A DNA stretch of 29,975 nt, taken from the IMG/VR virus record IMGVR_UViG_3300028400_000024, positions 1 through 29,975 of that record. One strand, 5' to 3'. The translations under genes were made by a program, and so were the position numbers. This document shows positions 1 through 29,975 of the stretch, piece by piece. The notes under the pieces are model-generated. The model made no database searches, was not told where the DNA came from, and saw nothing but the letters and a program-made list of their open reading frames with translations. Every line of letters begins with the position of its first letter. Within the stretch, counting starts at the first letter, position 1. This DNA comes from a virus.

Positions 1-801
1 CCCCCCGGAGGCCCCATAGGCTTGTCGACACGCCTTCAGGACTTGCGTCGGGTGCATTCTGTCATCGTCGTCCCACCACTCCTTGGCATAGTCGCTCCCC
101 TGCCAATTGACATACCCGTATTGTCTTTCATCGAGGTCCGTTTCAAGGAAAAAGGCATTGATGAGAGGATGCCAGGTGTTCGACGGGTCCATGAAATAAG
201 CCGTCGCCCCGTAGTGATTGTTCACATCGTAATTGGCGTCCCTGGATGAGTGCGTGAAGTTGCGAAAGGTGACCGGAGTGTCCGCCCAATTGTCGATGCG
301 GTCGTCATCTTCAGGTGCGCACGCCCCGATGAACAGCGGGTAGGGATAGGCGGACGGGTGGGCGTAGGGCAGAAAGAACCCACCATACATGCCTTGATAC
401 ACCGTGGAAATCTTGGTGGCCATGACGAACCGGCGGCCCGTCAGATGCATCCAGTAGGTGATGGTCACGTTGCTCTCATAGAGGCAGCGCGGCGCATACG
501 GTTGGACATTCACGTGGTTCGTGATGACGGTGGCCGCGGGATCGATGTCCGTCATGCCGTAGATGAAGATTTGCTCGTTCGTCCCCGGTAGGCTGTCATC
601 GAATTTCAGCCCCACGTAAATGCTGTCGGCCGCCGCCAACCCTGGCCCCTTGAGCACCTTTTCAGTGCCGCTCGCGTTGGCCCAGACCTCCTGCCACTGC
701 TGATTGGCGGCACCCAGATCGGCGTTGTTCTTCAGCTCATCGATGAGCTTGTTGAACAACGCCTGCGCCCCGGTCACCGTGCCTGTCAGATATGCGGTCA
801 T
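1..801 (-). CDS. Putative virion structural protein downstream of the tape measure gene (partial, runs off left edge)
   Basis: This open frame starts with ATG at 801 (MTAYLTGTVTGAQALFNKLI) and stays open for 267 codons to base 1, so its C-terminus lies outside the window. The ATG overlaps the tape measure stop codon as TAATG, which indicates translational coupling. I recognise no named domain. The visible part is soluble and rich in Trp, Tyr and Asp, with no signal peptide or membrane segment. Around residues 130-165 there is a distinctive aromatic and Pro-rich stretch (GGFFLPYAHPSAYPYPLFIG). A gene directly after the tape measure gene in a siphovirus usually encodes a distal tail or tail-tip component. 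I infer a tail-associated structural protein from position only. Confidence that it is coding is high because of stop-free length, codon use like its neighbours and the coupled start. Confidence 0.75.
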   Translation of the reverse strand, partial: MTAYLTGTVTGAQALFNKLIDELKNNADLGAANQQWQEVWANASGTEKVLKGPGLAAADSIYVGLKFDDSLPGTNEQIFIYGMTDIDPAATVITNHVNVQPYAPRCLYESNVTITYWMHLTGRRFVMATKISTVYQGMYGGFFLPYAHPSAYPYPLFIGACAPEDDDRIDNWADTPVTFRNFTHSSRDANYDVNNHYGATAYFMDPSNTWHPLINAFFLETDLDERQYGYVNWQGSDYAKEWWDDDDRMHPTQVLKACRQAYGASGG

Positions 802-3800
802 TACTCAAGCGCTCCTTTCACGGCGTCCCTGTTGGCTCGCATCCAATTCAGAATGGCTTGCTCGCCTTGCGGCGTGTCCAGCCCTTCGGAGACGAACTCA
901 CCCGGGTCGATGGTGTTCACCACCTTCACGTTTACCTGCGGCTTGCCCGCTCCCTGTCCCCCTTGCTGGCCGATATTGTTGATGTGCCTTGGGTCGTCTT
1001 GCGTCAAGACCTCTTCGCCCTTCTTCAAGATGGCCGGAACCTCGTTTGGCATCAACCCTGGCAGGCCGCCATCGTGGAAGCGCCGCGCCCCGATAAAGAC
1101 CATCGGATTGACCCGCCGGGGCGGGTTGCCGGAGATAAACCTGGCTCCGACAATGCCGCCCGTATGGCCGAAGCCAAACAGGCCTCCGAGCAGGCCGAAA
1201 CCCCCGAACAGCCCCTGGAACATGCGCATGAAGGCCATTCGGAGCAGCATCTGGCCAAGTTGGATGAGCAATTGGGCGAACACCTGTTGGAGCGCCCTGC
1301 CGACACTCTTGCCCTGTATCATGGCCTGAATGGCCTGCCCGATGGCGTTCGTGAACGAGTTCGCCATCATGGAGGCGAAGTTTCGCATGGTGCCCATCGT
1401 TTGCTGCTGCTGGAGATTGAAGGTCTGAATCTCCATCTTGAGCTGTTGCAGCTTGGCGATGGACGCCTGCGCCTGCGCCCCACCGATGTTCTGGTGGAAT
1501 TGGATGGCCAGGTTGATGGCTTGCAACAGTTGCTGGTTGACCTGCTGGATTTGCATGGCCAACGACTGCATGGCCTGCGTGTCGCCCTGCTGCTGGGCCA
1601 TCTTGTATTGGGCGATCAGGGCCTGCCGCTGCTGCTGAAGGAGGGAAATCCGTTCCTCCATCATGGCGGCCTGCTGCTTGGCCAGATTGAGCTGGTTTTG
1701 CGCGCTCAGCTCCTGGTATTTCATCTGGATGAGCTGCTGCCGCTGGGTCAGCTCCTGCTGGTCCACCTCGCGGCCAGCCCGGGCGGCCTCGGCGATTTCA
1801 CGCTTGCGGGCAGCCTCTATTTCGAGCTGCATGGCCTTTTGGCGTTGCAGCTCGATTTCCTGATTCAGGACCTGAATGCGTTGCTCCAATCCCGCCGCCT
1901 CGTCCGGCTGACCTTCGAGCCTGGCCTGCTTGAGCTGCTCCAGGAGCTGGGCGCGCTGCTTGATCAGCAGGTTCAAGCGCTGTTCGGCCGCCTGCGCCTC
2001 CTGGGCAGCCTGGCGGGCGGCATCGGACAGCTCGCGCATCTTCACCGAGTCCGGGCGGCCCTGCCGCTGGGCCTGGATTTCCATGCGCACCGTGCGCCGG
2101 ATGGCCGCCTCCTGCTCCTTCGTGAGCTGAAGACCAATCCGGCGCAGCCTCTGTTGCTCGCGCAGGACGGCCAGCTCTTCCTTGAGCTTGTCCGGCTGAG
2201 TGGCGTAGCGCTGTTTGACCTGCGCGACTTCCTGCCGCTCCCGAAGCCTAGTGGCCATGTCGGCCTCCCGCTGCCGGAGAGTCTTGGCACGCTTCTTGGC
2301 TTCCTCACCGAACACCCGGACGATGGCTTTCGCCTTGGCCAAGGTATCCGTGGCCTGCCGGTCCATTTCCTTAAGGGTCTTCTGTGCACCGTAGAACGGC
2401 TTGCCCTTGAGGCTCAGGGCCTGCGTCAAGCGACGGTCAACGCGCGCACGCAGTCCACCAAGGGCATTCGGATGATTGCGCAGGAACGTCCGGAAGTCGC
2501 TCCGAAGGTTGGCCTTCATGAGGGTGGCCACCTGCTGGAGGTAATCTTCCGTGGACTTGGCAGTCTTGGCAGCAACCCGGAAATACTTGTCGGCCAGCCC
2601 GCCATACTGCACGCGAGCGTCCGCCGCGAACGAAATGGCCCGCGGGTCATTGGCGAACCGGCTGGCCCCGACGCGATTGAGCATCCCGCGCGCCGGGCGC
2701 ACGATGCGCCTCTCGTAGAACTGAAGCTGAGCCTGGACGAACAGGTCGGCGTGCTGCTGCGCGAGCTGCTTCCATTGCGCTCGGAAAGCAGGGGTGTCGA
2801 AACCCGCCGTGAACATGCGGGCGATCTCCGGGCTTTCCTTCAGGAATTGGCGCAACATCTGACGATTGAGGCCAAGGAAGCCATAGGAATACAGGCTTCG
2901 TCCGCCGAACGTGCCTTCCCGGACCACCTGTGCCGAACCACGTCGCAGGTCGGTGGAACCGGTCTCCATGAGAGCCGTCTGTTTGGCCAGCTCTACCGTG
3001 ACCCCTCGGTTGGTGTCCTGGAAAGTCGCCGAGGTCTTCTGGGCAGCAGCATCGATGGACGCCTTCTGCTCCTGAACAGCTTTCGTCGTGGCCTGCTGCT
3101 CCTGGAGCATCCGGTTGAGGGCATCGACCACCGGCTTGCCGGACTTCCGGGCTTCCTCCATCGCCCGGGCCAGCATGGTCACCATGCGCTGCCGCTCTTC
3201 GGCAGGCAGGGATTCCAGCTTCTGAGATTCCTCGATGATGACCTTGGCACCCTCGTAGGCCTTCATGGCGGCCAGCCGTTCTTCCATGCCAAGAGCGGAC
3301 TTCATGGCCTCTTCGTAGGCCGCCTTGAGCTTGTCGAGAGCGCTTACCTGCTTGTCAATTTCGCTTGTGGCGTTGCCGAGGTCGATGCCCAGCCCTTTGA
3401 GGGCGTTTCCGAAATCCCGGATGGCCTTGCCGGACCGCTTGTAGGCCTCCTCCAGCCCCTGTTGCTCATCTTTCAGCTTCAGGATGCGCTCAGTGGCCTT
3501 CGTGGCCCCGCGCTCGTGCGCTCGAAGAGCCTCCTCGGCCTCCTGGACCGCCCCCTTCTGCTTGATGTAGGCATCGGCGGCCTCGATGACCCGCTGCCGC
3601 AAACCGGGGAAGGCCTCGTCGAGCCGGGCGAGGGTATCGGACATCTCATCCAGCTTCTTCCGAAACTCTTCGGCAGTAATCCTGCCGTCGGCAAAGGCGG
3701 CCAGGAGCGGCTGGAGCTGCCGCCTGGCCTTGGCGGCCAACTCCATCCGGGAGGCTTGCTGTGGGTCGAACAGGGAGCCAAGGAAGTCCCCGAAGGACAC

Positions 3801-6644
3801 CTTGGCACTATCCTTCAGCTCCTGCGCCAATTCGCGCACGGAGCGACGCATCCGGGCTAGGTTGTCCTCCAGCCTGACTTTGGAGATTTCCCGAATGCCC
3901 TTGGTCCACCGGCGTAGGTCGCCCTGAGCCTTATCGTAGGCCAACCGGACCTTGTCCATGAGTTCCCGATGACGGGAGAGCGCCTCGCTCGCCCGGTCGG
4001 CAGACGTGGACACGTTCAGCAAATAGGTCACAATGGTCGGAAGAACCACGGAGACCGCCAGAGCCACTGGGTTCAAGGCGCGCATGGCTACGGCCAGCGC
4101 CCGGATACCGCGGCCCGCCACCATCGCTTTTCCAGCCAGGCCAGAGGTCCCCGCCATCGTGGCTGCCGTGGCGGCCACGATGCGACGCGTCCTGCTCGCC
4201 GCCGTGCCGGTCGCACCCATCTGGGAAATGAGCGCCCGGAAGAACACCACGGCCCGCTTGCCGATGGCCGCCGTGAAGAAGAACGTGAACACGTTGGCCA
4301 TCAGCTTCCACCGGCGGACAAGCTCGCCAAGAAGATTGAGAAGCCCCTGGATGGCCTGCCCGAGGCTCTTCAAAGCCTGCTGAGCGTCCGGGGATTTCAG
4401 GACCTCCGTAAGCGTCCGGTAGAAGTCGATGAGGCCCCGCTCGGCCCCGGCCTGCGCTACCGTCAGGCGCGCCTGGAAGAATTGGTTCTGAAGCCTGCCG
4501 AGGGCCGCCGCCGTTGTATTCAGAGCCTGCGGAAGTTGGCCACCGTAAATCCTGTTCAGCTCGGCGGCAAACCCAACCAGGGCATCCGCCGAAATTTCAC
4601 CCTGCTCGACGGCCTTGTAGAAGGCCTTGATGTTTCCCTCACCGTAACCAGCGGCACGGGCCATGATCTTCACGGCACCCGGGATGGCATCGCCGAGCTG
4701 TTGGCGCAGCTCTTCCATCTGCACCACGCCCTTGGCCGCGATTTGCGACAGGGCCACGAAGGTGCGCTTGACCTGCTCGGTGCTGAGGCCCGCCACGCGC
4801 GCCGCCTGCGCGACGGAGCGGAAGATGAAGCGGGTCTTCTCGCCCTCCAGGTTCGTGCCCTTCGTGGAGAGCGCGAACTTGGTGTATTCCTGCGCCAGCG
4901 CGCCGAACTCAATACCCAACTCGTCAGCCGCGCGCCGGATGAACTCCAGCTCCTGCCGGACCCGCGAGACGTTGCCGTCGGTGACCGACATCATGCGGTT
5001 CACCGCGCGATCCAGCGTCATCTGGGCCTCCTGGATGGACTGGAGGCCACGCAGGGCACCGAAGAAACCGCCATAGGCGGCAATCAGGGACAACACCTGG
5101 CCGCGCAAGCGCTGGGTGAAGGACAACGCCTTGCGGGCGTCAACGCCAGCGGCCCTCAACGCCCGCCGGAAACGTCCAGTGCTGACCGAGACCTGGTTGA
5201 ACGCCTGCGCCAAGGAGCGTCCGCTGTCCCGCAGGCGCAAAAGCACGGCGGCCTGCCGCTGGGTCACGCCAAGCGACCGGGCGATCTCGGCGGCACTGCG
5301 GCCCGCCGCGCCAGCCAGCGCCCGTTCGGCCTGCGCCAACCGTTGCACCTGGGCGGCGGCGGCCTGGTGTGCCTGACGAATGGCGGCCAGCCTCTGCTCC
5401 ACCTGTGCCAGCGTGGTCACCTCACCACGCAGGGCCTGGTTCGTCCGATGGATAGCTTCCCGCCAAGTGGCGTAAGTCTCCTTCTGCTGGAGCGCCTGCT
5501 GCTTCAGGCGCTCCATCTCGGCCCGCATCTCGGCGGTCGGCTGCTTCATGGACCGCATCCGGCGGGCCAAGCCAGCGATAGCCTGTTCGGTCTCCTTCCA
5601 AGCCCGCTTGGCTTCCAGCATGGCCCGCCGTTGCTTGTCGGCAATCGGCTTGGCGGCGTCCGCCAGTGCCTGCGCGGCGGCCCGGATGGCCCGCTTGGAG
5701 TTCTCCCACGTCTGCTGGAGTTCCTGAACAGCCCCCTTGGCCTTGCGCAAGTCGGCCTCGGCTTCCCGGACGCGCTGTTTGGCCGCGGTCAGCTCCTTGG
5801 CAAACTTGTCAACGGACTGACCCGCCTTGCGCGCTTCAGCGGCCAGCGTCTTGTATTCGCGTTCGGCCTGCTTGAGCGCGCTCTCCTTGGCCCGCAACTC
5901 CCGCCGGGCCTCCCGCAGGGCGGCATTCAGCTCTTCCAGACGCGCCTGAATATCCTTGACGCCCTGCCGTGCCTTCTCGTAGGCCCCGTTGAGCTGCTCG
6001 AACTTCTGCCGGGCGCGCTCGGCGGCTCGTTCGGCGGCCTCCAAAGACCGGCGCTGGGCCGCCGTGGCCTTGTCCACGTCGCCAATCTGCTTCCGCAAAC
6101 GCGCCAGCGCCGCCTCGCGGGACTTCAGCTCGGCCCGCGCGCCCGTAAGCTGGCCGCGCACGGTGTCCCGGCGGGTGCGCTGCCTGGTCAGTTCACGATT
6201 GAGCTGCCGCTGCTTGCGCTCAAGTTCGGCAACGGCGGCAGCCGCCTTCCGGCGCTCCTCGGTGGCTGCGCGCGCCGCATCGGCTGCCTTACGCTCCGCA
6301 TCGGCAGCCCTCTCCGCCGCGTCAATAGCCTTCTGATGCCGGCTCTGGAGCGCCCCGAGGTCTGCGTAGGCCCGCCTGACAGCGTCGGACAGGCGCGCAT
6401 AGGCGTCCCGGGCCGCCTCCAGCTCCTTGGCAATAGCCTCCGGCCCGCCGCCCTTGAAGGCCCCCCGGAGACGTTTGAGGGTAGCCTCGAGCTGAGCAAG
6501 GCTGCCCCCGACGCCTTTCGCACCGTCGGCCACATCCTTCTGGATGGCCTCCAGCTCCTTCAGGGCGTCCTTGATGTTACGGAGCGCCTGGGACGCCTTG
6601 TCCCGGGCTTCGATAATCAGCTCAACGTCGCGGCGGCTGGCCAT
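801..6644 (-). CDS. Tail length tape measure protein
   Basis: This is the longest gene (1947 aa). The N-terminal ~500 residues are almost entirely charged, Ala/Glu/Arg/Lys-rich coiled coil. A region like the tape-measure N-terminal domain (TIGR02675 type) follows at about 535-695 (MEELRQQLGDAIPGAVKIMA). Hydrophobic segments lie near 785-805 and 855-875. A second coiled-coil, Gln-rich part occupies about 1500-1770. A hydrophobic Gly/Phe/Met-rich segment sits near 1780-1830 and a short soluble tail follows. This layout is typical of siphovirus tape measure proteins, which set tail length inside the tube and help DNA enter the host. At roughly 0.15 nm per residue, known for this family, it predicts a tail up to about 290 nm. 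GAGGAG lies just before the ATG at 6644, only 3 bp after the chaperone extension stop. Confidence 0.95.
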   Translation of the reverse strand: MASRRDVELIIEARDKASQALRNIKDALKELEAIQKDVADGAKGVGGSLAQLEATLKRLRGAFKGGGPEAIAKELEAARDAYARLSDAVRRAYADLGALQSRHQKAIDAAERAADAERKAADAARAATEERRKAAAAVAELERKQRQLNRELTRQRTRRDTVRGQLTGARAELKSREAALARLRKQIGDVDKATAAQRRSLEAAERAAERARQKFEQLNGAYEKARQGVKDIQARLEELNAALREARRELRAKESALKQAEREYKTLAAEARKAGQSVDKFAKELTAAKQRVREAEADLRKAKGAVQELQQTWENSKRAIRAAAQALADAAKPIADKQRRAMLEAKRAWKETEQAIAGLARRMRSMKQPTAEMRAEMERLKQQALQQKETYATWREAIHRTNQALRGEVTTLAQVEQRLAAIRQAHQAAAAQVQRLAQAERALAGAAGRSAAEIARSLGVTQRQAAVLLRLRDSGRSLAQAFNQVSVSTGRFRRALRAAGVDARKALSFTQRLRGQVLSLIAAYGGFFGALRGLQSIQEAQMTLDRAVNRMMSVTDGNVSRVRQELEFIRRAADELGIEFGALAQEYTKFALSTKGTNLEGEKTRFIFRSVAQAARVAGLSTEQVKRTFVALSQIAAKGVVQMEELRQQLGDAIPGAVKIMARAAGYGEGNIKAFYKAVEQGEISADALVGFAAELNRIYGGQLPQALNTTAAALGRLQNQFFQARLTVAQAGAERGLIDFYRTLTEVLKSPDAQQALKSLGQAIQGLLNLLGELVRRWKLMANVFTFFFTAAIGKRAVVFFRALISQMGATGTAASRTRRIVAATAATMAGTSGLAGKAMVAGRGIRALAVAMRALNPVALAVSVVLPTIVTYLLNVSTSADRASEALSRHRELMDKVRLAYDKAQGDLRRWTKGIREISKVRLEDNLARMRRSVRELAQELKDSAKVSFGDFLGSLFDPQQASRMELAAKARRQLQPLLAAFADGRITAEEFRKKLDEMSDTLARLDEAFPGLRQRVIEAADAYIKQKGAVQEAEEALRAHERGATKATERILKLKDEQQGLEEAYKRSGKAIRDFGNALKGLGIDLGNATSEIDKQVSALDKLKAAYEEAMKSALGMEERLAAMKAYEGAKVIIEESQKLESLPAEERQRMVTMLARAMEEARKSGKPVVDALNRMLQEQQATTKAVQEQKASIDAAAQKTSATFQDTNRGVTVELAKQTALMETGSTDLRRGSAQVVREGTFGGRSLYSYGFLGLNRQMLRQFLKESPEIARMFTAGFDTPAFRAQWKQLAQQHADLFVQAQLQFYERRIVRPARGMLNRVGASRFANDPRAISFAADARVQYGGLADKYFRVAAKTAKSTEDYLQQVATLMKANLRSDFRTFLRNHPNALGGLRARVDRRLTQALSLKGKPFYGAQKTLKEMDRQATDTLAKAKAIVRVFGEEAKKRAKTLRQREADMATRLRERQEVAQVKQRYATQPDKLKEELAVLREQQRLRRIGLQLTKEQEAAIRRTVRMEIQAQRQGRPDSVKMRELSDAARQAAQEAQAAEQRLNLLIKQRAQLLEQLKQARLEGQPDEAAGLEQRIQVLNQEIELQRQKAMQLEIEAARKREIAEAARAGREVDQQELTQRQQLIQMKYQELSAQNQLNLAKQQAAMMEERISLLQQQRQALIAQYKMAQQQGDTQAMQSLAMQIQQVNQQLLQAINLAIQFHQNIGGAQAQASIAKLQQLKMEIQTFNLQQQQTMGTMRNFASMMANSFTNAIGQAIQAMIQGKSVGRALQQVFAQLLIQLGQMLLRMAFMRMFQGLFGGFGLLGGLFGFGHTGGIVGARFISGNPPRRVNPMVFIGARRFHDGGLPGLMPNEVPAILKKGEEVLTQDDPRHINNIGQQGGQGAGKPQVNVKVVNTIDPGEFVSEGLDTPQGEQAILNWMRANRDAVKGALE

Positions 6645-6647
6645 TCG

Positions 6648-6908
6648 TCAGTTCTCCTCGGGGTCCCCGCTGGCCGGAAGATACGACGATTCTTCCTCCA
6701 GGACGAGCGGCTTCGTCTGGAGGTTCAGGTCCTTGAGCATCTCCCGGAAGGCCTTGGAAGCCTTCTTGTCAAGAAGCCCACCTACCGCCGCTTGTAGCAA
6801 CTGGGCCTCGGCTACCATCCGGGCGTTGTGCCGCTCGACGATAAGCAACACCTCGTCGGATAGCATACCGAGCGGATAAAGCCGGGCGTCCGGGTGGCCG
6901 TGCTCCAA
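6648..6908 (-). CDS. Tail assembly chaperone, -1 frameshift extension (lambda GT-like)
   Basis: The only in-frame start near the beginning is a TTG at 6908, with no convincing ribosome binding site. The same frame is open upstream to 7050, through the 3' end of the preceding gene. It is in the -1 frame relative to that gene and is entered cleanly at the GGGAAAC heptamer at 7016-7022. I therefore read it as the second half of a frameshift fusion: 141 residues of the upstream protein, then 122 residues from this frame (about 263 aa). The extension contains a coherent segment (EHGHPDARLYPLGMLSDEVL) and ends in a charged, acidic tail. In lambda the G and GT products coat or guide the tape measure protein during tail assembly, and the tape measure gene follows here 3 bp later. 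Independent translation from TTG is the alternative. Confidence 0.75.
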   Translation of the reverse strand: MEHGHPDARLYPLGMLSDEVLLIVERHNARMVAEAQLLQAAVGGLLDKKASKAFREMLKDLNLQTKPLVLEEESSYLPASGDPEEN

Positions 6909-6910
6909 TG

Positions 6911-7438
6911 CTAGTGAGACCTGGCGGCGGATTCCATGGACCCAGTCGGCAAAGCCCTCGCCTGTTGAATCGTCTCCGCGAAACCGTCCATCGCGTTGGC
7001 GAGAGCCGTGAGCAAGTTTCCCACCGCGGCCTCCGACACGAAGGTCAGCTCAACGACTGCCAGCATGATTTCGAGCTGCGGGACGAGCGGCATGGACCGG
7101 AAGGCACCCATCGCCTCTTCGAGATTGCCCTCCTCGTTGGCCGCGAGAGCGACCAGGTAGGACACGGCCTCCGGAGCCTTCTCAAGGGCCGCCAGAGCCG
7201 CAGAGGATACCCTGTCGCCCGGCTCGGCCATCTCGACCAGGGACGGGTCCCCTGCGGCTCCCGCAGCAACGGACATCGAAAGGACATCCGAAACCGTGTC
7301 GTAAATCTCTTTCAGGTCGTCACGGTATCGCGCCAACGCCTTGGTAAGGTCGTGAAACGTCAGGCCGCGCACCGTGACCTTCGCGCCGCCCGGCAGTTCG
7401 ATGGTCTTCGTGGGGAGGTGGAAATCCCTGAGAGCCAT
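6911..7438 (-). CDS. Tail assembly chaperone (lambda G-like)
   Basis: This 175-aa protein lies between the tail tube and tape measure genes, the conserved position of the siphovirus tail chaperone. It begins with MALRDFHLPTKTIELPGG, a short beta-rich N-terminus typical of such chaperones. An Ala/Leu-rich helical body follows, and there is no signal or membrane segment. The family assists tape measure folding and tail tube polymerisation and is absent from the finished virion. Codons 139-141 (GTG GGA AAC) contain the slippery heptamer GGGAAAC, so a minority of ribosomes should shift to the -1 frame and make a longer product. The zero-frame stop TAG is at 6911-6913. Sequence identity to known chaperones is not obvious by eye, so the assignment rests on position plus the frameshift arrangement. 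Confidence 0.85.
   Translation of the reverse strand: MALRDFHLPTKTIELPGGAKVTVRGLTFHDLTKALARYRDDLKEIYDTVSDVLSMSVAAGAAGDPSLVEMAEPGDRVSSAALAALEKAPEAVSYLVALAANEEGNLEEAMGAFRSMPLVPQLEIMLAVVELTFVSEAAVGNLLTALANAMDGFAETIQQARALPTGSMESAARSH
7016..7022 (-). promoter_or_regulatory. Programmed -1 ribosomal frameshift site (GGGAAAC)
   Basis: The heptamer is read G GGA AAC in the zero frame of the chaperone gene, a perfect X XXY YYZ slippery site that differs from the lambda G/GT site (GGGAAAG) only in its last base. Slippage gives GGG AAA and continues into an open -1 frame for 122 codons. About 20 nt downstream on the mRNA, a short stem (CGCGA ... TCGCG) could form, but it is weak and I would not rely on it. 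Confidence 0.85.
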
Positions 7439-7476
7439 GTCGGAAACTCCTTGATGTTCGTTGCTGCTGCGAAAAG

Positions 7477-7504
7477 GGCGGCAGGGGCCGAAGTCCCTGC
7501 CGCA
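7477..7504 (-). terminator. Terminator-like hairpin after the tail tube gene
   Basis: In the transcribed direction there is a 9-bp perfect stem (GCGGCAGGG / CCCTGCCGC) with an 8-nt loop, followed by CCTTTTC. It lies in the 91-bp gap between the tail tube gene and the chaperone gene. The T run is short, so partial termination or mRNA 3'-end protection is more likely than full termination, because essential tail genes lie downstream. Confidence 0.65.
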
Positions 7505-7529
7505 AGTCGTGAGCCAAGGGAGTCAGGTC

Positions 7530-8297
7530 TTAGGGAAGAGGTTCTCCGTCGGCGTAGATGGCCGCCCGGTTCGGGAGCTTGATGATTTTCACGGTGAAGG
7601 GCAGCTTCATCCACTCCTCGCCCTTCAGCTCGATGTCGCCATCCGGCTGGAACTGCACCTTGGGCATGAGATAGTCAATCTGCTTGCCCTTCGGGTTGTG
7701 GGCCACGTAGCGCAGCTCGCCCTCCACGGCCTGCGAGCCGGAAATCGTCTGCGGGCGGGACACACCCAGCAGGTCATAGGTGATGTCCACCTGCACGCCC
7801 GCGGACGTGATGTTGGTGCTCTCCAGGAAATGAATGAGACCGGAACGCGCATCCAGGTTGTAGTCAACGCCCTCCTGGAGGGTCGTCGCGCCGGAGTTAA
7901 TGGTGGCCGCGAATGTCGCCGGATCGATGTCGCGCACGCCCGCCGGATTGGAGCTGGTGACGCCAATGGCGTAGGTATCACCGGGCTTCGCCGAGGCGAT
8001 GGTCTCGGTCAGGCCGGTGGCTGCCGTCTGGGTGACCGTCTGGGCGGTGCCCAGAAACGCCATCGCCAGGTTCTCCATCTGGATGTCATCCAGCTCGATG
8101 CTGGCCGTGCGGGTAATCTGGAGCAGCACGCTGTCATCCTCGACGCGGATGCCCTCGTCGGAGTTGTAGTGCTCCAGGGTCTCCGTCTCGAACGTGATGT
8201 TGAAGGCCGGGCTGTTGCCGAGATACCGGAAGGCGGACGCCCCGTCCGGCTTCAGATACAGCTTGCCACGACCGAGAGTGTAGTTCGGCTGTGCCAT
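7530..8297 (-). CDS. Major tail tube protein (lambda gpV-like position)
   Basis: This 255-aa soluble, beta-rich protein starts MAQPNYTLGRGKLYLKPDG. Its N-terminal part (FRYLGNSPAFNITFETETLE) resembles siphovirus tail tube subunits, which begin with a strand describing a 'feature' followed by an ETE-type turn. A Gly/Thr/Ser-rich middle (about 95-165) and a C-terminal strand (KLPFTVKIIKLPN) complete a tube-type fold. It would polymerise around the tape measure protein to form the tail. It lies between the tail terminator-like gene and the chaperone, as in lambda. A strong hairpin follows the gene, consistent with a product needed in hundreds of copies. The exact family is inferred from pattern and position. 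Confidence 0.85.
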   Translation of the reverse strand: MAQPNYTLGRGKLYLKPDGASAFRYLGNSPAFNITFETETLEHYNSDEGIRVEDDSVLLQITRTASIELDDIQMENLAMAFLGTAQTVTQTAATGLTETIASAKPGDTYAIGVTSSNPAGVRDIDPATFAATINSGATTLQEGVDYNLDARSGLIHFLESTNITSAGVQVDITYDLLGVSRPQTISGSQAVEGELRYVAHNPKGKQIDYLMPKVQFQPDGDIELKGEEWMKLPFTVKIIKLPNRAAIYADGEPLP

Positions 8298-8309
8298 CTC
8301 TCTTTCTCC

Positions 8310-8777
8310 TCAGATTTCGACCACCTCCAGATAGAGATGCATCCAGAAGTAGGCCTTGTTGCTCATCTCGTCGGGCGGTCGCACGATAGGCGGCCCTACG
8401 CGAACCGTTCTAACATGATTCCCCCGCCCAAAAGGGTCCATTCCACCATCCTTGCGCGCGGCCTCCCGCAGGCAACGCCGGACATCCTCCGCCAGCAGGT
8501 AAGCCGGGTCCGTCGGGTGATCCTTGTCATCGACCACCCAGCCTTGCACCAGCAGCTCCCATGTTCCGGCATTCCCTTGATTGTCAAATAGGCCGTAGGC
8601 CTGTTCTGGAGGCACCGGGGCCTCAAGGATGGATACCATTGGCAGCGGGTCGGTCTGGCCGAAATACATCCGGCCCCGGAATACCCTTCCAGAGAGGTCG
8701 TGCAGGTAGCCGTTGGTAGGCGTGATGGTTTCCAACGTTGCCTGAATGGCCTTTATGGTATCCAGCCTCTCGCTCAT
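8310..8777 (-). CDS. Minor tail protein / tail terminator (lambda gpU-like position)
   Basis: I place the start at the ATG at 8777 (MSERLDTIKAIQATLETI), giving 155 aa. This ATG overlaps the stop of the upstream gene (ATGA). An upstream in-frame start at 8828 would lie deep inside the previous gene. The protein is a small alpha/beta soluble protein. It has the pattern 'helix for the first 20 residues, then a loop with GRVFRGRMYF, then long strands', seen in small tail-terminator/completion proteins such as gpU, which caps the tail and joins it to the head. The C-terminus (YFWMHLYLEVVEI) is a strong beta strand. The assignment relies on order (Z-like, this gene, tail tube), because sequence similarity to gpU is weak. 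Confidence 0.6.
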   Translation of the reverse strand: MSERLDTIKAIQATLETITPTNGYLHDLSGRVFRGRMYFGQTDPLPMVSILEAPVPPEQAYGLFDNQGNAGTWELLVQGWVVDDKDHPTDPAYLLAEDVRRCLREAARKDGGMDPFGRGNHVRTVRVGPPIVRPPDEMSNKAYFWMHLYLEVVEI

Positions 8778-9397
8778 CCGAGCGCCCTCCTGGCCCTCCA
8801 GAGGCGATGAAACTCGCCTTCCATCCAATCCACGATTTGCGGCTCGATGTCCTGTGCGATGCCCGCGCCCGTGCGGCTGATAAACGCCTGATCGATGGAT
8901 GGACCATACAGCAAGGTCAAACCGTTGCGCATCCGCACGGTATTCTGCACAGCCTTGTTACGAATACGCTCGCCAGGCTTGAGCCGGATAGCCAGTCCGA
9001 CGTTGTGATTCTCGTCGGTCAATTCCAGACCAGCGCGCAAGCGGATACGGAAGGCCTGCGGAATGAAAGTCAGGCGGCCAGGTTTGACCCGGAGCCATAC
9101 GCCTCCCCCTCGGCCCTTGCGCTCGCTCACCACAAACCGGGCCAACGACACCGGACGACGGCGCGCCCGGATGAACGCGGCAAGGCGTGCCGTCGTGGCC
9201 CGTTGGGCCAACCGTAGACGACCTGCGGACGGTGCGAGCCAGGAAGCCGGGAGGTTGATTTGCTCCCGGATACGGCGGGCGGTCTCCGTGCGCGCCCGAC
9301 GAGCCGCATAGTTAACTGCATGGGCGGCAACCTTGCGCACCCGCTTGTCATCGAGGCCCGCGATTTCAGGGATTCCTTCAACGCGCACGGAATACAT
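8774..9397 (-). CDS. Minor tail protein Z-like (tail completion)
   Basis: This protein of about 207 aa begins at the ATG at 9397, which overlaps the previous stop (TGATG). A GTG one codon earlier is also possible. It is very Arg-rich. The N-terminal helix (AAHAVNYAARRARTETARRI) and the following Arg-rich strands resemble prophage minor tail protein Z (PF06763), in which residues such as KAVQNTVRMRNGLTLLYGPS near the C-terminal third are typical. The family takes part in finishing the tail end that will join the head. Its order directly after the connector-like gene and before gpU-like and tail tube genes matches lambda Z-U-V. Confidence 0.7.
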   Translation of the reverse strand: MYSVRVEGIPEIAGLDDKRVRKVAAHAVNYAARRARTETARRIREQINLPASWLAPSAGRLRLAQRATTARLAAFIRARRRPVSLARFVVSERKGRGGGVWLRVKPGRLTFIPQAFRIRLRAGLELTDENHNVGLAIRLKPGERIRNKAVQNTVRMRNGLTLLYGPSIDQAFISRTGAGIAQDIEPQIVDWMEGEFHRLWRARRALG

Positions 9398-9759
9398 CAC
9401 GGCACCGGCAGACCAACCGTGTCCGCCGCCTCCATTCTGCTGACCTCTGCCGTTACGGTGATACCGTCGTCAGGCTGAACGTGGTCCACCTGGTAGGCTT
9501 CCCCGGCGGTAACCGAGAAGATGCCACCGCGCTCCGGAACGAGGTCCTCCTTGAGAACGATGATACGCGGCACGGTCTCCCACCGTTCCGCGTAATCATA
9601 GGAGGTTCCCTTCATGTCGGCCAGCGGCTCCATCTTGTAGTGGACCCGGATGAAGACCTCCTGATTGGGACCGGAGGGCGGGACATAGATGGCCTTCACC
9701 CGCATGGTGTCGTGCACCTTGCGGCGCGCCTTGTCCCGTATCTCCCTCCAGGTCGCCAT
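9397..9759 (-). CDS. Head-tail joining protein (lambda FII-like position)
   Basis: I choose the ATG at 9759 (MATWREIRDKARRKVHDTM), which overlaps the stop of the gene before it (TGATG); this gives 120 aa. A basic amphipathic N-terminal helix is followed by a beta-rich body (KAIYVPPSGPNQEVFIRVHY). The C-terminal part has the pattern RGGIFSVTAGEAYQVDHVQP, like small head-tail connector proteins that sit below the portal. FII in lambda stabilises packaged heads and gives the tail its binding site. Position between capsid-associated genes and the gpZ-like gene supports this. Function is inferred mainly from gene order. Confidence 0.6.
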   Translation of the reverse strand: MATWREIRDKARRKVHDTMRVKAIYVPPSGPNQEVFIRVHYKMEPLADMKGTSYDYAERWETVPRIIVLKEDLVPERGGIFSVTAGEAYQVDHVQPDDGITVTAEVSRMEAADTVGLPVP

Positions 9760-9986
9760 CACAGGATGTCAGCGTCCTCGCCAGCCTCCGGCTCGGGTTC
9801 CTTCTTGGCCGCTTTCTTGGCCGCCTTCTTCGGCTTGGCAGTGGCCTTCTTCTCCGGCTCCACGACCTCGGCGGCCCCGGCTTCCAACAGGGCCTTCAGC
9901 GCTTCTGCGGAAACCTCGAATTCCGCCCCGGCGGGATGCACCTGCCCATCAACGATGCAGGTGTGAATGGCTTTCACCTTCGGCAT
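9759..9986 (-). CDS. Small protein with lysine/proline-rich tail, downstream of major capsid gene
   Basis: I take the ATG at 9986 (MPKVKAIHTCIVDGQVHPAG), preceded by GGAG, giving 75 aa; an upstream start at 10028 would run through a strong hairpin and is unlikely. Residues 1-45 form a small domain ending in an Ala/Leu/Glu helix. Residues 46-75 are a low-complexity tail (EKKATAKPKKAAKKAAKK) followed by acidic residues. It occupies the slot of the lambda FI packaging accessory protein, but I see no clear similarity to FI. The tail closely matches repeats in the protein at 25215-25823, and the two genes share a 32-nt exact match. A Lys-Ala-Pro tail of this type could bind DNA or acidic surfaces; that is inference. 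Confidence 0.65.
   Translation of the reverse strand: MPKVKAIHTCIVDGQVHPAGAEFEVSAEALKALLEAGAAEVVEPEKKATAKPKKAAKKAAKKEPEPEAGEDADIL
9787..9853 (-). repeat. Lys-rich coding repeat shared with 25495-25660
   Basis: Bases 9787-9818 are identical over 32 nt to 25495-25526. The adjacent stretch 9814-9853 matches the other locus again near 25605-25645 with one mismatch. The repeats encode KKATAKPKKAAKK-type tails in two different proteins about 15.7 kb apart. Confidence 0.8.
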
Positions 9987-10014
9987 AGGCTTCTCCTTGT
10001 TCTCGATGGATACG

Positions 10015-10041
10015 GGCGGACCACCCACCGGGTGGTCCGCC
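10015..10041 (-). terminator. Perfect 12-bp hairpin after the major capsid gene
   Basis: The arms GGCGGACCACCC and GGGTGGTCCGCC pair perfectly around a 3-nt loop, immediately after the capsid gene stop. No U tract follows on the minus strand (CGTATCC), so this is not a classical intrinsic terminator. It may stabilise the 3' end of capsid mRNA or reduce read-through. Confidence 0.6.
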
Positions 10042-10052
10042 TCTCATCCGGA

Positions 10053-11114
10053 TCACGACAGCACGCGGGCGCGCAGGCTGCGGTTCGGGTTGATGGGTGC
10101 CATGAGCGGCGCACTCTGGGTCATGATGAACCGCTCGGACGGGTCTTCCTGCTTCCAGGACTTCGTCCACATCGGCACCGGGCGCAGCATGTCCACGTCC
10201 CGGATGGCACCGAACAAACGGTGGCCCTGGATGTCACCCACCAGCACGACGTCCTTCGGGTCCAGGAAGTCCTTCGTGGTGCCATCGTCGTCCTCGTAGG
10301 TCGCCGAGCACACATAGACCGGCAGGCCGGTGGCGATATTGCCGATGTATTCGTAGTCATCGGCGTTACGCACGCCGGTCTTCAGGGACGGCTCTTGCTC
10401 GATGCGCAGCGTGCGGTCGAGCTGCTCCTGCACCCGCTGGTCGTCCAGCATGACGTTGGCCGCGTCGGTGCCGATAATCATGACGTTGGCCTTGCCGCCG
10501 AACGGCACGTTCCGCATGATCTTGCGAAGCTGCGTGATGGACGCCAGAATGTTGGCCGTGCCGGAGTTCCAGGTATCGGAGCCGGTCAGGGTGACCGTCA
10601 GAGACGGGTCGCGCTGGAAGTCCACGACCGTTTTCGGGTAATCCGGCCCTTCCAGCGTGACCTGGCCGTAGATGGTCGCCTGCGCCGCCATCCACTCCCA
10701 GCGACGGATGATGGAGTGGCGATGTTCCTGGAGGATGGCCGCTGCGACTGCCGCCATACGCTGGGTCGGAGACATGGCCTGACTGGGGTCACCGCCCAGC
10801 TCGCCGATACCGACCGTCTTGCGGATGAGGCGGTTCGGGTCCACGGCATCCTTGGGCTTCAGGTAGGCCGGACGCAGCCGGGTGACCTTCTCGGCGCGGC
10901 TCACGACCGGACGGCCCTGCGCGGTGGGCACCACCAGCGGGGCCATGCGGCGCGTGCTACCCACGCGGTCGAAGTCCACATAGTCGTCGTCGAAGGTGAT
11001 TTCATTGCGGAAGAACTCGGTCAGCCAAAACGTTTCCGGCGTGCCCAGGGTCTTCTCGTCATAGAGAACACGGTTGAGTTCTCCCGTGTCGTAGATGGAC
11101 AGGTTGATGGGCAT
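10053..11114 (-). CDS. Major capsid protein (lambda gpE family)
   Basis: This 353-aa protein matches the gpE-type capsid family (PF03864). The N-terminus (MPINLSIYDTGELNRVLYDE) is followed by the pattern TFWLTEFF and then FDDDYVDFDRVGSTRRMAPL, which is typical of this family. A helix with the RWEWMAAQATIYGQV pattern follows at about 145-160. A C-terminal domain carries the ENIATGLPVYV-like region (here YIGNIATGLPVYVC) and ends with a segment on a mutated-peptide-like loop. It forms the icosahedral shell with the HK97 fold. Length is close to lambda gpE (341 aa). It lies between the decoration protein and the connector genes and is followed by a strong hairpin. Confidence 0.95.
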   Translation of the reverse strand: MPINLSIYDTGELNRVLYDEKTLGTPETFWLTEFFRNEITFDDDYVDFDRVGSTRRMAPLVVPTAQGRPVVSRAEKVTRLRPAYLKPKDAVDPNRLIRKTVGIGELGGDPSQAMSPTQRMAAVAAAILQEHRHSIIRRWEWMAAQATIYGQVTLEGPDYPKTVVDFQRDPSLTVTLTGSDTWNSGTANILASITQLRKIMRNVPFGGKANVMIIGTDAANVMLDDQRVQEQLDRTLRIEQEPSLKTGVRNADDYEYIGNIATGLPVYVCSATYEDDDGTTKDFLDPKDVVLVGDIQGHRLFGAIRDVDMLRPVPMWTKSWKQEDPSERFIMTQSAPLMAPINPNRSLRARVLS

Positions 11115-11159
11115 CGTTCGTATCCCTCTCAGTTTGCCTCGTCTTGTCCGTTATGGCCG

Positions 11160-11558
11160 TCAGATGGTCGCCTGCGGCGGCTTCTTCGACAGCACGATGA
11201 CCGTCGGCGTCGGCGCGCCGTTGAACGCAGCCAGCTTGTCATCGTCCGTGACGAACGACGCATCGAAGTTCAGGGCATCCATGAAGAAGTGGCCCTGGAT
11301 ATAGACGGCCAGCGTGGTGCTCTCGCCCGCCGCCAGCTCGACCGGAGCGGTCGTAATGCCATACGGTGTGTCGGTGTTGGTCGCCAGCGCGATGGTCGTG
11401 CCGTCATACTGGACCACGGACAGCGCCGGAATGCTGAGCGGCCCCGCCGCCTTCACGGAAACCGTGGCCACCGGCGGCGTATCCCCCGCGATGTGGGTCC
11501 AATCGGAGGTCTGCACATCTCCGTGTTCGGCCCTCGCGATACCAAAATTGATGGGCAT
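11160..11558 (-). CDS. Head decoration protein (lambda gpD family)
   Basis: This 132-aa protein resembles the head decoration family (PF02924). It has the typical Ala/Thr/Pro-rich start, then a segment with VQYDGTTIALATNTDTPYGI followed by a VELAAGESTTLAVYIQGHF pattern that the family uses before its 'F..a.' motif. It ends with an Ile-Val strand. Trimers of gpD bind at three-fold sites of the expanded capsid and strengthen it against packaged DNA. It lies directly upstream of the major capsid gene (45 bp apart), the classical D-E order. There is no signal or membrane segment. Confidence 0.92.
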   Translation of the reverse strand: MPINFGIARAEHGDVQTSDWTHIAGDTPPVATVSVKAAGPLSIPALSVVQYDGTTIALATNTDTPYGITTAPVELAAGESTTLAVYIQGHFFMDALNFDASFVTDDDKLAAFNGAPTPTVIVLSKKPPQATI

Positions 11559-11597
11559 CTTGCTTCTCCTTGCTCGTGTTTCTCTCCTTGTCTCTCG

Positions 11598-11954
11598 TCA
11601 GGCGGCCCTGCCGGTGGCCTGACGGAACGCAGCCTTCAGGAACTCCGCGCCGGTCGCGGAAGCCTGCTCGCCAGCTTCCTCGTCTGCATCTACAGGAACA
11701 GGCTCGCCGTGCATCTGCTCCATGTATTCCTCGAACTGGCTACGCACCGCCTTCTGCTCTTCCTTCGTCTCTTCGGACGCCGGGAGCTTCGCCAGCACCT
11801 GACGGGCGGCGTCGACACCCATGTCCGAGGAAAGGGCCAGCGCCAGCGCCGCCTCCATGCGGCCTGCCTTGGCTTCCTCGCTCTCCACGATGGCCCGGAT
11901 ACGGTTCCGCTCCTCGGCGCAAGCCTTGGCCACGATTTCGTTTTCGGTAGGCAT
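11598..11954 (-). CDS. Scaffold protein nested in the protease gene (Nu3-like)
   Basis: Within the 3' part of the protease gene, in the same frame, is an internal ATG at 11954 (MPTENEIVAKACAEERNRIR). It is preceded by AAGGAGG seven bases upstream, the strongest Shine-Dalgarno sequence in the area. A second ATG at 11960 lies too close to it. The product would be 118 aa, highly charged and helical (Glu/Ala/Lys-rich), with an acidic C-terminal part. In lambda, Nu3 is made exactly this way from the end of gene C and acts as the capsid assembly scaffold, later degraded by gpC. The function is inferred from this arrangement. Confidence 0.7.
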   Translation of the reverse strand: MPTENEIVAKACAEERNRIRAIVESEEAKAGRMEAALALALSSDMGVDAARQVLAKLPASEETKEEQKAVRSQFEEYMEQMHGEPVPVDADEEAGEQASATGAEFLKAAFRQATGRAA

Positions 11955-12800
11955 GGTCATCCCTCCTTGCGTTGTGAATGCACGATACACCGATTCGACC
12001 CGGTCAACGAGGCCGAGCATCTGCGCCTCTTCCGCCGAAAAATGCGCGGACTCCCACGACCGGATGACTTCCTCCGGAATATCCCGATTCGCCGACACCG
12101 CGTTGATGAAGTCGGCGTAGTGTCTCTCGATGCCCGCCTGGAGACGCGCCCGCTCCTCGTCGGACAAGTCCCGAAGCGCGGAACCATCGGCTTTCTGCTT
12201 CCCGGCATAAAGAAGCGTCGGCTTGACACCGATGTTCTCCAGCGCCCTCTGGAAGGAGAAATGGACGGCAATGACGCCAATGGAACCAGCGTGCCCGCTG
12301 GGTGTCATCGTGATGGTCTTGCCAACCGAGGCCAACCAGTAGGCGGCACTCATGGCGTCCTCCGCCACGACATGAACCGGCTTCACCGCCGCCAGCTCCT
12401 TCAGGGCCTGCGTGGTCTCCGCCAGGCCGCGCACCATGCCGCCCGGGCTGTTGATGTAGAGCACGACCTCCTTGACGGCATCATCCACAGCAGCCCGCCG
12501 GGCCGTGCGCAAAAGGTAGTCATAATCCGTGGCCTTCTCCGTCGCGCCACCCACCTCGCGGTTCATGAGCATCCCCTGAACAGGGATGACAAGACGACCG
12601 GAGGTCACGCGGTAGGGGCGAAAATCTCCGGCCAACGGGTGACTCCAGTAGTCCTCGTCCGACACCATCGGGCCGACGGCCAGCTCCTCCATGTCGGCCA
12701 GGTCTTCCATGATGGCCGGGAGGCCATCGACCGCCGTCGGGGCCATCGCCAACGGCTGAAACGACAGGTCGGCCAGCATCTGCTCAATCGACTTCGGCAT
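11598..12800 (-). CDS. Head maturation protease, S49 family, fused to scaffold (lambda gpC-like)
   Basis: The start at 12800 (MPKSIEQMLADLSFQPLAMA) gives 400 aa. It is preceded by AAGGAG at a good distance and overlaps the portal gene by 17 bp; in-frame starts at 12842 and 12809 are less likely. The S49/SppA protease core is clear: YINSPGG, then DAMSAAYWLASVG carrying the nucleophile Ser, then GSIGVIAVHFSFQRALENIG and AGKQKADG with the probable catalytic Lys. The final ~120 residues are a charged helical scaffold domain that can also be made separately. The protease cleaves scaffold and portal during prohead maturation. It lies between portal and decoration genes, as in lambda (B-C-D). Confidence 0.93.
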   Translation of the reverse strand: MPKSIEQMLADLSFQPLAMAPTAVDGLPAIMEDLADMEELAVGPMVSDEDYWSHPLAGDFRPYRVTSGRLVIPVQGMLMNREVGGATEKATDYDYLLRTARRAAVDDAVKEVVLYINSPGGMVRGLAETTQALKELAAVKPVHVVAEDAMSAAYWLASVGKTITMTPSGHAGSIGVIAVHFSFQRALENIGVKPTLLYAGKQKADGSALRDLSDEERARLQAGIERHYADFINAVSANRDIPEEVIRSWESAHFSAEEAQMLGLVDRVESVYRAFTTQGGMTMPTENEIVAKACAEERNRIRAIVESEEAKAGRMEAALALALSSDMGVDAARQVLAKLPASEETKEEQKAVRSQFEEYMEQMHGEPVPVDADEEAGEQASATGAEFLKAAFRQATGRAA

Positions 12801-14451
12801 CTGGGGCATCTCCTTTCCGTTCGTTCGTGGGCGAGCGTCCATCTTCGTCCTTAATTTCCCGAGGCGACCCGGAGGCCGCGTTCATCATCTTGTCGTCTTT
12901 CGGCTCCTCCAGACCCAGCTTCTCGAAGAGCTTCTTCTCCCGAGCCTGCTGGACGGCCACATCGCGCCAATCCTGACCAAGACGGGCAGCTTCCTTGCGG
13001 CGCGTGCTGAGGCCATACTTGACGCGGAGAACCGCAGCCTGCGTTTCCTTCAGCTCATCCACCTGGCCACGCGCCGCGCCAATCCATTCGGCCTTCGTGT
13101 AGGCCTCCATATTCAGACCGTCATACATGTTGGGCAGCTTGCGGCCCCTCATGCACTCCAGGCCCCCCTTGGACGGGTGAAGATTGGCCACCTCCTCGAA
13201 CCAGCAACGGTAGATCATCGTGGCCAGCTTGTCGGCCACCTCCCGCTTGCGAGCCTGCATTTCCCGCCACACGGTAAGTGCCGCGGCGCGCGCCGAGGAA
13301 TAGTTCGTCTCGGAAAAATCCCGCGTCAGGTCCTCGTAGGACACACCCAGTGTCGCAGCCAGATGACGCAACAAGGATTTCTCGAAGTCCTGCCCGACGC
13401 CACCCGGGGTGCCAAGCTGGTGCAAATGCAGCTTCGTGCCCGGATACAGGTGCGGGATTTTCACACCATCGACCTGCATATGCCTGGCGTTCCCGACATA
13501 CTCCTGCACCGAGCTGAGGAACGCCTGTGCATACTTCTTCACGGCCGCCGCCGGGTCCGTATTCCCGGCACCAAGCGCCATGAACACCTGCTCGGCGGGA
13601 AGTTCGGATTCAATGGCCGCCGCGAAGGAAGCATTCACCACGGCGTTCTGGAGCGTCACCTCGCGGAACTGGCGAGCGATTTTCATTTCCTTCAGGCCCG
13701 CCGCAAGGTCGGAAACGCCGCGCGTCTGACCGGGGCGGCGATGCTTGACGATATGAAACACGCGCGGCCTACCGTTGGGCAGCCGCGCGGCGAGCGCCCG
13801 GTAGGTGTCCGCTGCGCCATAGCTGTCCCGCGCCCGGTCATAGATGTAGTAGAACTTCGGAACGCCTGCCTTGGTCACACGGATGCCTGCGCGCACGGCG
13901 TCATCATGTGCGAACTCCGGTGGCGTGCGCAGACGGAGAAGCTCGATGGGCTGGAAGGCCGTATGCAGCGGACGGTCGGCGTCCCGCATCCACTCGAAGA
14001 CACCGAGAAACTCGCCGGACACCAGATACACGCCGACAGCCAGCCGGATGAGACCCGTGAAAGTCATCCGGCGCGCCGCATCCGGCCAGTTCTCAGGACT
14101 TTCCGCCCACAGGGAGAACTTGGCCTCCACCTCTTCCTGGAACTCCTCTTCCCACACCGGGTCGTCGATGCCCAAAGCCTTCACATCCGGCGTGGCGTTG
14201 AGGCGGAACCACGCGCCAACCACGCTGTTCTGGTGCAGCGTGATGGCATTCTGAACATAGCCGTCGTTGCGCGCCATGTCCTGCGCGCGGGCCTCGATGA
14301 TAGGCCAGTGCGGGATGGCTTCCTGGTCGATTTCCTTGAGGGGAGGCGTCCACGTGGCGAGAGCCTGGGAAATGCGGTCGGCAGCAGCATACCCACCGCC
14401 AACGATGGCTTTCACCTCCACGTCGTCCCCTTCCACAATGATGTCCGGCAT
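12784..14451 (-). CDS. Portal protein (lambda gpB family)
   Basis: This 555-aa protein matches the lambda-type portal family (PF05136). Recognisable segments are NAITLHQNSVVGAWFRLNA near residue 80, TFTGLIRLAVGVYLVSGEFL near 135, and RVFHIVKHRRPGQTRGVSDL near 230. The region SETNYSSARAAALTVWREMQ near 400 is a strong portal hallmark. It forms the dodecameric ring at one capsid vertex through which the terminase pumps DNA. The C-terminal ~90 residues are charged and probably flexible. The ATG at 14451 follows the gpW stop with a 1-bp gap, and the 3' end overlaps the protease gene. Confidence 0.95.
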   Translation of the reverse strand: MPDIIVEGDDVEVKAIVGGGYAAADRISQALATWTPPLKEIDQEAIPHWPIIEARAQDMARNDGYVQNAITLHQNSVVGAWFRLNATPDVKALGIDDPVWEEEFQEEVEAKFSLWAESPENWPDAARRMTFTGLIRLAVGVYLVSGEFLGVFEWMRDADRPLHTAFQPIELLRLRTPPEFAHDDAVRAGIRVTKAGVPKFYYIYDRARDSYGAADTYRALAARLPNGRPRVFHIVKHRRPGQTRGVSDLAAGLKEMKIARQFREVTLQNAVVNASFAAAIESELPAEQVFMALGAGNTDPAAAVKKYAQAFLSSVQEYVGNARHMQVDGVKIPHLYPGTKLHLHQLGTPGGVGQDFEKSLLRHLAATLGVSYEDLTRDFSETNYSSARAAALTVWREMQARKREVADKLATMIYRCWFEEVANLHPSKGGLECMRGRKLPNMYDGLNMEAYTKAEWIGAARGQVDELKETQAAVLRVKYGLSTRRKEAARLGQDWRDVAVQQAREKKLFEKLGLEEPKDDKMMNAASGSPREIKDEDGRSPTNERKGDAPDAEVD

Positions 14452-14452
14452 C

Positions 14453-14680
14453 TCACATCCACACGTTCAGTGGCCCCCCGATAGGCTTGCCTTCCAGTGC
14501 AGCAATCTGGTTGCGCAGCTCTTCGATATAGGCCTTGAGCCGGGAGGCGTTGGCACGAACGTATTCCACCCGCTCACCATTCTGGTCCACCACGACCGAA
14601 GCCATCTGCCCGGTCACCAACTGGTGGTAGGCCGTTTCCGCCTCCTGAAGGCGCGCCTTGAGTTCAACAAGCGTCGTCAT
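14453..14680 (-). CDS. Head completion protein gpW
   Basis: This 75-aa protein has the gpW pattern (PF02831): an N-terminal helix (ELKARLQEAETAYHQLVTGQ), then a beta hairpin (ASVVVDQNGERVEYVRANAS) and a second helix (LKAYIEELRNQIAALEG). gpW in lambda (68 aa) has the same helix-hairpin-helix order. It is added to the filled head below the portal so that FII and the tail can attach. It lies between large terminase and portal, exactly as A-W-B in lambda. The C-terminus ends GGPLNVWM. Confidence 0.93.
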   Translation of the reverse strand: MTTLVELKARLQEAETAYHQLVTGQMASVVVDQNGERVEYVRANASRLKAYIEELRNQIAALEGKPIGGPLNVWM

Positions 14681-14710
14681 GGTTTCTCTCCATACTGCGA
14701 TTCGGGGCCA

Positions 14711-17347
14711 TCATGCGAGCGCCGCCCCGAGGTCTGCAAGTGTTTTCTCCTCCTGCTCGTCTTCCATACGCCGCCGGAAACCCTCCTGGCCTTCCTCCGG
14801 CGTGAAGACGAGCGAGTTTTCATCCCATTCTACCGCCCACGATGGCGGTGAAGACCAATCTATGTTTGGGAGATTGATTTGCGGCATGAGGAGAGCCGCT
14901 TGCGTGTAGGCCATGAGGTCCCACGCCTCGTTCCGATATTTCGACGGTTTCACCCACACGCCGGTATCAAGCCGATACTCGGCGGTCAGCTCCTCATAGA
15001 ACCAGCGAGGCAACCAGGACGGGAAATTCACACGCCCACCGATGTCCGTGCGAGCCAACCGTTGGTCTATGTCGTCCTTGAGGAGGTCGGAGTTCAACAG
15101 GGCTACCGGGACATCACCTCGCGCCTGGGAAAACTTGTCCTTCTTCTGGGCGTCCGGATAGGTAATGCGGACCCGGGGGCGGTCCAGGGCCTGTCGGGTC
15201 CTCGTGCGCGTCCCTGGCCCGGAAACCGTGAGACCGCGGACAAGGTGGAACCGCCCAACGAGGCCTGGCTCCCAATGGTAGATAGGTTGGCCATTCTCAT
15301 CCACGAACACGTCCTCCTCGGCGTCCCCGAACCGAAGCCACCGGTAGAACCGGTAGGCGTTCGCCGTAACGCCTCGAAGGCCAAGGCTGTCACAAACGAC
15401 GAGCTTGATGGCCATATGCCTCCCGGACCCATCGTCCAGCGGATAGGATTTCAGGATGACCTCGTCCGTAAGCTGCCGCCAATCTTCGTGAAAGGCGTGC
15501 GGCTTGACCCAGTAGTGCTCGCCGTCCGGGTCCTTGCGACGGGACTTGCGAATGCTGAACCGGTCGATGACCCACCAGTCCTCCATGCCACGTTCGGCGC
15601 TGCCGATGCCATGCACCTGCACGACGAACTCGTTCTTCTGCACGTCCACGGCAGCCACCAGGAACCGCACGCCCTTCGGAACCACCTTGACGCCCCAATC
15701 ACTGGACGCCCGGGCTTGTAGTTCCTCTGGCGTCCGCGTGGACCCGAGTTCCGATTTCGGACGATAAGGCAAGGCCAGCGTGGTATTGGTGACCGCCTTG
15801 AGCTTCTGCTCATCACCGGTCTCCTGCCAGGCGCGCTCCGCCCGCAGATACTCTTCGACGATCTGGCTCAACGTCATGAAAGCCGCCGCCGGGCCTTTGA
15901 GCCAGAACGACGCGATTTCCGAGACGGGCGGGTCGCCGACAAGACCCTTCCCGTGAATCCATTTCTGGCCGTCAGGCACCCACCGGGCGTGCTTCCGGTT
16001 CATCTCGTTGCGCCCTGGCACGCCGTCCCGCTCATCCTGATAATAACGCTGGCCGCAGTGTGGGCACTCCACGCGGGCCGTCGCCGCGGCGCGCGTGATG
16101 TCGTCGTGATCATCCCACCGGACGGTCGTCCAATCCGGCTCGAAAGCATTATGGCACTTCACGCACATCCAATACCAGCGACGGCGGTCGCCAAGATTGT
16201 AGAGCGACAGAACGCCCTTGCACCGTGGGGCGGCATGTGCCGTTTCCGGCTGCGCATGGGGGTCCTCGATAGCGAATGACGGAGAGCTTTCGGCGACCGT
16301 CATGGCGGCCCGGCCAAAAGTCGTCGTGCGCTTGCGGGCCAGGTCGAACGGGCTACCCTCACCATCCACGTCGAGCGGCATACGGTCGTAGTCCGACAGC
16401 CAGACAAGCGGCACCGGTTTGCCCGACAGATTGTTCTTCGTTGGCCATGTGATGGTCAGCAGCATCCCCGACCGGAACTGGATTTTACTCATGACCTCGG
16501 ACCGGTGGCCAGGAGCCAATCGGGTGCGAAGCTCCGGCGTGGATTCCAGCAGACGCTTGAGGCGGCGGACATGGAAGTCGCGGGCCTGCTCCTGCGTCTT
16601 CTCCACCAACATCATGTCCTTGGGGTCACAGATGGCCGTGTAGGTAAGAAGGTTCAGGATGCCATCCGTGTTGTGGGTTGGAATGAGGCCTGCCCCCACG
16701 AGGAACAGGTGCCGCCGGTCATCCACCATGATGCACTGTGTGGGCACAGATGGGACCGGCTCGATGGCCGCGAACCGGCGCGCCGGGTGCCACAAGGTCG
16801 CCGGAACGTAAAAACGCCCAAGCTGGCCAGAAGTAGCCGCCCGGCGGAGGTCCTCGGTGGTCACGACCTGATAATTCACCCCGGGGCCGCCGACATGGAC
16901 ACCCCATTGGTGCCGGAAGTCGGCCACCACGGATGAACCATCCTCCAGGACGACCCGGTAGCAAGGTTGGCCAGTGAACACAGGCGAGCGTCCGAGAACC
17001 CGCGCCGTTCGGCCCGATGGCGTCCACACCTCGTCCCCTTCCCGAATAGCCCCCAGGGGCTTCCAATCGCCGGTTGACATGCGCACCGGCGTATCCAGCG
17101 CCAGGGGCTTGCCGCACTGCGCCGGGCCGACGAAAATCGCGCCCGTGTATCTTGGCGACGGCAGGAGGTCCAGAAACTCCTTCATGTATGGCGTGATGGA
17201 AGACCGCCAGGGGCCGATGTAGCTGCCCGGGATATGCACGCGGCGGAACTTCTCCGCCGCCTCCGTCACCGTCATGCGCAACGGCGGACGAAGGGCTTCA
17301 GCGCAATAGGCCACAAGCTCTCGGGTGTCCTTGAAGTCCGTCTTCAA
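14711..17347 (-). CDS. Terminase large subunit (GpA family) containing an intein
   Basis: The 878-aa precursor contains a 146-aa intein at residues 81-226, so the mature protein is predicted at 732 aa, a usual GpA size. The ATPase Walker A loop is split: GPAQCGK (74-80) precedes the intein, and TDG follows at 227. The Walker B-like site is VPLVWLSDYDRM. A Cys4 zinc-type motif (CVKC ... CPHC) separates ATPase and nuclease parts, as in other GpA proteins. The nuclease region has candidate metal-binding Asp residues in AAVDVQKN, VVCDSLG and NEAWDLMAY. The enzyme cuts concatemeric DNA and pumps it into the head. It overlaps the small subunit-like gene by 4 bp (ATGA-type). Because the P-loop Thr is residue +1 after the intein, packaging ATPase should require splicing. 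Confidence 0.95.
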   Translation of the reverse strand: MKTDFKDTRELVAYCAEALRPPLRMTVTEAAEKFRRVHIPGSYIGPWRSSITPYMKEFLDLLPSPRYTGAIFVGPAQCGKPLALDTPVRMSTGDWKPLGAIREGDEVWTPSGRTARVLGRSPVFTGQPCYRVVLEDGSSVVADFRHQWGVHVGGPGVNYQVVTTEDLRRAATSGQLGRFYVPATLWHPARRFAAIEPVPSVPTQCIMVDDRRHLFLVGAGLIPTHNTDGILNLLTYTAICDPKDMMLVEKTQEQARDFHVRRLKRLLESTPELRTRLAPGHRSEVMSKIQFRSGMLLTITWPTKNNLSGKPVPLVWLSDYDRMPLDVDGEGSPFDLARKRTTTFGRAAMTVAESSPSFAIEDPHAQPETAHAAPRCKGVLSLYNLGDRRRWYWMCVKCHNAFEPDWTTVRWDDHDDITRAAATARVECPHCGQRYYQDERDGVPGRNEMNRKHARWVPDGQKWIHGKGLVGDPPVSEIASFWLKGPAAAFMTLSQIVEEYLRAERAWQETGDEQKLKAVTNTTLALPYRPKSELGSTRTPEELQARASSDWGVKVVPKGVRFLVAAVDVQKNEFVVQVHGIGSAERGMEDWWVIDRFSIRKSRRKDPDGEHYWVKPHAFHEDWRQLTDEVILKSYPLDDGSGRHMAIKLVVCDSLGLRGVTANAYRFYRWLRFGDAEEDVFVDENGQPIYHWEPGLVGRFHLVRGLTVSGPGTRTRTRQALDRPRVRITYPDAQKKDKFSQARGDVPVALLNSDLLKDDIDQRLARTDIGGRVNFPSWLPRWFYEELTAEYRLDTGVWVKPSKYRNEAWDLMAYTQAALLMPQINLPNIDWSSPPSWAVEWDENSLVFTPEEGQEGFRRRMEDEQEEKTLADLGAALA
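16670..17107 (-). other. Class 3 mini-intein inserted in the terminase Walker A loop
   Basis: These 146 codons run from Pro1 (PLALDTPVRMSTGDWKPLGA) to the C-terminal His145-Asn146, with Thr as the +1 extein residue. Splicing motifs are present: block A; a GDEVWTPSGR segment; block B (VVADFRHQWGVH) with His66 and Trp68; block F (PTQCIMVDDRRHLFLVG) with Cys125; and block G (AGLIPTHN) with Thr144 just before HN. Class 3 inteins lack an N-terminal Cys/Ser and use an internal Cys at block F position 4, with a Trp at block B position 12 and a Thr at block G position 5; all three are here. The ~50 residues between blocks B and F leave no room for a homing endonuclease. The splicing reaction would restore GPAQCGKTDG. 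Confidence 0.93.
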
Positions 17348-18057
17348 AGCAGTTCCTCCGGCTCGCCAGCCTCTTCGTCATCATCGACCGCGACCTCTTT
17401 ACGAAGCCGACGTTCGGTCTCCTGCTCGACCTCGCTCATGAGGCTCGGCAGTTGCGACGTGAATGGATACCTTTCAGTCTCGATGTTCTCCATCTGCATG
17501 ACCAGGTCCGTCAGCAGGGCATCGACATGCCGGTTCAGCTCCTCCCGCTGCTCGGGAGAAAGCCCTGTCTCCCGCTCCACGGCGTCCGGCCAGAGAAGAA
17601 CCGTCGCACGGATGCGAGAGAACACCTCTACCAGCATGGCAACGATGTCCTCAGCCTGCCAAAGGCGGCGCGCCTCCGTTTCCACCTCGAAACGGCGCTT
17701 CATGGCCGTCCAGAAATGCGCCTGCAAGGTAGGAGGCAGGTCCGCAGGCTTCAATTGACGGAACAGCTCCTGGTAATTCAAGCGCAACTTGAGCAACCGG
17801 AAAGATGCCTCGGCAAGGTCATAGAACCGGGCGTGGTCCGTGCGCTTGACAGGCGTAAGACCACGAACCGCCTTGCGGACCTCCTGAACCGGAAACCCAA
17901 ACACGTCGGCCAACCATTCGATGGTAACGCCGTGCTCCAGAACAGCCCGTGGGGCGGGCATGACACCCACCTGAAGGTCCGCGAGGTGCGCGCCCTTGGC
18001 CCGCTCGCGCGCAGGCTTGAGCCGGAAGTCTATGAGTGGGTCAGGTTTCTTCGCCAT
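17344..18057 (-). CDS. Terminase small subunit-like protein (Nu1/DUF1441-like)
   Basis: This 237-aa protein lies just upstream of the large terminase gene (4-bp overlap). A winged or simple helix-turn-helix-like segment occurs at about 43-70 (GVTIEWLADVFGFPVQEVRK), followed by a predicted helical body. The acidic C-terminus (VAVDDDEEAGEPEELL) may contact the large subunit. Small terminase subunits recognise the packaging site and activate the large subunit. The pattern of an N-terminal DNA-binding segment deciding on 'ADVFG' followed by helices resembles DUF1441/Nu1-type proteins. It overlaps the end of the PduO-like gene by 17 bp. Family assignment is by pattern and neighbourhood. Confidence 0.75.
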   Translation of the reverse strand: MAKKPDPLIDFRLKPARERAKGAHLADLQVGVMPAPRAVLEHGVTIEWLADVFGFPVQEVRKAVRGLTPVKRTDHARFYDLAEASFRLLKLRLNYQELFRQLKPADLPPTLQAHFWTAMKRRFEVETEARRLWQAEDIVAMLVEVFSRIRATVLLWPDAVERETGLSPEQREELNRHVDALLTDLVMQMENIETERYPFTSQLPSLMSEVEQETERRLRKEVAVDDDEEAGEPEELL

Positions 18058-18523
18058 CGCCCACCTCGTGCAGCACCGTGAGCGCGAACACGTAATCCGA
18101 CAAACGGTTCAGGAGAACCCGGATGTCGGACTGCGTGACCGCTGGCTGGCTGTATCTCTCGGCGTGCCGGATGGCACACCGAAGGAGGTCCAACCTCGCC
18201 CCATATTCCGTCACTGGGCGCAACCAGTCGCCAGGAATGGCATCGGCCTTGGCAATGGTTGCCTGCATCTCGTCCAGCCAGAACCCGGCAGCGCTTTCTG
18301 CCACCGGGGCCGCAATGCCGATGTGCTGCATCACGGCCTTCACCGCGCTCTCGATGACCTGAAAATGGTTCTCTTCCTCAGGGGCCACCAGTCGGGCATG
18401 ATACAGGCGCGCCAATGCTTCATCCAGCCAACCGAGGGCATGGACGGCCCCGGATGACTTCTCCACGTAGGTTCCCCCAGCGAAAGTGAGGCCCTGGTCC
18501 CCGTTCCCCGTGGTTATACGCAT
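18041..18523 (-). CDS. PduO-type cob(I)alamin adenosyltransferase homologue
   Basis: This 160-aa protein starts with MRITTGNGDQGLTFAGGTYV, the ATP-binding N-terminal signature of PduO-type adenosyltransferases (family form T-x-T-GDxGxT). Next comes VHALGWLDEALARL, matching the family VxAxGxxDELNAxL segment, with Asp34. Arg115 and Arg119 (LLRCAIRHAER) and Asn139 (LLNRLSDYVFAL) match the conserved RxxxRxxER and LNRLSD motifs. The family transfers adenosyl from ATP to cob(I)alamin to make coenzyme B12. The Phe that displaces the lower ligand in the Lactobacillus reuteri enzyme (F112, in FILPGG) corresponds to Asp94 in DAIPGD, so activity is uncertain. It starts inside the helicase gene end (10-bp overlap) and overlaps the terminase small subunit gene. 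No B12-dependent enzyme is in the window. Confidence 0.85.
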   Translation of the reverse strand: MRITTGNGDQGLTFAGGTYVEKSSGAVHALGWLDEALARLYHARLVAPEEENHFQVIESAVKAVMQHIGIAAPVAESAAGFWLDEMQATIAKADAIPGDWLRPVTEYGARLDLLRCAIRHAERYSQPAVTQSDIRVLLNRLSDYVFALTVLHEVGDGEET

Positions 18524-19986
18524 TCAAGGTCCTCCTCTTCCTCCGCCTCAGAGAAATCGAGGCCCGGGACTTCCGCCCGCAAGGTCTCCATAACCTTGTC
18601 CTGCATCCCACCCTTGATGGTCAACACGCGGGCCACCCGGGCGTCATAGGTGTCCTTCGCCAGAATACGATGCATGATGACCTTCCGGGTTTGACCCTGC
18701 CGGTAAAGGCGGGCAAGGGCCTGCTGATACAGCTCAAGGCTCCACGGGAGGCCATACCATACCATCGTATGGCCGCCGTGCTGAAGATTGAGGCCGTGGC
18801 CCGCGCTCGCCGGATGGAGCAACATCATAGGCACCTGCCCCTGGTCCCAGCGTTTCTTGAGCGTCTGGTCCTTTCCGAAAACCTCACATTGTGGGAAGCG
18901 CTTCAGGATGGCGTCCTTGTCAAACTGGTAGCTGTAGAACACCAGCACCGGCGAGCTGGCCTCCTCCACGATGCTCTCCAACACCTTCAGCTTCTCGTCG
19001 TGAAAGAATATAGGGTTGCCCTCTGCATCATAGGCGGAACCGTTGGCATATTGGAGCAACTTGCCCGCCAGCACGGCAGGATTGGGTGCCTCGATGTTCT
19101 TCTCCGCCAGGATGGCGTCCCGGCGCAGCTTCTCGTAGGTCTTCCGCGCTGCTGGAGGGAGGGTAACCCAATGGTCCACCTCCACTAACGGCGGCAGGTC
19201 AAGATAGTCCTCGGCCTTGAGCGTGAAGAAAACATCCGAGATGCGGGACATGATGTCATCGAAGGCCCCGCGGCGGGGCGTCCACTTGGCGAACGCCGGT
19301 GGGCGCGTGAACCACCGATACAGGAAGGCCTGCTTGGTGCGTCCGAGACGCTGTCCGCGGTCCAGAATGAACATCGGACCCCACAAGTCGATGAGGCCGT
19401 TCGGGGTTGGAGTGCCGGACAGCAGAAGGACCCGCCGGAAACGGGGTCGAATGGTGGCCAACCGGTGAAAGGCCGAACGGCGTGCAGGACCGACAGAACC
19501 ATCCTTGCGCTTGTTCGGGCGGGTCTTCATGTTGCCCGCCTTGAGACGGGAAGCCTCGTCGTAAATGAGGGCATCGAAGTCAAAGTTCCCCTCGCCAACA
19601 TGGTCGTAAAGCCAGGAAAAGTTCTCCCGGTTGACGATGTAGATGTCCGCCTTCTTGCGCAGCGCCGCCTCCCGCTCGGCGCGTGTTCCGAGGACAAGAG
19701 AGTAGGTGAACCCCTCGGCAAACACCCACTTCTCGATTTCTTCCGGCCATGTATGCAAGGCGACCTGCTTCGGCGCGATGACCAGAATCTTCTTGATGCC
19801 GTGTTTGTCCACCCACTGGCGCGCCGCCCACAGAGCCGCAGCCGTCTTTCCAAGGCCAGGCTCCGCCCCGAGATAGACAGCGGGGAGTTCGGCGGCCTTG
19901 CGGGCCATCCAGTGCTGGTAAGGCCGGAAATCCAGCTCGCCGAGCTTTCCGGGGCCATAGATGAGGGCACGCTCTTCAGGCGTCAT
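18514..19986 (-). CDS. SNF2-type DEAD/DEAH helicase
   Basis: The ATG at 19986 (MTPEERALIYGPGKLGELDF), preceded by AAGGAA, gives 490 aa and overlaps the GcrA stop by 11 bp; in-frame starts to 20097 lie inside the GcrA gene. Superfamily 2 motifs appear in order: Q-like region (FRPYQHWMA), Walker A (GAEPGLGKTAAAL, residues ~40-52), motif II (YDEASRLKAG, DEAS form), motif III (LLLSGTPTPNG), motif V (HPASAGHGLNLQHGG) and motif VI (QQALARLYRQGQTRK). Proteins of this type are common in phage replication modules with family A polymerase and VRR-NUC genes, and probably remodel DNA or displace proteins. No nuclease domain is attached. Confidence 0.93.
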   Translation of the reverse strand: MTPEERALIYGPGKLGELDFRPYQHWMARKAAELPAVYLGAEPGLGKTAAALWAARQWVDKHGIKKILVIAPKQVALHTWPEEIEKWVFAEGFTYSLVLGTRAEREAALRKKADIYIVNRENFSWLYDHVGEGNFDFDALIYDEASRLKAGNMKTRPNKRKDGSVGPARRSAFHRLATIRPRFRRVLLLSGTPTPNGLIDLWGPMFILDRGQRLGRTKQAFLYRWFTRPPAFAKWTPRRGAFDDIMSRISDVFFTLKAEDYLDLPPLVEVDHWVTLPPAARKTYEKLRRDAILAEKNIEAPNPAVLAGKLLQYANGSAYDAEGNPIFFHDEKLKVLESIVEEASSPVLVFYSYQFDKDAILKRFPQCEVFGKDQTLKKRWDQGQVPMMLLHPASAGHGLNLQHGGHTMVWYGLPWSLELYQQALARLYRQGQTRKVIMHRILAKDTYDARVARVLTIKGGMQDKVMETLRAEVPGLDFSEAEEEEDLECV

Positions 19987-20458
19987 TGCTTCCTTTCTCC
20001 CAATCCGGATACGCCACCTTGGCATGGTATTGGCAATACGGGATTCCCGGCTCCTTGGGTCTCCCGCAGTAACCATTGCGGCCATCCGTATCCTCACGAT
20101 ACACCCACCGGCAGCCAGACAGGGGCAGCAGCATCAAGGCCTCGACAACTGTCGGGGCTTCCAGGAGCGGGCGGGAGTAGTCCAGCATGAGTTCCGTGCT
20201 GGCAACCACCGTCACTTTCTCCTCATGATGCCCTACCGGGGGGCAATCGTCACCATCGCAATCACCGTGTGCCGGTGTTTCTGGAAGACCGGGGGTCTTC
20301 TTCCGCCGCTCCCTTTCACCGGTAAGCCCCATGCGATGGAGCTTTCCGAGAACGGAGTTCCGGGATGGCTTCCCCATGAGCTTGGCAATCCTGGAAGCCG
20401 AGTGCCCGGCCAACCACAGCTCCCGAAGCTGCTCTTCTTCTTCAGGTGTCCACGTCAT
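19976..20458 (-). CDS. GcrA family cell-cycle transcription regulator
   Basis: This 160-aa protein has the GcrA layout. The N-terminal helix-turn-helix (residues 1-45) begins MTWTPEEEEQLRELWLAGHS and continues ASRIAKLMGKPSRNSVLGKL, very like the start of Caulobacter GcrA. A variable, charged linker follows (about 50-105). The C-terminal conserved region (about 113-153) holds the Cys/His pattern SGCRW, GYCGRP, PGIPYCQYHAKVAYP, typical of the family. Known GcrA proteins bind the principal sigma factor and act at promoters with methylated GANTC sites, controlling cell-cycle genes. A phage copy could redirect host or phage promoters. It overlaps the coiled-coil gene by 17 bp and the helicase gene by 11 bp, so it is embedded in the replication operon rather than being a passenger. 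Confidence 0.93.
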   Translation of the reverse strand: MTWTPEEEEQLRELWLAGHSASRIAKLMGKPSRNSVLGKLHRMGLTGERERRKKTPGLPETPAHGDCDGDDCPPVGHHEEKVTVVASTELMLDYSRPLLEAPTVVEALMLLPLSGCRWVYREDTDGRNGYCGRPKEPGIPYCQYHAKVAYPDWEKGSNDA

Positions 20459-20846
20459 CCAAAGCCTGCTCCACTGCCCCCAGCTCCCCCAACAGATGGT
20501 CTAGACGACGTTGGGCCTCAAGCGGGTCCGTCCACAGGACCTTCAAGGCTTGCTTTACGGCGTCCCGTGCATTCCGAAGATGGTCCTTGGCCACACCTGC
20601 GGCAATCTCGAAATCCTCGGCCTTGGCTTCACACTCCCGTTGAAGCTCCTCCAGCTCCCGGACTGCATGAAGAGCCTCCTCATCAACAATCTCAATCGTG
20701 CCGTTCTTCAAGTCCACGGAAGCCGTCTCCTCGAACTTCCGGAAAAACTCGACGACCTGTTCACCCGCGAGATAGGGGCCGACGAGAAAGACATCCCCGT
20801 GGACCGTCTGAATGACCGGTTTGTCTCCCCTCCAATTCAATCGCAT
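20442..20846 (-). CDS. Small helical protein of unknown function
   Basis: I place the start at the ATG at 20846 (MRLNWRGDKPVIQTVHGDVF), preceded by GGAGG and overlapping the VRR-NUC stop by 10 bp; this gives 134 aa. The longer in-frame reading to 21053 is inside the nuclease gene. The first ~50 residues look beta-rich, and the rest (about 55-130) is a long charged helix (LEELQRECEAKAEDFEIAAG) probably forming a coiled coil. I recognise no family. Its place between a nuclease and GcrA suggests a replication-module accessory role, but nothing in the sequence shows more. Confidence 0.8.
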   Translation of the reverse strand: MRLNWRGDKPVIQTVHGDVFLVGPYLAGEQVVEFFRKFEETASVDLKNGTIEIVDEEALHAVRELEELQRECEAKAEDFEIAAGVAKDHLRNARDAVKQALKVLWTDPLEAQRRLDHLLGELGAVEQALDDVDT

Positions 20847-21106
20847 CCCAGAACCTCCTTCCCTTGCTCGACAGCCCGCACGACATGGACCTCCGCCCCT
20901 GCCGCGCGCATGGCCTCGATTTCCCGGCGCTGCCATGCCGACAGCCTCCCGGTGGCCGTCTTGAACTCGATGAACACCACCCGACCGCCCTTGATGAACA
21001 GGCGGTCCGGCGCGCCAACCCGACCTACCCACTGTAACTTCCGCGTGAACCACCCGTGGCGCTGCGCCCAGGCCACGACCTCCCCCTCAATCTGGACTTC
21101 CTGCAT
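20837..21106 (-). CDS. VRR-NUC domain nuclease
   Basis: The ATG at 21106 (MQEVQIEGEVVAWAQRHGWF) has GAGG seven bases upstream and gives 89 aa, the usual size of stand-alone phage VRR-NUC proteins. The motif set is complete: a Glu in the first helix (E8), GAPDRLFI with the catalytic Asp, FIEFKTATG giving the E-x-K pair, and a Gln-containing helix (SAWQRREIEAM). The family belongs to the PD-(D/E)XK superfamily and cuts branched or structured DNA in phage replication and recombination. It overlaps the end of the small membrane protein gene by 20 bp. Starts at up to 21265 are possible in frame but unsupported. Confidence 0.92.
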   Translation of the reverse strand: MQEVQIEGEVVAWAQRHGWFTRKLQWVGRVGAPDRLFIKGGRVVFIEFKTATGRLSAWQRREIEAMRAAGAEVHVVRAVEQGKEVLGCD

Positions 21107-21290
21107 TACGAAGCCTCGCACACGGTTGTAGATGGTATCCCTTGGGCAGGACGAGAGTGCCTGACGTTGGGAGGCCGGGGTCATCCGGCACCCTGGCCGA
21201 CGTGCCCGCGGCCCAGAAGGTGACGAACCACCCGAACCCGAGGCCCAGGATGGCAACGGCAACAAGCCACAAGATTGTTCCCCTCAGCAT
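21087..21290 (-). CDS. Small single-pass membrane protein, unknown function
   Basis: The ATG at 21290 overlaps the polymerase stop as ATGA, giving 67 aa. Residues 1-30 are one hydrophobic segment (LWLVAVAILGLGFGWFVTFW) after a short MLRGTI start, followed by a polar C-terminal part with PDDPGLPTSGTLVLPKGYHL. It looks like a membrane-anchored or cleavable-signal protein. I recognise no family. Coupling to the polymerase gene suggests that it is translated, but its role is unknown; a lysis or exclusion role cannot be claimed from sequence. Confidence 0.6.
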   Translation of the reverse strand: MLRGTILWLVAVAILGLGFGWFVTFWAAGTSARVPDDPGLPTSGTLVLPKGYHLQPCARLRNAGSPD

Positions 21291-23329
21291 CAATCCTTCC
21301 TCAACTTCTTGCAGATGAACCCATCGCCGGACAAGGGAAGCCCTTTCGCCCAGTCCGGCTTCTGCGACATGATACCAACCAGTGTCTCCAGCGCCTCCTC
21401 GGCCTTCTCTTCCGGCGCGACACAAACAATCTGGTCATGGATGTGCAAACGAATATCAAGACCCGCCTCATCGGCCTTGCGGAGGCCGTAGGCCAGCAGG
21501 TCGCGGGCAATCGCCTGGACGCAGTTCTCCACGATTTTTCCACCATGAGTTGAAACACGCATCCACTTCCCGTCCTGCTGAGCCATATAGGTGACCTGCA
21601 TCTTGCGGTCCCCCCACGGCGTCGTGACCTCTTCCCAGCGCGGCTTGTAGTAATAGAGGTGCCGCCCTGACGGCAGCCGGATGCGCATCCACCTCCGGCC
21701 CAACTCGAAGAGCAGCTTGCCAACGCGCACCCGCCGTCCGTCGCGCACGCACATCTCCAGGGCGTCGTCAAGGTCATACCACAAGGTCGTGACCTTGCGA
21801 TAGGTGGACCGGAACACTTCCACCATCTCGGCGGACTGTCTCTCCGTGAGTTTTACGCCCATCGACCAAGCGTATCCAAGTAGGCCCTTAGCCATCTCCA
21901 TACCAGTCGCCGGGTCTCTCTCGACGCGCCCTGGGCCAAGACGATATGCCGCCCCGAGGACGGCAGGCTTGGCCAGCGTTCGCTTGCTCTTATCCCCCGC
22001 GTCGCACTCGGCCTTGATGACCTCGTAGGGCGTGTTGAACAGGCGGGTAGCGAAGTCGATATATGGGTCCTTTCCCTCGGCAAACACGCGCAGGATTTTG
22101 CTCTCCCCGGCCAACCAGCCGACCACGCGGTTCTCAATGGCCGAATAGTCGGCGTCCACTAGGACATAACCCTCCGGGGCCTGCGCAACGGCCCGTATCA
22201 TGCCCTTCAGGACCTCGATTGGTTCGCCGCCGGTCATGAGTTCCAGGACGGCAGGCTCATCCACGACCTCCAAGAGGTCCGCCGTCTCGTCGTAATGCTC
22301 CATGAGCCATTTCGGCGGGCGCGGAAGGTTTTGCGGCTGAAAAGTCCGACCGGCCCACCTGCCGGTGCGCATGGCCCCATAGAACTGGAACGCCCCGCGC
22401 AGCCTGTTTCCCGGGCCTATGGACCGTTCGATAGCCCGATACTTCTTGGGGCTGGTCAGGGAGGCTTTCTGGTAGATTTGCAGGGTCTCCCTCAGGAATG
22501 GGTCCATGTCTTCAGCTTGCTCCAGCGCCGCGGCGATAGTAGCCGCCCGCATATCCCGACCGGGGTAGCCTCGCGCCTGCGCCCAGGCGAGCATTGACGG
22601 CGCGTGGTTCGGTTTCGCCAACCCGGTGCGCTCACGAACGATGTCCATGAGGCGCTCTTTCTCGACGTCATAAAGGTCGGCGGCGTTGCGCGCCATACGC
22701 AGATTGATAGGGATGCCCCGGTCGTTAATTTTCTGGTCCAGAAACCACTCTTCCCAAATGAAATCCGGAACAGGTGGGAGGTAGCTCGCCACGAGACGCT
22801 GGGCTTCCACGTCGCGCCGATTGTATTCGCAGAACTCTTCCCAATCTTCCGGGTGGTCCTCCGGCAGGTTTCTGGTAGCCGGGTTCTTCTTCGTCGGACG
22901 GCGCGGCGCGCAAAACTTGCGCACGAGCCGAGTTCCCGTCTCCAGTTTCTGCTTCGGAATGCCCAGAGCCTTGCCCGCCGTCTCCAGCTTGCCGGGAAGA
23001 CCTGCATGATAGGCCCGGACCATCGTGTCCCGCCAACGCTCGGTGGTCACGCCTATCCGCAGGACGCGCTCCGTGATGTAACGCTCGAACGGGGCGTTCC
23101 AGGCCTCCACAAGGACATCGTTGTCCCGCAGAAGCTCAACAAGGTCTGCCGGTGGCTCCGAGTCCTTCGTGGCGTCCCACTGGTAAATAGGACCATCATC
23201 GACAGCCCATGCGGCAAGGAGAACCTCGCACTCCGGGTGCGCACTGTAGGCGTCAAGGCCCACCTTACGCAGGTCCAGAGGGCAATAGGTCTCATAGTCC
23301 AACCAGAGTGTCGGACGCTTGATGTCCAC
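21290..23329 (-). CDS. Family A DNA polymerase with 3'-5' exonuclease
   Basis: This 679-aa protein combines exonuclease and polymerase parts. Exonuclease: motif I is LDYETY (Asp11, Glu13), motif II is EAWNAPFERYI, and motif III is EYNRRDVEAQ. Polymerase: motif A is YVLVDADYSAIENRVVGWLA with the catalytic Asp; the finger helix region is KRTLAKPAVLGAAYRLG; motif C reads LHIHDQIVCV. The catalytic motif C Asp is present, but the usual HDE is HDQ. There is no 5' nuclease domain. It is the replicative polymerase of this phage, acting with the primase-helicase, the DUF2815 protein and the nucleases around it. It starts 42 bp after the DUF2815 gene, beyond a hairpin. Confidence 0.96.
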   Translation of the reverse strand: MDIKRPTLWLDYETYCPLDLRKVGLDAYSAHPECEVLLAAWAVDDGPIYQWDATKDSEPPADLVELLRDNDVLVEAWNAPFERYITERVLRIGVTTERWRDTMVRAYHAGLPGKLETAGKALGIPKQKLETGTRLVRKFCAPRRPTKKNPATRNLPEDHPEDWEEFCEYNRRDVEAQRLVASYLPPVPDFIWEEWFLDQKINDRGIPINLRMARNAADLYDVEKERLMDIVRERTGLAKPNHAPSMLAWAQARGYPGRDMRAATIAAALEQAEDMDPFLRETLQIYQKASLTSPKKYRAIERSIGPGNRLRGAFQFYGAMRTGRWAGRTFQPQNLPRPPKWLMEHYDETADLLEVVDEPAVLELMTGGEPIEVLKGMIRAVAQAPEGYVLVDADYSAIENRVVGWLAGESKILRVFAEGKDPYIDFATRLFNTPYEVIKAECDAGDKSKRTLAKPAVLGAAYRLGPGRVERDPATGMEMAKGLLGYAWSMGVKLTERQSAEMVEVFRSTYRKVTTLWYDLDDALEMCVRDGRRVRVGKLLFELGRRWMRIRLPSGRHLYYYKPRWEEVTTPWGDRKMQVTYMAQQDGKWMRVSTHGGKIVENCVQAIARDLLAYGLRKADEAGLDIRLHIHDQIVCVAPEEKAEEALETLVGIMSQKPDWAKGLPLSGDGFICKKLRKD

Positions 23330-23349
23330 GGCAGGCCTCCAATGTATCA

Positions 23350-23369
23350 GGAGGGGCCGAAGCCCCTCC
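23350..23369 (-). terminator. Hairpin with UUCG tetraloop between ssb-like and polymerase genes
   Basis: On the minus strand GGAGGGGC-TTCG-GCCCCTCC forms a perfect 8-bp stem closed by the very stable C(UUCG)G tetraloop. It directly follows the DUF2815 stop. No U tract follows, so it probably attenuates or stabilises RNA rather than ending transcription. Confidence 0.6.
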
Positions 23370-23371
23370 CG

Positions 23372-23989
23372 TCAGAAGATGTCTTCCTCGTCGTCGTCGA
23401 ACTCTTCCGCACCGAGGTCCTCGTCGTCGAAGTATTCCTCCGGCTTGACGCGGGACGTGGCGAACGGTTCACCATCGGCGCGGAACTGCACGGCCTCCAG
23501 CACGGCGGCAATGCGCTTGCCATACCGGGGGTGGTCCATCGCCCAGATGGTCACGACGGCATTCACCCAGCACCCGGCATAGGGACGCCCGTCCTCCTCG
23601 GTCAAGCGCACCCACTGTCCGTTGGCCTTGCGGTTGTCCACGACCTCCGGCGGGCCGAGCTTCTTCGCCCGACGGGCCGACAGTATCATGTGGCCCTCGT
23701 ATTCCGGGCGGGTCTCCTCGTCGCCGTCGCGATAGCACCGCTTGGACATCGGAATCTTGGGGGGGTTGTTCGGCCACTTGTCGCGGATGACCCCCTTCAT
23801 GGCCTCCTTGACCTTGCGGTCTTCCTCCTCGAAGTTCTCAGCGTCCTTGGGCAGCATGAAGACCGCCCCGTAGGCCGCGTTGTCGGCATCCGTGCCAGGT
23901 CCGGCATACGGCTCCCAAAGGTGCGGAAACGACAGCCTCCAGTTCTTCAGGACCACCCGGCCCAACGGCTTATCCGGCTTCTCACTCAT
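23372..23989 (-). CDS. DUF2815 family, putative single-stranded DNA-binding protein
   Basis: This 205-aa protein matches DUF2815. The start region has VVLKNWRLSFPHLWEPYAGP, followed by a YGAVFMLPKDA segment. It then has KPPEI-type Pro-rich loops (NNPPKIPMSKRCYRDGDE), the GHMILSARRAKKLGPPEVVD segment and CWVNAVVTIWAMD. The fold of this family is compared with phage T7 gp2.5-type OB-fold ssDNA-binding proteins. The extreme C-terminus is strongly acidic (FDDDEEDIF) and ends in an aromatic residue, exactly the kind of tail with which such proteins contact polymerase and helicase. It overlaps the DUF2800 stop (ATGA). A strong hairpin follows it. Confidence 0.92.
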   Translation of the reverse strand: MSEKPDKPLGRVVLKNWRLSFPHLWEPYAGPGTDADNAAYGAVFMLPKDAENFEEEDRKVKEAMKGVIRDKWPNNPPKIPMSKRCYRDGDEETRPEYEGHMILSARRAKKLGPPEVVDNRKANGQWVRLTEEDGRPYAGCWVNAVVTIWAMDHPRYGKRIAAVLEAVQFRADGEPFATSRVKPEEYFDDEDLGAEEFDDDEEDIF

Positions 23990-25215
23990 GTCAGCTCTCC
24001 TTCAGTTTCGGTTTCATCGAACCAGTCCCGCCGATACTCCGGCTTGGGGCTGGCCTCGGACGCCAGGACAGGCTTCGGTTCGCCCACCTTGAGACGTGGG
24101 GCGATGATACGGTCGTATACCTCCTGCCCCAGCTTCTGCCTGAGCTTCGAGAGTGCCAACAGCTTCCGCTGGAAGCCCTCGTCGCCCAGGATGGCCTCGA
24201 CCTCCCGCTCCACCTCCGGCAGGAAGTCCTTGTCGATGGTGGACGGTGGTCTGCGGCCAAGAACGACCTTCAGGCCCGGGAACTTCTTCCCGTTCAGCGC
24301 GGCCTGAAGGGCAATGTCATGTATCTCGTCGAGCCACTTCTTGATTTCGGCACGGTGGAGAACAAGCCGGGCCACCTGCTCGTCCGAGAGGCCTGCGACA
24401 CCTGACCGCAGGGTAGGCTCATCTGCGTTGACCTCATCGAACGCCAGGTCCACCTGCTTGGCGAACCAGCGATTACGCTCTTCGCATGTCCGCATGGCCG
24501 CCGCCGGGCAGAACTTGCACTGCACCGGGCCGGGGATGCGAGGGGCGTCCTCCTTGCGGGTAGCCCTGGCCGCCTTCTGGATTTCCGGAACCTTGTGAAG
24601 GAGGTCCCGGACGGAAAGCCGCCATTCCCCACCGCCGCCCGGTGCGCGCGGCTGCTCGATGACCAGGATGGCCTCAATGTCCTCCGGCTTCACGGAAAAG
24701 TGCTTGCGCACCTTCTGCCAGGCCCCGAGGGCATACATGATGAGCTGCTCGTTTTCTTCCGGGTGAACCGGCACTCCCACCCCATATTTCCAATCGAAGA
24801 CGACCAGCTCGTTCGTGGCTGGCGTAGCCAGGACCACGTCCGCCGTGCCGAAACACGGCTCGCCCACCAGGGTGGAGAGGTCCAGCCGCTCCTCGATGAG
24901 GCGGATGGTATCCGGAGACGACATGGCCTCAATCCATTCGAGACCCGCTTTCATGTGGCGAGCCATCTCCTCGGAGAACGTGATGGTGCCCTCGTGAACC
25001 TGGCCATCCTCGACCCACCGTGCCGGGTATTCCGCCCCAATGAAGTCCTTCGGGTCGAGACCGAAGGTCAGGACTTCCGCCGCGACCTCGTGAAACACGG
25101 TGCCCTCGGCGGCAGCGAAACCTGCCGTGTCAGGCAGCCCCTGCGTGGCAGCGATGCTGCCAGGGCAACGCATCCAACGGTGGGCGGCGGACGGGGCAAG
25201 CCGGGCGTGGGCCAT
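23986..25215 (-). CDS. DUF2800 family PD-(D/E)XK (RecB/Cas4-like) nuclease
   Basis: The ATG at 25215 overlaps the previous stop (TGATG); a GTG one codon earlier is possible. It gives 409 aa. The start has APSAAHRWMRCPGSIAAT, typical of DUF2800. The nuclease motifs are the His in EGTVFHEVAAE, the Asp in FGTADVVLAT, the D-x-K in VVFDWKYGVGVPV, and the downstream NEQLIMYALGAW helix. Cysteines lie at the N-terminus (RCPGS) and in CKFCPAAAMRTC, a C ... CxxC-x7-C arrangement like the Fe-S cluster of Cas4/AddB nucleases. It is expected to be a DNA exonuclease working beside the DUF2815 protein, in a common phage replication-recombination pair. Confidence 0.93.
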   Translation of the reverse strand: MAHARLAPSAAHRWMRCPGSIAATQGLPDTAGFAAAEGTVFHEVAAEVLTFGLDPKDFIGAEYPARWVEDGQVHEGTITFSEEMARHMKAGLEWIEAMSSPDTIRLIEERLDLSTLVGEPCFGTADVVLATPATNELVVFDWKYGVGVPVHPEENEQLIMYALGAWQKVRKHFSVKPEDIEAILVIEQPRAPGGGGEWRLSVRDLLHKVPEIQKAARATRKEDAPRIPGPVQCKFCPAAAMRTCEERNRWFAKQVDLAFDEVNADEPTLRSGVAGLSDEQVARLVLHRAEIKKWLDEIHDIALQAALNGKKFPGLKVVLGRRPPSTIDKDFLPEVEREVEAILGDEGFQRKLLALSKLRQKLGQEVYDRIIAPRLKVGEPKPVLASEASPKPEYRRDWFDETETEGELT

Positions 25216-25823
25216 CACACAATCTCCGCGTCCTCGTTCTCCTTGACGTAGAGGTCGTAGGCCTCCCGGAGTTTGCCCATGACTTCGTCGATGTTGTCGT
25301 CAGGCACCTCCTGAAGACGCGACACCCCGGCTTCCTCCAGCGTGGACTTGGCTGCGCGGAAGAACTGACGATACACGGCAGGCCCTTTCTCCCGGGCGGA
25401 GGTAAGCATGTTGGACAGTTCCTTGGCCGCCTGGACCTTGGGGTTGTCCTGGTGGATTTCGACCACCTTTTCCTCCGGCTCGATGTGGGTCTCTTCCGGC
25501 TCGGGTTCCTTCTTGGCCGCTTTCTTCGGCTTGGTGGAGGTCTCATCCTTCTTGGCCGCCTTCTTCGGCTTGGCGGTAGCCTTCTTCTCTTCCGGCTCGG
25601 GTTCCTTCTTGGCCGCCTTCTTCGGCTTGGCGGTGGCCTTCTTCTCCTCCGGCCCCGGCTCGTCCTTCTTCTCGGCCTTCACCTCGGCCATCATCTCATC
25701 GGCCTTGTGGCTCCCCTTCAGAGCCTCAGCATGGATTTCGATGGCCCGCGAGAATTGGTTCAGGGCCGCCGTGTGGGCCTCCAGAGCCTTCGTGAGGCCC
25801 GAAATAAGGGCGTCAAGGGACAT
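25215..25823 (-). CDS. Protein with lysine-rich KKAAKK repeats, unknown function
   Basis: This 202-aa protein has a helical N-terminal part (residues 1-55), then a low-complexity stretch (about 50-120) with three repeats of the type KKATAKPKKAAKKEPEPE. The C-terminal part (about 130-202) is a helical domain with REKGPAVYRQFFRAAKSTLE. The Lys-Ala-Pro repeats resemble histone H1-like or HU-type tails and could bind DNA without sequence preference, perhaps as a replication accessory or DNA-compacting factor. GGAG lies before the ATG at 25823. The repeats are related at DNA level to those of the small gene next to the capsid gene. Function is inferred only. Confidence 0.8.
   Translation of the reverse strand: MSLDALISGLTKALEAHTAALNQFSRAIEIHAEALKGSHKADEMMAEVKAEKKDEPGPEEKKATAKPKKAAKKEPEPEEKKATAKPKKAAKKDETSTKPKKAAKKEPEPEETHIEPEEKVVEIHQDNPKVQAAKELSNMLTSAREKGPAVYRQFFRAAKSTLEEAGVSRLQEVPDDNIDEVMGKLREAYDLYVKENEDAEIV
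25495..25660 (-). repeat. Imperfect tandem repeats encoding Lys-Ala-Pro segments
   Basis: Copies of a unit encoding KKATAKPKKAAKKEPEPEE occur here, interrupted by a variant (KKDETSTKPKKAAKK). One stretch is identical over 32 nt to 9787-9818. Confidence 0.75.
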
Positions 25824-25833
25824 GGTCTTCTCC

Positions 25834-26232
25834 TCACTTCTCGTAGTTCACCTCAATCCGGGAAGCCGGTGGTTGCTCCCCGAATGCTTCCCGGCAGGCC
25901 TTGAGAAACGCTCTCCGCGCGGCCTGCATCTCCGCCAGCGAAGCTGACGAATTGACGACGTTCAGATATTCATCGATGGCCTGGCGCAGCGGCACCTCGC
26001 CGCGCTGCCGGGCAACAAAGTCCATCCAGGAGCACTCGGCCCCGGCGAGAGAGCGATGCAGCTCCTTGGCAAGTTCGAGATTGCGGGTGGAAAGGCGGAC
26101 AAGGGCGTCCGCGTATGGCAGGTTGGCCAGAAGACCGTCGAGAGAAGAAACAACTTTGCTGGCGTCGTAACCCATGAACCGGCTTCCCTGTTTCCGTTTT
26201 AACGGCAGCACCCTAGACGACTTCCTGACCAT
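25834..26232 (-). CDS. Small helical protein, unknown function
   Basis: The ATG at 26232 has GAGG eight bases upstream and gives 132 aa (MVRKSSRVLPLKRKQGSRFM); an alternative ATG at 26175 (MGYDASKVVSSLDGLLANLP) would give 113 aa and a more conventional N-terminus. The body is predicted helical with charged residues, and the end is REAFGEQPPASRIEVNYEK. I recognise no family. It sits in the replication operon between the primase-helicase gene and the repeat-rich gene, 15 bp after the former. If the longer start is used, its basic N-terminus might bind DNA. Confidence 0.75.
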   Translation of the reverse strand: MVRKSSRVLPLKRKQGSRFMGYDASKVVSSLDGLLANLPYADALVRLSTRNLELAKELHRSLAGAECSWMDFVARQRGEVPLRQAIDEYLNVVNSSASLAEMQAARRAFLKACREAFGEQPPASRIEVNYEK

Positions 26233-26247
26233 CTGTCAATCCTCAAA

Positions 26248-28893
26248 TCAAAGAAGTTCAGATGGGTCTTCAGGATCCCACCATCCCTGCTGAAGGTATC
26301 GGTGGATTTCCTCTTGGTCCCCACCTATGCGTTCGTAGAGGGTGGTTGGAATGTAGGCATTGACGGTGCGACCTAACCTCGTCCGCACCCGACCGGTGAA
26401 CCCTTCCACGTCCTCCAACCTGGTCAGCACGCCGCGCGCTGCAAGCTGGTCGAGAACCTCTCGGGTGGTCGCCCTGGTCACCCGTTCGTCGTTCGCAAGG
26501 ACGCCAAGGGTGGGAAGTATTTTCTGCTTCAAGAGGTTCGAGGACACGACGGCCAGGGCGACCCGTCGGGCTTCGTCTCCCTCATCGAAATCCGACGGAA
26601 ACAAGTCTGTCGGATTGATGGTCGGCTCGGTCACGAGGCTCTTGATGGCATCCATGAGCACCATCACCGGCGTGTCAATGGTGTTCCCGCTGACGATGAC
26701 CTCGAACTCCCTGCGGACCTCCGAGGGCATCTGGAAAAACGGCGGCATGTCCCGCTTGTTGAAACCCTTGCGGGAAGCGTGTTCCTCCCACCGGTGGAGC
26801 GCCTCGGCCAGGATTTGATGGAGGTTGGCGTTGAACCACCCCCAATCGTAGCGGCGCGCCATGGTTCGAATGAGCAGCACACGCCGCTCGCCAGTGATGT
26901 CACGATAGATGGTCGGGGTGTTCGTTGTGCCAATGACAACGAACCCGCGCGGCACTTCCACGGCCTCGCGGGCATAGGGCATCCGATGCCGGTCGTGGGT
27001 GGCCGATATGAACGCCTTGAGAGCCTCCATCTCGGACTTGTGGTAAGATTGCAGCTCGGCGGATTCCACCACCACTTTGTCCCAGCAATACTCGACGGCC
27101 CAGCCGGGTGACCATTCATGGTGGGTCGCCGTCAGGAAGAAGTCCTGATCAAGGGCCAACCGGGCCAGCATCTCCGATTTGCCGCAGCCTTGTGGGCCAC
27201 ACAAGACCGGCATGTAGGGAAGCGGGATGCCTGGCGCGTGCGTGCGCGCCACGATGGCGAGAGGGAGGAGCCGGGAGACCCATCTGTGATATGGCGTGTC
27301 GGCGATGCGGGTGGTCTTGATGAGCCAAGTTTCGAGGCGCGACGTGCCATCCCACTCCGGAAGGACAGCCCGCATGAAGTCGAGCTGGGTGTTCCTGACG
27401 GAGGACACCCTCGACGAGATGGCAAGAAGCTGGCCCAGGACCCTCTGTTTGGACACCCCCACCATATCGTAGCCGCCCTTCTCGATGGGGGCGGTAAGAA
27501 CCCTCGTGATTTCATCAGCAACGAGTTCGACGGTCGGGTTGACGATGAGGTCTCCAGTCAGCTCGAACAGCTGCTCTTCATCCACCCTGGGGTTAGGCAT
27601 CCGCAAGTCCCGGTAGAGGAGGCCTTGAAAGCGGGGGTCGTTTTCAAGGATGAGCCGGATGTTGTATTCCGACTTCCGCGGCAGGCCAGCCTTGCTGAGG
27701 TCGAGCAGCGGGATGACCTTGCTGTTCGGGGCTTCCTCCTCATCCAGAGCCTCCAGCAGGCGCTCGGTGCGGGACAAGCCTTCCTCCTCGCGCAGCTCGT
27801 CCACCAGGCGCGCAGAGAAGCCCGGTGGGGCGCTGGACGAGGACGCCCGGCGCTTGTCGGTCAGAAGCTGCTCCATGCGCCGCGTCGATGGCCAGTCGGG
27901 GGGCGGCGTGCGGGCGTAATCGAGGCCCTCGTCCAGATGCCCAAACCGATGAGCGCGGACCAGGTCGAAAGCGTTCCAGAGGCGTCCGGAGGCCGGGTCG
28001 GAGGCATGGTGGCTATAGGCCCAGAGGTCGTCGTAGGTGAGCACACCGGGGGCCGACGAGCTGGGGATGTAGTGATACCGGTCGTCGTCGATGCGCTCGT
28101 AAACATCATGCAGGAACGTGGTTATGGCGTCGTGTATCGAGAACTTGCGGCAGAAGGCCCCGATGGGGAACGGCTTGTCCCGCGGGTCTTCGAGGTCCTT
28201 CGTGGAGCGCGGGGAGGCCGGGGTGTTTATGGGCGACGGGAGGGCTGTCAGGTCCCCGCCGAACACGAGGTCGAACTCCTCCAGCAGGTAGTCCGGCTGG
28301 ATAGGTTGAGCCTGGTTGTGGAAGCGGCAGATGTATTCCTGGTCTGGTGACACCACCGGCCAGAACATTGGCTGGCTGAGGGACGCCGTGGCCTTCCAAT
28401 CGATGCCGTCGGGGATGCCGTCCGGGAAGATGGACTGGAGGGCCAAGGGGAGGACGACATCCCACTCCGAAGGCGTCACGCCGCGTGTGAATGGAAAGAT
28501 GAGCCGGACACGAGGGGAAGCCGGGGTATGGCTGCGGGTGGTGTGCAGGATGTGCGCCGTCGGCAGGGGAGGGCCATCGAGGATGTCTCGGGCGAGAGAC
28601 GGGTCGTCGATGTCCACCGTGATACCCCACCGGGTGGCAACGTTGTTGTTGGACCGGCGTGGTATATGGAAGTCCGCAAGGACATAGTAGCCCGCTTTGG
28701 CCTTATCCTTCGTGCGGGTCGCTCGGTCGGCCTGGAGGTAGGTCTTGATGGGGAGTTCGGATTGCAGGGGATGGCGCAGGTTCTCGTGGAACTCCCCCCA
28801 TGTGAGTTCAAGGCGCTTCAAGGCCGGGGACACCCCGCGCCCGGTGTGGAGGATGAGCTTCTTGTCGGTGAGTGTGTCGGATGCCGCAACCAT
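26248..28893 (-). CDS. AEP-like primase fused to VapE/VirE-type helicase
   Basis: I choose the ATG at 28893 (MVAASDTLTDKKLILHTGRG), with GGAG nine bases upstream; the open frame extends to 28971, but that part lies in an inverted-repeat region. The protein is 881 aa. The N-terminal ~200 residues resemble archaeo-eukaryotic primases: ITVDIDDPS (Asp94/Asp96), then SHTPASPRVRLIFPFTRGVT with Ser121-His122, and a downstream Asp (about 165). A linker with HHASDPASGRLWNAFDLV follows. The C-terminal half is VirE/VapE ATPase: LCGPQGCGKSEM (Walker A, about 565-573), DKVVVESAELQSY (Walker B-like), GTTNTPTIYRDITGERRVLL (sensor and arginine region). It is the likely initiator/primase-helicase of the module. 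Confidence 0.95.
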   Translation of the reverse strand: MVAASDTLTDKKLILHTGRGVSPALKRLELTWGEFHENLRHPLQSELPIKTYLQADRATRTKDKAKAGYYVLADFHIPRRSNNNVATRWGITVDIDDPSLARDILDGPPLPTAHILHTTRSHTPASPRVRLIFPFTRGVTPSEWDVVLPLALQSIFPDGIPDGIDWKATASLSQPMFWPVVSPDQEYICRFHNQAQPIQPDYLLEEFDLVFGGDLTALPSPINTPASPRSTKDLEDPRDKPFPIGAFCRKFSIHDAITTFLHDVYERIDDDRYHYIPSSSAPGVLTYDDLWAYSHHASDPASGRLWNAFDLVRAHRFGHLDEGLDYARTPPPDWPSTRRMEQLLTDKRRASSSSAPPGFSARLVDELREEEGLSRTERLLEALDEEEAPNSKVIPLLDLSKAGLPRKSEYNIRLILENDPRFQGLLYRDLRMPNPRVDEEQLFELTGDLIVNPTVELVADEITRVLTAPIEKGGYDMVGVSKQRVLGQLLAISSRVSSVRNTQLDFMRAVLPEWDGTSRLETWLIKTTRIADTPYHRWVSRLLPLAIVARTHAPGIPLPYMPVLCGPQGCGKSEMLARLALDQDFFLTATHHEWSPGWAVEYCWDKVVVESAELQSYHKSEMEALKAFISATHDRHRMPYAREAVEVPRGFVVIGTTNTPTIYRDITGERRVLLIRTMARRYDWGWFNANLHQILAEALHRWEEHASRKGFNKRDMPPFFQMPSEVRREFEVIVSGNTIDTPVMVLMDAIKSLVTEPTINPTDLFPSDFDEGDEARRVALAVVSSNLLKQKILPTLGVLANDERVTRATTREVLDQLAARGVLTRLEDVEGFTGRVRTRLGRTVNAYIPTTLYERIGGDQEEIHRYLQQGWWDPEDPSELL

Positions 28894-28926
28894 GAACGTC
28901 GTCTCCGGCTGTCCCTCGCAGTCCCT

Positions 28927-29057
28927 CCCAGATGCCACCGCAACCCTGTGGTTCCTCCCTGCGGTGGACAACCTACGGCATCCGATACTTGGGTCAGTGC
29001 GGCATCTGGGACCAAGAGCGCCGCAGGGAGGAGCCGCAAGATTGCGATGGAGGAACC
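28927..29057. promoter_or_regulatory. Interleaved inverted repeats upstream of the primase-helicase gene
   Basis: Perfect dyads include TCCCAGATGCC (28927-28937) with GGCATCTGGGA (29001-29011), TCCTCCCTGCGG (28953-28964) with CCGCAGGGAGGA (29021-29032), CCACCGCA (28935-28942) with TGCGGTGG (28960-28967), and GGTTCCTCC (28950-28958) with GGAGGAACC (29049-29057). The pairs interleave, so they cannot all form at once. This may be an operator, an untranslated switch in the primase mRNA or an origin element. Confidence 0.6.
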
Positions 29058-29280
29058 CTACCGGGGTCGGGATGCGTTGTCAAGAGGGGCCTTGAAAAAT
29101 AATTCCTGAGCACGCTGGTCGGGAATGTTTCACGGCATTTTTGAGAGGGCCAATCGGGTCGATTTCAGGGTGGTTTCAGGGGTTTTTGAAATCGCCGGAA
29201 GTGGCCAGAAATACATAACTCCCTATAGAGGCATATGAAAAAAATGTATTTGGGTGCTATCTACCCTACGGTTGTGGATT

Positions 29281-29321
29281 ATGGGTATTCTACCTACCCC
29301 AGGTTAGGGGAATATACCCAT
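29281..29321. repeat. Dyad symmetry ATGGGTAT ... ATACCCAT
   Basis: Outer arms ATGGGTAT (29281-29288) and ATACCCAT (29314-29321) flank an inner CCCC/GGGG pair with a short loop. It looks like an operator or hairpin within the AT-rich region. Confidence 0.5.
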
Positions 29322-29397
29322 TACATCTTTTTCCTACAACTGCCAGGAATCCATTTAGTTTCTGGCCAGGAAGATATAAAAGATTGAAAAACCGCCA

Positions 29398-29554
29398 AAA
29401 AGGGTGGGCAGAAAGGTGGGCAGAAACTGTTGGTGGGCAGAAACTTAGTATCGTTTATAAATATAGTAGTTATGAAATCCATACTTCCACTAACTCTGGT
29501 GCCTCTATGGAAATCTATATGCCTGGTTAGAGTAAAGTTTCTGCCCACCCTTTT
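29398..29554. repeat. Iterons GGTGGGCAGAAA, three direct and one inverted
   Basis: Direct copies lie at 29403-29414, 29415-29427 and 29432-29444. An inverted copy lies at 29537-29549. The first and the last form a 17-bp perfect inverted repeat (29398-29414 and 29538-29554). The ~90 bp between is AT-rich. This arrangement is typical of initiator or partition-protein binding sites. Confidence 0.75.
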
Positions 29555-29599
29555 CAGGCCTATTTTGGCCGCCTGGAATTACCACATTTTCCGTGAAAC

Positions 29600-29844
29600 A
29601 ATTCTACATTTGTTCACCGTCGGCGGCCGCCCCCGGCGGGGCCGTTCCGAGCTTGTCGGAGGGCCGGTCCGGCTGCGAGCCGGGTGCGCCGGGAGGCCGG
29701 ATGACTGTTCCGGGATGGCTGGCGAGCCGGACCTCGAGAAGCGCGGCTCGGCGTTCCCCGCGCCCCCGCGCACCCGCGCGTAAGGACCCGGAGCGCCCCC
29801 TCGATGGCTGCTGTCATGCATAGCCGGTTGTCGTTTTGTTCGCA
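29600..29844. other. GC-rich stretch with no supported gene
   Basis: Composition changes sharply from AT-rich to very GC-rich at about 29620. Open frames here have low-complexity translations and no recognisable domain or ribosome binding site, so I annotate no gene. I see no tRNA or attachment site. Confidence 0.5.
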
Positions 29845-29975
29845 CCGACGGCCACACGGCCACCGACGGCCACACGGCCACCGATGGCCACACGGCCACC
29901 AGGGCAGGCGAGACGGCCACCGATGGCCACACGGCCACCAGGGCAGGCGAGACGGCCACCGATGGCCACACGGCC
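29845..29975. repeat. Tandem array of 18-bp and 21-bp units, cut by the window end
   Basis: The units are CCGA(C/T)GGCCACACGGCCA (18 bp) at 29845, 29863, 29881, 29920 and 29959 (last one short by 1 bp), and a 21-bp variant starting CCAGGGCAGGCGAGACGGCC at 29899 and 29938. The last copies form a 39-bp composite repeat. Each 18-mer contains TGGCC-ACAC-GGCCA or its one-base variant, a short hairpin. The array runs to the window edge, so its real length is unknown. Confidence 0.85.

What the first reader, a model, noticed from the sequence alone, without database searches (positions are those of the whole stretch)
16670..17107. Class 3 mini-intein in the catalytic P-loop of a phage large terminase
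Seen: the Walker A loop reads GPAQCGK, then a 146-residue insert from Pro to His-Asn, then Thr-Asp-Gly. The insert has intein blocks A, B, F and G and the class 3 set: Trp68 (two residues after the block B His), Cys125 at block F position 4 and Thr144 just before HN, with no N-terminal Cys/Ser. Known: class 3 inteins use the block F Cys as first nucleophile and have been proposed to originate in phages. Inference: packaging ATPase activity is off until splicing, because the P-loop Thr is the +1 residue; the lack of an endonuclease suggests a fixed or domesticated element.
Basis: partly seen in the sequence, partly recalled or inferred. Interest (0 to 1): 0.85.

Follow-up and report, generated by a model that had tools for sequence, protein, structure and literature searches.

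The report
Class 3 mini-intein in phage terminase
A phage's DNA-packaging motor gene carries a small protein segment that almost certainly cuts itself out and rejoins the motor's ATP-binding loop; this kind of self-splicing element is already well known, but here it sits, in a stripped-down form, in a motor family for which the papers I could search do not describe it.

Summary
Confirmed. Window 16670-17107 (minus strand) is a 146-residue insert placed exactly between Lys80 and Thr227 of the Walker A loop (GPAQCGK|T) of a GpA-family large terminase in a Casjensviridae-like phage fragment. It is a class 3 mini-intein: sequence match to the crystallised M. smegmatis DnaBi1 class 3 intein (E 5.5e-24), confident HINT-fold model (pLDDT 95.8) whose best PDB matches are class 3 inteins, and the complete Trp68-Cys125-Thr144 signature with His66, His145, Asn146, +1 Thr and Pro (no nucleophile) at position 1. 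Eight annotated relatives lack the insert and read straight through.

New from this work: the site is a recurrent class 3 target in GpA terminases. Of the 80 nearest terminases in IMG/VR five carry class 3 inteins at the same bond, all endonuclease-sized (about 340 aa or more); two other mini versions (Marinobacter phiTHAF39, a proteobacterial MAG) were found. The MAG one nests among endonuclease-bearing inteins, so endonuclease loss has happened more than once. The window intein keeps both flanks of the lost endonuclease.

Splicing, ATPase silencing before splicing, and any redox control are inferred. A new member of a known kind; interest modest.

The parts
14711..17347 (-). Large terminase precursor gene (TTG start), 878 aa; GpA family; predicted spliced product 732 aa
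   Evidence: PF05876 E 1.1e-56, PF20454 E 1.5e-55; PHROG 15 terminase large subunit E 2.6e-200
17108..17347 (-). N-extein, residues 1-80, ending GPAQCGK (first part of Walker A)
   Evidence: alignment to intein-free relatives
16670..17107 (-). Class 3 mini-intein, 146 aa (Pro1...Thr144-His145-Asn146)
16961..16963 (-). Cys49, aligned with Cys48 of DnaBi1 (its redox partner); the only other Cys in the intein
   Evidence: PMC6195587
16904..16912 (-). Block B catalytic His66 - Gln67 - Trp68 (Trp of the WCT triplet)
   Evidence: sequence; His and Trp in 68/68 related class 3 inteins
16733..16735 (-). Block F Cys125, predicted first nucleophile
   Evidence: sequence; aligned with Cys118 of DnaBi1
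16670..16678 (-). Block G Thr144-His145-Asn146
   Evidence: sequence
16667..16669 (-). Walker A Thr227, +1 residue of the C-extein
   Evidence: relatives have T or S here
14711..16669 (-). C-extein (rest of ATPase domain, nuclease domain) with stop codon
17344..18057 (-). Small terminase gene, overlapping the terL start
   Evidence: PHROG 141 E 2.6e-30
14453..14680 (-). Small ORF (75 aa) in the position of the head-tail joining (gpW-like) gene of relatives
   Evidence: gene order as in S-ESS1 and AchV4
12784..14451 (-). Portal protein gene
   Evidence: PHROG 21 E 8.2e-118

Best explanation
The insert is a cis-splicing class 3 mini-intein at the Lys|Thr bond of the Walker A loop of a GpA-type large terminase. 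Mechanism, inferred from the family: the precursor is translated whole; Cys125, activated by His66 and Thr144, attacks the Lys80-Pro81 bond (block F branched thioester); Thr227 (+1) takes over the N-extein (branched ester); Asn146 cyclises with help of His145; the exteins are joined as GPAQCGK-TDG, giving a 732-aa terminase with an intact P-loop. Before splicing the P-loop is broken, so packaging ATPase should be off. The element most likely descends from an endonuclease-bearing class 3 intein of the kind still found at this same bond in related terminases, and has lost about 190 residues of endonuclease between blocks B and F. Shown here: insert, homology, predicted fold, motifs, site, empty and occupied relatives. 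Inferred: splicing itself, ATPase silencing, history of the loss.
For: Sequence match to class 3 DnaB inteins 6bs8 and 6rix, 43% and 38% identity. AF2 model pLDDT 95.8, pTM 0.88; top seven PDB matches are class 3 DnaB inteins, TM 0.79-0.82 by query and 0.88-0.93 by target. WCT plus His66, His145, Asn146 complete; these positions are invariant in 68 of 68 related inteins gathered here (THN and Cys were partly imposed by the search pattern and my C-end filter, Trp68 and His66 were not). Empty sites in eight annotated relatives and in most of the 80 nearest IMG/VR terminases. Endonuclease-length inteins at the identical bond in Casjensviridae-like L141, L143, L144, L196 and L217/L026 and in many other GpA terminases; 21 of 26 scanned C-exteins hit GpA_ATPase. 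Alignment to L143 keeps the pre-endonuclease VTTE region and the post-endonuclease RRF-AIxPV strand with the middle missing. Frame open, codon use within the range of the exteins.
Against: No direct proof of splicing. The intein lies on a long branch and its nearest intein is unresolved. It departs from its relatives in block A (VRMSTGDWKPLG against the usual xPTPxGWTTMG). A class 3-like intein in Arthrobacter is a reported pseudogene (PMC3196547, title and abstract only), so signature residues alone do not guarantee activity.
Confidence: 0.93

Rival explanations
1. The intein has decayed: it folds but no longer splices (or only cleaves), and the packaging enzyme is dead, for example in a defective prophage.
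For: Long end branch and unusual block A; the record is a 30-kb fragment, so completeness of the phage cannot be judged.
Against: Every catalytic residue intact, frame open through 878 codons, confident fold; terL is essential in tailed phages (general knowledge); neighbouring packaging, head and tail genes are all open.
Confidence: 0.04
2. It splices by direct attack of Thr+1 on the N-junction (class 2 route), with Cys125 not the first nucleophile.
For: No nucleophile at position 1, as in class 2.
Against: Complete WCT triplet and closest homology to proven class 3 inteins; in three class 3 mini-inteins the mutation data supported the block F Cys pathway, and a natural +1 Cys could not replace it (PMC5222942).
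Confidence: 0.02
3. It is not an intein but a permanent domain insertion, or an assembly chimera, in the terminase gene.
For: Pfam and NCBIfam have no intein hit above cut-off; a single record.
Against: Homology, fold and motifs of a HINT splicing domain; same bond occupied by inteins in independent records; uniform codon use.
Confidence: 0.01

Closest known systems
M. smegmatis DnaBi1 and M. chimaera DnaB1 class 3 mini-inteins (PDB 6bs8, 6rix)
   Same: Class 3 WCT set, mini size (139 and 145 aa against 146), HINT fold, P-loop insertion (for DnaBi1), Cys49/Cys125 aligned with Cys48/Cys118 of DnaBi1
   Different: Host protein is bacterial DnaB helicase, +1 is Ser in DnaBi1; about 40% identity; not sisters in the trees
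Mycobacteriophage TerL inteins, sites TerL1-a to -e (PMC5050341)
   Same: Phage large terminase; TerL1-a sits between the P-loop Lys and Thr; some TerL inteins are class 3
   Different: Those are Terminase_1/6 proteins, and the two tested for cleavage had active endonucleases. That paper found no inteins in other terminase families of mycobacteriophages; here the terminase is GpA and the endonuclease is gone
Endonuclease-length class 3 inteins in GpA terminases at the same bond (L141, L143, L144, L196, L217/L026, Acidovorax phage ACF1, Endozoicomonas Mp262 plasmid)
   Same: Same terminase family, same insertion bond, same class 3 residues
   Different: About 340-370 aa; residue 1 is Ser, Ala, Cys or Pro
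Marinobacter plasmid-phage phiTHAF39 GpA mini-intein (L014)
   Same: 140-aa class 3 mini-intein, related terminase, same bond
   Different: 38.7% intein identity; not its sister in the intein trees

Membership tests
Class 3 inteins | No Cys/Ser/Thr nucleophile at intein position 1 | tested here: met
   Pro1
Class 3 inteins | Trp at block B:12, Cys at block F:4, Thr at block G:5 | tested here: met
   Trp68, Cys125, Thr144, in register with 6bs8/6rix
Class 3 inteins | Block B His, penultimate His, terminal Asn, +1 Ser/Thr/Cys | tested here: met
   His66, His145, Asn146, Thr+1
Class 3 inteins | HINT fold closest to class 3 structures | tested here: met
   predicted model pLDDT 95.8; 6bs8 Foldseek E 6.5e-13
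Class 3 inteins | Block F Cys branched intermediate and splicing | not testable with these tools
   needs expression and mutants
Mini-inteins | No homing endonuclease between blocks B and F | tested here: met
   146 aa against 339 aa or more in relatives with the endonuclease region
GpA-type large terminase | GpA ATPase and nuclease domains above Pfam cut-off | tested here: met
   192.7 and 189 bits against 25.6 and 22.5
Casjensviridae | Packaging and replication genes and their order as in members of the family | tested here: met
   terS-terL-small head-tail ORF-portal-head protease-major head; helicase, DNA polymerase, exonuclease; best annotated terminase matches are members
Casjensviridae | Formal placement (whole genome similarity) | not tested
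   only a 29,975-base fragment is held
Redox-switched inteins (DnaBi1 type) | Second Cys able to form a disulfide with the catalytic Cys | tested here: inconclusive
   Cys49 aligns with Cys48 of DnaBi1, but Cys is at this position in 60 of 68 related inteins, so it is no special sign

The most novel reading that the evidence does not exclude
Splicing is conditional: under oxidising stress Cys125 is trapped in a disulfide with Cys49 (as in DnaBi1) or with the extein Cys at -3 (QCGK, the position of known Cys-3 redox traps), so the phage holds back DNA packaging until the cell is reducing. The endonuclease-free intein would then be a retained packaging switch. The -3 Cys is common in intein-free relatives and is also in the intein-bearing L141 and L144, so it is weak evidence.
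Probability: 0.1. Interest if true: 0.6.

Novelty: new member of a known kind. Interest (0 to 1): 0.3.

Why it matters
It adds GpA-type terminases of Casjensviridae-like phages to the hosts of class 3 inteins and shows that the Walker A Lys|Thr bond of this family is a repeated target, with empty, endonuclease-bearing and mini forms side by side. That set makes gain and loss of the endonuclease, and the question whether endonuclease-free inteins persist for a reason, testable in one gene. A compact, confidently modelled class 3 mini-intein with a +1 Thr may also be of use as a splicing tool.

Tried and rejected
Pfam and NCBIfam scans for an intein model: nothing above cut-off, only a weak hit to an intein-containing radical SAM model. 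Protein scan of IMG/VR with the intein alone: one distant helicase intein; with the terminase alone: none. Nucleotide pattern for GK-PLALDTP: three unrelated hits. Intein trees to find the donor: window intein on a long branch, few columns, nearest neighbour not resolved (L036 in both trees, weak); one clade of the Casjensviridae-type inteins neither clearly rejected nor supported (p-AU 0.053). So I claim neither vertical descent from L143/L144 nor transfer from DnaB. Composition test for recent arrival: intein G+C 66.4% against 62.2% in the exteins, codon use within the extein range: no sign either way. The paper of Tori and Perler 2011 is not held and the supplementary tables of PMC5050341 were not read, so prior mention of GpA inteins there cannot be excluded.

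Full report
Observation. The reverse strand of 14711-17347 encodes an 878-codon open frame (TTG start with an SD-like GGAGGA a few bases upstream and overlap with the terS stop). It is a GpA-type large terminase: PF05876 E 1.1e-56 and PF20454 E 1.5e-55, both far above cut-off, PHROG 15 E 2.6e-200. Residues 81-226 (window 16670-17107) interrupt its Walker A loop: GPAQCGK | PLALDTP...PTHN | TDG.

Empty site. Eight annotated terminases of Casjensviridae or like phages (Synechococcus S-ESS1, Loktanella pCB2051-A, Sphingomonas Carli, Achromobacter AchV4, Ruegeria V18, Pseudomonas SS2019XI, Serratia JS26, Rhizobium RHph_X2_30) align at 45-49% identity and lack exactly these 146 residues, reading FxGPA[QR]xGK[TS]D. 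The terminase tree puts the window among intein-free members (97/91 support). Gene order (terS, terL, a 75-aa ORF in the gpW place, portal, head protease, major head; helicase, DNA polymerase and exonuclease on the other side) also fits that family. The record is a 29,975-base virus fragment.

Identity of the insert. phmmer against PDB sequences returns M. smegmatis DnaBi1 (6bs8, E 5.5e-24) and M. chimaera DnaB1 (6rix, E 1.8e-22), almost end to end; both are class 3 inteins (PMC6195587, PMC7664689). An AlphaFold2 model on an alignment of 25 inteins has mean pLDDT 95.8 and pTM 0.88; its seven best PDB matches are class 3 DnaB inteins, followed by gp41-1 and other HINT domains. The class 3 signature is defined as Trp, Cys, Thr at B:12, F:4, G:5 with no nucleophile at A:1 (PMC5050341, PMC7891396). 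Here: Pro1, Trp68, Cys125, Thr144, with His66, His145, Asn146 and +1 Thr. In 68 distinct inteins compared here the columns of His66, Trp68, Cys125, Thr144, His145 and Asn146 never vary; the THN end was partly imposed by the search pattern and by my filter, and the Cys by my filter, so only His66 and Trp68 are free of that bias.

Spread of the site. A scan with an alignment of four GpA-intein junctions found class 3 inteins at the Walker A bond in dozens of viral and bacterial contigs, mostly 335-400 aa with an endonuclease-sized middle; 21 of 26 C-exteins scanned hit GpA_ATPase. Many lie in alphaproteobacterial, betaproteobacterial and acidobacterial genomes, presumably prophages. Among the 80 IMG/VR terminases most like the window's, five have such inteins at the same bond (L141, L143, L144, L196, L217, the last being the same contig as L026), nearly all others show the uninterrupted motif, and none has a mini form. 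Mini forms at this bond: the window (146 aa), Marinobacter phiTHAF39 (140 aa, L014) and a proteobacterial MAG (159 aa, L079). L079 nests inside an endonuclease-bearing clade in the intein trees, which points to a loss independent of the others.

Loss of the endonuclease in the window. Against L143 (339 aa) the window keeps both sides (the VTTE helix region; the ARRF-AAIEPV strand) and lacks the stretch between. 82.5% of 1701 class 3 inteins were reported to have LAGLIDADG motifs (PMC7891396), so mini forms are the minority but known: three have been shown to splice (PMC5222942). Whether the window element is retained for a benefit or merely not yet lost cannot be decided: exact deletion of an intein from a P-loop is a demanding event, which alone can keep it (inference).

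Mechanism. From the characterised class 3 inteins: block F Cys attack, transfer to +1, Asn cyclisation, amide formation, in that order (PMC5222942), with a Cys-His-Thr triad (PMC7664689). All residues needed are present; splicing is inferred. An intein in the P-loop of P. horikoshii RadA disrupts ATPase function (cited in PMC6195587), so silence of the unspliced terminase is likely, not shown.

Redox lead. DnaBi1 is paused by a Cys48-Cys118 disulfide (PMC6195587). The window intein has just two Cys, 49 and 125, in register with those two. But Cys49 is at this place in 60 of 68 relatives, so it does not single this intein out. The N-extein also has Cys at -3, the position used in the engineered Ssp DnaE trap and in the natural MoaA one (PMC3922620); those trap Cys1, which is absent here, and Cys at -3 is frequent in intein-free relatives and also found in L141 and L144. 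I keep this as a testable possibility at 0.1.

Relation to known work. P-loop inteins in phage terminases (TerL1-a) and class 3 inteins in TerL are described (PMC5050341). That study found terminase inteins in mycobacteriophages only in Terminase_1, Terminase_6 and one terminase-like family. I found no paper in the library naming GpA-type or Casjensviridae inteins, but the library is partial. Verdict: real, correctly read, a new member of a known kind.

Noticed in passing
L026-L051 and L079-L113: Class 3 inteins at the Walker A bond of GpA terminases are widespread in alphaproteobacterial, betaproteobacterial and acidobacterial contigs; in about half the -1 residue is Gly or Ala, not Lys (AAQVGA|P, KGAQVGG|P), so the bond is kept although the loop differs.
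   Followed up: partly
L079:3612-4088: A 159-aa class 3 mini-intein in a GpA terminase nested among endonuclease-bearing inteins: an independent, seemingly recent endonuclease loss.
   Followed up: partly
L080:3498-3893: A 132-aa class 3-like mini-intein in a Conexibacter chromosome with Cys at position 1 as well as the block F Cys, in a protein whose N-extein end is not a P-loop.
   Followed up: no
L015 (Acidovorax phage ACF1 terminase, 208-3432): Full-length intein with the WCT set but also Cys at position 1; it may be able to use either start.
   Followed up: no
window 25215-25823 (-) and 9759-10028 (-): Two separate small phage genes share Lys/Ala-rich KKATAKPKKAAKK-type repeats, like histone H1 tails; 57-base repeat at 25546-25653.
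   Followed up: no
window 29843-29975: 39-base tandem repeat, about 3.5 copies, runs to the end of the record and probably is where assembly stopped.
   Followed up: no
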